A stretch of 64,000 nucleotides of DNA, taken from an uncultured Bacteroidota bacterium (GTDB lineage: Bacteria; Bacteroidota; Bacteroidia; Chitinophagales; Saprospiraceae). Under the pieces are notes generated by a model. The model was not told where the DNA came from and made no database searches. It saw only the letters and a list, made by a program, of their open reading frames with translations. The stretch's first letter is position 1, and the number at the start of each line of letters is the position of its first letter. This document shows positions 1-64,000 of the stretch, piece after piece. The translations under genes were made by a program, and so were the position numbers. Where the stretch lies: NCBI GenBank assembly GCA_937872515.1, contig CALMSX010000082.1, forward strand, positions 1 through 64,000. The letters run 5' to 3'.

Positions 1-346
1 GAAAAACCCCGCAACCCCCCATGCCACATAAGACAAGATCCCCTCGGTTTCCGCCCCCCCAAAATTCAGCACCCCCCCCTGCCACAATTACGATCAATCC
101 CGCGGCGGGTCCTTTTATGGTGAGCCTGGATCCAGCAAAAAAACTGACCACCAATCCACCAATGATAGCCGTTAGTACCCCCATTAAAGGTGGAAAATCT
201 GAGGCTTTGGCAATGCCAAGACTCAGGGGTAAGGCCAGTAAAAAGACGATAAAACCGGAAACAGCATCAGCTGAAAAATTTTCTTTGAAGCCCTCCCAGC
301 CATCTTTGGGCATGGAAGATTTAAACATATTATTATTTGTTTGCAT
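1..346 (-). CDS. SulP-family inorganic anion transporter, N-terminal part, apparent frameshift
   Basis: The gene runs off the left edge of the window, so only about the first 115 codons are present. From ATG at 344-346 the product reads MQTNNNMFKSSMPKDGW, followed by a first membrane segment containing GFIVFLLALPLSLGIAKAS and a second with GVLTAIIGGLVVSFFAGS and LTIKGPAAGLIVIVAG. These are the characteristic first helices of SulP (SLC26-like) sulfate/bicarbonate transporters. After that point the frame degenerates. Removing one base from the run of eight C at 72-79 restores a plausible continuation (VLNFGGAETEGILSYVAWG). The family is clear; the frameshift could be a sequencing error or a slippage tract. 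Confidence 0.8.
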   Translation of the reverse strand, partial: MQTNNNMFKSSMPKDGWEGFKENFSADAVSGFIVFLLALPLSLGIAKASDFPPLMGVLTAIIGGLVVSFFAGSRLTIKGPAAGLIVIVAGGGAEFWGGGNRGDLVLCGMGGCGVF

Positions 347-432
347 ATGTATTTAAGATAATTGTGATCAAATAGGGGCAAGCCCCAATTCAAATTTCCA
401 CCCCTTCAAAAAAGGGATGATTGTTTGTCACA

Positions 433-825
433 TTATCCTAAATGGTTCCTGAGTTGGCAGTATAGTAAAAAAAGCGGACGAGAAGGAATGTCCTCCGCAA
501 GTTCACAACGATGTTGGATGACCGATGTGATTCCGTGGCTTAAAAAAGCGTAGTTTTGAGAAAACCAGGCTTGAAGATCATGGAGTTGATCTTCATTTTC
601 AGCCTCGACTTCAACTTCTGAAATTTCAATGTATTTGGCACCCTGAATCCCTTTTACGGGATTGCTGTCAGCATGTTTGGTAGGGTGACTGGCGTATTGG
701 GTAAATTCAAATACAGATTTTGAATGGTTGACTAACTTGAGCGTATTGCCAAGTGTCAGAAATAGAGCAAGACTCAATAAGAGCCCCCTGATTACCCTGT
801 GACCGTGTAGATCGTTACTTCTCAA
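433..825 (-). CDS. Small membrane-anchored protein of unknown function
   Basis: This 130-residue protein is not recognised. Residues about 12-28 (VIRGLLLSLALFLTLG) form one hydrophobic segment near the N-terminus, either a membrane anchor or an uncleaved signal. The remainder is soluble, with an acidic centre (EISEVEVEAENEDQ, about 68-82). Two cysteines, in QHRCELAED and LLYCQLR, lie in the C-terminal third. A good Bacteroidota promoter lies immediately upstream (TTG-N22-TACATTTG on the minus strand, 841-873), which supports both the reading frame and the start at 825 and implies a very short leader. No operon partner is evident. No function is proposed. Confidence 0.6.
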   Translation of the reverse strand: MRSNDLHGHRVIRGLLLSLALFLTLGNTLKLVNHSKSVFEFTQYASHPTKHADSNPVKGIQGAKYIEISEVEVEAENEDQLHDLQAWFSQNYAFLSHGITSVIQHRCELAEDIPSRPLFLLYCQLRNHLG

Positions 826-840
826 AATCGTGAATCTTTA

Positions 841-873
841 CAAATGTATTACTATTAAATTGGGATTTTGCAA
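841..873 (-). promoter_or_regulatory. Promoter of the 130-residue protein gene
   Basis: Read on the minus strand, the site is TTG (871-873), a 22-nt spacer and TACATTTG (841-848). It matches the Bacteroidota housekeeping sigma consensus TTG-N(17-23)-TAnnTTTG. It ends 16 nt before the ATG at 825. Confidence 0.55.
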
Positions 874-939
874 TTTTCGTTGATAATAATTTGTTAAGAA
901 ACAAATAATGACAATTAAACAGAATATAATTCGGTTGGC

Positions 940-1425
940 TTACTGTCTTTTACATTCCAAAATGAGATTGATTTCCAGGCTGTTACTCCGATGACCTGCC
1001 CTGTCTACCAGGTAAAGTTCAAGCGGCAGAGCCTCATCTGCCTGTCCGGGATCCGGGTCGCAAGGATTGACCACACAACATTGGGTATAAAGTTTGACCT
1101 TCATTTGGGCAATTATGCCGTTGTTGATGCCTTGTTGTGGAATGGAGGGAAGTATGTAAGAATCATAAGGTTGTTGGGTTCTTTTATCAATAATAAACAA
1201 ATCCGGCTTTCGGGTATCTTTATCCACATAGCCAATATCTCCATCGCCATCTGTCAGTTTTATGTCAAGTATGACACTGTCTTGATTGACCGATCCCGCT
1301 TTCATCTTGTCTTTAGAAACGCCATTTAATGTCAAAGCCGGTATTTCAGAAAGCTCTGGTGCTTTTGCGCAAGAGCAAAATGCCAGGTAGGAAATGAATA
1401 AGGTATGTATTAATTTGATTCTCAT
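940..1425 (-). CDS. Putative lipoprotein of unknown function
   Basis: The chosen start is the ATG at 1423-1425, because a lipoprotein signal follows directly (MRIKLIHTLFISYLAFCSC, lipobox cysteine around residue 17-19) and a perfect -7 box, TAATTTTG, lies just upstream at 1434-1441. A longer reading to 1506 would cross that promoter. The mature part has an acidic DGDGDIGYVDKD segment and several cysteines (CCVVNPCDPDPG and a terminal ECKRQ). The DGDGDIG...D pattern occurs in many short Bacteroidota lipoproteins with an Ig-like fold, but no named family can be assigned. It is transcribed divergently from the LuxE-like gene. Probably anchored in the outer or inner membrane facing the periplasm. 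Confidence 0.65.
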   Translation of the reverse strand: MRIKLIHTLFISYLAFCSCAKAPELSEIPALTLNGVSKDKMKAGSVNQDSVILDIKLTDGDGDIGYVDKDTRKPDLFIIDKRTQQPYDSYILPSIPQQGINNGIIAQMKVKLYTQCCVVNPCDPDPGQADEALPLELYLVDRAGHRSNSLEINLILECKRQ

Positions 1426-1433
1426 GTCTATCT

Positions 1434-1441
1434 CAAAATTA
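1434..1441 (-). promoter_or_regulatory. -7 box of the lipoprotein gene
   Basis: Minus-strand TAATTTTG, a perfect TAnnTTTG match, lies 9 nt upstream of the chosen ATG at 1425. No convincing -33 TTG is seen at the usual distance. Confidence 0.4.
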
Positions 1442-1487
1442 CAAGTTTTTTCCAAATTAAACGGTTCCTTCTCCTTCTCTTTGGAAA

Positions 1488-2516
1488 GTGGTATTTTTGC
1501 AGACAAATTTTATTTCATTGACTTTAACCGAAGGAAGGCTTACTGAACAGCTTCTCAAATCTAAGGTGGCCCAAATGCAGCCTTCTGAATTTGATGATTT
1601 AGCCAATGAAATTTTTCTTTACCAATACCGCTATAACCCAATTTACCAGCAATTTTGCGATTCCATAACCAAATTAGCTCCCTGGAGGAAACCACCCTTT
1701 TATTTACCCATTTCGGCCTTTAAAACCAATATAGTAACTACAGTTGGTGAGCTTCCAACTCACTTTTTTGAGTCCAGTGGTACAACTGGCTCCATCAATT
1801 CACGACATTATATTAATGATGTTGGGTTTTACCTGCAAATGTCGATGAAAGGCTTTGAAAATCAATATGGTAGTCTATCAAACTACTGCATTCTGGCCCT
1901 TTTGCCTCATTACCTGGAAAGACAACATTCATCGTTGGTGGAAATGGTCAGGTTTTTTATATCGAAAAGTGAAAAACCTCAAAGTGGTTTTTTCCTGAAT
2001 GAAACCAATATGGTTTACCAAATCTTGCAGGACAATAAAAAAGCAGGTATTCCTACCATCTTATTTGGAGTCAGTTTTGCCTTACTCGATTTTGTAGCTG
2101 AATTTCAAATGGATTTTCCTGAACTGATTGTCATGGAAACGGGCGGGATGAAAGGAAGGAGGGAAGAGATGACCCGTGAAGAGCTGCATTTTCATATTAA
2201 AAGAGGATTTAATATTCAAAATGTTCATTCTGAATATGGTATGACTGAATTGTTGTCCCAGGCGTGGTCTAAAGGAGATGGCATTTTTACACCATCCCAG
2301 ACCATGAAAATTTCAATCAGGGAGGCAACAGACCCATTTGAATCAGAAAAGCCGGGCAAAACAGGTGTAATTCACATTATTGATCTGGTCAATATCGATT
2401 CTTGTAGTTTTATTGCCACCGAAGACCTGGGAATTGACCTGAAAAACGGAAATTTTTTGGTTCAGGGAAGGCTCGATTTGGCTGATATCAGGGGATGTAA
2501 CTTAATGATTGCATAG
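1488..2516 (+). CDS. LuxE-like acyl-protein synthetase / acyl-activating enzyme
   Basis: The 342-residue product belongs to the LuxE branch of the adenylate-forming superfamily, which activates a fatty acyl group with ATP and passes it to a protein cysteine or another acceptor. The phosphate-binding loop SSGTTGS is at about residues 95-101, the adenylation motif HSEYGMTELLSQ at about 246-257, and RGCNLMI closes the C-terminus. The size matches LuxE (about 370). LuxE normally supplies acyl groups to the acyl-CoA reductase LuxC, and a LuxC homologue lies 26 kb away at 27341-28372. The start is uncertain. The first in-frame start is GTG 1488, but a promoter-like TATTTTTG at 1492-1499 overlaps it, so the true start may be a TTG near 1518 or ATG 1575. 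The acyl substrate is unknown. Confidence 0.8.
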   Translation: MVFLQTNFISLTLTEGRLTEQLLKSKVAQMQPSEFDDLANEIFLYQYRYNPIYQQFCDSITKLAPWRKPPFYLPISAFKTNIVTTVGELPTHFFESSGTTGSINSRHYINDVGFYLQMSMKGFENQYGSLSNYCILALLPHYLERQHSSLVEMVRFFISKSEKPQSGFFLNETNMVYQILQDNKKAGIPTILFGVSFALLDFVAEFQMDFPELIVMETGGMKGRREEMTREELHFHIKRGFNIQNVHSEYGMTELLSQAWSKGDGIFTPSQTMKISIREATDPFESEKPGKTGVIHIIDLVNIDSCSFIATEDLGIDLKNGNFLVQGRLDLADIRGCNLMIA

Positions 2517-2531
2517 CATCTGGTGAACTTT

Positions 2532-2562
2532 TTGGTTTTTTCACCATTTAACAATAAATTTG
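2532..2562 (+). promoter_or_regulatory. Promoter of pdhA
   Basis: TTG (2532-2534), a 20-nt spacer and TAAATTTG (2555-2562) match the Bacteroidota consensus. The box is 20 nt upstream of the pdhA ATG and separates the gene from the LuxE-like gene before it. Confidence 0.65.
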
Positions 2563-2581
2563 CCTACCAAATTTCGGAGAA

Positions 2582-3610
2582 ATGTCAGAAGTAGCGAGCC
2601 CGCCAAAGTCTAAAAAAAGCATTGTCAAATATGACAAAACAACCTACCTCACGTGGTTTGAAACCATGTACAGGGTAAGGAGGTTTGAAGAAAAAACACT
2701 ATTTGCATACAGTCAACAGAAAATCAGAGGATTCTGTCACGTATACATTGGTCAGGAAGCCATCGCAGGTGCCCTTGCCACCGGCATCAGGCCGGAAGAT
2801 AAAGTGGTTACAGCCTACAGGCAGCATGGGGTAGCCCTTGCCAGAGGCATGGATTCCAACTCTTGTATGGCAGAGCTCTACGGAAAATCAACCGGCTGTG
2901 TGAAAGGAAAAGGGGGCTCAATGCACTTTTTTTCTGCAGCGCACAATTATTTTGGAGGAAATGGCATCGTTGGTGCTCAGATTCCCATAGGTACGGGCAT
3001 TGGTTTTGCAGAAAAATACAAGGGCACTGACAATTTTTGTGTTACCATGTTTGGTGATGGTGCTGCCCGCCAGGGAGCCCTCCACGAGGCTTTTAATATG
3101 GCAATGACATGGAAATTACCGGTTTTGTACATCTGTGAAAACAACAAATATGCCATGGGCACAGCGGTAACCAGAACTTCCAATGTAGTGGACATGGTGA
3201 AACTGGGACTTTCTTATGACATGCCTTCTGAACAAGTAGACGGCATGAGTGTGGAAGCTGTTCACGAAGCTTTTTTAAGGGCTGCCAAACACATCAGAGC
3301 GGGTCATGGCCCCTATTACCTGGAGATCCAGACATATAGGTATCGCGGTCATTCTGTTTCAGATCCTGCCAAATACAGGAGCAAGGAAGAATTGGAAGAG
3401 TACAAAGAACAAGACCCTGTTTTTGTAACCCAGAATAAAATAATCTCGGAAAACATTGCAAGCCAGGAAGAAATTGATGCCATCATTGCCAGAATTGATG
3501 CAGAGGTGGATGAGGCCATGGATTTTGCAGAGCAGTCACCTTATCCACTTGGTTCTGAGTTGTATGACGACAACTATGTACAGCAAGATTATCCTTACAT
3601 CACAGATTAA
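2582..3610 (+). CDS. pdhA: Pyruvate dehydrogenase E1 component, alpha subunit
   Basis: This is the thiamine-diphosphate-binding alpha subunit of the pyruvate dehydrogenase E1 heterotetramer, which decarboxylates pyruvate and passes the acetyl group to E2 lipoate in the cytoplasm. The 342-residue length is typical. The product carries the E1 alpha hallmarks GKGGSMHFF (about 108-116), the thiamine diphosphate motif starting GDG (158-160) with the NN pair about 28 residues later, and the phosphorylation-loop signature YRYRGHSVSDP (about 258-268). It could also be a branched-chain 2-oxoacid dehydrogenase E1 alpha, but the SMHFF/YRGHSVSDP pattern favours PDH. The beta subunit and E2 genes are not adjacent; recF follows after 28 nt. 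Confidence 0.9.
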   Translation: MSEVASPPKSKKSIVKYDKTTYLTWFETMYRVRRFEEKTLFAYSQQKIRGFCHVYIGQEAIAGALATGIRPEDKVVTAYRQHGVALARGMDSNSCMAELYGKSTGCVKGKGGSMHFFSAAHNYFGGNGIVGAQIPIGTGIGFAEKYKGTDNFCVTMFGDGAARQGALHEAFNMAMTWKLPVLYICENNKYAMGTAVTRTSNVVDMVKLGLSYDMPSEQVDGMSVEAVHEAFLRAAKHIRAGHGPYYLEIQTYRYRGHSVSDPAKYRSKEELEEYKEQDPVFVTQNKIISENIASQEEIDAIIARIDAEVDEAMDFAEQSPYPLGSELYDDNYVQQDYPYITD

Positions 3611-3638
3611 GTTCAACGGAGGTATTGGGGCCGGATAA

Positions 3639-4736
3639 ATGATATTAAAAGAACTGACATTAGTCAACTTTAAAAATTACAAAGAAGAAAAATTCCGGTT
3701 TAAGCACAGGCTGATTACGATATCAGGCGATAATGGTATGGGTAAAACGAATGCCCTCGATGCCATTTATTTTTTGGCCATGGGTAAAAGTTATTTTGTA
3801 GGGTCAGACCGTAATCTCATCCACACCGATCAGGAATTTTTTAGAGTTGATGCAAGGCTGGAGGAAGGGGATGAAAAATTTCATCTGGTCATCAAAAACC
3901 GACAAGGTCAGGGAAAAGAAATAGAGTTGAATGGAGTTAGAATCGCCCGTCTGGCAGATCACATCGGTTTAGTACCGGTTGTTTTTATTACCCCCGATGA
4001 TGTACATACGCTTTTATCCGGAAATGAAGAGAGAAGAGTTTTTATCAATAATACGCTGGTCCAGCTCAATCCCCAATATCTTGATGCCCTGGCTATTTAC
4101 AACAGGAACCTCAAACAAAGAAATGCCTTACTCAAAGACTTTTGGGATAAACAATATTGGGACCAGGATCTGTTGGATGTCATCACAGACGCCATGTCTG
4201 CCCCGGCACACTTTATCCATGGGGTGAGGACTTCTCTGATCAATCAGTTCAATCCGGTTTTACAAGAATACTACCAACACATTTCTCAGGGACGAGAAAC
4301 CGTATCTCTGATTTATTCCTCTCAACTGGATGGCAACAATTTTAAAGATCTTTCAATCAAAAACGGCCAGAAAGACAAAATTACCCAGAGAACATCAGTA
4401 GGAATTCACAAAGATGAAATCAATTTTTTTATGAATAACAGGCCATTAAAGGATTTTGCATCTCAGGGGCAATTGAAGTCTTTTATATTTGGTCTTAAGT
4501 TGTCACAATACGCTTATTTAAAAGCCCAAACCCATAAAGAACCCATCTTGTTATTGGATGATGTTTTTGACAAGTTGGACCAAGGTAGGGTAGAGCGATT
4601 GTTGTCCTTAATGGGGGACACCAATTTTGGACAAATTTTTATTACCGATACCCACATTGGCAGGACGGCTCAATTGATCAATGGGGAGGAAATAGCTGAT
4701 CACTTTACCATAGCAGGAGGTAAAATCACCAATTGA
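3639..4736 (+). CDS. recF: DNA replication/repair protein RecF
   Basis: RecF is the ATP-binding SMC-like protein that loads RecA at single-strand gaps together with RecO and RecR. It is 365 residues, a typical length. It opens with LKELTLVNFKNY, then the Walker A loop GDNGMGKTN (residues 30-38). The ABC signature region is around SQGQLKSFIFGLKLSQ and Walker B is PILLLDDVFDKLD near residues 305-317, followed by the D-loop and the switch FITDTH. It lies 28 nt after pdhA and may be co-transcribed with it. dnaA and dnaN, the classical partners, are not in the window. It converges on nuoN with a 6-nt gap. Confidence 0.93.
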   Translation: MILKELTLVNFKNYKEEKFRFKHRLITISGDNGMGKTNALDAIYFLAMGKSYFVGSDRNLIHTDQEFFRVDARLEEGDEKFHLVIKNRQGQGKEIELNGVRIARLADHIGLVPVVFITPDDVHTLLSGNEERRVFINNTLVQLNPQYLDALAIYNRNLKQRNALLKDFWDKQYWDQDLLDVITDAMSAPAHFIHGVRTSLINQFNPVLQEYYQHISQGRETVSLIYSSQLDGNNFKDLSIKNGQKDKITQRTSVGIHKDEINFFMNNRPLKDFASQGQLKSFIFGLKLSQYAYLKAQTHKEPILLLDDVFDKLDQGRVERLLSLMGDTNFGQIFITDTHIGRTAQLINGEEIADHFTIAGGKITN

Positions 4737-4742
4737 CAATAA

Positions 4743-6131
4743 TTAAAATCTGATAAGGGCGGAAACCAGATCCGGAAATAAGCCCAGTATGAGCAGGGTA
4801 ATACCAATGAAGCCCATCACCAGCTTGTCCCAGTAGTTGAGAGTGAGATTTAAGTCTACATCACTATCAGGGTTTCTGGAATACATGTTGATGATAAATT
4901 TTAAATAGTAGTACATGGCCACCAGTGATCCTATCAATCCTGCCCATATTAAAACATAGTGGCCATTGGTGAAAGCTGCCTTAAGCATAAAAAGTTTAGC
5001 ATAAAAACCGCCCAGTGGAGGTATTCCTGCCATCGATAAAAGAGCCACCGACATACTCATAGCCAGCCATGGATTTCGTTTGGCCAAACCTTTAAAATCT
5101 CCAATACTCCAGTAAAAATCATCATGAATCAGTACCTTATCCAGCACAAAAAAGGCAAGGAATAAGGATAGACTGTACACCACTGAATAGTAAAGCAAGG
5201 CGTTTGCTCCTACTTGACCATTTACAATCACCGCCATAAGCATAAAGCCTGCGTGGCCTACGCCGGAATACGCTAATAAACGTTTGGGATTATCTTGCAC
5301 CGCTCCGATGATATTACCCAACAACATAGAGACGGCACTCATTCCTATGAGTAAGGTTGAATAGATACCTGCTTCTCCGCCAAAAACAAGAAAGAAAAAT
5401 CGAAATGCGGATGCGATGGCGAAAGTTTTTACAAGAGCAGCCATGTAAACGGTCATGGCATTGGGAGCCCCTTCGTATACATCGGGAGCCCAAAAATGAA
5501 AGGGAACAACGGCCATTTTAAAGGCAAATGCAAAAATCAATAAAACCATGCCCACATGAAAAAATATTGGAAAAGTACCTCCTGTTTGAGCTTGCAAAGA
5601 CATTTGATGTAAGTCGAAGGTTCCTGTTGCGCCATACAAAAAAGCAATGCCAAACAACATAATCCCGCTGGCAAAGGCACCCATCAGAAAATACTTAAAA
5701 GCACTTTCATTGGATTTAAGGTTTCGCTTACTTGAGCCTACTAAGACATAAAGAGGGATGGATAAAATTTCCAAACCCAGAAATAACATCACAAGGTTGG
5801 TATAACTCAACATCATCACTCCGCCTACCATTGAAAAAGAAAACAAGGCGATATAATCATTTCTAAATTCGTCTTCTCCAATTTTCCTACCAAATCCAAA
5901 GGTCCATGTGGCCAGCATCAAACAGGTAGTCAGAATAAAAGCCTGACTAAATCTGTCTTCAACCATCATATTTCCAAACCAGGTAATATCAAGCCCATAG
6001 TTGATAAATAGAGAGGCAATACACACCAGGGTGCCCACCCGGAATAACAACGACATGATCCTTGAAAACCCAAGTACTTCTGATACCATTGCCAGTAAAC
6101 CGATACCTCCAAAGATCATGAGTTGAAGCAT
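4743..6131 (-). CDS. nuoN: NADH-quinone oxidoreductase subunit N
   Basis: NuoN is one of the three antiporter-like, proton-pumping membrane subunits of complex I. The 462-residue product is uniformly hydrophobic with about 14 helices expected. It shows the family pattern of a lysine/glutamate-bearing helix (LFLGLEILSIPLYVLVG), the broken helix region (FAFKMAVVPFHFWAPDVYEGAP) and the lysine-containing QDNPKRLLAYSGVGHAGFMLM. It is the last gene of the nuo operon, 11 nt after nuoM, and converges on recF. Order and similarity to NuoM make the identification firm. Confidence 0.95.
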   Translation of the reverse strand: MLQLMIFGGIGLLAMVSEVLGFSRIMSLLFRVGTLVCIASLFINYGLDITWFGNMMVEDRFSQAFILTTCLMLATWTFGFGRKIGEDEFRNDYIALFSFSMVGGVMMLSYTNLVMLFLGLEILSIPLYVLVGSSKRNLKSNESAFKYFLMGAFASGIMLFGIAFLYGATGTFDLHQMSLQAQTGGTFPIFFHVGMVLLIFAFAFKMAVVPFHFWAPDVYEGAPNAMTVYMAALVKTFAIASAFRFFFLVFGGEAGIYSTLLIGMSAVSMLLGNIIGAVQDNPKRLLAYSGVGHAGFMLMAVIVNGQVGANALLYYSVVYSLSLFLAFFVLDKVLIHDDFYWSIGDFKGLAKRNPWLAMSMSVALLSMAGIPPLGGFYAKLFMLKAAFTNGHYVLIWAGLIGSLVAMYYYLKFIINMYSRNPDSDVDLNLTLNYWDKLVMGFIGITLLILGLFPDLVSALIRF

Positions 6132-6142
6132 ATTTTTACTTT

Positions 6143-7588
6143 TTATTGCAGTTTAGAAAATGATGAAAAAAAGTCCAGCAATGTTGGTTCAAAAACAATT
6201 GTCAACAAGGAAGGACCCAATCCAAATATTAAGATCAAAAGAGAACCTACTGCCAGCAAGGCTTTGTTGTTTTGATGAATATCATGAACATTGAATTTAT
6301 TCTTTCCATGCATCATATGATGATAAGCCCGAAGCATATAAACTGCGCCCAAAATGGTGCCTGTCCCGGCAATAGCAGCCAATATCGGTTGGTATTCAAA
6401 TAATGCATTTAGCAGAGAAAATTCTCCTGGAAAGCCACTGGTTAAAGGCAGGCCGATGGAGGCCATAATGATCCAAATGAAAAAGCCGGCAAATGCCGGA
6501 AGTTGCACCCTCAATCCTCCTAAAGAAGATATTCTGGTTTCGCCTGTTTTGTTGATGATCAGGGCAGCGCAATAGAACAAACCAAGTGTAATGATGCCAT
6601 GGTTAAACATTTGCTGCATTGCGCCTTCAATTCCGCTAATATTCCATACAAAAATGCCTGCTGCCATCAGCGAAACGTGTGCCATGGAGGACCAGGCCAA
6701 TAACCTTTTTAATTCGTCTTGTCTCAATGCCATTAAGGATGCATAAACGACTGAAACCACACATAAAATAACCAGCCCGTTTTGATTGATGGTAAATGCC
6801 AGTGGGGTCATTGGCACAAGCCACTTTAATAAGCCCCATAAGCCCATTTTACCCATTAGGGTGGACAACAACAAGGTGCCTTGTAAAGGGGCACTCGCAT
6901 ACGTATCTGGTTGCCAGTTGTGAAGGGGAACAATCGGAATTTTGATGGCAAATGCCAAAAACAAGCCCCAGAATACCCATTGCTGGGCTGTAACATCCAG
7001 TGAAGCGCCTGCTTGATATAAGTCCTGAATATCCCAACTTCCACTTCCATTCAGGTAGAGGTAAATCAGTGCAGCCAGCATGGCCAAACTTCCGGCAAGG
7101 GTATAAAGGAAAAATTTTAAGGTTGTTTTTATTTTATCCCGATCTCCCCATTTTAAACAAATAAAGTAAATAGGTATCAATGAAAATTCCCAAAATGTAT
7201 AAAACAATAAACCATCCTGGGCCATAAAAACACCATACATGGCGCCGGCCATCCACCAGATGAGGGAATGTAAGTTATGTACCTCATCGATGGCATTTCT
7301 GCGAACAACCAAAACAAGGGGTAACAACAATGAAATTAATCCCACCAATACAATCGATAATCCATCTATGGCTACGCTCCACTTTGCTCCTATACTTTGA
7401 ATCCAGGGCAAGTTGCTGGATAGGCTTGGATGGGATGCACTATCCATAAAATTAAATATAGCCAGTGCTGTAACAATAATTTGAAGAAAGGAAGCCCCCA
7501 GTGAAAAACTCCAAACCAGGTTTCTCGGCACAATTCTTACCAGAAGGGCAAAAATCAGAGGGAATAAGATCAGAATATTGGTAAGCAT
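6143..7588 (-). CDS. nuoM: NADH-quinone oxidoreductase subunit M
   Basis: This is the 481-residue Mrp-type proton-pumping subunit of complex I. Family features visible are FYTFWEFSLIPIYF with the essential glutamate, the broken-helix motif FAIKIPIVPLHNWQPDTYASAP, and LRQDELKRLLAWSSMAHVSLM with the conserved lysine. The SGFPGEF motif typical of NuoM/L is near residue 384. It lies 6 nt downstream of nuoL in the nuo operon and acts in the cytoplasmic membrane. Confidence 0.95.
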   Translation of the reverse strand: MLTNILILFPLIFALLVRIVPRNLVWSFSLGASFLQIIVTALAIFNFMDSASHPSLSSNLPWIQSIGAKWSVAIDGLSIVLVGLISLLLPLVLVVRRNAIDEVHNLHSLIWWMAGAMYGVFMAQDGLLFYTFWEFSLIPIYFICLKWGDRDKIKTTLKFFLYTLAGSLAMLAALIYLYLNGSGSWDIQDLYQAGASLDVTAQQWVFWGLFLAFAIKIPIVPLHNWQPDTYASAPLQGTLLLSTLMGKMGLWGLLKWLVPMTPLAFTINQNGLVILCVVSVVYASLMALRQDELKRLLAWSSMAHVSLMAAGIFVWNISGIEGAMQQMFNHGIITLGLFYCAALIINKTGETRISSLGGLRVQLPAFAGFFIWIIMASIGLPLTSGFPGEFSLLNALFEYQPILAAIAGTGTILGAVYMLRAYHHMMHGKNKFNVHDIHQNNKALLAVGSLLILIFGLGPSLLTIVFEPTLLDFFSSFSKLQ

Positions 7589-7594
7589 TCCCGT

Positions 7595-9478
7595 TTATTG
7601 AAAGATAAAATAAATTAAAATTAAACTCATGGCCAGCACCATGGCGGTGAAGTAACTACCTACATTGCCATTTTGTATTTTTCTCATCACCAAACCCACT
7701 TCCCTTACACTTCGCCCACTCAAAGATGAAATATTATGGAAGATCAATTCGTCAGCCCAGTGCTGTGTGAACCGAGCCAGCCGATCCATGTTTTTGGTTA
7801 CCACTGTTTCATAGATTTCATCCAGGTAAAATTTATGGGAAGCCCATTTTTCTAACGTGGTGAGTCTTGTTTCTTCTGCCATCAATGATTGGACAGATCC
7901 ATATTTACGTTTGCTTAAAGCTATTGTTATTACTACTGCTGTCAGGGTAATTACCATAAGTACAATTTCGGTGGTTGCGCTTAAGTGTGGAGCACTCATT
8001 ACCACAGCAGTTTTTAACTGTTCTTCCAAAAGATTACTAAGTCCCAATGGATGAGCAAAAATGTGTGGCAGACCCAAAAATCCTAAAACAACCGACAAAA
8101 CCGCCAATACTATCAGGGCAGTCTTCATGCCGGCAGGAGATTCGTGAGCCAGCTTGTCATTTCTTGGTGAGCCATGAAAGGTGAGGAAAAACAACCTGAA
8201 CATATAAAAGGCAGTCAGTAAGCTGATCAGAAGAGCAATTCCAAAAAAGAGTGGACCTCTGGCTTCATACAAGGTAACCAGTATCAAATCTTTTGAAAAG
8301 AAACCCGCAAATGGCGGAATGCCCGAGATGGCTAATGTGGCAATTAAAAAAGTGAGGTAGGTAACCGGCATACTTTTTTTCAAGCCACCCATTTTTAAAA
8401 TATCTTGCTCACCATGCAAACCATGAATAACGCTACCCGCACCTAAAAACAACAATGCCTTAAAAGCAGCATGGGTTAAAACGTGAAAAACGCCTGCTCC
8501 AAAACCACCTGAACCGACAGCAGCAAACATTAGTCCCAATTGACTCACTGTGGAATAAGCCAGAACTTTTTTGATGTCATTTTGATAAACTGCTATCACA
8601 GCAGCCAAAAGTGCGGTTGCAAGCCCAGTATATAATACGAGGTCCAAAGCCAGAGGAGCCAATACATACAAAGCGCTGGTGCGGGCCAGTAAGTAGATAC
8701 CTGCAGTAACCATTGTGGCAGCGTGGATAAGGGCCGAAACAGGGGTTGGGCCCGCCATTGCATCAGGGAGCCATGTAAACAAGGGTAGTTGGGCACTTTT
8801 ACCCATTGCGCCGATAAAAAATAAAATGCCAATAGCCGTAAGTACTCCTGTATCTGAAAACTGGCTTAACTGAGGAAAAACATCACCAAAACTTAAGCTT
8901 CCAAAATGATAGGCCATCAACATGGTACCTAACAAAAAGCCAAGGTCTCCAATGCGATTCATAATAAATGCTTTGTTGGCAGCCTCGCTATAGGTCGAGT
9001 TTTGGTACCAAAAACCAATCAGTAAATAGGAACACAAGCCTACTCCTTCCCATCCAACAAACATCAATAGATAATTGGAAGCCATCACCAGCGTAAGCAT
9101 AAAAAAAATAAACAGGTTGAGATACATAAAATACCTCTTTATTTCTTTATCACCATGCATATAGCCCATACTAAACAAGTGTATCAATGAGCCAATTCCA
9201 GTAATGATTAAAACAAATAGACCCGACAAGCCATCCAGATAAAAACTAAAAGGAATACTTACTTTGCCAAAATGAAACCATTCAAACATTGAAAATGTAA
9301 GACCTGATTGACAACCGCCGCTTGCGAAAAAAACATAGAGGGCTGTCAGAAAAGAAAACCCTGTTGCGGTATTGGCAATCCATCCAATTCCTTTTTCACC
9401 CACCTTGTTGCCAATCAATAGATTGAGGCCGGCACCCAAAAGGGGAAACAACAATATGACTAGAAGTAAATTTTCCAT
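7595..9478 (-). CDS. nuoL: NADH-quinone oxidoreductase subunit L
   Basis: NuoL is the distal antiporter-like subunit of complex I, with a long lateral helix along the membrane arm. It is about 627 residues long, and the extended C-terminal part, absent from NuoM/N, is present. Visible motifs include LLMFVGWEGVGLCSYLLIGFW, LPLFTWLPDAMAGPTPVSALIHAATMVTAG and QNDIKKVLAYSTVSQLG. The start at 9478 (MENLLLVILLFPLLG) is preferred because it matches the usual NuoL N-terminus. A start at 9493 (MVSPV...) would overlap the nuoK stop by 7 nt and is also possible. Confidence 0.95.
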   Translation of the reverse strand: MENLLLVILLFPLLGAGLNLLIGNKVGEKGIGWIANTATGFSFLTALYVFFASGGCQSGLTFSMFEWFHFGKVSIPFSFYLDGLSGLFVLIITGIGSLIHLFSMGYMHGDKEIKRYFMYLNLFIFFMLTLVMASNYLLMFVGWEGVGLCSYLLIGFWYQNSTYSEAANKAFIMNRIGDLGFLLGTMLMAYHFGSLSFGDVFPQLSQFSDTGVLTAIGILFFIGAMGKSAQLPLFTWLPDAMAGPTPVSALIHAATMVTAGIYLLARTSALYVLAPLALDLVLYTGLATALLAAVIAVYQNDIKKVLAYSTVSQLGLMFAAVGSGGFGAGVFHVLTHAAFKALLFLGAGSVIHGLHGEQDILKMGGLKKSMPVTYLTFLIATLAISGIPPFAGFFSKDLILVTLYEARGPLFFGIALLISLLTAFYMFRLFFLTFHGSPRNDKLAHESPAGMKTALIVLAVLSVVLGFLGLPHIFAHPLGLSNLLEEQLKTAVVMSAPHLSATTEIVLMVITLTAVVITIALSKRKYGSVQSLMAEETRLTTLEKWASHKFYLDEIYETVVTKNMDRLARFTQHWADELIFHNISSLSGRSVREVGLVMRKIQNGNVGSYFTAMVLAMSLILIYFIFQ

Positions 9479-9486
9479 AACCGGGC

Positions 9487-9804
9487 TTACCATTTCATTT
9501 TGTTCAAAATATTAATATCTGTGGTCTCCTGGTTTCTATATACCATCATTAAAATGGCCAGTCCAATGACAACTTCTGCCGCGGCAACTGCCATGATAAA
9601 AAATACAAATACTTGGGCCTTTCCATCACCCCACATATTGGAGAATCCCACCATGAGCAAATTGACAGCATTGAGCATTAGCTCTATGCACATAAAAATA
9701 ATCAGTGCATTTCTTCTCAACATGACACCAACCACCCCTATTCCAAATAGAAGGATAGAAACGATCACATAATGATAAATTGATATGTTGGGCAATATTT
9801 CCAT
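9487..9804 (-). CDS. nuoK: NADH-quinone oxidoreductase subunit K
   Basis: A 105-residue, three-helix membrane subunit of complex I at the base of the proton-transfer chain. It has the diagnostic MLRRNALIIFMCIELMLNAVNLLMVG segment (about residues 27-52), with the conserved glutamate in helix 2, and AAAEVVIGLAI with the second glutamate in helix 3. It lies 5 nt after nuoJ and abuts nuoL. Confidence 0.95.
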   Translation of the reverse strand: MEILPNISIYHYVIVSILLFGIGVVGVMLRRNALIIFMCIELMLNAVNLLMVGFSNMWGDGKAQVFVFFIMAVAAAEVVIGLAILMMVYRNQETTDINILNKMKW

Positions 9805-9809
9805 TCTTC

Positions 9810-10301
9810 TTATTTTTTACTTAAAAAGACAGCGCCAATCATGGCAGATAAAAGCAAAATAGATGATAATTCAAAAGGAAGCAGGTAGTCATTAAATAAA
9901 ACCTTGCCCAATTGATTGACCAGTCCTATGTCAGTGTTTCTGGTTTTTTCAAGGCTGACTTCTGCCGACCTCAAACTAGCAACCAGTACCAGCATAAATA
10001 TGCCCCCAGAAACGGTAGCAGATATTTTTTGATATTTGGATTTCACGGGTTCAGCATCTTCATTGAGATTCAACATCATAATCACGTATAAAAACAAAAC
10101 CATAATGGCTCCGGCATACACAATGATGTGGACCATTCCCAAAAATTGGGCATTTAGCAAGAAGTAATGACCCGCAATGGCAAAAAATGTAACTATGAGA
10201 TATAAAATGCTATGTACCGGATTTTTGGTGGATATCATCATAATTGCACTGAGTATGGCCACAAATGAAAGAAAATAAAACATCATTTCTGTTACCATCA
10301 C
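9810..10301 (-). CDS. nuoJ: NADH-quinone oxidoreductase subunit J
   Basis: A 163-residue membrane subunit of complex I. It contains the NuoJ signature NPVHSILYLIVTFFAIAGHYFLLNAQFLG and VHIIVYAGAIMVLFLYVIMML (about 27-78), which includes the pi-bulge helix. Its ATG overlaps the nuoI stop by 4 nt, suggesting translational coupling. Its place between nuoI and nuoK is canonical. Confidence 0.95.
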   Translation of the reverse strand: MMVTEMMFYFLSFVAILSAIMMISTKNPVHSILYLIVTFFAIAGHYFLLNAQFLGMVHIIVYAGAIMVLFLYVIMMLNLNEDAEPVKSKYQKISATVSGGIFMLVLVASLRSAEVSLEKTRNTDIGLVNQLGKVLFNDYLLPFELSSILLLSAMIGAVFLSKK

Positions 10302-10888
10302 TGCTCTCCTTTTGGGTTGTACAATTGATTGTGTTTGGCTTCTGATTCTCCCATTTTAAACATGGCTACATCAGCAGTTTGTCTTTTAGATACATCGATT
10401 CGGGCATCCATTCTTTCCACCAATTTGTCTTTGCCATAGATAAATCCAGCTCTTGCATATTCTGGATTGACAATGGTGTCTGTTAAAAAGATGGCTTCTT
10501 TCGGGCAGGCTTCTTCACATAGCCCACAAAAGATACACCGCAGCATGTTGATTTCATATTTAGCGGCATACTTTTCTTCTCTGTACAATGACTCTTCACC
10601 GGGTTTCCTTTCAGCAGCATCCATTGTGATGGCTTCAGCCGGACACGCTACAGCACACAAACCGCAGGCAGTGCACCTCTCAGCCCCCGCATTATCCCGT
10701 TTTAATACATGATGACCGCGATAGATCGGAGCCATTTCGCGCTTTTCTTCCGGATATTTTACTGTGGCGGGTTTTTTAAACATGTGTTTAAAAGTAATGG
10801 CCATGCCGCTAAAGATGGCAGGTAAATAGAGTTTTTCTGCCAAACTCATTTCTCTTTTCACTACTTGTTTAGATCTGTTAGTAAGCAT
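10298..10888 (-). CDS. nuoI: NADH-quinone oxidoreductase subunit I (2x[4Fe-4S])
   Basis: This peripheral-arm ferredoxin-like subunit carries clusters N6a and N6b, which pass electrons toward N2. The two binding motifs are CTACGLCAVACP (about residues 72-83) and CIFCGLCEEACP (about 117-128), each a CxxCxxCxxxCP. The 196-residue length includes an N-terminal amphipathic stretch that docks to the membrane arm. It lies 9 nt downstream of nuoH and overlaps nuoJ. Confidence 0.96.
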   Translation of the reverse strand: MLTNRSKQVVKREMSLAEKLYLPAIFSGMAITFKHMFKKPATVKYPEEKREMAPIYRGHHVLKRDNAGAERCTACGLCAVACPAEAITMDAAERKPGEESLYREEKYAAKYEINMLRCIFCGLCEEACPKEAIFLTDTIVNPEYARAGFIYGKDKLVERMDARIDVSKRQTADVAMFKMGESEAKHNQLYNPKGEQ

Positions 10889-10897
10889 GTTTGTATT

Positions 10898-11929
10898 TTA
10901 AGCGAGGCTACCGTTGGCCCACATTACAAGACCCGTGATAATTATATTTAAAATTGCCAGTGGCAAAAGTATTTTCCAACCTAAATGCAATAATTGATCA
11001 TACCTGAATCGGGGAATGGTCCAGCGAACCCACATAAAAAGGAAAATAAAAAATACGATCTTTAAAAAGAAAAAGCCAAATTGTAACACTGCAAGCCATG
11101 GGCCTTCTAAGCCCAACGCGGCTTGAAAAGGGAGATTGTATCCACCAAAATACAAGGCACTGATTACTGCTGAGGAAACAAACATGTTGATGTATTCAGC
11201 AAATAAAAACAAACCAAGCTTCATTGAACTGTACTCTGTGTGATAACCACCGATCAATTCTGTTTCACATTCCGGTAAATCAAATGGGGCTCTGTTGGTC
11301 TCAGCAAAGGCACAGATTAAAAATATTAAAAATCCCAGTGGCTGATAAACTACATTGATCCAATCTCCCTGTTGCTGGGTAACAATTTCTCCCAGACTGA
11401 GGGTACCTGATTTCATCACCAGGGCCACAATGGCAAGACCCATCGCTATTTCATAACTTATCATTTGAGAACTGGCTCTCAACGCACCCAACAAACTATA
11501 CTTGTTGTTGGAAGCCCACCCACCGATCATAATCCCATATACACCTATCGACACAACGCTGAAGATGTATAAGATACCGATATTAATATCTGAAACCTGA
11601 AAAGTGAGCTGTTGCCCAAAGGCTTCAATCGGCCCTGCCCATGGAATGACCACGCCGGCCATCAAAGCGGTAAGCATGGCGATCGAAGGTCCTAAAACGA
11701 AAAGGTATTTACTCGAATTGGTTGGAATTAATTCTTCTTTGGTAAACATTTTAATGCCGTCTGCCAATGGCTGCAAGAGGCCGTAGGGTCCAGCCCTGTC
11801 CGGGCCAATCCTGTCTTGCATCAGAGCCGATACTTTTCTTTCTCCATAAGTAGAGTAAGCCGCAACCGTCAGCGCAAGCAAGAATACAAACAATACTAAA
11901 ATAAATTTTATGAGAATGTAGGTTACCAT
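10898..11929 (-). CDS. nuoH: NADH-quinone oxidoreductase subunit H
   Basis: NuoH is the eight-helix subunit that forms the quinone-access tunnel. Family motifs are YGERKVSALMQDRIGPDRAGPYG near the N-terminus, GWASNNKYSLLGALRASSQMISYE and the loop with the FAETNRAPFDLPECETELIGGYHTEY signature. The ATG at 11929 is chosen. The reading frame stays open to an upstream ATG at 11980, but that would overlap nuoG by 50 nt, whereas 11929 leaves 1 nt after the nuoG stop and starts directly into the first helix. Confidence 0.95.
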   Translation of the reverse strand: MVTYILIKFILVLFVFLLALTVAAYSTYGERKVSALMQDRIGPDRAGPYGLLQPLADGIKMFTKEELIPTNSSKYLFVLGPSIAMLTALMAGVVIPWAGPIEAFGQQLTFQVSDINIGILYIFSVVSIGVYGIMIGGWASNNKYSLLGALRASSQMISYEIAMGLAIVALVMKSGTLSLGEIVTQQQGDWINVVYQPLGFLIFLICAFAETNRAPFDLPECETELIGGYHTEYSSMKLGLFLFAEYINMFVSSAVISALYFGGYNLPFQAALGLEGPWLAVLQFGFFFLKIVFFIFLFMWVRWTIPRFRYDQLLHLGWKILLPLAILNIIITGLVMWANGSLA

Positions 11930-11930
11930 A

Positions 11931-12935
11931 TTACTCTTGTTCTTTTGAAAAAGGTGAAGAGCCTGGGTTATTTCCTGCATCCGGATTGAGTATTAGCATG
12001 CTCAAATCATTTTTCATTTCTGGAGCCAGGTAATGGTTGGCTGAAATGACAGAGTGTTTATCCACTTTTGAGGGTCCCTCAATCACCCAATCTGCAGTTT
12101 TTTTCTTTTCAAATCGGCATTCATTGCATATCCATTCTTCTACCTCACCATATTGGTCTTTGCGGGCAGTAACCCTCAGGATATCTTCCCCTTTGTACCA
12201 GAGCCTTACTTTACCGCTGCATTTTGGGCACTCTCTGTGGGCATCAACCGGCTTGGTAAACCACACTCTGTTTTTGAATCGGAAGGTCTTGTCTGTCAGT
12301 GCACCTACCGGACAGACATCAATTACATTGCCCGAAAAATCGTTGTCAATGGCCTGCTCTATGTATGTGCTGATTTCTGCTACATCGCCCCGGCTGCAAA
12401 CACCATGAACCCTGCCATCGGTAATTTGTTCGGCGGTCTTTACGCAGCGATAACAAAGTATACAACGATTCATGTGGAGTTTAATCTTATCTCCAATATC
12501 TCTTTGTTCGAATTCTCTGCGCTTAAATTCGTAGCGGGTATCCATTTTACCGTGCTCGTAACCCAGATCTTGCAAACTGCACTCTCCTGCCTGATCACAA
12601 ACAGGACAATCGAGAGGGTGATTGATCAATAAAAATTCCACCACCCCTGCACGAGCCTCTAAAACTTCCGGGGAAGTTTGATTTTTAACCACCATGCCAT
12701 CCTGGGCCAGGGTTCTGCAACTGGCTACCGGTTTGGGCAAGGCCCTTGGATTTTTTACAGATTCGGCTTCCACTTTGACAATGCAAGTCCTGCAATATCC
12801 TCCGGTGTCTTTTAATTTTGAATAATAACACATAGTCGGAGGCACTAGGTCACCTCCTTTGGAACGGGCAGCTTCCAAAATGGTCATGCCCTGGTTAAAT
12901 TCAATTTTTTGTCCGTCTATGGTTATTTCTGGCAT
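11931..12935 (-). CDS. nuoG: NADH-quinone oxidoreductase subunit G, short form
   Basis: NuoG carries iron-sulfur clusters of the electron-input module. Visible are a [2Fe-2S] domain with CYYSKLKDTGGYCRTC (about 37-52) and SCRT, the His/Cys motif HPLDCPVCDQAGEC, the CILCYRCVKT...CPVGALT ferredoxin-type domain, and a C-terminal four-cysteine unit (CPKCSG ... ICNEC) resembling the first domain of molybdopterin oxidoreductases. At 334 residues it lacks the large molybdopterin-fold remainder found in Escherichia coli NuoG (about 900 residues). The nuoH start is 1 nt beyond its stop, so this is not a recent truncation. Short NuoG proteins appear usual in Bacteroidota, as far as I recall. Confidence 0.92.
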   Translation of the reverse strand: MPEITIDGQKIEFNQGMTILEAARSKGGDLVPPTMCYYSKLKDTGGYCRTCIVKVEAESVKNPRALPKPVASCRTLAQDGMVVKNQTSPEVLEARAGVVEFLLINHPLDCPVCDQAGECSLQDLGYEHGKMDTRYEFKRREFEQRDIGDKIKLHMNRCILCYRCVKTAEQITDGRVHGVCSRGDVAEISTYIEQAIDNDFSGNVIDVCPVGALTDKTFRFKNRVWFTKPVDAHRECPKCSGKVRLWYKGEDILRVTARKDQYGEVEEWICNECRFEKKKTADWVIEGPSKVDKHSVISANHYLAPEMKNDLSMLILNPDAGNNPGSSPFSKEQE

Positions 12936-12952
12936 TGCTACTTATTTATGTT

Positions 12953-14308
12953 TCAAATAGCGGTTCCTGCTATTTTGTACTTTTCATTATAATGACTGAT
13001 TTTATTTATGGCCATCGGGTCTTTTATATATGCTTCAAATTCAGACCTGAAGTGCCTGATGGCGCTTGCTACCGGCCAGGCAGCTGCATCTCCCAGTGCA
13101 CAAATGGTCTTGCCTTCAATTTTTGATTGAATATCCCAAAGCAAATCTATATCGGCAAGGGTGCCGTGACCATCAAGTATTTTATGAAGAATTTTTTCCA
13201 TCCATCCGGTACCTTCTCTGCAAGGACTGCACTGTCCACAGCTCTCGTGGTGGTAGAAACGGGCAAAGGTATGCAGGTTCATTACGATGGAAGCGGTTTC
13301 ATCCATTACAATAAATCCTCCTGACCCCAGCATGGTGCCGGCCGCAAAGCCTCCTTCTGAAAGGCTCTCATAACTCATCAATCGGGGTTGCCCATCAGGC
13401 GTTTGTAAGATCAGGTGTTTGGGTAAAATGGGTACGGAAGATCCTCCAGCCACAACGGCCTTTAATTCATTTCCATTTCTGATGCCACCGCAATAGCTAT
13501 CGCTATAAATAAATTCTTCTACCGGAAGTCCTAGCTCTATCTCGTAAACGCCCGGCTTATTGATGTGTCCGCTGGCAGATATCAGTTTGGTTCCGGTGCT
13601 TTTTTCAGTGCCAAAACTGGCATAATTTTCTCCTCCATGATTTACAATGTAAGGTACAGCGGCAATGGTCTCTACATTGTTAACTACCGTCGGACAGCCA
13701 TACAATCCGGCTACAGCGGGAAAGGGAGGTTTAATCCTTGGGTTTCCTCTTTTACCTTCCAAACTTTCCAAAAGAGCAGTTTCCTCACCACAGATGTAGG
13801 CACCCGCTCCTATGTGCATATACAAATCAAGATTGTATTTTGTATTCAATATGTTTTGTCCCAGCCATCCCGCTTTGTAGGCTTCTTCAATGGCTTTCTC
13901 TAAAATTTTATAAAGGTAAAAATACTCGCCGCGTATATAAATATAGGCTTTGTTGACGCCAAGCGCATAGGATGAAACGATCATTCCCTCAATTAACAGA
14001 TGAGGAATTTTTTCCATCAAATACCGGTCTTTGAAGGTACCAGGTTCTGACTCATCAGCATTACACACCAGGTAGCGAGGTACTCCTTCTGGTTTGGCTA
14101 AAAAATTCCACTTGGTACCTGTTTGAAATCCGGCTCCACCTCGGCCCCTCAGTCCAGAGGTAATGACCTCATGCACCACTTCTGCCTCTGTCATGGAAGT
14201 CAGTGCTTTCTCAACAGACTGATAGCCTCCGCAGGCACGAAAAGTTTCAATTTTCTCTATACCAGGTACATCAATGTGTTCTAATAATATTTTCTTTCCC
14301 TCCTTCAT
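12953..14308 (-). CDS. nuoF: NADH-quinone oxidoreductase subunit F (NADH/FMN binding)
   Basis: This catalytic subunit oxidises NADH through FMN and cluster N3. The 451-residue product shows GLRGRGGAGFQTGTKW (nucleotide-binding loop, about 53-68), HIGAGAYICGEETALLESLEGKRG (FMN site, about 165-188) and the N3 ligands in HHESCGQCSPCREGTGW (about 352-368), plus a later cysteine in KTICALGDAA. It lies 4 nt downstream of nuoE and 17 nt before nuoG. Confidence 0.96.
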   Translation of the reverse strand: MKEGKKILLEHIDVPGIEKIETFRACGGYQSVEKALTSMTEAEVVHEVITSGLRGRGGAGFQTGTKWNFLAKPEGVPRYLVCNADESEPGTFKDRYLMEKIPHLLIEGMIVSSYALGVNKAYIYIRGEYFYLYKILEKAIEEAYKAGWLGQNILNTKYNLDLYMHIGAGAYICGEETALLESLEGKRGNPRIKPPFPAVAGLYGCPTVVNNVETIAAVPYIVNHGGENYASFGTEKSTGTKLISASGHINKPGVYEIELGLPVEEFIYSDSYCGGIRNGNELKAVVAGGSSVPILPKHLILQTPDGQPRLMSYESLSEGGFAAGTMLGSGGFIVMDETASIVMNLHTFARFYHHESCGQCSPCREGTGWMEKILHKILDGHGTLADIDLLWDIQSKIEGKTICALGDAAAWPVASAIRHFRSEFEAYIKDPMAINKISHYNEKYKIAGTAI

Positions 14309-14312
14309 AAGT

Positions 14313-14858
14313 TCAACAGTAATTACTCATCTTTTCTCCCTGTTGGTAATTTTCCAACAATTCATCCACTTTTTCAAAAGTCAGGTTTTCATGATATTGA
14401 TCGCCAACCTGCAGCATGGGTGCGGTTCCACAAGATCCCAGGCATTCTACTGCTTTGAGGGTGTATTTTCCGTCTGGAGTGGTTTCTCCGACTTTGATGT
14501 TTAGCTTTTTTTCTATGTAGGAGATGATATCATAGGCTCCATTCAGCCAACATGAACTGGTGCGACAAACTTCAATCAAACATTTGCCTCTCGGCTGAAG
14601 ATTGAACATAGAATAAAAGGAGGCCACTTCAAAAACTTCTATAGCCTGAATGGACAAAATCTCAGCCACGTATTGCATAACCTCTGGACTTAGCCAGCCA
14701 TCAAATTCTGCTTGTGCCAGGTGCAAAACAGGAATGAGGGCAGACTTATGCCTTCCTTCCGGATAGCGGGCGATGATCTCTCTCACTTTTACCATAGTAG
14801 CCTCTGAAAATCTTATTTCTTTCATTTCTCCTTTGCTAGATTTAATTTGGCTATGCAT
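14313..14858 (-). CDS. nuoE: NADH-quinone oxidoreductase subunit E ([2Fe-2S])
   Basis: A thioredoxin-fold subunit with the [2Fe-2S] cluster N1a. The ligands are CRTSSC and CLGSCG in the expected order near residues 98-103 and 134-139. The 181-residue length is typical. The ATG at 14858 overlaps the nuoD stop by 8 nt; an internal ATG at 14825 (MKEIRFSE) is an alternative start. It pairs with NuoF in the NADH-oxidising module, so the operon encodes a full 14-subunit complex rather than the 11-subunit version. Confidence 0.95.
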   Translation of the reverse strand: MHSQIKSSKGEMKEIRFSEATMVKVREIIARYPEGRHKSALIPVLHLAQAEFDGWLSPEVMQYVAEILSIQAIEVFEVASFYSMFNLQPRGKCLIEVCRTSSCWLNGAYDIISYIEKKLNIKVGETTPDGKYTLKAVECLGSCGTAPMLQVGDQYHENLTFEKVDELLENYQQGEKMSNYC

Positions 14859-16062
14859 CTAATTCACCTGCAATTACGTTCATGCTACTCAAAGTCAGAA
14901 TGGCATCAGAAAGCATACTGCCTTTTATCATTTCCGGATATGCCTGATAATAAATAAAACAGGGCCTGCGCAAATGCAATCGGTATGGCGACCGGCCACC
15001 ATCACTTATCAGGTAAAATCCTACTTCTCCATTTCCACCTTCAACACTGTGATAAACAGTACCACTGGGTACATCGGTTTCTCCCATCACAATCTTAAAA
15101 TGGTAAATCAAAGCTTCCATTTTATTATATACGTCTTCTTTTGGGGGAAGATAAAAGGCAGGTACATCTGCATGGAAGGGCCCTTCTGGCAGACCTTCTT
15201 TGGCTTGTTGAATGATACGGAGACTTTCCTTCATTTCTTCCAGCCTTACCATAAACCGATCGTACGTATCACCATTTTCTCCCACAGGAATGGCAAATTC
15301 GAAATCTTCATAACTACTATAGGGTAGGGCAACCCTGACATCATAATCTACCCCAGCCGCACGTAGGTTGGGTCCGGTAAACCCATATTCAAGGGCTCTT
15401 TCACCGCTGATAGGACCCACCTTAACGGTGCGATCCATAAATATGCGGTTCCTTTTCACAAGGTTTTCAAATTCTTCTAAGACAGCCGGAAATCCTTTTA
15501 AAAACTTATCCAGTTTTTTCCAGGCAGTCATAGTAAAATCCCTCTCCAATCCACCTATCCTGCCCAGGTTGGTGGTAAGCCTGGCCCCGCAGAGCTCCTC
15601 ATAGATTTCGTAAATAAGCTCTCGCCATTGGAATAAATAGGTGAATCCTGTCAATGCACCTGTATCAACAGCGATTACTGAGTCACAAATGATGTGATCT
15701 GAGATTCGGGCCAATTCCATAATAATGACCCTCAAATATTGTGCTCGTTTGGGGATGTCTACCCCGATGAGTTTTTCTACCGTCATGTGCCAACCCAAAT
15801 TATTGATGGGAGATGAACAGTAGTTCATGCGGTCAGTTAATACGGTGATTTGATTGTAGGGTCTTCTTTCAGCGATTTTTTCAAAAGCTCTGTGAATGTA
15901 TCCAATGGTCTGCTGTGAATCTTCAATGATCTCACCATTCATAGTCAATACATTTTGGAAAATGCCGTGAGTGGCAGGGTGGGTGGGTCCCAAATTGAGG
16001 GTGTTGAGATTTGAAATCTCTTTGTATTCTACCTCAATGCCTTTGTCTTTTAAGTAACTCAT
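14851..16062 (-). CDS. nuoD: NADH-quinone oxidoreductase subunit D
   Basis: This 49-kDa-type subunit helps to form the quinone-reduction site next to cluster N2. It is 403 residues long, with NLGPTHPATHG at about 26-36 (the conserved His of the quinone site), RMNYCSSPINN and GRIGGLERDF, and closes with the conserved SDGGRSPYRLHLRRPCF and MNVIAGELDA. It is separate from NuoC, not fused as in Escherichia coli. It lies 12 nt downstream of nuoC. Confidence 0.96.
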   Translation of the reverse strand: MSYLKDKGIEVEYKEISNLNTLNLGPTHPATHGIFQNVLTMNGEIIEDSQQTIGYIHRAFEKIAERRPYNQITVLTDRMNYCSSPINNLGWHMTVEKLIGVDIPKRAQYLRVIIMELARISDHIICDSVIAVDTGALTGFTYLFQWRELIYEIYEELCGARLTTNLGRIGGLERDFTMTAWKKLDKFLKGFPAVLEEFENLVKRNRIFMDRTVKVGPISGERALEYGFTGPNLRAAGVDYDVRVALPYSSYEDFEFAIPVGENGDTYDRFMVRLEEMKESLRIIQQAKEGLPEGPFHADVPAFYLPPKEDVYNKMEALIYHFKIVMGETDVPSGTVYHSVEGGNGEVGFYLISDGGRSPYRLHLRRPCFIYYQAYPEMIKGSMLSDAILTLSSMNVIAGELDA

Positions 16063-16074
16063 GCCCTTATTGCC

Positions 16075-16593
16075 TTATCTTCCAAAATAGGTGTCATCTT
16101 TATCTGTGCGACTATCATCCTCTAATTTGTATTCTTTGCGCATTGGGTGGTAATCCATTTCATCCACGTTGAGAATTCTGGTGAGGTTGGGATGCCCTTC
16201 AAATTGTAGCCCATAAAAATCAAATGTCTCTCTTTCCATCCAATTGGCTGCAGCCCACAATGGAGTTACAGAGGCAAAGACGGGGTCATCAGCGGATGCT
16301 GAACTGTAGACCCTGATGCGTTCGTTGGTGAAAAGGTTGTGAAGCTGGTACATCACCCAAAACTCATTTTCTTTTTTTTCCGGGAAATGAATGCCACAAA
16401 GGGTAGTCAAAAAAGTAAAACCGGTTTCTTTATTCTCTTTTAAGGCTTGCAAGACGCGATAGACCTGGTCACGGCTAACCGTAATTTCAGGAAAATCATA
16501 TTCAATTTTTATCTCTAAAGTGGGTAAGCCATTAAGACCTTGTAAGCACCTTTTTATTTTATCAACCGTTTGTTGGATATCGACCTGCATCAT
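16075..16593 (-). CDS. nuoC: NADH-quinone oxidoreductase subunit C
   Basis: A 30-kDa-type subunit of the peripheral arm, 172 residues. The diagnostic signature is the C-terminal [24 protein letters not shown] ... [10 protein letters not shown] (about 117-154). Its ATG overlaps the nuoB stop by 4 nt. It carries no cofactor and serves in assembly of the Q module with NuoB and NuoD. Confidence 0.95.
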
Positions 16594-17141
16594 TGTAAAT
16601 CGTATTTTAACAACTTTTCCTGGTGAGCAGGGCTGCTTCTTCGGTCAATTCCTTCTTGCTGGACCAATTCCTGAATGCGCAGGATGCCTTCTATCAATTG
16701 TTCAGGTCTCGGTGGACAACCCGGAACGTAAACATCTACTGGAATAATTTTATCAATTCCTTGGAGTACGGAGTAGGTATCAAAAACACCACCACTGCTG
16801 GCGCAGGCACCCATGGCAATTACCCAGCGGGGTTCTGCCATTTGTTCATATACCTGCCTCAGTACTGGTCCCAGTTTTTTGGCAACAGTACCGGCAACAA
16901 TTAGTAAATCTGCCTGTCTTGGGGAAAAGCTCAGTCTTTCCATGCCAAATCTGGCAAGGTCATAATTAGAACCCATTGTGGCCATAAACTCAATTCCACA
17001 ACAAGATGTAGCAAACGGCAGGGGCCATAATGAATTTTTCCTGGCCATTCCCACCAGGTTTTCTAATCGGGTAGCAAAGAAGCCTTGTCCTTCAAAGCCT
17101 TCAGGTTGCAGGGCGGGATCGATGGTTATTTTTGTAGACAT
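16590..17141 (-). CDS. nuoB: NADH-quinone oxidoreductase subunit B (cluster N2)
   Basis: This subunit holds [4Fe-4S] cluster N2, the direct electron donor to quinone. All four ligand positions are visible: the tandem pair in [11 protein letters not shown] (about residues 46-47), MGACASSGG (about 111) and PGCPPRPEQ (about 141). The 183-residue length is normal. It lies 18 nt after nuoA and overlaps nuoC. Confidence 0.96.
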
Positions 17142-17159
17142 GTCATCCTTCTTTGATTG

Positions 17160-17528
17160 TTAATCCCATTTCAGGGCATCCTTTTTGATGATGTAGGCAA
17201 AGCCTATCAGCAAGATCGCTACGTAAATAAACATTTCTACCAGCCCCCAGATGCCTAACTGCTTGAAATTGACAGCCCACGGATACATGAAGATCACCTC
17301 AATGTCAAAGAGAACAAACAAGATGGCAACCAGAAAATATTTAATGGAAAAAGGAGTTCTGGCATTGCCTACGCTTTCGACACCGCATTCAAATGCCTCA
17401 TTCTTTACTTCGGTTTTTTTTCTTGGTCCTAATTTATGGGTTACCCAAATGGTAAATACAACAAAGCCCAAGGCTACCAAAAACATAAGAAATATCGGTA
17501 GGAACTCGATAATTGAATGGTCTCCCAA
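17160..17528 (-). CDS. nuoA: NADH-quinone oxidoreductase subunit A
   Basis: A three-helix subunit at the junction of the arms of complex I, 122 residues. The conserved loop KNEAFECGVESVGNARTPFSIKYFLVAILFVLFDIEVIFMYPWA (about 41-84) is diagnostic. It includes the cysteine-bearing ECG loop that senses the active/deactive state in other organisms. It is the first gene of nuoABCDEFGHIJKLMN, and a -7 box lies 23 nt upstream. Confidence 0.95.
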   Translation of the reverse strand: MGDHSIIEFLPIFLMFLVALGFVVFTIWVTHKLGPRKKTEVKNEAFECGVESVGNARTPFSIKYFLVAILFVLFDIEVIFMYPWAVNFKQLGIWGLVEMFIYVAILLIGFAYIIKKDALKWD

Positions 17529-17550
17529 AGTAATAAAATTTTGAAGTGCA

Positions 17551-17558
17551 CAAATTTA
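17551..17558 (-). promoter_or_regulatory. -7 box of the nuo operon
   Basis: Minus-strand TAAATTTG is a perfect TAnnTTTG match 23 nt before the nuoA ATG, in the 180-nt gap between nuoA and sdhB. The nearest TTG (17571-17573) is only 12 nt further out, so the -33 element is doubtful. Confidence 0.45.
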
Positions 17559-17708
17559 CATATAATAAAACAAATAAATGACTTAAAAAGATGCGAAAAA
17601 ATCATAAAAATTTTGACACACCTCCTATTTTCCGTTTTGCCGGAATCAATCTATTTTACTTCAATGTGACTTCAAATCCTATGGGCTACCCCAAAAAGGA
17701 AATGGCTG

Positions 17709-18470
17709 TTATTTGTCAGTGGTCAAACTAGCTCCAATAAACCCTCGGTTCATGCGGGCAATGTTTTCAAGGGATATCTCTTTTGGACATTCTGCGCTAC
17801 AGGCACCTATATTGGAACACATTCCAAAACCTTCTTTGTCCATTTGGGCTACCATTTTCAGGGTGCGGTGTTTGTGTTCTACCTTGCCCTGAGGCAGTAA
17901 TCCCAAGTGGGATATTTTAGCCGAAGTAAACAACATGGCGGAACCATTGGGACAAGCCGCTACACAGGCGCCACATCCAATACAGGTTGCGGCATCAAAC
18001 GCTTTTACTGCAACATCTTTTTCAACCGGTATGGAGTTACCATCCACCGCCTGCCCGGTATTCACTGAAATATACCCACCACTTTGGATGATCCTGTCAA
18101 AAGCAGACCTGTCAACTACCAGGTCTTTGATGACTGGAAATGCCTTAGCTCTAAATGGTTCTACGGTAATGGTATCACCATCTTTGAATTGACGCATATG
18201 CAACTGGCACGTAGTTGTTGCTTTTTGAGGACCATGTGGCTGACCATTGATCACCATGCTACAAGCGCCACAAATTCCCTCTCGGCAGTCATGCTCAAAG
18301 GCAACAGGCTCTTTTTTTTCAGTGACCAGCTTTTCATTGAGTACGTCCATCATTTCCAAAAATGACATGTGCTCATTGGCGTCTACCTTATGTGTTTCGA
18401 ATTTACCGGCATCTTTAGCTGATTTTTGCCTCCAAACTTTTACCGTTAATTTCATGTCTGACATGATCAA
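17709..18470 (-). CDS. sdhB: Succinate dehydrogenase / fumarate reductase iron-sulfur subunit
   Basis: SdhB relays electrons from the flavoprotein to the cytochrome b quinone site. Of 253 residues, the N-terminal plant-ferredoxin domain has [11 protein letters not shown] (about 62-72) and TTCQLHM for the [2Fe-2S] cluster. The C-terminal domain has [14 protein letters not shown] (about 162-175) and [14 protein letters not shown] (about 216-229) for the [4Fe-4S] and [3Fe-4S] clusters. An internal ATG at 18455 ([10 protein letters not shown]) is an equally plausible start. It is the last gene of sdhCAB, 22 nt after sdhA. Confidence 0.95.
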
Positions 18471-18492
18471 TCTTTTTTTTGTTGAACGTTGT

Positions 18493-20487
18493 TTATTTGT
18501 AACTCCTTTGAATAAGCTTCACATTTTCAAAAACCAAATCTTCTTTGGTCATCACGGGTTGGTTATCGTCCCATTGCCATGCTGCTACGTAGGTATAATT
18601 TTCATCATCTCTTTGTGCTTCGCCTTCCGGAGTCTGAAATTCTTCTCTAAAGTGGCCTCCACAAGATTCGTTGCGCTCAAGGGCATCCAGCATCATCAAT
18701 TCACCCAATTCCAGAAAGTCGGCAACTCTGTACGCTTTTTCCAGCTCAGGGTTAAATTCATTGGCTTCACCAGGGACAAACACGTCTTTATAAAATTCTT
18801 CTCTCAAGGCCCTGATTAACTGTCTTCCCTCTTTTAACCCTTCGGCATGTCTCGACATACCACAAAGATCCCACATGATCTTGCCCAGCTTTCTGTGAAA
18901 ACTTTCAACCGATTGATTGCCTTTAACATTCATCAACTGGTTAATGCGCTCTCTGGTTTGTTTTTCGGCTTCTTCAAATTCAGGCAGTTTTGTGCTGATT
19001 TCCCCCGTCCTGATTTCGTTGGCCAAAAACTGACCAATGGTATAGGGTGCTACAAAATATCCATCTGCCAAGCCTTGCATCAGAGCAGAGGCTCCCAAAC
19101 GATTGGCCCCGTGGTCTGAAAAATTGGCTTCTCCTAAGGCAAATAAGCCGGGTACATTGGTCTCCAAATTATAGTCCACCCAAAGACCTCCCATGGTATA
19201 GTGTACCGCCGGATATATTTTCATTGGGAAGATGTATGGATTTTCTCCGGCAATTTTTTCGTACATCTCAAATAAGTTGCCGTATTTATCAGCCACTACC
19301 TGGGTGCCCATTTCTTTGATTTGAGCGGGTGTGGCATCGTTCATACCTCTGGTATTGGCCTCTGCCTTTCCATATCGTTCAATGGCAGAAGAAAAATCAA
19401 GATAGACAGCAAGTCCGGTCGGACTCACTCCCAGTCCTTTATCACATTCAACCTTGGCAGCTCTGGAAGCAACATCTCTTGGCACCAAATTGCCAAATGC
19501 CGGATACCTCCTTTCCAAATAATAATCGCGGTCTTCTTCTTTGATGTCAAGGGCCGTTTTTTTACCCTCTCTGATGGCTTTGGCATCTTCAAGGTTTTTT
19601 GGAACCCATACTCGACCATCGTTCCTCAAGGATTCGGACATCAGGGTAAGTTTCGACTGATAGTCTCCACTCTGAGGAATGCAGGTGGGGTGGATCTGGG
19701 TAAAACAAGGATTGGCCATCAAGGCTCCTCTTTTTACAGCACGCCAGGCAGCACTGGTATTGGAACCCATGGCATTGGTAGATAGATAAAAAACATTGCC
19801 ATAACCCCCTGTTGCCAATAACACACAATGGGCTGAATGCCGTTCTAATTCACCCGTTAATAAATTTCTTGCAATTATGCCTCTTGCCTTTCCATCAACG
19901 ACAACCAGGTCCATCATTTCATGGCGATTGTACATTTTAACCGCTCCCGTTGAAATTTGCCTGGACAATGCCTGATAGGCACCAATCAACAATTGCTGAC
20001 CGGTTTGTCCTTTGGCATAAAAGGTTCTCGATACCTGAACACCACCAAATGAACGGTTTTCCAGCAATCCACCATATTCCCTGGCAAAGGGTACTCCCTG
20101 CGCCACACATTGATCAATGATCTGAGTACTCACTTCAGCCAACCTGTAAACATTGCCTTCGCGAGCTCTGTAATCGCCTCCCTTAATGGTGTCATAAAAC
20201 AAACGGTAAACACTGTCACCATCGTTTTGGTAATTTTTGGCAGCATTGATACCTCCCTGGGCTGCAATACTATGGGCTCTTCTCGGACTGTCGTGGAAGG
20301 TAAATGCTTTCACCTTATAACCCAGCTCTCCCAAAGTAGCAGCCGCAGCAGCACCGGCGAGTCCCGTTCCTACTACTATCACTTCTATCCTCCTTTTGTT
20401 ATTGGGGGCTACAAGGGGTACTGTAGATTTGTATTTTTTCCATTTTTCCGATAAGGGTCCTTCTGGTATTTTTGAATCCAATTGCAT
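18493..20487 (-). CDS. sdhA: Succinate dehydrogenase / fumarate reductase flavoprotein subunit
   Basis: This catalytic FAD subunit oxidises succinate to fumarate in the TCA cycle on the cytoplasmic face of the membrane. The dinucleotide-binding fold [19 protein letters not shown] is at about 38-56. The covalent-FAD histidine region is [17 protein letters not shown] (about 69-85), and the substrate-site arginine region is [19 protein letters not shown] (about 456-474). At 664 residues it is the long type found with the single-subunit cytochrome b membrane anchor. It lies between sdhC and sdhB. Confidence 0.96.
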
Positions 20488-20517
20488 GATTAGGATCAGA
20501 TTTTGTGGTTCTTCAAA

Positions 20518-21195
20518 TTATTTGGTGAAATAAAACACCAGGGGTATGATGGCATAAGCCAACGGCACCAGGATGCTAAAGGCGGTACCTATAAACCTGA
20601 TTATAGGTGAATATTTTGTGTGGTTGATACCAAGGGTCTGGAAGGCACTCGCAAAGCCATGATAAAGGTGGAAGGCCAAAGCCAGCAAGCCAATCAAATA
20701 AGCGATTACGATCCAGGTCACTTTGAAGGATTCAGCAACCTTGGTATAAAGGTCTTTTACCTCCATTTCACCAATCATTACCATCCCCGTTTGGCCGGTC
20801 TTCATTTTCCACCAGAAATCACCCATGTGAAGCAGGAGGAAGGCAAGTACCAGGATACCCAGCAAGGCCATGTTTCTGGATGCCCAACTGCTATCTCTGT
20901 GATTGCTTACAGCATAGGTTGTACCCTTTGCAGCCCTATTTTTAGCCCAAAGCGACAAACCCAATACAAAGTGCATCAAAATAAAAAAGTAATTGCCGTA
21001 AGAAATAAACATAATCAGCGGATTATGTGTCATAAAATGGGCATACACATTAAACGATTCTCCACCATCATTTTTCAACAATTGAAGGTTGCCCAACAAG
21101 TGTACTTTCAAAAACAAAATGAGAAACAGTCCGGTAAGGCTCATTAATAATTTCTTACCTATCGACGACGTAAGAAAATTGGAAAACCAAGACAT
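20518..21195 (-). CDS. sdhC: Succinate dehydrogenase cytochrome b subunit (type B)
   Basis: This single-polypeptide, five-helix, dihaem cytochrome b anchor is of the Wolinella/Bacillus type B class and works with menaquinone. In 225 residues it shows several membrane histidines suited to haem ligation: LKVHLLGNL, YAHFMTHNPL, LMHFVLGLSL, LLHMGDFWW and AFHLYHGFASAF. The absence of a separate sdhD agrees with type B. It is the first gene of sdhCAB and has its own -7 box upstream. Confidence 0.92.
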   Translation of the reverse strand: MSWFSNFLTSSIGKKLLMSLTGLFLILFLKVHLLGNLQLLKNDGGESFNVYAHFMTHNPLIMFISYGNYFFILMHFVLGLSLWAKNRAAKGTTYAVSNHRDSSWASRNMALLGILVLAFLLLHMGDFWWKMKTGQTGMVMIGEMEVKDLYTKVAESFKVTWIVIAYLIGLLALAFHLYHGFASAFQTLGINHTKYSPIIRFIGTAFSILVPLAYAIIPLVFYFTK

Positions 21196-21217
21196 ATCTG
21201 GGAATTTTATTTACGTA

Positions 21218-21225
21218 CAAAACTA
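21218..21225 (-). promoter_or_regulatory. -7 box of the sdhCAB operon
   Basis: Minus-strand TAGTTTTG, a perfect TAnnTTTG match, lies 22 nt before the sdhC ATG. No TTG is seen at the right distance. The rest of the 234-nt gap 21196-21429 shows no other recognisable element. Confidence 0.4.
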
Positions 21226-21429
21226 TGATATAAAGCCATGAAAAAGAAAAGAGTTTTCACCATAGTTTTATTTAGAATCGATCTAATATAAAAGGGTGAA
21301 AAATATTATTTCGAAGATCTCCTTTTTAGCAAATATTTCTTGGAAGATTGGAAAAACGCAGCACGGCAGATTTTATTTTGATCATTTTCGACCGACAAAA
21401 TATTGTGCTGTCCGTGTGCTTAAAATTTA

Positions 21430-22227
21430 CTATTCATACTTTCGCCCGCTCCTGTCCACATTGGTACTGGAGGCCTGTTGGGTACTCATAACCAGCATAT
21501 CCTGTACATTGACATGTCGGGGTCGGGTAGCAACAAAAAAGATCAGTTCCGCAATGTCTTTTGCATTTAGAGGGGTAACATCTTCATAGATTTTCGCCTT
21601 TTCTTCATCGCCATCAAATCTTCTCAGCGAAAATTCAGTATCCTCTACCATACCCGGTGAAATTTGACTTACCCTGACGCCATGGCGGAAAAGATCGTGC
21701 CTCATCCCTTTGGTCAAGGCATCAACAGCGTGTTTTGTGGCACAGTAAACGGCACCGTTGGGGTAAACTTCATGTCCGGCAGTCGAACAAATGTTGATGA
21801 TATGGCCTTTGCCCCTTTTTACCATTCCCGGTGCAATTAGCCGGCTCATGTAGAGCAAGCCTTTCACATTGGCATCTATCATGTATTCCCAATCTTCGGG
21901 TCTGCCTTCCTGAATAGGCTCCAAACCCCTGGCTCCTCCTGCATTGTTGATCAGGATGTCAATAATTTCCCAGCCCGCATCAAGACCATCGACAGCTTTT
22001 TCACATGCTTGCCGGTCTGTAACATCAAAACACAGGCTCTGTACCTTAGCACCATACTTTGAATTGAGCTTACTTTTTATCAATTCCAGTTGCTCAGCCC
22101 TCCTTCCGGTAAGGATTACATTGTAGCCTTTTTTGGCGAAATACTTGGCGGTAGCTTTGCCAATTCCACTGGTAGCTCCGGTAACCATTACCGTTTTGGC
22201 CTGCGGGTTATTTGTGATTGATTCCAT
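21430..22227 (-). CDS. SDR-family NAD(P)-dependent oxidoreductase (YdfG-like)
   Basis: A 265-residue classical short-chain dehydrogenase. It has the cofactor motif TGATSGIGKA (about 17-26), the structural NNAGG (about 94-98), the catalytic serine in ICSTAG and the YCATK Tyr-x3-Lys pair (about 160-164). The overall sequence, especially PGMVEDTEFSLRRFDGDEEKA and RPRHVNVQDMLVMSTQQAS, resembles YdfG, an NADP-dependent 3-hydroxy-acid/serine dehydrogenase. The substrate in this organism is unproven. The first ATG overlaps the upstream gene by 20 nt, so the two are probably co-transcribed; ATG 22188 would be too close to the Rossmann loop. Confidence 0.85.
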   Translation of the reverse strand: MESITNNPQAKTVMVTGATSGIGKATAKYFAKKGYNVILTGRRAEQLELIKSKLNSKYGAKVQSLCFDVTDRQACEKAVDGLDAGWEIIDILINNAGGARGLEPIQEGRPEDWEYMIDANVKGLLYMSRLIAPGMVKRGKGHIINICSTAGHEVYPNGAVYCATKHAVDALTKGMRHDLFRHGVRVSQISPGMVEDTEFSLRRFDGDEEKAKIYEDVTPLNAKDIAELIFFVATRPRHVNVQDMLVMSTQQASSTNVDRSGRKYE

Positions 22228-23515
22228 CTATGGTTGCACTAAGTTCTTTGATAAAAGCTGCATGTTCTTTTGTAGCTGGCCCGTAAAAACCGGAATAGAC
22301 TTTAACCAACTGGTCATTTTGGTCGACCAACAATAGAGTAGGGTAGGCTTTGATGCCCTCAATCTGGGGTATCAGAGTGGAGGCTGTCTTTTTATCGAAG
22401 TGACCCGCCAATAATACCGGGTATTCTATTTTTTTGGCATCCACATAGGTTTTTAATGCTGCCATGGCTTTGACCGGATCTTGGTATCTCTCAAATGCCA
22501 ATGCAGTCACCATGACCTCCGGGTGAGATTTTTGATATTCCGTCAAAAAGGTGGTAGCATCCATACAATTTGGACACCAGCTGCCCATAATCTCATATAC
22601 TTTCACCTTTCCTTTGTAGGGATCATTTTGAGTATCTACAGTCTGACCCTTAGTATCCGGTAATACAAAACGAACACCATTTGGCTGGACAATTTTGACC
22701 AAATTGAAACCATTGGTCAGGCTGGCATTTTCATCCTTAATACCTTCAAAGCTTTCTCTGTGGTGGGTGCCAGAGCGAAACTCTCCAAGGATGGCGTCCC
22801 CTTGCTTTTTCATTTCAAACAAATAGGCATGCGCACCATCAAAACACGACAATGAAGCCTTATCACCACTGACATTTCCTTCCAGAAAACGATAATCTCC
22901 TGTTTCTGTCAAAAAAGTACCATACAGCTTGTTTCCTTTTTGAACAAAGTCGCCAATGGCAGGATACTCCTTCTCTGTGCCGGTAGAAAAACTGACTTTG
23001 TATCTGCCACTAAAGTCGGCATTGTCATCTACAAAAGGAAGTCTAAAACGACGGTCATCTCCATAAAAGGCCTTAAACTTAATCTTATAGCCATCTCTGT
23101 AATTGACATGCCAATAACCCTCCATGAGGCGTTCTTCAAATATGGCTGTAAGGTAGGTATCATATCCATCAAAGCTGGCATAAACGGTATCCTTGGCCGT
23201 TGCTTTGTCTCGACCATACCTGATGTTTTTTAATGAGACCCTTTCACTGCCATTGTATACAAGGATTTCAAGACTATCACCGTTGCCATATTTTACTTCA
23301 AATGTGAATGGCAATTCACCCGGCACCGCACTGACCTGAGCAATGTCCTTTTTATCTACAGCCATGATCAGTTCCCCATCCAGGTAAAGCACTCCTCTCC
23401 ATATTCCGGGCGGAAGTTTGTCAAATGTTTGGTGGGGACTCACACATGCCCACAACACCAGGCTGAAATAGAAGACAACCAAAATGGCTGCCAATGTTTT
23501 TTTATTTCTGGTCAT
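22208..23515 (-). CDS. Lipoprotein with C-terminal thioredoxin-like domain
   Basis: The start is placed at ATG 23513-23515 (MTRNKKTLAAILVVFYFSLVLWAC), which gives a lipoprotein signal with its cysteine near residue 24. The longer open frame reaches into the next gene. The central part, residues about 30-260, is beta-rich with repeated Gly/Asp turns and belongs to no family I recognise. The C-terminal 150 residues form a TlpA/ResA-like thioredoxin fold with the redox motif WCPNC (about 316-320) and a cis-proline segment (AYPTLLLVD). A periplasmic thiol-disulfide role is expected. It overlaps the SDR gene and follows the CarD/Tudor-like gene by about 50 nt. Confidence 0.8.
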   Translation of the reverse strand: MTRNKKTLAAILVVFYFSLVLWACVSPHQTFDKLPPGIWRGVLYLDGELIMAVDKKDIAQVSAVPGELPFTFEVKYGNGDSLEILVYNGSERVSLKNIRYGRDKATAKDTVYASFDGYDTYLTAIFEERLMEGYWHVNYRDGYKIKFKAFYGDDRRFRLPFVDDNADFSGRYKVSFSTGTEKEYPAIGDFVQKGNKLYGTFLTETGDYRFLEGNVSGDKASLSCFDGAHAYLFEMKKQGDAILGEFRSGTHHRESFEGIKDENASLTNGFNLVKIVQPNGVRFVLPDTKGQTVDTQNDPYKGKVKVYEIMGSWCPNCMDATTFLTEYQKSHPEVMVTALAFERYQDPVKAMAALKTYVDAKKIEYPVLLAGHFDKKTASTLIPQIEGIKAYPTLLLVDQNDQLVKVYSGFYGPATKEHAAFIKELSATIDGINHK

Positions 23516-23564
23516 TTTTTTTTGTTGCTGTCTTTCAATCCCTATTTGCTGGGATGTTAATCTA

Positions 23565-24095
23565 TTACTCACTGCCCTTATCTCCAACAAATTGATCTTC
23601 TTTGTGTTTAAATAACACGTTGAAACTGGTAAGACTGCCATAGATCCGTGTAATGTACTGTTGTAAATTAACTTTCTCTTCATCCTCTAGTTTACTGGCA
23701 TTGATCCTCTGTTCCATCACCCTCAAACGATCTCTCACCATTACAATTTTATGAAAAAATGCTTCAATAGGCATTTCCTTTGGCTTGAGGTTTTTTTCTT
23801 CCGGTTGCAAAATCATAACACCTCCTTGCCACCTGTCACCAAGAGGCACCACTTCGGAGATGTCAGACATGGCACGCAAGATTTTTACCAGCGATTTTTC
23901 AGCCTCGTTATAAGTTACAGGCTCTTCTGCTTCGAGGGCTTCAATGATTTCCCACCCTCCATATTCTTTGCCAACATGTTTAACCCCATAATGCATAAAA
24001 CACATTTTGTAGGCGGCAACATCAATTCCAATTACCACTCCATCTCCATAAGCCGGATGTTTTACACGGGATCCTACTCCAAGAACTTGACTCAT
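23565..24095 (-). CDS. Conserved CarD/Tudor-like protein
   Basis: The 176-residue protein starts with a small beta-barrel-like domain (GVGSRVKHPAYGDGVVIGID, about 6-25, then FMHYGVKHVGKEYGGWEII). It resembles the CarD/TRCF RNA-polymerase-interaction and UvrD C-terminal Tudor domains. The rest is helical and charged, with many Lys/Glu and the segment MVRDRLRVMEQRINASKL, consistent with a coiled coil. Proteins of this layout recur in Bacteroidota without an assigned function, as far as I recall. A link to RNA polymerase or DNA repair is inference from the fold only. It sits between the T9SS lipoprotein and the thioredoxin lipoprotein. Confidence 0.65.
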   Translation of the reverse strand: MSQVLGVGSRVKHPAYGDGVVIGIDVAAYKMCFMHYGVKHVGKEYGGWEIIEALEAEEPVTYNEAEKSLVKILRAMSDISEVVPLGDRWQGGVMILQPEEKNLKPKEMPIEAFFHKIVMVRDRLRVMEQRINASKLEDEEKVNLQQYITRIYGSLTSFNVLFKHKEDQFVGDKGSE

Positions 24096-24098
24096 ATA

Positions 24099-26606
24099 CT
24101 AAATTTTAAATATTGTTTTGACTTTTTGTTTTTTTCCAAAGTTAAATCTTAGATAATAAATGCCAGCAGGTAAGCCGGTCATGTCAGCTTTATCTGTACC
24201 GGGATTGATTTCTTTTACCGGAATTCCACTTGACTGAAAAAGCGTTATTCTGTCTGCCTCAACAGGCAATTTCCAATTGATTTCACCCACAACAGGCAAG
24301 GGCCAGAGCACAATTTCACTATCTTTAGTATCCACATCCTGTACTGCAGTAGGCAAAGACTCAAACTCAAAATCCCATACACCCCTTCCGTAAGTAGCAA
24401 ACCTCGCTGTTTTTAAAGAGGGCAGATATTCTACACTCCAGTAGGTCTGATTGGGAGTGGTTGTTCCTGACAAAGGGTACCATTTGTTTTCATTTGCCAG
24501 ATATACGTAAGGGCCTGTTTCAGTAGCTGCATATATTAAATTTTCATCTTCATTGGCAGCGATTTGAAATGCCATGGTAGAAGGCATTCCATTGCGCATG
24601 GCTTCAAAACTGTTGCCTCCGTTGCGCGAAACATAAACAGGCGCTACAGAACCATAACCACTTCCTGAAAGATATATGATGTTGGGGTCAATGGATGAAG
24701 GTAAAATGCAGGAGCCGTACAGATAATGAGCACCGGCAGTCATTTTTTGCTTTAGTGTAAATTGAATACCTCCATCTACAGATTTATAAACGTAACCATT
24801 CGTTGTGCTTACAAACCAAATATTGGGATCAAAGGGACTAATTGCTATGGCTGAAATTTCTCCTCCGCTCGCAGCAAAATTAAAGGGCAACTCACTGGCG
24901 CTTATTTCGTTGTTTACATACTCAATTTTGAGGATGTGACTTCCTGAGCTGTTGGCATCCACACTACCTCCTGCTACATAAATGATGTCTTTATTGCTGT
25001 GTGGATCAACCGCAATTGGAGGAATCCATACCGACTCTCTTTTTGAATTGATTTCGTATCCAACCGTTGGGTTGTTTTGGGTGGTAGGATTGAGATAAAA
25101 AGATAAACTACCCCCCGGGTACATGGTCCACATGTGTTTTCCGTTAGCCGTAAACTCAATGTGACCATAATCACCACTAATGTTTTGATAAAAGTCCGCC
25201 ACGTTTTGATCAATGGCATAACCTCTTTGCAAGCCTTGATCCTGTGCGCCGGCAAACATCCAAAGTGGATCGGAAGGATAGGATCGCACATCATAGTACT
25301 GACTCACATGGAGTCCAAACATTGAAATATTTTTTGTGTTAACTCCATAGTCATAGGTAACGCTAATGCCTCCATGATGGCCGATGATGATCACATCTTT
25401 ATTGTTCTGGTCTTTAAATTCTTTCATAACCATCATATCCGCATGAAGTTTGGTCTGAACCTGCCCATAATATTCCCACCACTCATTGACGACATTCCAG
25501 TTTTTACCCCCATTGCCGCTTCGGTAAGCATTGACCTCACCATAAAGAGGTTTCTGTGGATTGGAGGGTGGTACCATCACTGCCATGTCCCACGGACTAC
25601 TTGGCAAAATCCCAATAACCTGCCAACTTTGGCCCTGGTCTGTGCTTTTGTGAAACTTTAATTCACTATTAAAAACAAAGAGGGTAGTGTCACCGGATGC
25701 TACATGACATTGAATGTTGGCCCTACCATCGGTTCCAAAACCAAGAGGCGAGTCAGCTGGGAGCGCCCTCAATTCATTTCCTCCACCGGGTAAGGTATAA
25801 ATTTTGGTGAGTTCCGCATTGAGCTGCTCAATTAACATCAGGGCGTTTTTATCTGATACGGCACACATGGCTAAATTTCGCCCGTCGCTGGTAGTAAATA
25901 CTTTTACAATGCTGTACTTTTTGCCATCTTCTGTTTTGTAAAGTATATAATTGTTCGACCATCCTTTTTTTGCGAGCACTAAACTTTCGTTTTGTAAGCG
26001 AACGCAGGAATGGATGTGATAACCATCAGCAGCCTGGGCAAAGCCACTGGCTTTTTGCCAGACTTTTCCCTCATCTTCGCTAAAGTAGGGAATGCCTCCT
26101 GAAAAGGCCATCAATCTGATCCCATCTTGCATTTCGAAGGCTTCTAAAACATTTCCGTCAAACCGGAGGTCATCATTGACGAGCTCCCAGCTAAACCCAC
26201 TCAGCCCTCCTCTGAAAATAGGGCCACCGGCACCAATGGCATACAACCAGTCATTGTTTTGGTCGTACCATACATTGACTATCGATCCGGCCTGGTTGGT
26301 ACTTCCGCGCTCAATCCAGGTACCCCTGATTCTACCTTCTGCCAGATCTTCCACACCATCGCGATCGGCACCTTCCAGTCTGCCAACATAGGCCAGACGA
26401 TCTTCCTGGTTTTTGATTTCCTGGCTTTGCCAACCGGAATGGGGTCCCCCATGCATCAGCTCAAACCATTTCTGCCTTAACTTGCCTTGTTCTCCTTCTT
26501 CTGCATCTTTTTTTACCTCAGTGGGCTGTGGATACTCAGTTTTTTCTGAACAGCTCCACAATAATGAAAGCAAAACTAAGGATGGAATGTGTTTGATTTT
26601 TAACAT
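24099..26606 (-). CDS. Large BNR-repeat lipoprotein with T9SS type A sorting domain
   Basis: This 835-residue exported protein starts with MLKIKHIPSLVLLSLLWSC, a signal peptide with a lipobox-like LWSC (Cys 19). The body consists of repeated sortilin/BNR-type beta-propeller blades, seen as recurring Asp-box-like motifs (STDQGQSW, YRSGNGGKNW, KSVDGGIQF, SRNGGNSF) with intervening DPNIWFVST and DPNIIYLSG strands. The last 75 residues fit a type A T9SS C-terminal domain: VLWPLPVVGEINWKL, ITLFQSSGIPVKEI and LPAGIYYLRFNFG...KTIFKI. Such proteins are usually surface-bound or secreted via the T9SS; substrate binding or glycosidase activity is unproven. Carrying both a lipobox and a T9SS tail is unusual. 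Confidence 0.85.
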   Translation of the reverse strand: MLKIKHIPSLVLLSLLWSCSEKTEYPQPTEVKKDAEEGEQGKLRQKWFELMHGGPHSGWQSQEIKNQEDRLAYVGRLEGADRDGVEDLAEGRIRGTWIERGSTNQAGSIVNVWYDQNNDWLYAIGAGGPIFRGGLSGFSWELVNDDLRFDGNVLEAFEMQDGIRLMAFSGGIPYFSEDEGKVWQKASGFAQAADGYHIHSCVRLQNESLVLAKKGWSNNYILYKTEDGKKYSIVKVFTTSDGRNLAMCAVSDKNALMLIEQLNAELTKIYTLPGGGNELRALPADSPLGFGTDGRANIQCHVASGDTTLFVFNSELKFHKSTDQGQSWQVIGILPSSPWDMAVMVPPSNPQKPLYGEVNAYRSGNGGKNWNVVNEWWEYYGQVQTKLHADMMVMKEFKDQNNKDVIIIGHHGGISVTYDYGVNTKNISMFGLHVSQYYDVRSYPSDPLWMFAGAQDQGLQRGYAIDQNVADFYQNISGDYGHIEFTANGKHMWTMYPGGSLSFYLNPTTQNNPTVGYEINSKRESVWIPPIAVDPHSNKDIIYVAGGSVDANSSGSHILKIEYVNNEISASELPFNFAASGGEISAIAISPFDPNIWFVSTTNGYVYKSVDGGIQFTLKQKMTAGAHYLYGSCILPSSIDPNIIYLSGSGYGSVAPVYVSRNGGNSFEAMRNGMPSTMAFQIAANEDENLIYAATETGPYVYLANENKWYPLSGTTTPNQTYWSVEYLPSLKTARFATYGRGVWDFEFESLPTAVQDVDTKDSEIVLWPLPVVGEINWKLPVEADRITLFQSSGIPVKEINPGTDKADMTGLPAGIYYLRFNFGKKQKVKTIFKI

Positions 26607-26705
26607 CTGTTTTTTTTTCGCAAGGTATCAATTATGCGTTTTTTTCATTTGCAATTTCCTGCTAAAAATACAATTGTAAACTTAGCCGACAATGCCTTTT
26701 TTTCT

Positions 26706-27341
26706 TTATTTTTTTATTGGTTTTTTACCAAATTTAGCACAAATGGGGCACTTTTCAATTTGATGGGCCTTGGCCGGACAATATTTGCGACCATAAAAGA
26801 TGATTCTCAAATGCAATTGGTTCCAACTATCTTCTGGAAACAGGGCTTTGAGGTCCTTTTCTGTTTTTACTACATTTTTACCATCGCTTAAGCCCCACCG
26901 TTCCGCCAACCTGTGGATATGGGTGTCAACCGGAAAGGCAGGCTGCCCAAAGGCCTGCGACATGACTACCGATGCTGTCTTATGACCTACGCCCGGCAGG
27001 GCCTCTAAAGCTTCGATCTGGTCAGGTACCATGCCATTGTACTTTTCAATAAGAATGGCTGAAAGATCGTAAATAGCCTTTGCCTTCCTCGGCGCCAGCC
27101 CGCAAGGCCGCACAATGTCTTCAATTTCGGACACAGACAATGCAACCATTTTTTGAGGCGTGTCAGCCCTCTTAAACAAAAGAGGCGTAATTTTATTTAC
27201 GCGTTCATCTGTACATTGTGCAGATAACAAAACTGCTATTAAAAGAGTATAAGAATCTTTGTGCTCAAGTGGAATGGGTGTTTCGGGAAACAACTCGGCC
27301 AGAATGTTGGCAATTTCAATGGCTTTTTCCTTTTTTCTCAT
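26706..27341 (-). CDS. nth: Endonuclease III (DNA glycosylase/AP lyase)
   Basis: Nth removes oxidised pyrimidines in base-excision repair. In 211 residues it has LLSAQCTDERVNK (about 34-46) and the helix-hairpin-helix LPGVGHKTASVVM with the catalytic lysine (about 115-127). The catalytic aspartate is in FPVDTHIHRLAERWG (about 136-150). The usual C-terminal iron-sulfur loop (C-x6-C-x2-C-x5-C) is altered: here it reads C-x9-C-x2-C and then ends KFGKKPIKK with no fourth cysteine. The start codon overlaps the stop of the acyl-CoA reductase gene (TAATG), so the two are translationally coupled. Confidence 0.92.
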   Translation of the reverse strand: MRKKEKAIEIANILAELFPETPIPLEHKDSYTLLIAVLLSAQCTDERVNKITPLLFKRADTPQKMVALSVSEIEDIVRPCGLAPRKAKAIYDLSAILIEKYNGMVPDQIEALEALPGVGHKTASVVMSQAFGQPAFPVDTHIHRLAERWGLSDGKNVVKTEKDLKALFPEDSWNQLHLRIIFYGRKYCPAKAHQIEKCPICAKFGKKPIKK

Positions 27342-28372
27342 TAAAGTGCATTTAAAAAAGCAAGGGTATCCGCTCCATCTGCATAGTCGGTTAAAGCAGG
27401 GCGTTGACTTTGCCCCGGTCGAAGGGTATCAAAGTTTGAGATAGGCTCAGCACTTACTACGCATTGAATTTGACCGGCATCTTCTTTTAACCTGTCTGCC
27501 AACTGTGAAGGCTCCTTGTAGTATTCATAATGCAGTGATGCTATCCTGGAAGCCAGCCTCTTGTCTTCCAATAGTATTAAACATCCATTGTTTATGTATT
27601 GAACCCTGTTTAATAGATACAGTGCAATATTGTAATCAAAATTATTTTTGTATTTGTGGTGTAAAACAATTTCGTTGTATTGATGCAATACTTCCATCAA
27701 CTGGCCAAAATTATATCCTTCTGGTACAAATATTTTACTGACATTTCGGCATCCCAATCCAAAGTAAGTAAATATGTCTGCACCGAGGGTATAAAGGGTT
27801 TCATCGCTCTCCTGTCCTGTCAGTATGGCCACAGAATTGCGATGATTGCGTATAATATTGGGGTATTTGTCAAAGTAGGTGTGAAAATACCTGCCTGTAT
27901 TATTGGAACCTGTGGCAATTACCGCTTCCATTGACTTGAGCTGTTCGGTGAATTCAAATTGGTATTGAAAATTAGGTTCTATTTCTACCAGTAATTTTAA
28001 TAAATGCTGGATCAGAACCCTGTCTTTTTCTGATGCTTTGATCAGGGCATAATGACCACTCAGCAGGCAGCTTAGCACATCATGGAAGCCTACAGCAGGT
28101 ATATTTCCAGCCAGGATCAAACCTATTTTTTTGGGCTCCTTACTAGCTAGACCTTCGTAAGGTTTTACCCATTGGTCCAGCTTAAATTCATCCAGCATGT
28201 CTTCGCGGATGGCATTAAGTGCCAGCTGCTGTGATTCAAGGGTAAACCACCCATTTCTGGCTTTGGCTTCTTCCATGACCAATTGCCATTCTGCGTCATC
28301 CAGGAAGCGCAATTTTTCACCCAACTGAGCCAATGCTTTAATTCTGGCCGCCAGTGTCAATCTACTCCTCAT
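27341..28372 (-). CDS. LuxC-like acyl-CoA reductase
   Basis: A 343-residue member of the LuxC/aldehyde-dehydrogenase-related acyl-CoA reductase family, which reduces an acyl-thioester to an aldehyde with NAD(P)H. Motifs visible are the cofactor region KKIGLILAGNIPAVGFHD (about 81-98), the ATGSNNTGRYF segment (about 153-163) and YFGLGCRNVSKIFVPEG, whose cysteine (about 207) is the probable acyl-binding nucleophile. It is shorter than Vibrio LuxC (about 480). A LuxE-like partner is encoded at 1488-2516. It overlaps rluD upstream by 11 nt and nth downstream by 1 nt, forming a tight three-gene unit. Confidence 0.82.
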   Translation of the reverse strand: MRSRLTLAARIKALAQLGEKLRFLDDAEWQLVMEEAKARNGWFTLESQQLALNAIREDMLDEFKLDQWVKPYEGLASKEPKKIGLILAGNIPAVGFHDVLSCLLSGHYALIKASEKDRVLIQHLLKLLVEIEPNFQYQFEFTEQLKSMEAVIATGSNNTGRYFHTYFDKYPNIIRNHRNSVAILTGQESDETLYTLGADIFTYFGLGCRNVSKIFVPEGYNFGQLMEVLHQYNEIVLHHKYKNNFDYNIALYLLNRVQYINNGCLILLEDKRLASRIASLHYEYYKEPSQLADRLKEDAGQIQCVVSAEPISNFDTLRPGQSQRPALTDYADGADTLAFLNAL

Positions 28373-29432
28373 TTTCGTTCAATGTCTCTTTTCTGCTTTT
28401 AACATAACCCCTCCACTTGTCCAAAACATTGGCCATATCAGTTGGTAAAGGGGATTCAAACCTCATTTTTTCGCCTGTTGTAGGGTGTTCAAAACCCAGC
28501 ACTCTTGCGTGCAGGCCTTGTCGTGACAATATGGTGAAACAGTTTTCTACAAATTGTTTGTATTTCGAAAAAATTGTGCCTTTTAATATTTTATCGCCGC
28601 CATATCTTGAGTCATTAAAAAGGGTATTGCCCTTGTACTTCATGTGTACCCTGATTTGGTGGGTTCTGCCTGTCTCTAATACACATTGTACCAAACTTAC
28701 GTAATACAGCCTTTCCAAAACTTTAAAATGAGTGATGGCATGTTTGCCCTGATCTCCTTCAGGGTAAACGTAAAAACGTTTAGGAAGGGTAGGGTGCCTT
28801 CCAATATGACCTGTTATGGTTCCTTCTTCCTGCTCTGGCTCTCCCCATACCAGGGCAACATATTCCCGTTCAATGGTATGGTAAAAAAATTGCCTTGCCA
28901 AATGGGTCATGGCATAGTCGGTTTTTGCAATTACCATTAAACCAGAAGTGTCCTTGTCTATTCTGTGCACCAATCCGGGTCTCGATGCGGTATTGCCCTG
29001 CATTACGGGAAGCGACTGATCTTTAAAATGATACAACAAAGCATTTACAAGGGTTCCATTTGGATTGCCAACCCCTGGATGTACTACCAGGCCCGGTTGT
29101 TTATTGATGACCAAAACATCTGCATCTTCATAAACGATGTCAAGTGGAATGGGCTCGGGTTCGAGCACCTCCACATCATCCGGATTTCGTGGCAAAACCA
29201 AGGATATAACATCATCTGCTTTGATTTTATAATTGGCTTTTACTTCTTTTTCATTGACAAGAATGCAGGAAGCTTTGATTGCATTTTGAAGCCTGTTTCT
29301 GGAAACCTGGTCCAGTTTGTCCATTAAAAATTTGTCAATTCTCAGTGGCCTTTGGCCTTTGTCCACCGTTATTTGTTCGTGGATGTAGAGATCGTCCTGC
29401 TTTTCGAGGTCTGAAATTTTGATTGAAGTCAT
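28362..29432 (-). CDS. rluD: RluA-family 23S rRNA pseudouridine synthase (RluD-like)
   Basis: The enzyme isomerises specific uridines in 23S rRNA. RluD targets helix 69 positions 1911, 1915 and 1917 in Escherichia coli. The N-terminal S4 RNA-binding domain begins at LRIDKFLMDKLDQVSRNRLQNAIK (about 30-53). The catalytic motif HRIDKDTSGLMVIAKT with its aspartate is near residues 158-173, and GRTHQIRVHMKYKG is near 258. The ATG at 29432 (MTSIKISDLEKQ) is preferred; the one at 29450 would overlap the previous gene. RluD versus a close RluA paralogue cannot be separated here. Confidence 0.88.
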   Translation of the reverse strand: MTSIKISDLEKQDDLYIHEQITVDKGQRPLRIDKFLMDKLDQVSRNRLQNAIKASCILVNEKEVKANYKIKADDVISLVLPRNPDDVEVLEPEPIPLDIVYEDADVLVINKQPGLVVHPGVGNPNGTLVNALLYHFKDQSLPVMQGNTASRPGLVHRIDKDTSGLMVIAKTDYAMTHLARQFFYHTIEREYVALVWGEPEQEEGTITGHIGRHPTLPKRFYVYPEGDQGKHAITHFKVLERLYYVSLVQCVLETGRTHQIRVHMKYKGNTLFNDSRYGGDKILKGTIFSKYKQFVENCFTILSRQGLHARVLGFEHPTTGEKMRFESPLPTDMANVLDKWRGYVKSRKETLNENEE

Positions 29433-29439
29433 TATACTG

Positions 29440-30153
29440 TTAAAATGCAAAGGTAACGCCTATATCCCACTTTAAAACGTCTGTTGTGGATTTTTGAAGG
29501 TCAAAGGCTTCTATGGTACTTTCTTTAATAGTAATATTTTCTTCTTTCAAGATGTAAAAAGCAGTTGACAAACCGGCAATATAACTAAACCGCCCATGTA
29601 CATAAATGTTGTCAGTAACCGGAAAATTGCATCCGAGCCCCACACCATACTTTAAGGAAAAATCTGACTTTTCCCATTCAGTATCGCCGCTTTCATCTGC
29701 ATCCGGGGGGTTGAAGGTAGTGGTGGTGAAAAACAAATTGCCTCCAAAATTTAATTCGCTGAAAAATTCAAGTTTATTGATTTTTAGCGGCAAATAGTAC
29801 CTTCCAATGAGTTCGAGGGTCAAAAACTGGCTCGTACTTGTAACATCCCAGCTTTCTGTTTCACCATCAACAACAAAATCAATATCTGCTGCATATTGAT
29901 CCATGATTCCATAGCCCAGTTCTATACCACTAAATAAGGGCTTTTCTGGTTTTATTTGCCTCAAATACCCCAGATTGAGTTGAAAAATGGGATCGGGGTG
30001 CTTCTTCGAAAAGGCTCCCTGAGGTGTCATACCCCCGAGACCAAAAGTGATCATACTTACCTTATCAGATGGCTCATTGTACGGTACCTCACCGGCATTG
30101 ATCACTTCTTCCTGGGCAGCACCACTGGCCACCCAACAGCAGAGGACTGTCAT
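29440..30153 (-). CDS. Outer-membrane beta-barrel protein
   Basis: The open frame extends to 30219 but would overlap the divergent PLP-enzyme gene and its promoter. The start at 30153 (MTVLCCWVASGAAQ) is therefore proposed, giving a cleavable signal ending GAAQ; a non-ATG start slightly upstream could lengthen the basic n-region. The mature protein has alternating amphipathic strands (FQLNLGYLRQI, SGIELGYGI, FSELNFGGNLFF, SLKYGVGLGCNF, IYVHGRFSYIAGL) and ends in an aromatic terminal strand, IGVTFAF. This is the form of small OmpA/PorT-like barrels in Bacteroidota. No specific role can be assigned. Confidence 0.72.
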   Translation of the reverse strand: MTVLCCWVASGAAQEEVINAGEVPYNEPSDKVSMITFGLGGMTPQGAFSKKHPDPIFQLNLGYLRQIKPEKPLFSGIELGYGIMDQYAADIDFVVDGETESWDVTSTSQFLTLELIGRYYLPLKINKLEFFSELNFGGNLFFTTTTFNPPDADESGDTEWEKSDFSLKYGVGLGCNFPVTDNIYVHGRFSYIAGLSTAFYILKEENITIKESTIEAFDLQKSTTDVLKWDIGVTFAF

Positions 30154-30179
30154 TGCCAGTGTTATTTTATTTATTTTTG
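30153..30179 (+). promoter_or_regulatory. Promoter of the trans-sulfuration enzyme gene
   Basis: TATTTTTG (30172-30179) is a perfect -7 box 21 nt before the ATG. A TTG at 30153-30155 lies 16 nt upstream of it, slightly short of the usual spacing. Confidence 0.45.
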
Positions 30180-30199
30180 AAGTTATAAATAGATCATAA

Positions 30200-31396
30200 A
30201 TGAATAACCGCAACATCAATTTTAAAACTTTATGTGTAATTGAGCATAAAGATACAAAAACTACCCCTCCTCATCAACTGCCCATTTATGCTACTTCTTC
30301 TTTCGTTTTTGAAGAGGTGGAAGAAAGCATTGAAATCTTTAAGGGCAACAAAACCGGCCACGTCTATTCCAGATATGGCAACCCTACCATAGATACGGTG
30401 GCAGAAAAAATAGCAGCTATGGAGGGTAACGGCTGTGAAGAAGCGCCCTTTGCTTTCCTGACTTCCAGCGGGATGTCAGCCATCAGCACATTGTTGTATA
30501 CCCTTCTCAATGCCGGTGATGCCATCTTAACCCAGGCCAATATCTATGGAGGCACTACTGAGTTGTTTAACAAGGTTTTGTCCCGCCACGGCATCAGTCC
30601 TGTTTTTGCCCGATTTGATCAAATGGAGGAATTGGAAAACATTATTGTCAACCATCCTGGCATCAAAGCCATCTACCTCGAAACGCCATCTAATCCCACC
30701 CTTGACTGTGTGGATCTGCAAGCCATTTCCGGTTTGGCCCAAAGGCATGGCCTTTTTACGGTGATAGACAATACCTTTTGCACTCCTTATCTGCAACAGC
30801 CTTTTTTATTTGGAATTGATTTTGTTATCCACTCTGCTACCAAATACCTCAATGGCCATGGCAATTCTCTTGCCGGTGTCATTTTGGGAAGAAACAATGA
30901 ACTCAAGGCGGCTGTCAAAACCACTTTGAAATTGATGGGTGGTACCTGCAATGCATGGGATGCCTGGCTGCTGAACAATGGACTCAAGACCCTTGCCCTG
31001 AGGATGGATGCTCACTGCAACAATTCTATGAAATTGGCCGCATGGCTAAATAATCATCCGAGAGTAACAAAGGTCAATTATATCGGACTTCAGAATCATC
31101 CTTTCCATGAGATTGCAACTAAACAAATGAGGGCTTATGGAGGTATGCTAAGTTTTATGGTAGATGGTTCAATGGCAGATACTTTTGGGGTAATCAACAA
31201 ATTGTCGTTGTGCACGCAGGCGCCTACCCTCGGAGATGTTGATACCCTTATTCTACACCCCGCATCCAGCTCTCATCTCAACGTGGACAAAGAGTTGAGG
31301 GAATCGTTTGGCATTACGGATAACCTGATAAGGGTATCTGTAGGTATTGAAGATATCAATGATATAATTGCTGATTTCGAACAGGCACTTAAATAA
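30200..31396 (+). CDS. Cys/Met metabolism PLP-dependent enzyme (trans-sulfuration family)
   Basis: A 398-residue fold-type I PLP enzyme of the cystathionine synthase/lyase and O-acetylhomoserine sulfhydrylase family. It has YSRYGNPT (about 56-63), the cofactor-stacking region SSGMSA, the PLP-ring aspartate in TVIDNTFCTPYLQ and the Schiff-base lysine in SATKYLNGHGNS (about 211-222). The C-terminal LPAS-like segment LILHPASSSH and IRVSVGIEDI are conserved. The active-site cysteine of methionine gamma-lyase is replaced (YGGTTELF), which argues against that activity. Cystathionine gamma-synthase, gamma-lyase or a sulfhydrylase all remain possible. It is transcribed alone from its own promoter. 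Confidence 0.87.
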   Translation: MNNRNINFKTLCVIEHKDTKTTPPHQLPIYATSSFVFEEVEESIEIFKGNKTGHVYSRYGNPTIDTVAEKIAAMEGNGCEEAPFAFLTSSGMSAISTLLYTLLNAGDAILTQANIYGGTTELFNKVLSRHGISPVFARFDQMEELENIIVNHPGIKAIYLETPSNPTLDCVDLQAISGLAQRHGLFTVIDNTFCTPYLQQPFLFGIDFVIHSATKYLNGHGNSLAGVILGRNNELKAAVKTTLKLMGGTCNAWDAWLLNNGLKTLALRMDAHCNNSMKLAAWLNNHPRVTKVNYIGLQNHPFHEIATKQMRAYGGMLSFMVDGSMADTFGVINKLSLCTQAPTLGDVDTLILHPASSSHLNVDKELRESFGITDNLIRVSVGIEDINDIIADFEQALK

Positions 31397-31462
31397 AAAA
31401 GCCCCGGAGAAAGAATCCTCCGAGGCCACCCGAACGCTATGAAAAATTAAAGTACTATCTCT
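31395..31462 (-). ncRNA. Candidate small RNA, copy 1
   Basis: Read on the minus strand, a perfect -7 box is followed by about 67 nt ending in a strong hairpin and a T run. The stem arms are 31401-31409 and 31418-31426, with 8 of 9 positions paired, an 8-nt loop and then six T. The segment 31395-31463 is identical in all 69 positions to copy 2. No open reading frame with an ATG fits inside. The 5' part (about 31427-31462) is AU-rich and predicted unstructured, with a GC-rich GCGTTCGGGT patch just before the terminator. It matches no RNA family I recognise. Confidence 0.6.
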
Positions 31463-31474
31463 GCTGCAAATATA
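31395..31474. repeat. Direct repeat unit, copy 1
   Basis: The 69-nt core (31395-31463) is identical to 31592-31660. After three differing bases, CAAATATATA (31467-31476) is also shared with the other copy. Homology stops at the T-run side, and the 117-nt stretch between the copies is unrelated AT-rich sequence. Confidence 0.95.
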
Positions 31475-31498
31475 TAGCAATCAAATTTGTTGTAACAA
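31467..31498 (-). promoter_or_regulatory. Promoter of candidate small RNA copy 1
   Basis: Minus strand: TTG (31496-31498), 21-nt spacer, TATATTTG (31467-31474). It fits the Bacteroidota consensus, with the same spacer length as copy 2. Confidence 0.6.
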
Positions 31499-31591
31499 AA
31501 AAAATGAATTTTTTTTTGAAGATTCAGTAAATTTGTTTGTAAACATTTTGTTATCAAATGATTATGAAAATTTTGGATTTCCAATAAAAAC

Positions 31592-31659
31592 AAAAAAGCC
31601 CCGGAGAAAGAATCCTCCGAGGCCACCCGAACGCTATGAAAAATTAAAGTACTATCTCT
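31592..31659 (-). ncRNA. Candidate small RNA, copy 2
   Basis: This copy is identical to copy 1 over 69 nt. It has the same hairpin (arms 31598-31606 and 31615-31623) followed by six T on the minus strand, and its own promoter. Expected transcript start is about 31658. The sequence next to the -7 box and the -33 region differs from copy 1, yet the spacing is the same, so the promoter seems maintained rather than merely copied. Confidence 0.6.
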
Positions 31660-31671
31660 GACACAAATATA
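31592..31671. repeat. Direct repeat unit, copy 2
   Basis: Second copy of the element described at 31395-31474, 197 nt further along in the same orientation. Confidence 0.95.
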
Positions 31672-31695
31672 TATTAATTAATAGGGAAAAGTCAA
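31664..31695 (-). promoter_or_regulatory. Promoter of candidate small RNA copy 2
   Basis: Minus strand: TTG (31693-31695, in CTTGAC), 21-nt spacer, TATATTTG (31664-31671). Confidence 0.6.
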
Positions 31696-31737
31696 GTCTT
31701 TTCACAAAATTTTAACATTTACCTCTCATTTTGCCCT

Positions 31738-32115
31738 ATGAAATGGATAATTACTTTGTTATTTGTTTTTACAAGTCTTGCATTCACCTGGTCTCAAGCT
31801 GATTCTACCCGCATAGATTCTGTTTCCTATCAACACGAATGGCAGGTCAAGGTCTTAAATTATCGAATATCGGGCCGGACAGCTTCTGGTGTCCACACGA
31901 AAAGGATAAAAGAACCTTTTGTAGCCATTTCCCGCGATTTACTCTCCGCTCTGCCTTTGGGGTCTTACATAGAATTGTCAGATTGCCTATGGGCCGGTAA
32001 ATACAGGGTGATGGACAAAATGGGCAAACGGCACACCAATGCCATCGATGTATTTTCTAAGAAAAAAAACAGAGGCATTCAGTACTGCCGATGTAAATCT
32101 GTTGAAAGTAACTGA
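31738..32115 (+). CDS. Exported 3D-domain protein
   Basis: A 125-residue protein with a cleavable signal (MKWIITLLFVFTSLAFTWSQA). The mature part reads like the 3D (three-aspartate) domain related to the double-psi barrel of MltA and YocH/Rpf enzymes: YRISGRTASGVHT, FVAISRDLLSALPLGSYIEL (about 60-79), YRVMDKM and NAIDVF (about 100-105). The aspartates of the DKM and IDVF motifs are the presumed catalytic or structural ones. A role in peptidoglycan binding or cleavage is possible, but domain-only proteins of this size are uncharacterised. It converges on the amylase gene with a 2-nt gap. Confidence 0.78.
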   Translation: MKWIITLLFVFTSLAFTWSQADSTRIDSVSYQHEWQVKVLNYRISGRTASGVHTKRIKEPFVAISRDLLSALPLGSYIELSDCLWAGKYRVMDKMGKRHTNAIDVFSKKKNRGIQYCRCKSVESN

Positions 32116-32117
32116 AC

Positions 32118-33983
32118 TTAGATTTTTTTCATCACAATACCGGAGTAAGCAGAAAAAACCAGCTCTTTTTCTTTCATCTCAACGCCAGTGCTGAAAACGG
32201 GTTTAAAACCACTGACCTGATCGATGTTGATTGTTTTTGAATTGGGCTCTGCATTGATTAAAACCATCATTTTTTCATCATCTGTTTCTCTGCTATAGGC
32301 CATGATGCCACTACCGGCCAACTCCCTAAGAAAGGCATAACTGCCCTTTTGTAATGCTAGGTGGCTTTTCCTCAAGTGACAGAGCGAAACCATGTAGTCA
32401 AATTGCTGTTGGTCAAAGACCGGTGTATCCACATACTGGCCACCTCTGACGTCTATTGGCGTTTCAGGCTTCATTTCTATGTCTTCCCAACACAATGGCT
32501 TTCTGTTATCGGGATCGTCAGCACCCCACATTCCCATTTCGTCGCCATTCCAGATGTGAGGAGCCCCTTTAAATGTAAATTGATGCAACAACACCACGTT
32601 CATTTTTTGTTTGGCACTGGCATCCGGCCGACCTGTTTTATAATTGGGGTTTTCGGCTGGCTTGCTGTGGAATTTGTATTTATTGGAATTGTAAAGAGCG
32701 GATAAAATCCGTTCTGAATCATGAGATGAAACCAAATTCATCATCGCATCCTGAGTGCCTGGCCTGTACTTTTGGTAAATACTATCAATCTGATCATAAA
32801 ACGCTGTAAGACTGATTTTGTCATCCCCCTGGTTTACATAACATCTTACTGGTTTAAACCACTGATAGTGCATTACTGCATCAAATACATCACCTTTTAC
32901 CCAGGGTTCTGCATCCATCAATTCATCCGGCCATTTGGTCCACCAGTTTTCACCAACCAGGTAAAATTCATCATTAATGCCTCTTACATGTTTGCGCAAA
33001 TCTCGCCAAAACCCAAGGGGTACATGTTCTGCTACATCCAAACGCATGCCATCGATGCCATCATCCGGATTGCCATCATTGTTGGGATCCATCCAGCGCT
33101 GGCACACGGCAAAGATGTGTGACTTAACCTCATCAGGCATATTTCCTTCAAAGGGATGACCGAATTTTTTTTCGGTGGCCCTGATTTTTTTAAGTTCCGG
33201 CATCGTTTTTACACCCAGCCAGCCATCGTACTCCCACTCATTGGCAGAGGTTGCCGGATCATCAAACGATTTGATTTCATACCAGGAGGCAAAGGGTGAT
33301 GCCTTTCCTTTTTGAATGATGTCCTGAAAAGCCCAAAACTCAGGACCTGTATGGTTCCATGAATAATCGAGCACTACTTTTATCCCGGCTTGATGCAATT
33401 GGCGGATGACTTCAACAAATTTTTTATCCGCACTGGTCCACACCCAGGTTGCAGGATTGGCAGGATCTTCTTTTTTCATAAGGGCAATATCTCCATCCCT
33501 GTCATCACCAAAATTGACATCTATGTGGTGGTAATTTCGGGCATCGTATTTGTGCAGGCTGGGTGAATCATTGAGTGGATTAAAATAGACTGCATTGATG
33601 CCCAGTTTTTGAAGATAGGAGATTTTTTGCAAAACTCCCTCCAGGTCGCCACCATACCTTCGCATTTGAATGGTGCGGTAAAAATCGAGCCCTGTTTCTT
33701 TTGCCCATGCTTCCTGTTCATACCAGTTGTGATTCCATGGTGTTACGGACCAACTGGCAGGAATAGAATCCATCAAAGCTCCTTTCATGGTTTCAAGGGT
33801 TGGGTCGTTGGCAGGATTGCCATTCCTGAATCGCTCAACAAAAATTTGATACCATATCGCCGAAGATGCCCACCCAGGGGCTTCATTCAATTTTGCCATT
33901 TCGTTGGATTTGTTTTGGTTAGACTGGCACGAAACGACCAGAATGATGAGAACAAAGTATATAAATGAAACTACACTTTTCAT
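32118..33983 (-). CDS. GH13 alpha-amylase-family lipoprotein
   Basis: A 621-residue glycoside hydrolase family 13 enzyme on a lipoprotein signal (MKSVVSFIYFVLIILVVSC, Cys 19). The four GH13 regions are present: VVLDYSWNHTG (about 202-212), GMRLDVAEHVP with the nucleophile aspartate (about 309-319), LVGENWW with the acid/base glutamate (about 336-342) and LVSSHDSERI with the transition-state aspartate (about 412-421). The N-terminal IWYQIFVERFRNG resembles neopullulanase or cyclomaltodextrinase-like enzymes. Action on starch-like or malto-oligosaccharide glucans at the cell surface or in the periplasm is likely. A SusC/SusD operon 16 kb away is not linked to it. Confidence 0.88.
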   Translation of the reverse strand: MKSVVSFIYFVLIILVVSCQSNQNKSNEMAKLNEAPGWASSAIWYQIFVERFRNGNPANDPTLETMKGALMDSIPASWSVTPWNHNWYEQEAWAKETGLDFYRTIQMRRYGGDLEGVLQKISYLQKLGINAVYFNPLNDSPSLHKYDARNYHHIDVNFGDDRDGDIALMKKEDPANPATWVWTSADKKFVEVIRQLHQAGIKVVLDYSWNHTGPEFWAFQDIIQKGKASPFASWYEIKSFDDPATSANEWEYDGWLGVKTMPELKKIRATEKKFGHPFEGNMPDEVKSHIFAVCQRWMDPNNDGNPDDGIDGMRLDVAEHVPLGFWRDLRKHVRGINDEFYLVGENWWTKWPDELMDAEPWVKGDVFDAVMHYQWFKPVRCYVNQGDDKISLTAFYDQIDSIYQKYRPGTQDAMMNLVSSHDSERILSALYNSNKYKFHSKPAENPNYKTGRPDASAKQKMNVVLLHQFTFKGAPHIWNGDEMGMWGADDPDNRKPLCWEDIEMKPETPIDVRGGQYVDTPVFDQQQFDYMVSLCHLRKSHLALQKGSYAFLRELAGSGIMAYSRETDDEKMMVLINAEPNSKTINIDQVSGFKPVFSTGVEMKEKELVFSAYSGIVMKKI

Positions 33984-34011
33984 GTGGTATTTTTTTTGAT
34001 TTTGTATGGGG

Positions 34012-34818
34012 TCACGAAGGCTTACTCAGCTCTATGGCTCTTTCCAATGCTGCATTGACGCCTGTGATAAATCCTTCCTTGGTTTGTTGTTTCTCAAATT
34101 GTTGAAAGGCTGCCTCGGTAGTACCTCCTTTCGACATTACTTTTTTTATCCAGGTTTCACAACTGTAATCTGATTTATTAAATAAGTCGATTGCTCCTTT
34201 AAAGGTCTGATAGGCAAGTAGCTCCGATTCGGCCTGATTAAATCCCATTTGCTGTGCGGCTTCTATCAATCCCTGCATAAAATAAAATACATAAGCGGGA
34301 CCACTCCCCGATATGGCAGTTGCTGCGTCAATCTTAGCCTCATCATCAACATAAATGGCCTTCCCCGTAGCATTGATAAGGTTTTGAACGGTCACCAGCT
34401 CTATTCGGGTTACCTCTGATGCCGATGTGAAAACGGTCATCCCGCTGCCGGTTTGTGCCGGTAGATTGGGCATGGCGCGCACTACCTTGGCTGTTCCCAG
34501 TTGTTCCTGAATGGCACTGATCTTCACTCCGGCCATAATTGAGAAAACCACTTGTTGCTTGTCAATGTAATTGCGGATGGTAGCTGCCAGCACAGGAAAG
34601 TCCTGTGGCTTCACGGCCAGGATAATCAAATCAGATTGCTGAACATAGGCCCCGGGCTCGCCGTAAACCGTGCCCAAATTTGCCCCTTCAAGCTCTTTGG
34701 CTTTCTCGGGTGATTTTTCCAGGATAAACATCTGATCAGCACCTACAATGTGGGTACTGAGAAAGCTGCGGGCAAAAGTTTGTCCCATGTTTCCTCCACC
34801 AATAATTAATATTTTCAT
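34012..34818 (-). CDS. proC: Pyrroline-5-carboxylate reductase
   Basis: ProC catalyses the last step of proline synthesis, the NAD(P)H reduction of pyrroline-5-carboxylate. At 268 residues it has the Rossmann loop GGGNMGQTFA (about 7-16), AVKPQDF (about 68-74), VRAMPNLPAQTGSGMTVF (about 112-129) and the family signature AISGSGPAYVFYFMQGLIEAAQQMG (about 166-190). It is divergent from pckG; its own -7 box is at 34838-34845. Confidence 0.94.
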   Translation of the reverse strand: MKILIIGGGNMGQTFARSFLSTHIVGADQMFILEKSPEKAKELEGANLGTVYGEPGAYVQQSDLIILAVKPQDFPVLAATIRNYIDKQQVVFSIMAGVKISAIQEQLGTAKVVRAMPNLPAQTGSGMTVFTSASEVTRIELVTVQNLINATGKAIYVDDEAKIDAATAISGSGPAYVFYFMQGLIEAAQQMGFNQAESELLAYQTFKGAIDLFNKSDYSCETWIKKVMSKGGTTEAAFQQFEKQQTKEGFITGVNAALERAIELSKPS

Positions 34819-34837
34819 GCCCCATTGTATTTACATT

Positions 34838-34845
34838 CAAATGTA
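34838..34845 (-). promoter_or_regulatory. -7 box of proC
   Basis: Minus-strand TACATTTG, a perfect TAnnTTTG match, lies 19 nt before the proC ATG. No clear -33 TTG is present. Confidence 0.4.
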
Positions 34846-34963
34846 CCAAAATAATGCTGCACTTCTCTTAAACATTAGTGTCTTTTTTACACTAAGGATC
34901 AAAATTATGTTCTCCTGTGACAAGCATTATCCAACTAAATGCTGCTCATGAGTCGATATTTCT

Positions 34964-34971
34964 TATTTTTG
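34964..34971 (+). promoter_or_regulatory. -7 box of pckG
   Basis: TATTTTTG, a perfect TAnnTTTG match, lies 20 nt before the pckG ATG in the 173-nt divergent gap. The -33 element is not obvious. Confidence 0.45.
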
Positions 34972-34991
34972 CAATAACCTAATCAAACAAC

Positions 34992-36848
34992 ATGTTACAA
35001 AATCAATTGCATACGTTCGGCCAGGATACCAATCCTAAAGATCAACTAGAAAACTGGGTAAAAAACCTGGCTACCCACTTTGATGCCAATGATATTTATT
35101 GGTGTGATGGTACCGATGAAGAATATGATCGCCTATGTCAAAAACTGGTGGACAAAGGCACCTTTATTCGGTTAAACCCGGCGAAAAGACCCAACTCCTA
35201 TGCCTGTTTTAGTGACCCGAGTGATGTAGCCAGGGTCGAAGATCGGACCTACATCTGCAGCAGAAGAAAGGAGGATGCCGGACCCACTAATAACTGGACC
35301 GATCCCAGAGAAATGAAAGATACCCTGGAGCAACTGACCAAGGGCACGATGAGTGGCAGAACCTTATATGTAATTCCCTTCTGTATGGGACCGGTGGGCT
35401 CATCTTACAGCAGGTATGGTGTTCAGATAACGGATTCTGAATATGTAGTGGTCTCCATGAAAATCATGACGCGCATGGGCAAGGATGTTTTGCCCTATCT
35501 TTATACCAATGACTACGTAAAGTGCATCCATACCGTAGGAGCCCCTCTCCACGGCAATGTGGACGTCACCTGGCCTTGTAACCCTACAACTAAATACATC
35601 ACCCATTTTCCGGAAGAAAGACTGGTCATTTCTTATGGCAGTGGATATGGGGGAAATGCCCTCTTGGGTAAAAAGTGTTTTGCCCTGCGAATTGCTTCTG
35701 TAATGGGAAGAGAAGAAGGCTGGCTGGCAGAACACATGCTCATCCTTGGGGTAGAAAACCCGGAGGGTGAAAAAGATTATGTTGCGGCTGCCTTCCCAAG
35801 TGCCTGCGGAAAAACCAATTTTGCCATGCTCATCCCACCAGATGCCCTAAACAACTGGAAAGTAACGACGGTAGGGGATGACATTGCCTGGATACATAAA
35901 AATGAAGAAGGAAAGCTGCACGCCATTAATCCGGAAGCAGGTTATTTTGGCGTAGCACCGGGCACCAGCTACAAAACCAATCCCAATGCGATGGAAACCA
36001 TCAAATCCAACACCATTTTTACCAACGTGGCCATCACGGAAGATGGAGATGTATGGTGGGAAGGCTTGACCAAGGAAGTGCCTGAAAATATGACCGACTG
36101 GACAGGAAAAAAATACGATCCGGCCATTGGCAAACCGGCAGCCCACGCCAATGCGAGGTTTACAGCACCGGCTTTCCAAAATCCGGTGATAGATGCTAAG
36201 TGGAATGACAAAGAAGGTGTTCCGATTTCAGCCTTTATCTTTGGAGGACGAAGAAGCAATACAGTGCCTTTGGTTTACCAGTCATTTAACTGGAGTTTTG
36301 GTGTCTATCTGGCAGCCACTATGGGATCAGAAACCACCGCAGCTGCCTTTGGTGAGCAAGGCAAGGTGCGCAGAGATCCATTTGCCATGCTGCCTTTCCT
36401 GGGCTACCACATTGGCGACTACCTCAATCACTGGCTCCAGTTTGGAAGAGACCTGCCCAATGCACCCAGGATATTCAGTGTAAACTGGTTCCTGAAGGAC
36501 GAAAACGGACAATTTGAATGGCCGGGCTTTGGTCAGAACATGAGGGTGTTGCAATGGATCGTCAACAGGGTCAAAGGAAGAGCATCTGCCGTTGAGTGTC
36601 CCATAGGTTGGATACCCAGATACAGAGATATGGATTTTACAGGTTTAGAAGATTTTTCAAGAGATCACTTTAAAAAAGTAATGTCTATCAACAGGGAAGC
36701 CTGGAAACAGGAGTTCTTACTGCACGAAGATCTATTTGCCAAAATGTATGACCGCTTGCCAAAAGAAGTCTTTTTTATGAGAGAACTGCTTTTGTCTGCA
36801 TTGTGGAGAAGTCCGGAAAAGTGGGAGTTAGCCCCCGAAAGAGTTTAA
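34992..36848 (+). CDS. pckG: Phosphoenolpyruvate carboxykinase (GTP)
   Basis: This enzyme converts oxaloacetate and GTP to phosphoenolpyruvate and CO2 in gluconeogenesis, or runs in reverse as an anaplerotic step. The 618-residue length is typical of the GTP class; the ATP class is about 530. The kinase-1a P-loop [15 protein letters not shown] is near residues 259-273, with the metal/phosphate site VGDDIAWI following near 296-303. The substrate region [15 protein letters not shown] is near 417-431. It has its own promoter and is followed after 67 nt by mqnC. Confidence 0.95.
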
Positions 36849-36915
36849 TTCAAAACCAATACAAACTCAACTTTTGAAGGGTAATTGTGTTGGATAATGT
36901 AACAATCTTTTAAAT

Positions 36916-38076
36916 ATGTCAAACAACGACCGGGCCATCGTTGATGCCTTGTTAGACAGAGCTGTGCAGCGACAGTTTCTTACCGCCGAAGAAGGTGTTT
37001 TTCTTTTTGAAAATGCGCCTACTGCGGCATTGATGATGGTAGGTAATGCCTTGCGGCAATACCATGTGCCGAATAAGGTTGTGACCTGGATCATTGATAG
37101 AAATAGCAATACCACAAATGTTTGTATAGCCAATTGTAAGTTTTGTAATTTTTACAGGAGGCCGGGTCACGAAGAGTCTTATGTTACCAGTTTAGAAGAA
37201 TACAGTCAGAAGATTAAAGAGACCTTTGAACTGGGCGGAGAGCAGCTTTTGCTGCAAGGTGGTCACCATCCTGATTTGGGATTGGAATACTACACCAGCC
37301 TGTTCAAAGATCTCAAAAACATGTTCCCCAATCTTAAATTACACGCATTGGGGCCCCCTGAAGTAGCCCATATTGCCAAACTTGAAAAAGCCAGTCATAC
37401 AGAAGTACTCAAAGCTTTGAAGGAATCCGGTCTTGATAGTTTGCCTGGAGCAGGGGCAGAAATCCTGGATGATCGGGTTAGGAGGTTAATATCCAAAGGC
37501 AAATGTGGGGCCGATGAATGGCTCGATGTGATGAAAGCTGCCCATCAGCTGGACATTACTACTTCAGCAACCATGATGTTTGGCCACATTGAAACCAATC
37601 TGGAACGCATGCAGCATTTTGTAAAATTGCGCGATGTCCAGGCCGCCAAACCAGATCATGCCAAAGGATTCCTGGCCTTCATTCCCTGGCCATTTATGGA
37701 CGAGGATACCATCTTGAAAAAACTCAAGAGGGCCAGAAATACCTGTACCGGTGATGAATATGTAAGAATGATTGCCATGAGCAGAATTATGCTGCCCAAT
37801 GTGGTCAATGTTCAGGCATCCTGGTTGACCGTAGGCAAAAAAATTGCCCAGATCTGCCTTCATGGCGGGGCCAATGATTTTGGAAGTATCATGATCGAAG
37901 AAAACGTGGTCTCTGCAGCAGGCGCTGCTTTCCGATTTACGGCAGATGGTATTCAAAAAGCCATTGAAGAGGCAGGTTTTATTCCTAAGTTGAGAAACCA
38001 GCAGTACGAGTACAGAGAGCTCCCTCAAGGCATCAAACAACAGGAATTGGATACGGCAACTTTGACTGTCGACTAA
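36916..38076 (+). CDS. mqnC: Cyclic dehypoxanthinyl futalosine synthase (radical SAM)
   Basis: MqnC is the radical SAM cyclase of the futalosine route to menaquinone; it turns dehypoxanthine futalosine into its cyclic form. The 386-residue protein has the cluster motif CxxxCxxC at C70, C74 and C77. MqnC-type signatures follow: LLQGGHHPDLGLEYY, LPGAGAEILDDRVRRLISKGKC (about 176-197), TMMFGHIETNLERMQH and FLAFIPWPFMDE. MqnE and the CofG/CofH proteins are close relatives, but the AGAEIL and TMMFGHIET pattern favours MqnC. Its stop overlaps the start of the phosphorylase gene (TAATG). It indicates a menaquinone-based respiratory chain, fitting the nuo and type-B sdh operons. Confidence 0.9.
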   Translation: MSNNDRAIVDALLDRAVQRQFLTAEEGVFLFENAPTAALMMVGNALRQYHVPNKVVTWIIDRNSNTTNVCIANCKFCNFYRRPGHEESYVTSLEEYSQKIKETFELGGEQLLLQGGHHPDLGLEYYTSLFKDLKNMFPNLKLHALGPPEVAHIAKLEKASHTEVLKALKESGLDSLPGAGAEILDDRVRRLISKGKCGADEWLDVMKAAHQLDITTSATMMFGHIETNLERMQHFVKLRDVQAAKPDHAKGFLAFIPWPFMDEDTILKKLKRARNTCTGDEYVRMIAMSRIMLPNVVNVQASWLTVGKKIAQICLHGGANDFGSIMIEENVVSAAGAAFRFTADGIQKAIEEAGFIPKLRNQQYEYRELPQGIKQQELDTATLTVD

Positions 38077-38906
38077 TGACAATTCACAATGAAGAGACCT
38101 GGGCTCAAACAGCAGCTTACCTGTTTGAAAGAGGCATACAAATCGTTGATTTTGCCCTTGTGCTGGGTACCGGTCTCTCTGCTACTCACATCTTAACCGA
38201 TATTGAACTTGAAATCCCCTATTCCGATATACCCGGCTTTCCTGTTTCTACTGTAGATGGTCATGATGGGGTGTTGAGTTATGGGACCTTAGCAGGCAAA
38301 AAGATTTTGGTGCTGAGGGGCAGGTTCCATTATTATGAAGGCTATGAAATGCAGGAAATCACATTCTATGTCCATGTTTTAGCTTTGCTGAAGGCAGAGG
38401 TGTTATTTATCACCAACGCGGCAGGAGGTCTGAATCCACATTTTAAGGGAGGAGATTTAGTGCTGGTAACAGATCATATCAACCTGTTTTCAGCCCATCC
38501 GTTAAGAGGGCAGTGGCCTGAGGGCTTAGGACCCCGGTTTCCGGACCTGATGCATGCTTATTCAGCCAAATGGCAAAAAAAGCTACAGATTTCTGCCCTG
38601 GAATTAGAAATTGACCTTAAAAAAGGGGTGTATCTGGGTTGGCAGGGGCCAAGTCTGGAAACTCCGGCTGAATACAAAATGGCGAGAAACCTCGGTGCAG
38701 ATCTGGTGGGTATGTCTACCGTCCCTGAAGTGATTGTTGCCAAATTCAGAGGGCTGGATGTAGCAGTTGTATCGGTTGTGTCCAATGTCTGTTTTCCGAT
38801 AAGCATACTTACAGAAACAACCATAGAAGAGGTGATTTCAGTAATGCAACAAAGTGCCCCAAAATTGGCCAAATTGATTACAAGGGTAATCACCAATGCA
38901 AACTAA
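38076..38906 (+). CDS. Purine nucleoside phosphorylase (trimeric PNP/MTAP family)
   Basis: This enzyme cleaves purine nucleosides with phosphate to base plus ribose-1-phosphate. In 276 residues it has LGTGLSA (phosphate site, about 29-35), GRFHYYEGYEMQEITFYVHVL (about 88-108), FITNAAGGLNPHFKGGDLVLVTDHINL (about 118-144), GPSLETPAEYKMARNLGADLVGMSTVPEVI (about 190-219) and SVVSNVCFP. The Glu/Asn-containing pattern of the base site fits PNPs for inosine and guanosine. It overlaps mqnC by a TAATG junction, so expression is coupled. A direct role in menaquinone synthesis, removing the purine from a futalosine intermediate, is an untested possibility. Confidence 0.9.
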   Translation: MTIHNEETWAQTAAYLFERGIQIVDFALVLGTGLSATHILTDIELEIPYSDIPGFPVSTVDGHDGVLSYGTLAGKKILVLRGRFHYYEGYEMQEITFYVHVLALLKAEVLFITNAAGGLNPHFKGGDLVLVTDHINLFSAHPLRGQWPEGLGPRFPDLMHAYSAKWQKKLQISALELEIDLKKGVYLGWQGPSLETPAEYKMARNLGADLVGMSTVPEVIVAKFRGLDVAVVSVVSNVCFPISILTETTIEEVISVMQQSAPKLAKLITRVITNAN

Positions 38907-38913
38907 AAAAGAC

Positions 38914-39636
38914 TTATTTCTTTCGATGCAGGTAGGCATCTATGCCCTTTGATTTCAAATTATTGATCGTCTTGGCAGCGGCTTCCTGACTTGAATACCT
39001 ACCGGCCACTACTGTAAAAAATTCAGACAAGTCAAAGACTACCTTTTCTGCATTGTTGAACCCATTTTTCTTTAATTTCTGCAACATGGTATTGGCGTTG
39101 TCTTCAACCAGATAGTTGCCCGCCACCACAATAAAACTACCCGTAGAAACGGAAGCACTGTTGTTAGAGGTTTGGGCATTGGCTTCGGGCGCCTTTTTTA
39201 TCGGAACACTCAATTTTTCCGGCTTTTTTACTTCATTAGCAGGAGGCAGTTTGGTAGCCGGGGCTTTCGGTTTGATGGCAGGTTTAGCAACAGGTGCCGG
39301 AGCTTGCTGGCTTACTTGTTTTTTGTTTTCCGGTTGCTCAACAGGAGGCGTTTCCTTTGTAACTCCGTCGTCACCATTGTTTTGTTGGGTCTTATCAACC
39401 GTTTTTTCAATGGTTTCATCTATTTCTTTGTAATCAACGGGCTCTGCTGCTCCGGTGGTGTCGCCTTCTTCTGCAAAAAATTCTTCTTCAGAAAATTCAT
39501 CGCCTTTGTCTGTCTGCTGCTCCACTTTCACCTGCTCTTCTTTCTCCTTGTTACAGGATTTGGTAAGCACTGAAATCCACATATACGCAAGAAACAGTAC
39601 TACGGCAACCGACATGATTTTGAGTACCCTGCTCAT
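38914..39636 (-). CDS. SPOR-domain membrane protein
   Basis: A 240-residue type II membrane protein. An N-terminal anchor (MSVAVVLFLAYMWISVLT, about 8-25) is followed by a low-complexity, Glu/Gln/Pro/Ala/Lys-rich linker (about 30-155), which is probably periplasmic and disordered. A C-terminal SPOR domain covers about 163-238 (FIVVAGNYLVEDNANTMLQKL ... FFTVVAGRYSSQEAAAKTI). SPOR domains bind denuded glycan strands of septal peptidoglycan, so a cell-division or cell-wall role is likely. The start is supported by a perfect -7 box at 39659-39666. It converges on the phosphorylase gene with a 7-nt gap. Confidence 0.85.
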   Translation of the reverse strand: MSRVLKIMSVAVVLFLAYMWISVLTKSCNKEKEEQVKVEQQTDKGDEFSEEEFFAEEGDTTGAAEPVDYKEIDETIEKTVDKTQQNNGDDGVTKETPPVEQPENKKQVSQQAPAPVAKPAIKPKAPATKLPPANEVKKPEKLSVPIKKAPEANAQTSNNSASVSTGSFIVVAGNYLVEDNANTMLQKLKKNGFNNAEKVVFDLSEFFTVVAGRYSSQEAAAKTINNLKSKGIDAYLHRKK

Positions 39637-39658
39637 GATTTAAGTTTTCTTATGGGGA

Positions 39659-39666
39659 CAAAGTTA
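39659..39666 (-). promoter_or_regulatory. -7 box of the SPOR protein gene
   Basis: Minus-strand TAACTTTG, a perfect TAnnTTTG match, 22 nt before the ATG. The rest of the 173-nt gap 39637-39809 is very AT-rich with no other clear signal. Confidence 0.45.
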
Positions 39667-39809
39667 TATTATTTTTTAATATAATTTATAACTTATTAAG
39701 AATCTGCTGTTTTTATCTTCTTTTTGGAAGAACCTATAAAATGGTATTATATATAAATTGCTGTAAAACAATAATATATATATGGCAAAAAAATAATTCT
39801 TACACTTCC

Positions 39810-40508
39810 TTAATTGGTTCCATTGTAGTGATTTAAAAACTTGTTGATATTTTTAATCTTTCCGAAGATCAACAAAATGTCATCTGCTTCAAATACATAG
39901 GAAGAATGGAGGATTCCAAAAACATTGGCATTCATGATTTGGTTGCCAAAAATATTTTTGGTAGGTGTTTGTTTGATGACGGTCACAATATGGGCTTCAA
40001 ACTTATTTTTGATGTCGAGGTCCTTTAAGGTAAGTCCCACCACCGTCTTTGGAATGCGGATTTCCATGATTTCAAAATCACCAGGTAGATCCATACTTTT
40101 TAAAGCTTCGCGCACATTGATTCGGTGTGCCAGTTCATAAGCATATTCTTCTTCGGGTTTCAGAATTTCCTGAATGCCCATGGCTTCCAGCACTGAGGTG
40201 TGAATTTCGTTAATGGAGCGGGCAATGATCCTGCCTTTGAAGTATTTTTTAAGCAATGCGGTTGCTGAAACCGAAGAGCCCATATCCTCCCCAATGGCCA
40301 CTACCGCAACATCCGTATCGGTTAGCGGAAGATGGTTAATGCTTTGTTCATCATTGACATCGATGGCAACCGTGTGGGTAAGCTCTTCTTTTAATTTTTC
40401 AACTTTGGCCATGTTGAGGTCTACGCCAAAAACTTCATGTCCATCTTTGATCAATGCTTTGGATAAGTTGGATCCAAAATTTCCGAGGCCAAGAATGATA
40501 AATTTCAT
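39810..40508 (-). CDS. trkA: Potassium channel/transport regulatory subunit TrkA/KtrA
   Basis: A 232-residue cytoplasmic gating subunit with an N-terminal RCK/TrkA-N Rossmann domain (FIILGLGNFGSNLSKALIKDGHEVFGVD, about 3-30) and a C-terminal TrkA-C domain (about 145-225). The single RCK unit matches KtrA rather than the double-unit TrkA of Escherichia coli. It lies 15 nt after the TrkH-type pore gene in the same operon, forming a two-component K+ uptake system. Confidence 0.9.
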   Translation of the reverse strand: MKFIILGLGNFGSNLSKALIKDGHEVFGVDLNMAKVEKLKEELTHTVAIDVNDEQSINHLPLTDTDVAVVAIGEDMGSSVSATALLKKYFKGRIIARSINEIHTSVLEAMGIQEILKPEEEYAYELAHRINVREALKSMDLPGDFEIMEIRIPKTVVGLTLKDLDIKNKFEAHIVTVIKQTPTKNIFGNQIMNANVFGILHSSYVFEADDILLIFGKIKNINKFLNHYNGTN

Positions 40509-40523
40509 TGGGGGTATTTTTTA

Positions 40524-42296
40524 TTAATTAATAAAAATATTGTCTGAAGGATAATTGGCAAGTTCTCTTTTGTGCTCTTTAAAGAATTGTCTGTATAAAC
40601 CAATCAGAAAGGTCAGGAAACTCACCCTGCCCAAAAACATGGTAACTATCAAAACGATCTTAGAGGCAGAAGTGAGAGAGGCCGTTATGCCAATACTGAG
40701 TCCTACAGTTGAATAGGCCGACACAACCTCAAACAATAAGTTTCTGAAGGTAATGTCTTTTTCAAAATAGGTCAATAATAGTGTACTGGTGCCAATGGCA
40801 AAAAAGGAAAGGATAATAACAGCATTGGCCTGATTAATGCTATCCAGCTGGATCTCTCTCCAGTTGTACACCAATCTTGTTCTACCTTTGATTTGGTTAA
40901 AAAGATTAAGAACGACTACCGCAAATGTAGTGGTTTTGATACCACCACCAGTTGACCCCGGAGAAGCACCTACCCACATAAGGAAAAGGATGATCATAAA
41001 TGTGGGCATCGTTAGATCTGCCATCGCAACATTGTTAAAACCTGCTGTCCTGGGTGTTGCTGAGTTGAAAAAAGAAACAACAATTTTTCCCCACAAACTA
41101 TGCTCTTTCAGCACGTTGTCATACTCATTAATAAAAAACATAATGGTGCCAAATAAAAGTAAGATACCTGTTGTTTTTATTACAAGGGCATTATTATTGC
41201 TCATCCTGGACACACATTCGTTTTTCCGAACCCCACTCAGCCAGCGTACTAGTGCTTTAATTCTGTTGGTAATGATATTATTGTGGTTGATCATTACTGA
41301 ATAACTGATCCCTCCTGTAATTAACAACCAGGATATGATTAGATGTAAAGAATAATTGTAACGAACAGGAAGTTCGTACAGGCCATTGGTCAAAGTTGAA
41401 AACCCAGCATTACAAAATGCAGATATCGCATGGAAGGTTGCAAAAAACAATTTGTTGTCTAAGCCCTGGGTATTATAGATTGAAATGTAAATGAGTATGG
41501 CCCCAAGCATCTCTACAATGAGGGTCAAACTTACGATCTTTAACAATGTTGAAAAGGTATCTTTACTGTTTAGCTCTTTTATCATTTCACTCACCATCAA
41601 TCGGTTCTGAAAACTATTGTCTGATTTAAACAAAAGACTGAATAGGTTGGTAAAGGTCAGAATACCCAATCCTCCCAATTGAATAAAAATAATAATAATG
41701 GTTTTACCGAATAAAGTAAATGCTGTGTTGGTGTCCACCACTGACAACCCGGTAACAGTAACTCCACTTGTTATGGTAAATAACGCATCTAATACCGATA
41801 TGCCACTGGTAGTAGCGGCAGGAAGCATCAGAAAAAAAGTTCCGCAAAGAATCAATATGATAAAACTAAGAACAAAAATAACCGCAGAGTGCAATCCTGA
41901 ATTACTTACGGAGTTGATCCTTTGGGAAATACTTAGGAACGCTATAAAAATGGAAAAGAAAATAACATTTCCTCTTGAATCAATGGGTAAAAAGTTTTGA
42001 TCTACCATCCATTGAAAAGCGGCAATCAAATAAAAAACCGAAATGGCAATAAATGTTCCTTTTACAAGTCGTTGAACAAATTCTTTTTCTTTGAGGTATA
42101 AAAAAATACTGATAAAAACCGAAAAAACACCAAATACAAAGTTGATAATTTTAAAGGTTACAAAATACTCTTCTATAAATGATAGCTTAAGACCATAGCC
42201 AACCGTTTGAATAAGGATTACAAGTATTGATAAAAGAAAAAAAACGCTTGAAATTCGACTGAATATCTTTTTATCTTCAATCCAGTAATGTATCAT
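40524..42296 (-). CDS. trkH: TrkH/KtrB-type potassium uptake pore
   Basis: A 590-residue membrane protein of the K+ transporter superfamily. The pore-loop regions are visible as FTITSGVTVTGLSVVD, HAISAFCNAGFSTLTNG, NSATPRTAGFNNVAMADL, SPGSTGGGIKTTTFAV and VSAYSTVGLSIGI. The N-terminal 150 residues contain additional helices beyond the usual core. It is translated with CvpA upstream (4-nt overlap) and TrkA downstream. Confidence 0.9.
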   Translation of the reverse strand: MIHYWIEDKKIFSRISSVFFLLSILVILIQTVGYGLKLSFIEEYFVTFKIINFVFGVFSVFISIFLYLKEKEFVQRLVKGTFIAISVFYLIAAFQWMVDQNFLPIDSRGNVIFFSIFIAFLSISQRINSVSNSGLHSAVIFVLSFIILILCGTFFLMLPAATTSGISVLDALFTITSGVTVTGLSVVDTNTAFTLFGKTIIIIFIQLGGLGILTFTNLFSLLFKSDNSFQNRLMVSEMIKELNSKDTFSTLLKIVSLTLIVEMLGAILIYISIYNTQGLDNKLFFATFHAISAFCNAGFSTLTNGLYELPVRYNYSLHLIISWLLITGGISYSVMINHNNIITNRIKALVRWLSGVRKNECVSRMSNNNALVIKTTGILLLFGTIMFFINEYDNVLKEHSLWGKIVVSFFNSATPRTAGFNNVAMADLTMPTFMIILFLMWVGASPGSTGGGIKTTTFAVVVLNLFNQIKGRTRLVYNWREIQLDSINQANAVIILSFFAIGTSTLLLTYFEKDITFRNLLFEVVSAYSTVGLSIGITASLTSASKIVLIVTMFLGRVSFLTFLIGLYRQFFKEHKRELANYPSDNIFIN

Positions 42297-42838
42297 TTTG
42301 GACTTTCTTCTGGTTTTTTAAGAGAATTAACGGCCTCAGTAGTTTTTTCCCAAAATCTGCTAAAAACGGGCTTAAGACCCTGAAACAATTTTTGAGAAAC
42401 CGCAGGCATCTGCATTAGATGTGTAAAAGTGGTAGAATTTTCTTTGGTTTCTGCCTTAATCAATGTCAATTTATCTGCGAATCCAACGAGATACGACAAC
42501 AAAATGGCAAAAAAAATAGCCTGAACACTCCCTCCTGCCATTTTATTTACAAAGTTGACATTTACTACCTCAAGCAAATCTTCCAGCTTTTTACCCACAA
42601 ATCTGATTAAAATCATTACACCCAAAAAAGTGAAGGCGATGCCAAGGATCAAGGTGATGGATTTATGGGTATGAAAGGTAGCTTCAATGGCATCCATGGT
42701 CCATGGACTTAATTTGAGTGCCGCAAGCACACCGATCAAAAGGGATAAGGTATCAAATACAGTTTTGATCAAACCACGCTGGTAACCAAGGTAAAACCCA
42801 AATGCTACAACGATGACGGTGATGATATCAATGGTCAA
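42293..42838 (-). CDS. CvpA-family membrane protein
   Basis: A 181-residue integral membrane protein of the CvpA family: about four helices, the opening IITVIVVAFGFYLGYQRGLIKTVFDTLSLLIGVLAAL, a central GIAFTFLGVMILIRFVGKKLEDLL and a polar tail. CvpA is associated with envelope stress resistance and colicin V export in enterobacteria, but its mechanism is unclear. It heads the operon CvpA-TrkH-TrkA with a 4-nt overlap; a link to potassium or osmotic control is inference from position. Confidence 0.83.
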   Translation of the reverse strand: MTIDIITVIVVAFGFYLGYQRGLIKTVFDTLSLLIGVLAALKLSPWTMDAIEATFHTHKSITLILGIAFTFLGVMILIRFVGKKLEDLLEVVNVNFVNKMAGGSVQAIFFAILLSYLVGFADKLTLIKAETKENSTTFTHLMQMPAVSQKLFQGLKPVFSRFWEKTTEAVNSLKKPEESPK

Positions 42839-42902
42839 GGGACACTAAATTTAAACAAATTTAGGTATTTTTGGAACCAATTATTAAAAATTATCCAAAA
42901 GT
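42839..42902. promoter_or_regulatory. Divergent promoter region of the CvpA-Trk operon and flavin reductase gene
   Basis: This 64-nt gap has back-to-back -7 boxes. Minus-strand TAAATTTG (42856-42863) serves the CvpA operon, and plus-strand TATTTTTG (42866-42873) serves the flavin reductase gene. They are 2 nt apart. Neither has a clear -33 TTG at standard spacing. Confidence 0.45.
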
Positions 42903-43778
42903 TTGAAACGATTAATCACTCCGGGTACCATACCCACTAAAGACCTGCACCAATACATGATCGGGGCGGTCTCACCTCGCCCTATTGCTTTTGTAAGCAC
43001 AGTAGATGAAAATGGTAACGACAATCTGGCGCCATATAGTTTTTTTAATGCCTTTAGCTCAAACCCACCAATTGTGGTTTTTTCTTCCAATAGAAGGGTG
43101 TCCAACAATACTACCAAAGATACCCTCCACAACATCTACATCAACAAGGAGCTGGTTGTCAACATGGTGAATTACAACATTGTAAGGCAAATGTCCATTG
43201 CCAGCGCAGAGTATCCATCTCAGGTAGATGAGTTTACCAAAAGTGGCTTAACCAAGGCCAGCGCAAGTCAGGTGAAAGCCTCTCTAGTGGCAGAATCGCC
43301 GGTCAATATGGAGTGCCGTGTTAAAGAAATCATTGCCCTTGGCGATCAGGGTGGGGCAGGTCACCTCATTATATGTGATGTCCTGTGCATCCACATCGAT
43401 GAAAATGTGCTGGATGGTGACCGAATTGATCCCCATAAAATTGACCTGATGGGAAGAATGGGCCGAACTTATTACGTGAGGGCCAGTGGCGACGCCATCA
43501 GCTCTATCTACCAGCCCGTCACCGACCTCCCCGTTGGCTTTGATGCTCTGCCCGATTATATCAGTCACAACCACTTCCTTACGGGCAATGAAATCGCACA
43601 GATAGCAGGCCTCAACAAGCTACCGGAACGCGATCTTTGGCAGCCATTGCCATCTTCCATGTTGGAACTGGATGAAACTTCCTTCTGCGAAGTAGTAAAA
43701 CAATGGCTAAAAGAAAATAAAGTGGAGGATGCCTATGCAGGCATGGTACAATACTATGAGCTTAAAAAGCCGCAATGA
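42903..43778 (+). CDS. Flavin reductase-like (FMN-binding split barrel) protein
   Basis: A 291-residue flavoprotein of the DIM6/NTAB-type flavin reductase family. It shows MIGAVSPRPIAFVSTVDENGNDNLAPYSFFNAFSSNPPIVVFS (about 19-61), covering the FMN site, and NIVRQMSIASAEYPSQVDEF. Members act as FMN reductases, flavin-binding oxidoreductases or proteins of unknown substrate. The start codon is a TTG at 42903-42905, since no ATG is placed to preserve the conserved N-terminus (KRLITPGTIPTKDLHQY). It overlaps tsaB downstream by 4 nt. Confidence 0.82.
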   Translation: MKRLITPGTIPTKDLHQYMIGAVSPRPIAFVSTVDENGNDNLAPYSFFNAFSSNPPIVVFSSNRRVSNNTTKDTLHNIYINKELVVNMVNYNIVRQMSIASAEYPSQVDEFTKSGLTKASASQVKASLVAESPVNMECRVKEIIALGDQGGAGHLIICDVLCIHIDENVLDGDRIDPHKIDLMGRMGRTYYVRASGDAISSIYQPVTDLPVGFDALPDYISHNHFLTGNEIAQIAGLNKLPERDLWQPLPSSMLELDETSFCEVVKQWLKENKVEDAYAGMVQYYELKKPQ

Positions 43779-44440
43779 AACTTCTTTGTATAGAAGGAAG
43801 CACGGATGACTGGTCAGTAGCCATCATGGATGATGGTAGGGTAGTAGCTTCAGAAAACCACAGCGAAAGCAATACCATGGCATCCCAGTTGGCTGTAACC
43901 ATAAAAAACACGTTGGACCTGGCTCAGGTCGGTTTTCAAGACCTGGATGGCATTGCCATAGGGGCAGGTCCCGGCTCTTATACCGGACTAAGAATTGTGG
44001 CAAGTACTGCCAAAGGTCTGTGCCTCGGTGCAGATTTGCCCCTTTTAGCCGTGCCAAGCCTCAAAGCGCTCGCCATGGAAACCATGAAAAATGATGACCT
44101 TGATTTTTGTTTGGCCATGATTGATGCCAGGAGAAACGATGTTTTTTGTGCTTTATATGATAAAACGGGCCGGGAAGTCTGGCCAACACAGATACTTACC
44201 CTCCAAAACAATACCTGGCAATCGCTGCCGGCAGGCAAAATCGGGCTTTGCGGCAACGGTATTTTTAAATTATCTCCCTTTTCCTGGCCAGATATCTACT
44301 TAAAAGGGCCTGGTCAGTGCAGTGCATCCTACCTTTTTGAGCCTGCAAATCAGTTATTTAATAATAAAGCCTGGGAAAACCTGGCCGCTTTTTCACCTTT
44401 TTATCTTTTACCACCAAATATAACAAGTTCCAAAAAATAG
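43775..44440 (+). CDS. tsaB: tRNA N6-threonylcarbamoyladenosine synthesis protein TsaB
   Basis: TsaB is a scaffold in the TsaB-TsaD-TsaE complex that makes t6A37 on ANN-decoding tRNAs. The 221-residue product has an actin-like fold N-terminus (LLCIEGSTDDWSVAIMDDGR) and the family motif DGIAIGAGPGSYTGLRIVASTAKGL (about 58-82). The C-terminal half is poorly conserved, as usual for the family. Its ATG overlaps the flavin reductase stop. Confidence 0.9.
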   Translation: MKLLCIEGSTDDWSVAIMDDGRVVASENHSESNTMASQLAVTIKNTLDLAQVGFQDLDGIAIGAGPGSYTGLRIVASTAKGLCLGADLPLLAVPSLKALAMETMKNDDLDFCLAMIDARRNDVFCALYDKTGREVWPTQILTLQNNTWQSLPAGKIGLCGNGIFKLSPFSWPDIYLKGPGQCSASYLFEPANQLFNNKAWENLAAFSPFYLLPPNITSSKK

Positions 44441-44619
44441 GTGGTCTACGAACTTTTTTAAGTGAACTTTCGTTACTTACATATCAATAATACGCTAATA
44501 TAATTAACAAATTCTTCTTCCCCGATCACATTTTTACTCTTTCTCAAGGTACTTTCTGTTTTTTGGCACAGCTTTTGTTTTTAGGGAAAAGTATTCTGTG
44601 ATCTAATAAACAATCTTAA

Positions 44620-44958
44620 ATGAGAAATAAGAAAAACGAAACGGTAACTTTAAGGAAGGGGGACAAGGAAATCCAGCTCGACTATTCCGATTTAAGAAAA
44701 GCAGTACTGGTATTGCGTGCAGTCAATCATAAACTGCGTCAACGCGTAATCGACTTACTGGAAGATGGTGAAACATTGACAGTAACAGATATCTACATCA
44801 AATTGCGCTTGGAGCAATCAGTCGCTTCTCAACATCTGGCCATCTTGCGAAGAGCAGGGGTAGTTACAACAGAAAGACAAGGCAAGTTTATTTATTATTC
44901 AATTAATAAAAACAGGCTTGCTCAAATTGGAACGCTGGTTGAAGATCTCGCTGGTTAA
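44620..44958 (+). CDS. ArsR-family winged-helix regulator, copy 1
   Basis: A 112-residue DNA-binding protein of the ArsR/SmtB fold. The helix-turn-helix is at about 55-80 (VTDIYIKLRLEQSVASQHLAILRRAG), followed by the wing VVTTERQGKFIYYSIN. It contains no cysteine at all, so metal sensing through the classical alpha-3 site is not possible. The second regulator downstream is clearly paralogous. Target genes are unknown. The 179-nt gap before it (44441-44619) shows no obvious promoter. Confidence 0.82.
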   Translation: MRNKKNETVTLRKGDKEIQLDYSDLRKAVLVLRAVNHKLRQRVIDLLEDGETLTVTDIYIKLRLEQSVASQHLAILRRAGVVTTERQGKFIYYSINKNRLAQIGTLVEDLAG

Positions 44959-45138
44959 TCAGTCCATTCCTGTATTCCTTAATCCCAACATAGATCATTT
45001 GGTTGTATTTACACTAGTCTGATTATCAGTTTATTATAATAAGTTGAAAAAAAAGTATTAAAAATTTTTTTAATATATTTCTCAACTTATTATTTTTTTT
45101 TGATCTTTGCGTTAGGTCAAAAAAATAAGAAACTAATT

Positions 45139-45447
45139 ATGAGGGACACTAAAGTTGTTATAAACAGCCAAAAACTCGATTATTCATGTGAGCTCATGAG
45201 GGCTCTTGCTCATCCCCTGAGATTAAAAATTTTGTCATTCATTGATACCAATAGCGAAATCAATGTAAATCAAATTTATAACGCCCTTGAGCTGGAGCAG
45301 TCCCTAACCTCACAACACCTCAAAGTACTCAAACTCGCAGGAGTAGTTAGTGTTGAAAAATCAGGAAAGTTTATGAAATACAGCATCAATTATGAGGTGC
45401 TGGACAAAGCACAGAAAGGGGTAAACAGGTTTATCGCTTCTATTTAA
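45139..45447 (+). CDS. ArsR-family winged-helix regulator, copy 2
   Basis: A 102-residue paralogue of the preceding regulator, with the recognition region LTSQHLKVLKLAGVVSVEKSGKFMKYSIN and an LAHPLRLKIL helix typical of ArsR. The start at ATG 45139 is chosen. An in-frame TTG at 45100 lies within promoter-like sequence (TTGATCTTTGC) and is rejected. The only cysteine is Cys 17, outside the DNA-binding helices, so metal sensing of the ArsR kind is unlikely. Well-conserved tandem ArsR pairs suggest heterodimer or hierarchical control. Confidence 0.82.
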   Translation: MRDTKVVINSQKLDYSCELMRALAHPLRLKILSFIDTNSEINVNQIYNALELEQSLTSQHLKVLKLAGVVSVEKSGKFMKYSINYEVLDKAQKGVNRFIASI

Positions 45448-45467
45448 AAAGAATACTACACTTACAG

Positions 45468-45505
45468 CAGCTGTAATCCACATTATGGCTGTTTTTTTAT
45501 TTTTA
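45468..45505 (+). terminator. Intrinsic terminator after the ArsR pair
   Basis: The hairpin is CAGC-TG-TAAT / ATTA-TG-GCTG (45468-45491): two 4-bp stems separated by a TG/TG mismatch, with a CCAC loop. TTTTTTTATTTTT follows. It sits before the convergent era gene. Confidence 0.55.
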
Positions 45506-45548
45506 ACATCTTTACAGCCAGGCCCTTAGATCAAATTTGAACATTGGT

Positions 45549-46448
45549 TTAATGGTAGCCGAAGCTCCTTAAATTCTGGTCCGTATTTCGCCAGTTTTCT
45601 TTCACCTGTACATATATTTCCAGGTGTACTTTCTCATCAAAAAAGGTTTCGATTTCCATCCTGGCCTGCGTGCCTAATTTTTTAATTGAACTCCCTTTTT
45701 CCCCAATAATAATAGACTTTTGGGTTTTGCGATCCACAAAAATGGTAGCCATAATGTGTATGATGGGTCCCGATCTGGACTCCATATGTTTAAAAGTTTC
45801 AACCACCACTTCACATGAATAGGGCACTTCTTGTTTATACAATGACAAAATATGCCCTCTGATGATTTCACTCACAAAAAATCGCTCGGGCTTGTCGGTC
45901 CACTGATCTTTGGGGTAATAGACCGGACCCTCTGGCAACTGATCAACAATTGCGGCCAATAAATTATCGGTTCCCCTTGCTTCCTTAGCGGAAATCAAAA
46001 AGGTATCGGTAAATCCTATCTTTTCATTCCAATCCTTTGCCAGTTCGGTCGCCTTTTCTCCTGAATCCAGGTCTATTTTATTGATAATCAAAAATTTAGG
46101 AGTATCAAGAGACTTCAAAACATGAAGTAACTTTTCGGCTTCTTCAAATTTATCATACAAATCAGTCACAAACAAAATGACATCAGCATCTTCAAAACTT
46201 GAAAATGCATAATCATTCATCTTTTTCTGCAATTCATAGGATGGACGATCAATCATACCGGGGCTATCAGAAAGTACAATTTGGTAGTGCTCATCACTCA
46301 AGATTCCCAATATTCTGTGCCTCGTGGTCTGAGGCTTTGAATTGACTACAGAGAGACGGTCTTTCATCAACAAATTGCACAAGGTAGATTTACCCACATT
46401 GGCGTGACCAATGACATTTACAAAGCCTGAGCGGTGTCCTTCTACCAT
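45549..46448 (-). CDS. era: GTPase Era
   Basis: Era binds 16S rRNA and helps to mature the 30S subunit. The 299-residue protein has G1 GHANVGKST (14-22), slightly different from the usual G(R/N)PNVGKS. G3 is DSPG, where most Era have DTPG; G4 is NKID and G5 SAKEA. It has a C-terminal KH domain containing GEKGSSIKKLGTQARMEIE (about 247-265). It begins an era-psd-cdsA cluster on the minus strand, overlapping psd by 7 nt. Confidence 0.92.
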   Translation of the reverse strand: MVEGHRSGFVNVIGHANVGKSTLCNLLMKDRLSVVNSKPQTTRHRILGILSDEHYQIVLSDSPGMIDRPSYELQKKMNDYAFSSFEDADVILFVTDLYDKFEEAEKLLHVLKSLDTPKFLIINKIDLDSGEKATELAKDWNEKIGFTDTFLISAKEARGTDNLLAAIVDQLPEGPVYYPKDQWTDKPERFFVSEIIRGHILSLYKQEVPYSCEVVVETFKHMESRSGPIIHIMATIFVDRKTQKSIIIGEKGSSIKKLGTQARMEIETFFDEKVHLEIYVQVKENWRNTDQNLRSFGYH

Positions 46449-47086
46449 TTGGCTATGACTGTTCTGTTACCTTCTACCTTATCACCAATGGCCACCATTA
46501 TTTCAGCATCCAGGGGAAGGTAGATGTCTACCCTTGACCCAAATTTAATAAAGCCCATTTCGGTACCCTGTTCTACTTTTTCTCCTTTGGTGGCATAACA
46601 GACGATCCTTTTGGCCAAAGCGCCTGCTATTTGTCTTAAAACGATGGTGCCGTGAGTTGTGCTATAAGCCACCGTAGTTCTTTCGTTTTCTGTGGATGCC
46701 TTGGGATCCCAGGCAGGTAAAAACTTGCCCTCATGGTGTTCACTGTGCAAAATGGTACCATTGATGGGGTGCCTGTTGACGTGCACATTTAATGGTGACA
46801 TAAAAATACTCACCATCCTGGCTTCTTTGCCCAGGTATCCTGACTCAACTGTATTTTCATTCACAACAATTTTTCCATCTGCAGGTGCATACAATATATC
46901 ATCACTTTTTTGTGGAATAATTCTGCGTGGATTTCTGAAAAAAGAGAGTAAAAATACATACAGTCCACCTGCAAGGATCAACATTGCATCTGACAGAAAA
47001 GGTACAGTCATCCGCACCACAATGCACAACAGGGTCAAAGCAATGAATGAAATGATCAATGTAGGATATCCTTCTTTGTGTATCAT
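46442..47086 (-). CDS. psd: Phosphatidylserine decarboxylase proenzyme
   Basis: This enzyme decarboxylates phosphatidylserine to phosphatidylethanolamine. At 214 residues it belongs to the short archaeal/Bacteroidota type, with two N-terminal membrane helices. The self-cleavage site is FGS near residues 182-184 (MGFIKFGSRVD), where the serine becomes the pyruvoyl group. VHVNRHPINGTI (about 99-110) carries the conserved histidine. It lies between cdsA and era with overlaps on both sides, linking phospholipid genes. Confidence 0.93.
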   Translation of the reverse strand: MIHKEGYPTLIISFIALTLLCIVVRMTVPFLSDAMLILAGGLYVFLLSFFRNPRRIIPQKSDDILYAPADGKIVVNENTVESGYLGKEARMVSIFMSPLNVHVNRHPINGTILHSEHHEGKFLPAWDPKASTENERTTVAYSTTHGTIVLRQIAGALAKRIVCYATKGEKVEQGTEMGFIKFGSRVDIYLPLDAEIMVAIGDKVEGNRTVIAKW

Positions 47087-47892
47087 AAAGTCATGTTTTT
47101 AAATAGTAATAAGGCGCAAAGGTAAGGTATCACCATGATGAGACTGTCAAATCGATCCAAAAATCCTCCATGACCAGGTAAAAATGTGCCGGAATCTTTC
47201 ACTCCAAAGGTTCTTTTGATGGATGATTCAAACAAATCACCCAGGGTACCTACGATCCACACAATCAAGGCGGTAAGCATCCAGAAACCCAGGTCTTTAT
47301 CGTTTTCTAAAGTATAAATAACAAATCCTCCGGCCATTGTAAAAAGTCCTGCCCCTAAAAAGCCCTCCCAGGTTTTTTTTGGCGAATGTTTTTCAAACAA
47401 TTTTGTCTTTCCCAGTTTTCGGCCAATGAGATAGGCTCCACTATCGCTGATCCATATCAGCACCAAAGCCCATGGCCAATAATGGATGTTCCACACTTCT
47501 TGGCTACTGCAGATTACCGGCAAAAGCATGGAAATGCCGGGATAGATAAGGGCCAACAACCAGCCCAAAGAGGCATGGGGAAGAAAAGGAGGCGTATAAA
47601 GAGAAATCAGAAACAAAGTATAGGCTACCAAAGCCACTGAGATCAAGGTACCTGAAATCGGGAAACCGCTGGGCTCAATGAAAATAATCAGTGCCATTAA
47701 TAGCCCCAGCAAAAGACTCAAGTTATGTTTCATTCCTTGCTGTCCTGCCATTTTAAGGTACTCATAGATGCCTCCGATTAAAACAGTAGCTGTAAGAATT
47801 TTGATACCCCATTTGCCGGATAACAGCAAAGAGATCACTACGATACCAAAAATTACCGCCGTTTTTAACCTTGTTTTAAGCACTTCCTCCAT
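47083..47892 (-). CDS. cdsA: Phosphatidate cytidylyltransferase
   Basis: CdsA makes CDP-diacylglycerol from phosphatidate and CTP, feeding phospholipid synthesis including the substrate of Psd. It is 269 residues with about eight membrane helices. The signature is WISDSGAYLIGRKLGKTKLFEKHSPKKTWEG (about 147-177) and SSIKRTFGVKDSGTFLPGHGGFLDRFDS (about 222-249). It overlaps psd by 4 nt. Confidence 0.94.
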   Translation of the reverse strand: MEEVLKTRLKTAVIFGIVVISLLLSGKWGIKILTATVLIGGIYEYLKMAGQQGMKHNLSLLLGLLMALIIFIEPSGFPISGTLISVALVAYTLFLISLYTPPFLPHASLGWLLALIYPGISMLLPVICSSQEVWNIHYWPWALVLIWISDSGAYLIGRKLGKTKLFEKHSPKKTWEGFLGAGLFTMAGGFVIYTLENDKDLGFWMLTALIVWIVGTLGDLFESSIKRTFGVKDSGTFLPGHGGFLDRFDSLIMVIPYLCALLLFKNMTL

Positions 47893-47899
47893 TGGGATT

Positions 47900-48775
47900 T
47901 CATTTTTTTAAGTGATTAAAATACCAATAAATCAAAGGTAGGGTCAAAAGTACAATCAGTTGCTGATTGGCCTCAAAACTCATTTCTGTACTCTGAGCCT
48001 CAATACTTTCAGGCCTTAAATAAGCTAAAATCACATGAAATGAGTTGTTTAAAATATGGATACCAATGCTATACCATAAATTGCCGGTATAAAAATAAGT
48101 GGCTGCCAGTACCAGACCAATTATCATCTTGGGAAAAAAACCGACAAATTGTAAATGAAAGGCGGCAAAAATGAAGGCGCTGAGAAAAACAACATAAGTC
48201 ATTTTTTTGATGTGTAGTTGCAGTTGTGCCTGTAAAATCCCGCGAAACAGCATTTCTTCTCCAAATCCGGGTATGATGGCAATAATCAGCAGATTGGCCA
48301 TTAGCTGTAGGGGAGAATCCATTTTAATTAATCCTTCAAGGGCCTGAAAACTGGATTCATCCATAGCAGACATCCACTCGGGTAAAGGAATTTTTCCAGC
48401 CCAGAACCCTAATAAGCCAGCCAATGGATAACACAAAAGTAAAAGCAGAAACCATCGCATTAATACCTTGGGATCAAATTTGGAGGTAGGGGAGGAGGTT
48501 GTTTCAAAGGGACCTCGTTTCAAAATTTTGCCAATGAGTAAGCTGCTCAAAACAAAGCCAATCAGGTGGCTGATTCCAAAGGCAGCTCTAACCAATTGAA
48601 TATGATCTTTATTTTCTAACAATTGATAAAGTGAAGTTGAATCCTCGATGGACAAACCATTTAAATAGAAAACAGCGTGCATTGCCCCTGATCCCATTAG
48701 CAGACAGAGGAAAAAAAACAACACTGCCAGTACATACCGGGATCTCAATGTAGTAAAGCCCTGATTCAATTGCAT
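47900..48775 (-). CDS. CPBP-family intramembrane metalloprotease-like protein
   Basis: A 291-residue membrane protein of the CPBP (Rce1-like) family. The metal-binding motif EExxxR is in PGFGEEMLFRGILQAQL, and the second histidine motif is AFHLQFVGFFPKMIIGL, followed by LWYSIGIHILNN. CPBP proteins are implicated in protease, immunity or transport functions, but the substrate is unknown here. A perfect -7 box (TACCTTTG) lies only 4 nt before the ATG, so the transcript may be leaderless. It is likely co-transcribed with cdsA-psd-era. Confidence 0.83.
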   Translation of the reverse strand: MQLNQGFTTLRSRYVLAVLFFFLCLLMGSGAMHAVFYLNGLSIEDSTSLYQLLENKDHIQLVRAAFGISHLIGFVLSSLLIGKILKRGPFETTSSPTSKFDPKVLMRWFLLLLLCYPLAGLLGFWAGKIPLPEWMSAMDESSFQALEGLIKMDSPLQLMANLLIIAIIPGFGEEMLFRGILQAQLQLHIKKMTYVVFLSAFIFAAFHLQFVGFFPKMIIGLVLAATYFYTGNLWYSIGIHILNNSFHVILAYLRPESIEAQSTEMSFEANQQLIVLLTLPLIYWYFNHLKK

Positions 48776-48779
48776 TGGG

Positions 48780-48787
48780 CAAAGGTA
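48780..48787 (-). promoter_or_regulatory. -7 box of the CPBP gene
   Basis: Minus-strand TACCTTTG, a perfect TAnnTTTG match, ends 4 nt before the ATG at 48775. No -33 TTG is seen at standard spacing. Confidence 0.35.
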
Positions 48788-48894
48788 AAAAGAACTTTCA
48801 CTCTTTACTCATCGAATAATAAGCAGCGAAATTCCTAATTTTACCTTCGGATTCAATTCATTTTGTATTTTCTACTTCATTAATTTTTTTTAAA

Positions 48895-49611
48895 ATGCAA
48901 ACAAGGCTTAGTGTAAACTTAAATAAAGTGGCCCTTATTCGCAACTCTCGCGGAGGCAACAATCCCGATTTAATCAAAGTAGCCACAGACTGTGAAGCAT
49001 TTGGAGCTGAAGGAATTACCATCCACCCTCGGCCTGATCAAAGACATGCCAGATATTCAGATATTCAGGCTTTGAAGGCGGTTGTAAAAACAGAATTAAA
49101 TGTAGAAGGTTATCCAACGCCGGAATTGTTGGACCTGGTGTTGGAACTTCGGCCTCATCAGTTTACCATGGTGCCGGATCCACCAGGGGTATTAACGAGT
49201 AGCGAGGGCTGGGCCATAAAGGAGCATGCATCATTTTTAAAGGATATTATCGATGCCTGTCGTGAAAAAGGGATTCGAACCAGCTTGTTCATCGAGCCTT
49301 CAGCTGCAAGGGCGGAAGAAGCAGCTTTGGTGGGTGTTGACAGAATTGAAATGTATACAGGACATTATGCCCACAATTTTATTGAAAATAGAAGCAAGGC
49401 GATCCAACCCTATATCGAAACAGCGAAAGCCAGCCTTACTGCGGGCTTGTCAATCAACGCAGGGCACGACCTGAATCTGGATAATCTCTCGTACTTTAAG
49501 GCCGGGATTTCCGATTTGGCTGAGGTCTCAATTGGCCATGCCTTAATTTGTGATGCCTTGTATTTTGGGCTAAAAAATACCATTCAGATGTATCTTAATC
49601 TGCTCAGGTAA
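48895..49611 (+). CDS. pdxJ: Pyridoxine 5'-phosphate synthase
   Basis: PdxJ condenses 1-deoxyxylulose 5-phosphate with 3-amino-2-oxopropyl phosphate to pyridoxine 5'-phosphate in the DXP-dependent vitamin B6 pathway. The 238-residue TIM barrel opens with LSVNLNKVALIRNSRGGNNPD. The catalytic His region is AEGITIHPRPDQRHAR (about 39-54), followed by LVPDPPG-like TMVPDPPGVLTSS and LSINAGHDLNLDNL (about 184-197). It is preceded by a near-match box TACCTTCG (48842-48849). Confidence 0.94.
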   Translation: MQTRLSVNLNKVALIRNSRGGNNPDLIKVATDCEAFGAEGITIHPRPDQRHARYSDIQALKAVVKTELNVEGYPTPELLDLVLELRPHQFTMVPDPPGVLTSSEGWAIKEHASFLKDIIDACREKGIRTSLFIEPSAARAEEAALVGVDRIEMYTGHYAHNFIENRSKAIQPYIETAKASLTAGLSINAGHDLNLDNLSYFKAGISDLAEVSIGHALICDALYFGLKNTIQMYLNLLR

Positions 49612-49896
49612 AATTCTTAAAAAATGTTAATTGGCGACAAGCGTTAGTTGTCCGTATTAAATTTTATTTAACTTACTGTTAATTTCCTTTAACCAAATAA
49701 TATTTGGTCTTCTGCCTTAATTTTATTGTTCGTGTATTGAAAACTAACGATTTAAGTAATTTTAGGGGTATTTTGCATAAATATGTGAAATTGTTTTACT
49801 TTGCAGGCAGCGGATTGTCTTAACATTCTGTTAATATTTTAACTTATTAGACTTTCAAGAAACTCAAATTTTTTAATTAACTAAATCAATGTTAGT
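49612..49896. other. Intergenic leader before the SusC operon
   Basis: This 285-nt AT-rich gap holds no gene. It contains the probable SusC promoter and a leader of about 90 nt with no obvious hairpin or riboswitch. Confidence 0.6.
49773..49803 (+). promoter_or_regulatory. Candidate promoter of the SusC/SusD operon
   Basis: TTG (49773-49775), 20-nt spacer and TTACTTTG (49796-49803). It differs from TAnnTTTG at one position. It lies about 93 nt upstream of the SusC ATG. Confidence 0.45.
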
Positions 49897-52800
49897 ATGA
49901 AGAAACTCTCACTACTTTTGTTTGTACTACTTGGCTTTGCTGCAGCAGGGTTGGCTCAAAAAACCGTCAAGGGATCTGTCAAGGATTCTAGAGGGGAGCC
50001 ACTAATTGGAGCTAATGTCATAGTACAGGGGTCTGATGTCGGAACTGTGACCGATATAGACGGAATGTTTTCAATTGTTGTACCACCAGGATTAAAAAAA
50101 TTGGTTGTAAGCTACATCGGCTTTAATGAACAAGAATTGGATGTTACCGATCAAATTCAATTTGATGTTACATTAACCGAAGGCCAGTTACTGGATGAAG
50201 TTGTTGTAACCGCCATGGGTCTTGAGAGAAATTCAAGGAACGTGGTTTATGCCAACCAGACTGTATCTGGGGAAGAACTCCTATCCTCCCCAAACAAGAA
50301 TACACTTGAAGCTCTGAGGGGAAAAACGGCAGGTGTAAGATTAACAACAGGTTCCGGCTCAGTAGGTGCATCTACCCGTATTGTTTTGAGAGGCGAAGGC
50401 TCATTAACAGGAAATAACAATGCACTCATTGTTGTAGATGGTATTCCGATCGATAATGAATCTACTTCCGGTGGAGAGGGAACTTCAACCAGTGGTTATG
50501 CTGATTATGGCAACAGGTTCAACGACATTAATCCAGATGATATTGAGTCAGTTACCATTTTAAAAGGCCCATCTGCTACTTCATTGTATGGTTCACGGGG
50601 AGCTTCAGGTGTTGTATTAATTAAAACAAAAAATGGAGGAAGTAACAAAGGCTCTAATATGAAAATTGGTGTTAATTCATCCTATTCAACAGAAGAAGCA
50701 ATCGTTGTATTAAAACGTCAGGATAAATTCGGGCAGGGATACGACAGCGCCCATTTGGATTCTGGAGAAAACTGGTCATGGGGACCCGCATTGGATGGTG
50801 TAGTTAGGCCATGGACCTCACCTATTGATACGGATGGTGATGGTGCTCTGGAGGCTTTAACTAGACCTTATAGTGCAGTACCTAATCAACTTCAGGAGTT
50901 TTTTAACAGAGGCAACACTCTTTCCAATAGTTTATCCATTTCGGGTTCAACGAAAGGATTTACTTATTATGGATCATATTCCAATTTGAAACAAAATGGT
51001 ATCTTGGATAATACCTATTATAAAAGAAATACTTTGACTTTTAGTGCTAGTGCTGAATTGAGTAGCAGATTGAAATCTGATTTTAAAATTTCATATGCCA
51101 ACACAAATCAAAACACTGCTCAAGAAGGTTCCAGGGCATTTGAAGGCAATAATGCCTATGCGATGGCTATCCAATCACCCGTGAATATTCCTCTTAGTGA
51201 ATTGAGAGATTACAACAATCCATTTCATGATATCAATGGATACTGGGGTTCTTATAACTCAGTAAATCCTTACTATATTTTGAATGAATATGGCAATGGT
51301 GGTAAAATAAATAACTTGTTGGGCAACGCATCACTTACTTATAAATTGACAGATGAATTGAGTGTTGTAGGTAGGTTTGGTACCAACCTGGTAACAACCA
51401 ACGTTGATACCTGGACCCCAAGATTTACCCCGGCAACCCAGTTAATTTGGGGAGATGATTTGAGTTTGACATCCAGAAATACAAAACACTCTTCCTTGGG
51501 AGATTATACCAATTTCTTTAAACAGAATATCAATTTGGATATGACCTTCCTGGCCAACTACTCAAAAGCACTTAACAGTGATTGGACGCTTGATATATCC
51601 GGGGGATACAACTGGTTCCAAAGAGAATCAAAATCATTGACAGGTGAAACGGTAGGAGGATTGGTTGTTTCAGGATGGTATAATTTGAATAACAGTGCAC
51701 AGTCATCTAGGTCTTCACAATTCAATACACTTTACAGATTATACGGTGCTCTTGGAAATGCCAGGATTGGTTATAAAAATTATGCATTTTTGGAATATTC
51801 AGCAAGAAATGACTGGTCATCCACATTACCTGCTGAAAACAATTCATTCTTCTATAATGCCATAGGTGGTTCTGTTGTAGTATCAGATATGTTTGAGATC
51901 AAAAATGATTTTCTTAATTATATGAAGATAAGAGCCAATTATGGTACTTCAGGAAAAGATGCAGGGCTTTATTTGTTGAAATCTACCTTTGTGGGTAATC
52001 CTACGATACAGGCGCTAGGCGATTACTCAATCTTCTTTCCTTTAAATGGTCAGCCAGGATTTACGACTGGAAATAGAATTGGAAATCCCAACCTAAGGCC
52101 AGAATTGACCTCAACCATTGAATTTGGAGCCGATATAGGTTTGTTAAAAGATAGAGTTGGCCTTGAATATACCTATTACAACTCCAACCACTCAGATCAG
52201 ATTGTAGAAATCAGTTTACCATCATCAACAGGTTTCACAAGAACCGTTGCAAATATTGGTAGAATGACCAACGTAGGTCATGAAATCACCCTGACATTAA
52301 AACCAATTTATGGTATGGTTAAAGGATTGAATTGGGAGTTGTTTGGTACCTACTCAAAAAATACCAATAAAGTGGTTAAGATAACCGATGAAATCAATGA
52401 ATTAGTAGTTGGGGGTCCTTACACCACAGGGGTATCAATTGTGGCAAGGGAAGGTCTACCATTTGGAACTTTTAAGGGACTAGCTCCAAAAACCAATGAT
52501 GCCGGTCAGGTTATTGTTGATCCTAATACTGGATTTCCTCTTTATACTGATGAAGAAGTTTATCTTGGGTCTTACCAGCCAGATTTCCTTGCAAGTTTAG
52601 GTACCAATCTTAGCTACAAAGGATTGTCATTTAATATACTTTTTGACATCAAACAAGGAGGTAAATTCCTTTCTCAAACTAAGTTTTTCACAGAATTTAA
52701 CGGAACAGCTCAAAATACAATTGAACACAATCGCGAAGAGTATGTCTTCCCCAACTCTGTAATCGATAATGGAGATGGAACTTTTACACAAAATGATATC

Positions 52801-53115
52801 AAAGTTACAGAACAAGATTACTTTACTAATTATGATCCTTCGGCTGCAACTTACATGATTGATGCCAGTTATATTAAGTTAAGAGAAATTGGATTGAATT
52901 ACAATTTGCCAAAAAATTGGTTAAAAACGGTGTCTGTTTCAGATGCAACAATTTCCCTCTATGGCAAAAACCTAAGGTACTGGTTACCGGATGAAAATAT
53001 ATATGCAGATCCAGAAATCAATGGTCCAGGACTTACCGGAAATGCCAATGGTGTTGAAACAACTCAGACTCCCTCTGCTCGGAGTATTGGAGTTAATTTA
53101 AAACTAACATTTTAA
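49897..53115 (+). CDS. SusC/RagA-family TonB-linked outer-membrane protein
   Basis: A 1072-residue TonB-dependent transporter that forms the barrel under a SusD lid for import of glycans or peptides. It has a signal peptide (MKKLSLLLFVLLGFAAAGLAQ) and a carboxypeptidase-D-like N-terminal domain (GSVKDSRGEPLIGANVIVQG, about 25-44). A TonB-box region (LLDEVVVTAMG) is followed by the plug ending NPDDIESVTILKGPSATSLYGSRGASGVVLIKTK. The rest is a long C-terminal barrel ending in the aromatic strand VNLKLTF. It is followed 3 nt later by SusD. No carbohydrate enzymes or regulator are adjacent, so the substrate is unknown. Confidence 0.95.
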   Translation: MKKLSLLLFVLLGFAAAGLAQKTVKGSVKDSRGEPLIGANVIVQGSDVGTVTDIDGMFSIVVPPGLKKLVVSYIGFNEQELDVTDQIQFDVTLTEGQLLDEVVVTAMGLERNSRNVVYANQTVSGEELLSSPNKNTLEALRGKTAGVRLTTGSGSVGASTRIVLRGEGSLTGNNNALIVVDGIPIDNESTSGGEGTSTSGYADYGNRFNDINPDDIESVTILKGPSATSLYGSRGASGVVLIKTKNGGSNKGSNMKIGVNSSYSTEEAIVVLKRQDKFGQGYDSAHLDSGENWSWGPALDGVVRPWTSPIDTDGDGALEALTRPYSAVPNQLQEFFNRGNTLSNSLSISGSTKGFTYYGSYSNLKQNGILDNTYYKRNTLTFSASAELSSRLKSDFKISYANTNQNTAQEGSRAFEGNNAYAMAIQSPVNIPLSELRDYNNPFHDINGYWGSYNSVNPYYILNEYGNGGKINNLLGNASLTYKLTDELSVVGRFGTNLVTTNVDTWTPRFTPATQLIWGDDLSLTSRNTKHSSLGDYTNFFKQNINLDMTFLANYSKALNSDWTLDISGGYNWFQRESKSLTGETVGGLVVSGWYNLNNSAQSSRSSQFNTLYRLYGALGNARIGYKNYAFLEYSARNDWSSTLPAENNSFFYNAIGGSVVVSDMFEIKNDFLNYMKIRANYGTSGKDAGLYLLKSTFVGNPTIQALGDYSIFFPLNGQPGFTTGNRIGNPNLRPELTSTIEFGADIGLLKDRVGLEYTYYNSNHSDQIVEISLPSSTGFTRTVANIGRMTNVGHEITLTLKPIYGMVKGLNWELFGTYSKNTNKVVKITDEINELVVGGPYTTGVSIVAREGLPFGTFKGLAPKTNDAGQVIVDPNTGFPLYTDEEVYLGSYQPDFLASLGTNLSYKGLSFNILFDIKQGGKFLSQTKFFTEFNGTAQNTIEHNREEYVFPNSVIDNGDGTFTQNDIKVTEQDYFTNYDPSAATYMIDASYIKLREIGLNYNLPKNWLKTVSVSDATISLYGKNLRYWLPDENIYADPEINGPGLTGNANGVETTQTPSARSIGVNLKLTF

Positions 53116-53118
53116 AAA

Positions 53119-54576
53119 TTGATGAGTATGAATATGAAATTTTCTATAAAGACATTTTTAGTTGTTTTGGTATTGGGAATCTCAAGTTGTGAAACTCCAT
53201 TTGATGAGGTTAACATAGATCCAAACAACTCACCAACAGCCCAGGAAAGTCAGATACTGTCAAGTGCCCTAGGACAAATAGGATACTTGGTTGATGGTAA
53301 CTTAAATCCAAGTTCTTTCTTATGGGCCCAATATTATACCTGGGGTATAGGTGTATCTATCGGTAACCAAGAACGATATGTTTCTGAACCTGATGATTTT
53401 GATGGTTATTGGGCACGAGCCTATTCCGACATTTTAATAGATTTAAAATTCTTAAGAAAAAGTGAAAGCCTAGCATATAAAGGCGTTTCAGATCTTTTGA
53501 CAGCCTATGTTTATCAAGGATTGGTTGACCACTTTGGCGATGTTCCTTTTTCGGAAGCAGTTTCAGGAGAAATTGCGGAAGGAGGAATTTTAACTCCAAA
53601 ATATGATAGTGGAGCTGCCATTTATAGCGAGCTAATTAAGATGGTTGATGCCGGATTAACAGATCTTGCAGTAGCTCCGGATGAAATTGGTGATGACGAC
53701 TACGTTTATCATGGCGACCTAACTAAATGGATCAAATTTGGTAATTCTCTCAAGTTGAGATTGTTAATGAGATTATCAGAATCTGCACCTAACGGTGAAG
53801 CTGTAAAATCTTTGATATCTGGTGGAAATTTCATTTCTTCCAGTCAAGATGTTGCAGAAATTCCCTTTACAGGTGTTGCAGGTAGTCAAAACCCTATGTA
53901 CGCTTCTTTCGAATGGGGTGTAGGCGACTTTTACTTTGCGAGCAATGCTTCTGTTAATGTATTGAATGATTTGAATGATCCAAGGATTACAGCATTTTAT
54001 TCTCCCGCATCTTCAGGAACCTTCAATGGTCAAATCAGGGGCATAAATCAGGGTACCATTGACAATGAGCCCTTCACTTCACCTGCTTCTGATTATAGTG
54101 GATCTTCTGATCAAGCTTATGGCGCCTCTAATTCTGTAATCCTTATGAGCGATTGGGAAGTTTGGTTTTTGCGTGCAGAAGCTGCAGCCCGATATGGTAC
54201 GGCTGACAATGATGATGCTGCATTTGCAAACGCCATTTCAAGTAATTTTAATTATTTGGGTGTTTCTGGTGCTTCAGCCTACACAGCGACACTCAACTAT
54301 GGTGGAAGTCTGGACAATAAGTTGGACAAAATTGCTGTTCAAAAATGGATTTCAATGAATGGCCTGCAAGAAGATGAAGGATGGATTGAAAGCAGGAGGT
54401 TCGACCGCCCATCCAGCAGACTTTTTACAAATGGCATTTTTCAATATCCACCTTTATCTGTTATAGCTAACAAGGCTTATCCTGCTTCCTGGTTATTTCC
54501 AGCTTCTGAAAGGAGCCTAAATCCCAATGCTCCATCTCAAAGAACTATTACGGATAAAATCTTTTGGGATAATTGA
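53119..54576 (+). CDS. SusD/RagB-family surface lipoprotein
   Basis: A 485-residue lipid-anchored lid of the SusC transporter. The signal ends at the lipobox cysteine in VLGISSCETPFDEVN, and the FDEVNIDPNNSPTA stretch that follows is typical of the SusD-like_2 branch. The internal helical repeats are of the TPR-like kind (YVYQGLVDHFGDVPFSEAVSG, WIKFGNSLKLRLLMRLSE). The first ATG is at 53119; ATG 53128 (MNMKFS) is an alternative. It pairs with the upstream SusC (3-nt gap) and is followed by another lipoprotein 21 nt later. Confidence 0.93.
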   Translation: MMSMNMKFSIKTFLVVLVLGISSCETPFDEVNIDPNNSPTAQESQILSSALGQIGYLVDGNLNPSSFLWAQYYTWGIGVSIGNQERYVSEPDDFDGYWARAYSDILIDLKFLRKSESLAYKGVSDLLTAYVYQGLVDHFGDVPFSEAVSGEIAEGGILTPKYDSGAAIYSELIKMVDAGLTDLAVAPDEIGDDDYVYHGDLTKWIKFGNSLKLRLLMRLSESAPNGEAVKSLISGGNFISSSQDVAEIPFTGVAGSQNPMYASFEWGVGDFYFASNASVNVLNDLNDPRITAFYSPASSGTFNGQIRGINQGTIDNEPFTSPASDYSGSSDQAYGASNSVILMSDWEVWFLRAEAAARYGTADNDDAAFANAISSNFNYLGVSGASAYTATLNYGGSLDNKLDKIAVQKWISMNGLQEDEGWIESRRFDRPSSRLFTNGIFQYPPLSVIANKAYPASWLFPASERSLNPNAPSQRTITDKIFWDN

Positions 54577-54597
54577 TAATAACTTAAAACAAAAAAT

Positions 54598-55332
54598 ATG
54601 AAACAAATATATTTCGCGGTTATTGCAGGCTTACTTTCAGTTTCATTGTCGAGTTGCGACTCGGTAGTAAATAGCGCTGAAGCATCGGAAATAACCTATT
54701 TGCCAAAATTGACAATGAATGGATCTTCGGAAATTGATCTGGGCTGTAACCCAAGTGGTGGATATACTGATGAAGGGTTAATAGCAGAAGAACAAGGCAA
54801 AGAAATTCCAGTAACAACCGTTATCACAGGCAAATACTTTGATGCTGGAGCCATTAATGGACCAGATATTTATAGCATTTCTTATAGCGCAGCTAATAAG
54901 GATGGCATTCCCGGTGCAGCTGAAAGGACAGTGATCTGGCAAGAATGTCAAGGTGACTTTGTTAACAGCATTGCAGGTATGTATTCTTCTGTTGTTGTTC
55001 GTAACGGGGTCTCAAGTGCACAGTATACTGATTTGGGTCCAATTATTATCAAAGATTTGGGAAGTGGAGTTTATCAACTTTCTGATGCCATTGGTGGATA
55101 TTACGATTTTGGCCGTGGATATGGTTATACCTATGCAGCAAGAGGTATGAAAGTAACTGCCAATGATTTAGCCACTAACAGCTTCACTCATACTGGTACG
55201 GTTGAAGTTGGTGATTTCGGTGGAGCTTTGATAATGAAGGATTTCAAAATTGATCCTGCAACAAAAACAATCAAATTCACAACTGATTGGGATGCAGGAT
55301 TTGTATTTGAAGTTACTTTAACTCAACTTTAG
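54598..55332 (+). CDS. Lipoprotein with DUF5011-like Ig domain (BT_2262-like)
   Basis: A 244-residue lipoprotein with the signal MKQIYFAVIAGLLSVSLSSC (Cys 20). The N-terminal half resembles the DUF5011/Ig-like module (GSSEIDLGCNPSGGYTDEG, then DIYSISYSAANKDG). The C-terminal half resembles the BT_2262 domain found in lipoproteins next to SusD genes (YQLSDAIGGYYDFGRGYG, then IKFTTDWDAG). Its place directly after SusD suggests a surface glycan- or peptide-binding accessory of the transporter. The ligand is unknown. Confidence 0.78.
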   Translation: MKQIYFAVIAGLLSVSLSSCDSVVNSAEASEITYLPKLTMNGSSEIDLGCNPSGGYTDEGLIAEEQGKEIPVTTVITGKYFDAGAINGPDIYSISYSAANKDGIPGAAERTVIWQECQGDFVNSIAGMYSSVVVRNGVSSAQYTDLGPIIIKDLGSGVYQLSDAIGGYYDFGRGYGYTYAARGMKVTANDLATNSFTHTGTVEVGDFGGALIMKDFKIDPATKTIKFTTDWDAGFVFEVTLTQL

Positions 55333-55354
55333 ATTATTTTTAATTAAAATAAAG

Positions 55355-55397
55355 CGTGCTCAGTTTCCAATGTGAATACTGAGCACGTTTTTATTTT
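55355..55397 (+). terminator. Intrinsic terminator of the SusC operon
   Basis: A perfect 10-bp stem CGTGCTCAGT (55355-55364) / ACTGAGCACG (55378-55387) with a 13-nt loop is followed by TTTTTATTTT. It ends transcription before the convergent purM gene and may work in both directions. Confidence 0.85.
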
Positions 55398-55444
55398 CCA
55401 ACAGACCCAATTCCGGTAACAGATAATATGATTTATTGTATTGC

Positions 55445-56596
55445 TTATTTGATTATTACCCGGGCTGTTTCGTCAGCAATAACCCTCCCAATTATATCTG
55501 CCTTAATACCCAATTCATCCGCCATTTGTATCATTGTTAAGGCGGCGGCATGGTCTGGGGTATAAATTTCAAGTCGGGTGCCCATATTGAATACCCTGAA
55601 CATTTCTTCGGTGGAACTTCCTGATTCTTGCTGGATCACCTTAAATAAGGGTGGAACAGGAAGTACATTGTCTTTGACAGCGCATAAACCCTCAGGAATA
55701 AACTTTTCAACCTTGTACAAGCCACCTCCGGTATTGTGTATTATTCCATGAATGTGTGCCTTCAACGCTGGGATAAGGCGAGACAGCAAAGGTAAAAATG
55801 TTCGGGTTGGTGACAGCACCAGCTTGCCCAGGGTTATTGACTGTCCATCGATTTCAAGGGTGTCGGTGAGCTTTTTACTTCCGGCATAAACCAGCGAAGA
55901 AGGTAGGGCAGGGTCAAAAGTTTCAGGGTACTTTTCACGGTATTCAGATGAAAATACATCGTGTCTGGCAGAGGTAAGGCCGTTGCTGCCCATTCCCCCG
56001 TTATAGGATGATTCGTATTGCGCTTGTCCATATCCGGCAAAACCTACAATGTAATCGCCATCTTCTATGCTGATATCAATGACATCTGCTTTTTTCATTC
56101 TGGCAAAAACGGTAAACCCTACATCCGCTGTCCTTACAATGTCGCCCACGTCTGCAGTTTCTCCACCGGCCAGGTGCATTTGAACTCCATGACTGGCCAA
56201 CATGGCAGCAAATTTGGGAGCAGCGCCTATCAGTGTTTCTAAAACTTCACCGGGTACCAGGGTCTTATTTCTTCCAATGGTTGAGGATACAATGAATCCA
56301 TTGGTGCAACCCGAACAGGCCATGTCATCGATGTTCATCACAAGGGCATCTTGCACAATTCCTTCCCAAACACTCAAATCACCGGTTTCTTTCCAATATA
56401 AATAGGCCAGACTGGTCTTAGTTCCTGCAGTATCAGCATGCATCAGATTGCAATAATTTTCATCACCGGCTGCTACATCGGGTAATATTTTACAAAATGC
56501 ATTGGGAAAAAGTCCTTTATCCAGGTTTTTTATCGCCTTATGTACTTCTGATTTATCCGCTGAAACCCCCCTTTGTTCATATCTCCCTGAAGACAT
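55445..56596 (-). CDS. purM: Phosphoribosylformylglycinamidine cyclo-ligase (AIR synthase)
   Basis: PurM closes the imidazole ring in purine synthesis, using ATP and formylglycinamidine ribonucleotide. The 383-residue protein is the diverged Bacteroidota form. Recognisable counterparts of the PurM motifs are HADTAGTKTSLAYL (about 53-66), NIDDMACSGC (about 88-97), HLAGGETADVGDI (about 140-152), GSNGLTSARHDVFS (about 204-217) and HNTGGGLYKVEKFIPEG (about 289-305). It has its own -7 box. purL lies in the same region on the same strand, 4.5 kb away. Confidence 0.88.
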   Translation of the reverse strand: MSSGRYEQRGVSADKSEVHKAIKNLDKGLFPNAFCKILPDVAAGDENYCNLMHADTAGTKTSLAYLYWKETGDLSVWEGIVQDALVMNIDDMACSGCTNGFIVSSTIGRNKTLVPGEVLETLIGAAPKFAAMLASHGVQMHLAGGETADVGDIVRTADVGFTVFARMKKADVIDISIEDGDYIVGFAGYGQAQYESSYNGGMGSNGLTSARHDVFSSEYREKYPETFDPALPSSLVYAGSKKLTDTLEIDGQSITLGKLVLSPTRTFLPLLSRLIPALKAHIHGIIHNTGGGLYKVEKFIPEGLCAVKDNVLPVPPLFKVIQQESGSSTEEMFRVFNMGTRLEIYTPDHAAALTMIQMADELGIKADIIGRVIADETARVIIK

Positions 56597-56612
56597 TTTG
56601 TATTATTTTTTG

Positions 56613-56620
56613 CAAATATA
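56613..56620 (-). promoter_or_regulatory. -7 box of purM
   Basis: Minus-strand TATATTTG, a perfect TAnnTTTG match, 16 nt before the purM ATG. No clear -33 TTG. Confidence 0.45.
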
Positions 56621-56801
56621 GCTCCCAAAGCCATCTAAATTGGCTCTTATGTGGGGGAAATATGTAAAAAAATTGTCTTATATTCAGAAATATTTGTCAA
56701 CTTTACATCAGTTTGGACAGTATTTCCTCGCTTGAGTTAGGTCATTTCTGTTCTTTTTTATTCTCCCATTTTATGATTTTGTAAAACATTGAACCGAAAC
56801 T

Positions 56802-56831
56802 TTGTTCCTGGAAGATAATATATTATTTTTG
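56802..56831 (+). promoter_or_regulatory. Promoter of the barrel-protein gene
   Basis: TTG (56802-56804), 19-nt spacer and TATTTTTG (56824-56831), matching the Bacteroidota consensus. Confidence 0.55.
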
Positions 56832-56973
56832 TTAATGTGTTTTTTTAACTTTGGCATATAAAATATTGTTAGGGACTTAAATAGGGGTAACATGGGAAAT
56901 TTTTTGTCGTATATATATAATATTAAAGATTTTTGTTCGTTTGAATAATAACAACAACAATCAGGAACTTTAA

Positions 56974-57621
56974 ATGAAATACAAAATGAGAAACACTTTA
57001 TTAATGGCTGCGTTTTTGATGACCACCTTTGTAGCCATGGCCCAGGGAACAGTCGGATTTAAAACCAGTATCGGCATCATCCCAACCCGTCCGGAATCTG
57101 TATATGCTGGAAATGAAAATGATTATGTAACCCACAAAATTACCTTCGCCAACGCTACACCGGTTTTTGGTGCAGGTATCTATGCCAAAAAAGTGATGGG
57201 CTGGAGTTATCTTCAGGTAGACGCTTTATTTAGTTCTTACAACCTTGGCTTTGATCAGGTAACTTACAACACAAGAGATATACAACCTAAAAGGGTAACA
57301 GAGAATTGGAAAAACCTTGACCTCGTTATCAATGCAGGTATTACTTCTAATAATGTCAGATTGGGATTTGGCCCAGTGTTTCACTTCCTGGCTGACCACA
57401 CTTCTGCTTTCGACGAAATTCCTACCTACGTAGAAAAACTGGCACCCATGACATATGGTTTTTCAGGTGCTGTTGGATACGACATCGGCAACCTTGCCAT
57501 CGATTTAAGGTACGAAAATGCCCTTACCACCATTGGTGACCACGTATTTTTCGGTGCCGCAAAATCAAAATTTAAGACAGGAGCCAACCAAATCTCACTG
57601 TCTGTAGGATACGGCTTTTAA
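56974..57621 (+). CDS. Small outer-membrane beta-barrel protein
   Basis: A 215-residue exported protein with the signal MRNTLLMAAFLMTTFVAMAQ. The mature chain alternates strands and turns (TVGFKTSIGIIP, SYLQVDALFSSYNLGF, NLDLVINAGITSNNVRLGFGPVFHFL, LAIDLRYENALTTIG). It ends in an aromatic barrel strand, ISLSVGYGF, as in PorT/OmpA-like small barrels. No specific function can be assigned. It has a strong promoter, a long leader and its own terminator, so it is an independent and probably well-expressed unit. Confidence 0.75.
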   Translation: MKYKMRNTLLMAAFLMTTFVAMAQGTVGFKTSIGIIPTRPESVYAGNENDYVTHKITFANATPVFGAGIYAKKVMGWSYLQVDALFSSYNLGFDQVTYNTRDIQPKRVTENWKNLDLVINAGITSNNVRLGFGPVFHFLADHTSAFDEIPTYVEKLAPMTYGFSGAVGYDIGNLAIDLRYENALTTIGDHVFFGAAKSKFKTGANQISLSVGYGF

Positions 57622-57666
57622 GCAAAGCCCTTTCAAATAAGCTACCATTTTAAATAAATACATGGA

Positions 57667-57692
57667 AGACCCGTTTACGGGTCTTTTTTTTT
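57667..57692 (+). terminator. Intrinsic terminator of the barrel-protein gene
   Basis: A perfect 7-bp stem AGACCCG / CGGGTCT with a TTTA loop (57667-57684) is followed by eight T. Confidence 0.88.
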
Positions 57693-57758
57693 GTCCCTAT
57701 GCCAGACCCATTTTGTTTATTTTATATCATACCTTCGTTGTGAAAAAGTTGAACATTA

Positions 57759-58628
57759 ATGCTGCTCTTTTGTATTCTTCTTAACGTTGTTGTTGCCATA
57801 ATCTTTAAGGTTTTTCCTCGGTTTAATATCGATGTTAAAAGAGCCATTATTGTCAATTATTTTACCTGTGTAGCTACGGCCTGGGCCGCGGATTATACTG
57901 AATTCAACACCCATCTTCCAATGGTGAAAGACTTTGCCGTTTGGACCCTGCCAATGGGCATTCTATTTTTTATGGTTTTTTTAGTCATTGGCAAAACGGT
58001 AGCATCTTATGGGGTTCTGGTAGCTACTACTTCCCAAAAACTCTCACTCATCCTCCCGGTGGTGATTGCCCTCTTGTTTTATGGTGAACCGCTTACCACT
58101 TGGAAACTGCCGGGTTTGCTCGCTGCAATAGGAGCAGTCATTTATATCAATGCTGATGGAAGTCCAAAACTACCCAAATGGAGTTCTTTAACCGCTTTGT
58201 CGTTGCCCCTGCTCACGTGGCTGGGCTCAAGTGCGGTAGACCTCAGTCTTTTTCTCTCTGAAAAATACCAGGCAGCAAACGGACACAATTTGCTGTTTAC
58301 AGCCTCCCTCTTTTTTTTTGCAGGCCTGAGCGGCTTACTTTTTGTGCTGTTTCAAGACCTTAAAACCGGCTCTTCATGGAAAAAAAAGGACATCATTGCC
58401 GGGATTTGTCTGGGCATACCCAACTTTTTTTCCATCTACCTGATAGTTGTCCTCCTCTCTGATGGATGGCAGGGCAGTATTTTGTTTCCAATGCTGAATG
58501 TGGCCATCATCCTGATTACAACGCTGGTCGGCTTATTTGTATTTAAAGAAGACTTTAATCGAAATCGAAAAGCAGGAATAGTTTTAGCCATCTTAGCGAT
58601 CATATTACTATCAATGCCATGGAAATAA
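57759..58628 (+). CDS. EamA/DMT-family transporter
   Basis: A 289-residue protein with about ten membrane helices in two halves, as in the drug/metabolite transporter superfamily. It shows the repeated pattern of GxxxP helices and the conserved Glu-Pro stretch (LLFYGEPLTTWKLPGLLAAIGAVIY, about 106-130; LFVFKEDFNRNRKAGIVLAILAIILLS at the end). The substrate cannot be predicted. Its stop overlaps the next gene by 10 nt, so it is co-transcribed with yigZ and coaE. Confidence 0.82.
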   Translation: MLLFCILLNVVVAIIFKVFPRFNIDVKRAIIVNYFTCVATAWAADYTEFNTHLPMVKDFAVWTLPMGILFFMVFLVIGKTVASYGVLVATTSQKLSLILPVVIALLFYGEPLTTWKLPGLLAAIGAVIYINADGSPKLPKWSSLTALSLPLLTWLGSSAVDLSLFLSEKYQAANGHNLLFTASLFFFAGLSGLLFVLFQDLKTGSSWKKKDIIAGICLGIPNFFSIYLIVVLLSDGWQGSILFPMLNVAIILITTLVGLFVFKEDFNRNRKAGIVLAILAIILLSMPWK

Positions 58629-59287
58629 AGAGTGACACTTTTTATACCATCGCAGAAGCCGCCATCACCGACACGCGGGAAAAGGCCAGTAAATTTATTG
58701 CCTATGCCTACCCACTTCAGGATGAGACAGAGGTAGAGGTACGACTGGGTGCCCTGTGGAAGTTACATCCCAAAGCTACCCACATCTGTTATGCCTACAA
58801 GCTGGGATCAGATGGAAATCGATTCAGAATGGTAGACGACGGAGAACCCTCCAATACGGCAGGCAAGCCTATTTATGGTCAAATTTTGAGTCGTGGGCTT
58901 ACCGATACCGCCGTCTTTGTGGTGCGTTACTATGGAGGTACAAAATTGGGTGCTTCCGGACTCATTTCTGCTTATAAGGAAGCCGCATCTGAGGTGTTGG
59001 ACCTGGCAGGAAAAGTTGAAAAACAAGAATTGATGAAAGCCTTTTTTAGCATTGATTACGCAGAAATGGGCCAGGTTTTGAACGCCTTAAAATCAGTAGA
59101 TTTTGAAATCATAGACAAACACTTTGGTGAAATGGCTAAGGTAGAAGTGACTTGCGGACTTGCTGATTTTGATCAAAAATGGCACCAGCTTAAATGTCTG
59201 TTGCTTGCCTTGCCCGATGAAATGGTAGATGAAAAAACGGTGGTACCTTTCTGCCAATTGGTCAATAAAACCATTTTCAGGCCATGA
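58619..59287 (+). CDS. yigZ: YigZ/IMPACT-family protein
   Basis: A 222-residue member of the YigZ/IMPACT family. The N-terminal UPF0029 domain has THICYAYKLG and DDGEPSNTAGKPIYGQI, and the signature VRYYGGTKLGASGLISAYKEAA (about 101-122). The C-terminal half is the DUF1949 domain with an EF-G domain IV-like fold. The biological role is not settled; eukaryotic IMPACT modulates translation initiation. It overlaps coaE by 4 nt and the transporter by 10 nt. Confidence 0.9.
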   Translation: MEIKSDTFYTIAEAAITDTREKASKFIAYAYPLQDETEVEVRLGALWKLHPKATHICYAYKLGSDGNRFRMVDDGEPSNTAGKPIYGQILSRGLTDTAVFVVRYYGGTKLGASGLISAYKEAASEVLDLAGKVEKQELMKAFFSIDYAEMGQVLNALKSVDFEIIDKHFGEMAKVEVTCGLADFDQKWHQLKCLLLALPDEMVDEKTVVPFCQLVNKTIFRP

Positions 59288-59871
59288 TCAAATTGGGAAT
59301 TACAGGGGGCATTGGCAGCGGCAAATCGACAGTATGCCGCATTTTTGAAATGTTGGGTGTGCCTGTATATTATGCAGATGACAGAGCCAAACAAATCATG
59401 ACCGCTAATAAGCAAGTCAAAAAAGCCATTATTGATGTTTTTGGTAAGCAGGCATATTTTTCTAATGGCCGCATCAATCGTAAGTATATTTCTGCCATTG
59501 TATTTCAACATCCTGAAAAAAGGAGTCTCTTAAATGCCATTGTACACCCGGCAGTCATCGAAGATGGCCGCAGATGGAATGAATCACAAAATGCTGCGGT
59601 AACACTTAAAGAAGCGGCTTTGCTCATCCAATCTGGCAGCCACAAAGAGATGGACTATGTAATTCTGGTGGAATGCCCACTAGAACTTAGAATACCCCGG
59701 GTCATGAAACGAAACAAGTTGTCTAAACAGGAAGTACTCAACAGAATTCAAAGTCAGATGTCGGACGAAGAAATGAGACAATTTGCCGATTTTATAATCC
59801 ACAATGATGGTCAGGTTTCATTGATCCACCAGGTACTGAAAATTTACAGGGAGATAATTAAAACAAAATAA
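59284..59871 (+). CDS. coaE: Dephospho-CoA kinase
   Basis: CoaE phosphorylates dephospho-CoA at the 3'-hydroxyl, the last step of coenzyme A synthesis. The 195-residue protein has the P-loop GITGGIGSGKST (5-16), VYYADDRAKQI with the conserved aspartates (about 28-38), IVHPAV (about 85-90) and VECPLELRIPRVMKRN (about 132-147). It is the third gene of the EamA-yigZ-coaE operon and ends at a terminator. Confidence 0.94.
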   Translation: MIKLGITGGIGSGKSTVCRIFEMLGVPVYYADDRAKQIMTANKQVKKAIIDVFGKQAYFSNGRINRKYISAIVFQHPEKRSLLNAIVHPAVIEDGRRWNESQNAAVTLKEAALLIQSGSHKEMDYVILVECPLELRIPRVMKRNKLSKQEVLNRIQSQMSDEEMRQFADFIIHNDGQVSLIHQVLKIYREIIKTK

Positions 59872-59873
59872 AA

Positions 59874-59915
59874 AAGCGAAACCCGGCTTATTGGATCTCG
59901 CTTCTTTTTATTTTT
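59874..59915. terminator. Bidirectional terminator between coaE and the TlpA-like gene
   Basis: The stem AAGCGA (59874-59879) / TCGCTT (59898-59903) has an 18-nt, weakly paired loop. It is followed by TTTTTATTTTT on the plus strand and by T-rich sequence on the minus strand, and separates convergent genes. Confidence 0.6.
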
Positions 59916-59927
59916 AAGATGAATAAT

Positions 59928-61046
59928 CTAGAGGTGTTTTAAAACTTCTTCCTCAAGATTATACCTCGGGTCAATAGCGGCAATCTTTCCGTTTTTATCT
60001 ACCAAAAATGTTTTAGGAATAGATGATACGCCATAGGTAGCTGCAGCGGTACTGTCCCATTTTTTAAGGTCACTCACGTGTCCGTTCCAGCTAAGGTTGT
60101 CCTGGGCAATGGCTCCCAACCACCTTTCTTTTGATCTATCCAGGTTTTGTTGGATCTGATTGGCATCGCCCTGCAAGGAAGCACGTGTTCTATTGTCCAC
60201 ACCATCCAGAGATACACTAAAAACATCGAAGCCCTTGGCCTTGTATTTGTTGTATATTTCTACAACATGCGGATTGGCTTTGCGGCAAGGTCCACACCAG
60301 CTGGCCCAAAAATCTATCAGCACTACCTTGCCCTTGTAGTCTGACAACTTTTTGATTTTACCATCTACCCCTTCAAGGGCAATTTCTGGTGCATCCATAC
60401 CCAATTGGATTTTGGAGGTTGCCATCCTTCTGGCTGCCTGTTTCATCAATGATGACGCAATGGTTTCGTATTCCGCTGCAAAATCTACACCCGTTGCTTT
60501 TACGCGGGCAGCTACTTTTTGATGAAGTTCGGCAAATTCTTCTCTGAATGTAAACATCCTTGAGGCAATCATAAAAGAAACCATAGGGTCTGCTTCTTTT
60601 TCTGCCAACTCTGTCAATCGGGTAAGATCTATGTCTTTCCTTACGAATCCCTGGACAACTGCCAAAAACTTTTCTGTAAGTTTGGAGCCGGTAACCTTGT
60701 AATCCATGTTTTGTAATGTATTGAGATCACCGGTAATCACTACATCTTTTTCCGATCCATCAGAAATAAATTCAAGCGATTTGGCACCTAATGTGATTCG
60801 ATAAATCCCTTTTTGGATTCCTTCCGGAAGTGAAAAAGTGAAACTGCCATCGGCACTTGTTTTTTCTGCTGCCAGCCTTACATTGCTGGTGGTACTAAGT
60901 CCCACCTTGTCAAGAAAGATACTCATGTCTCCGGCATTCTGAATTTTGCCTGAGACAGAGGTTCCATTCATGGCACCACAAGCAACAAAAATGCCCGCAA
61001 ACAGGAGAAACAAATAAATGATTCTGAAATTCTGCATGTATATCAC
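59928..61046 (-). CDS. TlpA-like thioredoxin-domain lipoprotein
   Basis: A 372-residue lipoprotein (lipobox in FLLFAGIFVACG). Residues about 25-130 form a DUF4369-like beta domain. A helical linker is followed by a C-terminal thioredoxin fold with WASWCGPCRKANP (about 249-261), the resolving pair CGPC, and the cis-proline segment VSSIPKTFLVDKNGKI. It resembles the TlpA/ResA proteins common in Bacteroidota, thought to act in periplasmic thiol reduction. ATG 61037 (MQNFRII) is an alternative start. It lies 13 nt after purL, on the same strand. Confidence 0.88.
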   Translation of the reverse strand: MIYMQNFRIIYLFLLFAGIFVACGAMNGTSVSGKIQNAGDMSIFLDKVGLSTTSNVRLAAEKTSADGSFTFSLPEGIQKGIYRITLGAKSLEFISDGSEKDVVITGDLNTLQNMDYKVTGSKLTEKFLAVVQGFVRKDIDLTRLTELAEKEADPMVSFMIASRMFTFREEFAELHQKVAARVKATGVDFAAEYETIASSLMKQAARRMATSKIQLGMDAPEIALEGVDGKIKKLSDYKGKVVLIDFWASWCGPCRKANPHVVEIYNKYKAKGFDVFSVSLDGVDNRTRASLQGDANQIQQNLDRSKERWLGAIAQDNLSWNGHVSDLKKWDSTAAATYGVSSIPKTFLVDKNGKIAAIDPRYNLEEEVLKHL

Positions 61047-61059
61047 TAAGTTTTATTGT

Positions 61060-63291
61060 TTACGATTCTATGAGTTGCCCCAAATGATTTTGATAAACGG
61101 ATTTCCAATCTGAAATGTTGCCCAAATCGTGGTCTTCAAATCGGACCTTACTTCCGGTAACTCTTCCCACTTCAACAAAATTTATATTGTTTTGTCCCAA
61201 TAAGTCAGTTAAACTATTCTTAAATTCCTGAGAAATACTGACCACAACCCGACTCTGAGATTCACCCAGTAAAAATATATCATTTCTGACCATTCCAGGA
61301 TTGTTGATTTCAAAGCCCTTATTGTGTTCGAAACAACTTTCCAACAGGTTCATAAATAAACCACCTTCTGCAATGTCGTGTACGGATTGAACTTTAGTAG
61401 TACGGATGATCTGGCGGATCAATTGCTGAAGGGCAACCTCTTCTTCGAGTTCGAAATAGGGACACTTACTATCGCTGATACCCAATATATTTTTAAGGTA
61501 TTCGCTTTGGTTAATGTCATCTCTTAAGGTACCAATCACAATGATGGCATCTCCTTCATTCTGGAAAGAAAGGCTGGTAAAATGATCCATGTTGTGAATC
61601 AGTCCAATCATACCAATGGTCGGAGTGGGATTGATGGGTTCAACCCTGTCATTGATGACTGATTGATTGTAAAAACTAACATTTCCTCCTGTTACCGGGG
61701 TATTGAACTTTCTACAAGCATTTCCCATACCTTTAACGGCATGGACAAATTGCCAATAAACTTCTTCATTGTAGGGGTTGCCAAAATTGAGGTTATTGGT
61801 CACCGCCAATGGCTCAGCTCCTGTGCAAACCAGATTTCTGGCTGCCTCGGCTACCGCTATCATAGCGCCTTTTTCTGGATCGGCATAAACGTAACTTGAA
61901 TTACAATCTACCGTTGCCGCAATGGCCTTCCCGTTTTCTTTGATTCGGATTACTGAAGCATCGGAAGCCGTGTTGGTAGTTGCCGTGTTGGTCCTTACCA
62001 TGCTGTCATATTGCTCGTAAATCCAACGTTTACTCAACAGGTTCGGAAGTTTGACCAGTTGTTTCAAGGTTGCAACCAGATCATCCGGTGCCGGAGTATT
62101 GCCTGAATTGTAATCTTTTAATTGATCTATATAGCCCGGACGGGTATAGGATCGGTCATATACCGGAGCTCCACCACCCAAAACCAGGGGCTCTGATGGC
62201 ACATGGGCAATTCTCTCTCCATTTTGGAAAAATTCAAGCATGCCTGTATCGGTCACATGGCCTATTTCGGCACACTCCAAATCCCATTTGTCAAATACGG
62301 CGTCTAACTTGTGCTCTTCTCCTTTTTTACAAACGATCAGCATTCTTTCCTGAGATTCTGAAAGTAAGATCTCAAACGCCTGCATATTGGCCTGGCGGGT
62401 GGGCACTTTGTCGAGGTCAATGACCATGCCTGTTCCTGATTTGGCACTCATCTCTGATGTCGAACAGGTGATTCCGGCGGCGCCCATGTCTTGCATGCCC
62501 ACGATAGCCCCTGTTTTGATAGCTTCCAAGCTGGCTTCCAAAAGTAACTTTTCCTGAAAAGGATCCCCAACCTGAACGGCAGGTAAATCTTCTGCTGAGT
62601 TTTCTGTCAGGTCAGCCGAAGCAAAGGTAGCTCCATGGATGCCATCTTTACCGGTGGCAGAGCCTACAATAAAGACCGGGTTCCCTGGTCCGTCTGCAAT
62701 GGCTGAAACGGTTTCTCCTTTTTTTACGGTGCCAATAGACATGGCATTCACCAGAATATTCTGGTTGTAACAGGGGTCAAAATAAACCTCACCACCAATG
62801 GTGGGCACCCCTAAGCAATTGCCATAACCTCCAATCCCACTTACAACCCCTTTTACCAAACGTTGGGTATGAGGCAATGAAAGGTCACCAAAACGAAGTG
62901 AGTTTAAGGCGGCTATGGGTCTGGCACCCATGGTGAAAATGTCACGGTGTATTCCGCCAACACCGGTGGCAGCCCCCTGATAGGGTTCGATAGCACTAGG
63001 GTGGTTGTGAGACTCGATCTTGAAAGCACATCCAAGGCCATCGCCAATGTCAACCAATCCGGCATTTTCTTCACCAGCCCCTACGAGCAAACATTCTCCT
63101 TCCCGGGGCAGGGTTTTTAGGTATTTAATGGAGTTTTTATAACTGCAGTGCTCGCTCCACATTACGGAAAAAATGCTCAATTCTGTGAAATTGGGAGTCC
63201 TGCCAAGAATGCTGATTATTTTGTCAAATTCTTCTGGCAATAGTCCGAGTTTTCCTGCGGTTTCTACAGTAACTTCTGTGTTTTTATTCAT
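61060..63291 (-). CDS. purL: Phosphoribosylformylglycinamidine synthase, small PurL form
   Basis: PurL makes formylglycinamidine ribonucleotide from FGAR, ATP and ammonia in purine synthesis. At 743 residues it is the small PurL, which needs separate PurS and PurQ; neither is in the window. Conserved regions are [14 protein letters not shown] (about 41-54), [30 protein letters not shown] (about 89-118), [18 protein letters not shown] (about 266-283) and [16 protein letters not shown] (about 632-647). It is followed by a TlpA-like gene, 13 nt away. Confidence 0.93.
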
Positions 63292-63395
63292 TGTAATGAT
63301 TACTTATCCTGATTCAGTACTTGTTTTATCTAAACAAGTGAGGATCATATATAAATTATTGATAATGCAAAAATAAGCTTTTCCCCAAACAATTG

Positions 63396-63980
63396 CTAAC
63401 CCGGAAACAAGGCCTTTTCCACATGTTCACACAATAAGTGACCAAGGTGCATGTAACCTTCCTGAATTCTCGGGGTATCGTGGCTGGGCAAGGCCAGCAA
63501 AAGATCGCAGTTTCCCATTAGTTTTCCACCTCCTTTACCCGTAAATGCAATGGTTTTTACCCCTTTGGATTGGGCTGCCTCCACCGCCAGCAGAATGTTG
63601 GGTGAATTTCCACTGGTGGAAAATACTATCAAAACGTCATCGGCATTTGCCACCCCTTCGATCATGCGGGAATATATCACGTCATAACCAAAATCATTGG
63701 CAACTGCCGTAAGATAAGATGTATTGCAATGTAAGGCTTCCGCATTTAAAGCCATTCGGGTCTTGTAAAATCTTCCACTCAGTTCAGCTGCCAAATGCTG
63801 GGCATCTGCTGCACTGCCGCCGTTGCCAGCAAACCACACTTTTTTGTTGTTTTGGTACGCTTTTATTACCATGGCGATGGCTGATTCAAGATTTTTTAAC
63901 AAATCCTGATCTCCAGCCATTGTGCCGTAAAACTCAATCTGTTTTTCAATTTGGTTCCTAAGTGTTTTTTGTAAGTCCAT
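63396..63980 (-). CDS. gmhA: Sedoheptulose-7-phosphate isomerase-like SIS protein
   Basis: A 194-residue SIS-domain isomerase. It has AGNGGSAADAQHLAAELSGRFY (about 51-72), VFSTSGNSPNILLAVEAAQSKG (about 118-139) and a C-terminal HDTPRIQEGYMHLGHLLCEHVE (about 165-186) with the His/Gln residues of the GmhA zinc/substrate site. GmhA makes D-glycero-manno-heptose 7-phosphate, the first step of ADP-heptose synthesis for the LPS core. The match to GmhA is strong; a related SIS isomerase for another sugar is possible. Only 20 nt of upstream sequence remain in the window. Confidence 0.88.
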   Translation of the reverse strand: MDLQKTLRNQIEKQIEFYGTMAGDQDLLKNLESAIAMVIKAYQNNKKVWFAGNGGSAADAQHLAAELSGRFYKTRMALNAEALHCNTSYLTAVANDFGYDVIYSRMIEGVANADDVLIVFSTSGNSPNILLAVEAAQSKGVKTIAFTGKGGGKLMGNCDLLLALPSHDTPRIQEGYMHLGHLLCEHVEKALFPG

Positions 63981-64000
63981 GATGTTTAATATGAAGACCA

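Follow-up and report, generated by a model that had tools for sequence, protein, structure and literature searches.

Two tandem segments at positions 31395–31463 and 31592–31660 of the window, which comprises the complete stretch of 64,000 nucleotides analyzed from an uncultured member of the Saprospiraceae, probably represent sibling genes of one regulatory RNA of about 68 nt, each equipped with its own promoter and terminator. Judging from comparison, it is well supported that this pair of sibling sRNA genes is real, previously undescribed and of a known kind. By analogy to characterized systems, the RNA is best read as a new family of sibling sRNAs that is restricted to the genus and would act in trans in the manner of GibS and FopS. 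Trans-acting sRNAs of the Bacteroidota were worked out mainly in gut Bacteroides, and the best-studied members of this phylum lack Shine-Dalgarno sequences. If the proposed interpretation is true, multi-copy sRNA control would extend to another order of the Bacteroidota, namely to environmental Saprospiraceae. Moreover, identical bodies combined with different promoters would offer a compact test case for sRNA gene duplicates that were kept.

The two segments are identical across exactly 69 nt and extendable at neither end, while the ungapped identity of their flanks amounts to 47% upstream and 35% downstream. The preliminary description had reported two identical 69-nt segments separated by 117 unrelated nucleotides, and both statements were reproduced; the latter refers to positions 31475–31591, reaching from the end of the copy 1 -7 box to the start of the copy 2 69-mer. 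On the minus strand, both units share the layout TTG-N21-TATATTTG-N3-C, followed by AGAGAUAGUACUUUAAUUUUUCAUAGCGUUCGGGUGGCCUCGGAGGAUUCUUUCUCCGGGGCUUUUUU. Based on the position of the -7 box, the A residues at 31462 (copy 1) and 31659 (copy 2) were predicted as +1 sites. Hence, the 69-nt segment begins one base before the predicted +1, and the repeat unit corresponds almost exactly to the predicted transcript. For copy 1, the predicted RNA of 68 nt occupies positions 31395..31462 of the minus strand, with its 5' end at 31462 as deduced from the TAnnTTTG box (PMC9723704) and its 3' end at 31395 within the T run; this prediction is supported by the identity to copy 2 and by copies in two other species. 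The copy 2 RNA, also predicted to be 68 nt long, occupies positions 31592..31659 of the minus strand, and its body is identical (69/69) in the source genome (G000; 4.71 Mb, 124 contigs) and in the two other species carrying the element (G190 and G240).

The consensus of promoters recognized by the primary sigma factor of Bacteroidota comprises TAnnTTTG at -12 to -5 and a weaker TTTG/TTG near -33 (PMC9723704, PMC7366714). The -7 boxes TATATTTG, read directly at 31467..31474 (copy 1, minus strand; conserved in G240) and found at 31664..31671 (copy 2, minus strand; conserved in all three species), fit the sigma-A motif TAnnTTTG, and this canonical box is present at 7/7 copies. The -33 TTG of copy 1 (31496..31498, minus strand) lies within TTGTT-N2-AACAA, a small inverted repeat that G240 retains, and the block TTGTT-N-CAACAA is common to G000 and G240. 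The corresponding TTG of copy 2 (31693..31695, minus strand) is located within CTTGACTTTTC, which is conserved in three species; in this promoter, CTTGACTTTTC and TATATTTGTGTCAGAG are invariant and the bases in between are variable. Direct reading agrees with the earlier claims that a TTG-N21 box with equal spacer precedes both copies and that the -33 flanks differ in sequence while position and spacing are kept, the blocks being copy-specific and each of them conserved. Since each copy possesses its own conserved -33 region, the same product appears to be encoded behind promoters that were kept separately. Leftward transcription of each copy would start at a separate primary-sigma promoter with TTG at -33 and TATATTTG at -7.

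Fold prediction placed an intrinsic terminator hairpin of 12 pairs, seven of them G-C, at 31400..31427 (minus strand) in copy 1, followed by six T residues at 31395–31400. For copy 2, terminator search and fold prediction located the hairpin at 31597..31624 (minus strand). In general, the hairpin is G+C-rich, comprises 10–12 pairs and a 4-nt loop, and is followed by TTTTTT; hence, the six T noted previously were recovered, but the stem, described as 8/9-paired, is longer, with 12 pairs. Four terminator-like matches were detected in 461 bases versus 0.3 expected from shuffles, and each transcript would end at its own intrinsic terminator. The whole RNA reached fold energies of -21 to -22.5 kcal/mol, with 5/200 shuffles being as stable. 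The hairpin pairs barely vary, so that they yield no evidence from covariation. Upstream of the hairpin, an unstructured 5' arm of 34 nt (AGAGAUAGUACUUUAAUUUUUCAUAGCGUUCGGG) extends across 31429..31462 in copy 1 and, with the same sequence, across 31626..31659 in copy 2 (both minus strand). This presumed seed showed a predicted fold of only -0.2 kcal/mol (185/200 shuffles at least as stable) and is invariant in 7/7 copies. Within the predicted transcript, neither an AUG nor a closed small ORF from any start codon was found; the only in-frame alternative start is a GUG in the hairpin, and its reading frame runs through the terminator, which is in line with the earlier statement that the segments have no coding capacity.

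Sibling sRNAs are recognized by at least two highly similar genes per genome, and the source genome harbors three copies of the element, two of them identical and in tandem and the third located at C86:17471–17555 (L002; about 4984–5052 in L011). Compared to the tandem pair, copy 3 is changed in the terminator loop only, where GGAGAAUUCUUAUCUCC replaces GGAGGAUUCUUUCUCC while the stem is kept. It possesses its own TATATTTG, with a spacing to TTG of 18 instead of 21 as in the tandem pair. In order to search for relatives, the covariance model R1 of the element was run over samples of 398 genomes of the family and 398 genomes of the order. Strong matches were obtained only in G000, G190 and G240, i.e., in 3/6 genomes of the genus, and blastn against the family sample likewise returned the element in the same genus only. 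No other convincing copies were found in these two samples, and none were found in the three other genus members, including the surroundings of the corresponding neighbor genes. The 37 weak covariance matches outside the genus in the 398 family genomes, mostly to terminators, were about what is expected by chance (at or below about 5e-4 to 0.05 per genome, with 20 expected at 0.05), and an order-level match (L165) was rejected as a terminator match.

Among the three carriers, copies reside at corresponding loci as deduced from synteny. G240 features the tandem pair with +1 sites 198 bases apart, compared to 197 in G000, its second copy being cut by the contig end. In G190, equivalents of copy 2 and copy 3 are present, and the place of copy 1 is occupied by a gap of 100 N (L015:5804–5903 / L010) reaching from the Cys/Met enzyme gene into the inter-copy region; this gap probably represents an assembly break caused by the repeat, as expected for near-identical repeats. 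The copy 2 body is identical (69/69) in every pair of the three species, whereas pairwise identity amounts to 71%, 63% and 54% across the 103 bases preceding the promoter and to 66%, 67% and 41% downstream. The neighboring 125-aa protein and its orthologues share only 76% and 58% identity. An unchanged body beside flanks of 41–71% identity indicates that the element does not evolve neutrally. The proposal of selection on two sRNA genes rather than a simple repeat was thereby strengthened, as the 69-nt body remained unchanged next to flanks differing by 29–59%, and it is further backed by the conserved promoter elements, the variable spacer and the tandem pair in a second species.

The closest known system is FopS of B. 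thetaiotaomicron, which is encoded in 14 copies, appears as bands near 65 and 70 nt, carries its single-stranded seed at the 5' end ahead of a terminator, binds the start codons of SusC-type mRNAs and is counteracted by the RRM protein RbpB (PMC11697453). The element resembles FopS in size (about 65–70 nt, here predicted as 68), in a single-stranded conserved 5' part directly before an intrinsic terminator, in the canonical TAnnTTTG promoter, in its occurrence in Bacteroidota with RRM proteins in the genome, and in several near-identical copies per genome that are mostly intergenic with one in a 3' UTR. In contrast to FopS, three instead of 14 copies are present, two of them are arranged in tandem, and the host belongs to a different order; moreover, the element matched no Rfam model at E values up to 10, and no SusC-type target is supported here. 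GibS likewise uses a single-stranded 5' seed at start codons (PMC7366714), and the element would share with it the nature of a trans-encoded sRNA whose extended unstructured 5' seed pairs around start codons, which is predicted here. GibS differs in being a longer, single-copy RNA with two seeds and a non-canonical promoter, and no sequence match between GibS and the element was found. Furthermore, tandem sibling sRNAs such as PrrF1/PrrF2, OmrA/OmrB, AbcR1/AbcR2 and NgncR_162/163 are known (PMC4211561, PMC9973317). These, too, are near-identical sRNA genes that lie side by side and possess separate promoters and terminators, allowing for redundancy or differential control; however, they belong to other phyla, are unrelated in sequence and are mostly linked to Hfq, and the bodies described here are 100% identical.

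The design shared with FopS and GibS favors a trans-acting sRNA pairing with start regions. According to this proposal, the invariant unstructured 5' arm would act as the seed that pairs with mRNA start regions in trans, identical bodies would provide an additive dosage of one regulator, the differing and separately conserved -33 blocks might let the copies answer different signals, and an RRM protein may serve as partner of the sRNA. The complement of CUAUGAAAAAUUAAAG forms part of the arm and would suit the start codons of M-K-N/K genes. The target search extended to 8% of the genome and used a few seeds. For the 291 start regions taken from one contig, the predicted duplex energies were no better than those of shuffled RNAs. 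The exact pattern ATGAAAAANTTAAAG occurs twice in the genome: one site overlaps both the end of a gene for a hydrogenase large subunit and the putative start of the gene that follows, and the other does not coincide with the start of any listed ORF. With up to three mismatches allowed, the three carriers contain 19, 16 and 18 sites matching the 18-nt complement (element copies included), compared to 34, 24 and 20 sites for the reversed control, and since these sites are fewer than in the control, there is no excess. Sites of the AUGAAAAAUU type were no commoner than the reversed-pattern control in the three carriers. A site before an RluA-type gene that is conserved between G000 and G190 is explained by the coding of the upstream gene. 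The start codon of a secreted-protein gene on C115 pairs with the sRNA arm in 2/3 carriers; this pairing (site C115:6531) is kept in G190, but not in G240. The gene itself (G000:C115:5578–6546, L176) encodes a 323-aa secreted protein that has no Pfam match and occurs only in the three carriers within the genus. Based on the null duplex energies, the site counts relative to the controls and the conservation of the candidates, no target is supported.

This lack of target enrichment would also be expected if the predicted RNA acted by protein binding, e.g., as a sponge or decoy for RRM proteins, instead of mRNA pairing, an explanation considered unlikely. The arm is AU-rich and does not vary at any position, as might also be explained by a protein site, and a preference for AU-rich RNA is known for RbpB of B. 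thetaiotaomicron (PMC11697453). Moreover, the number of RRM genes tracks the presence of the RNA within the genus: two RRM_1 proteins are encoded in each of the three carriers, and one, one and none in the three non-carriers. However, RRM proteins are thus present also in species without the RNA, the invariant stretch of 34 nt is long for one protein site, and the target search took in just the small share of the genome and the few seeds given above. Since the carriers are three related genomes, the association between RRM proteins and the sRNA has no statistical weight and is regarded only as a lead. In G000, the RRM_1 genes are located at C121:69931–70140 and C112:32284–32493, one of them encoding a long glycine-rich, arginine-containing tail.

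Regarding the genomic neighborhood, copy 1 is arranged tail to tail with a gene for a Cys/Met-metabolism PLP enzyme (30200..31396, plus strand; PF01053, E 3e-128), whose stop codon overlaps the copy 1 T run by 2 nt. Copy 2 is divergent from a gene encoding a 125-aa secreted protein of unknown family without Pfam match (31738..32115, plus strand). A secreted alpha-amylase with a weak SusG C-terminal match is encoded near the sRNA pair at 32118–33983 of the window, on the same strand. Copy 3 lies on the same strand as an S49 peptidase gene, 47 nt past it, and could therefore also act as the 3' end of this gene. This position, the tail-to-tail arrangement of copy 1 with its stop codon overlap, and possible distant relatives in 3' UTRs (L046, L059/L061; see below) would agree with a 3'-UTR or terminator element, or with a cis-antisense RNA for neighboring genes. 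Such a role is very unlikely, as the neighbors vary between loci while the RNA is constant, the overlap with coding sequence is just 2 nt, and a 3' UTR is excluded for copy 2, which possesses its own promoter and is flanked by divergent genes.

That identical copies occupy more than one locus would also be accounted for by a small mobile or REP-like element or by a functionless duplication of recent origin, which is considered extremely unlikely: the scattered distribution that the preliminary description had named as an objection was not observed, as only three copies occur in 4.7 Mb, at corresponding loci in other species, identity ends at the predicted transcript ends, and no match was obtained in the phage, plasmid or viral collections searched. 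Hardly any probability is likewise left for a role as leader or attenuator of an operon further downstream, as suggested by the hairpin with T run and a weak sub-threshold resemblance to leader families. This reading is contradicted by the gene order, since no co-oriented gene lies downstream of the element at any locus (the next feature is copy 1 for copy 2, the antisense strand of a gene for copy 1 and a convergent gene for copy 3), and all Rfam leader matches scored far under gathering. Among 4227 Rfam models, none reached its gathering score in the window and nothing credible appeared at E<=10 in the element, consistent with the initial impression that no known RNA family is recognizable; a match to a known attenuator family, named beforehand as an objection, was likewise not obtained from Rfam.

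Sibling trans-acting sRNAs restricted to one genus thus remain the preferred interpretation. A broader version, namely an undescribed Saprospiraceae sRNA family whose invariant 34-nt arm acts at the start codons of several mRNAs in a phylum without Shine-Dalgarno sequences, with an RRM partner and distant relatives turned into 3'-UTR elements in other genera, is tentative and rather doubtful. Three weak matches outside the genus share the arm and a terminator. The match at L046:1501–1581 (minus strand) combines the arm-like AGATAGTACGTTAATAGTTCATAG (21/24) with a terminator of different sequence, is situated 3' of a secreted-protein gene and features CAATTTTG near the -7 position. The matches at L059:1501–1573 and L061:1501–1572, from two genomes of one other genus, contain the arm-like AGATTGTACATTAACTTTTTCATAG downstream of fabH; here, AAAGATTGTACATTAACTTTTTCATAGC, close to the sRNA 5' arm, precedes the terminator, and no -7 box is visible. 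By chance, about 0.03 arm matches of 21/24 next to a terminator are expected in the sample, a rough estimate for which composition and terminator number were assumed. A search outside the genus for the core pattern with two mismatches and no terminator gave no clear excess over the reversed control; for this reason, and as they were picked after looking, L046 and L059/L061 are leads only. Furthermore, a conserved 3' UTR was observed in G000 (C65:24206–24267, L078) and G190 (C171:17201–17262, L076), in which AAAGATATAGTA... is followed by a GTCCCGG terminator and whose weak resemblance to the sRNA is probably due to chance.
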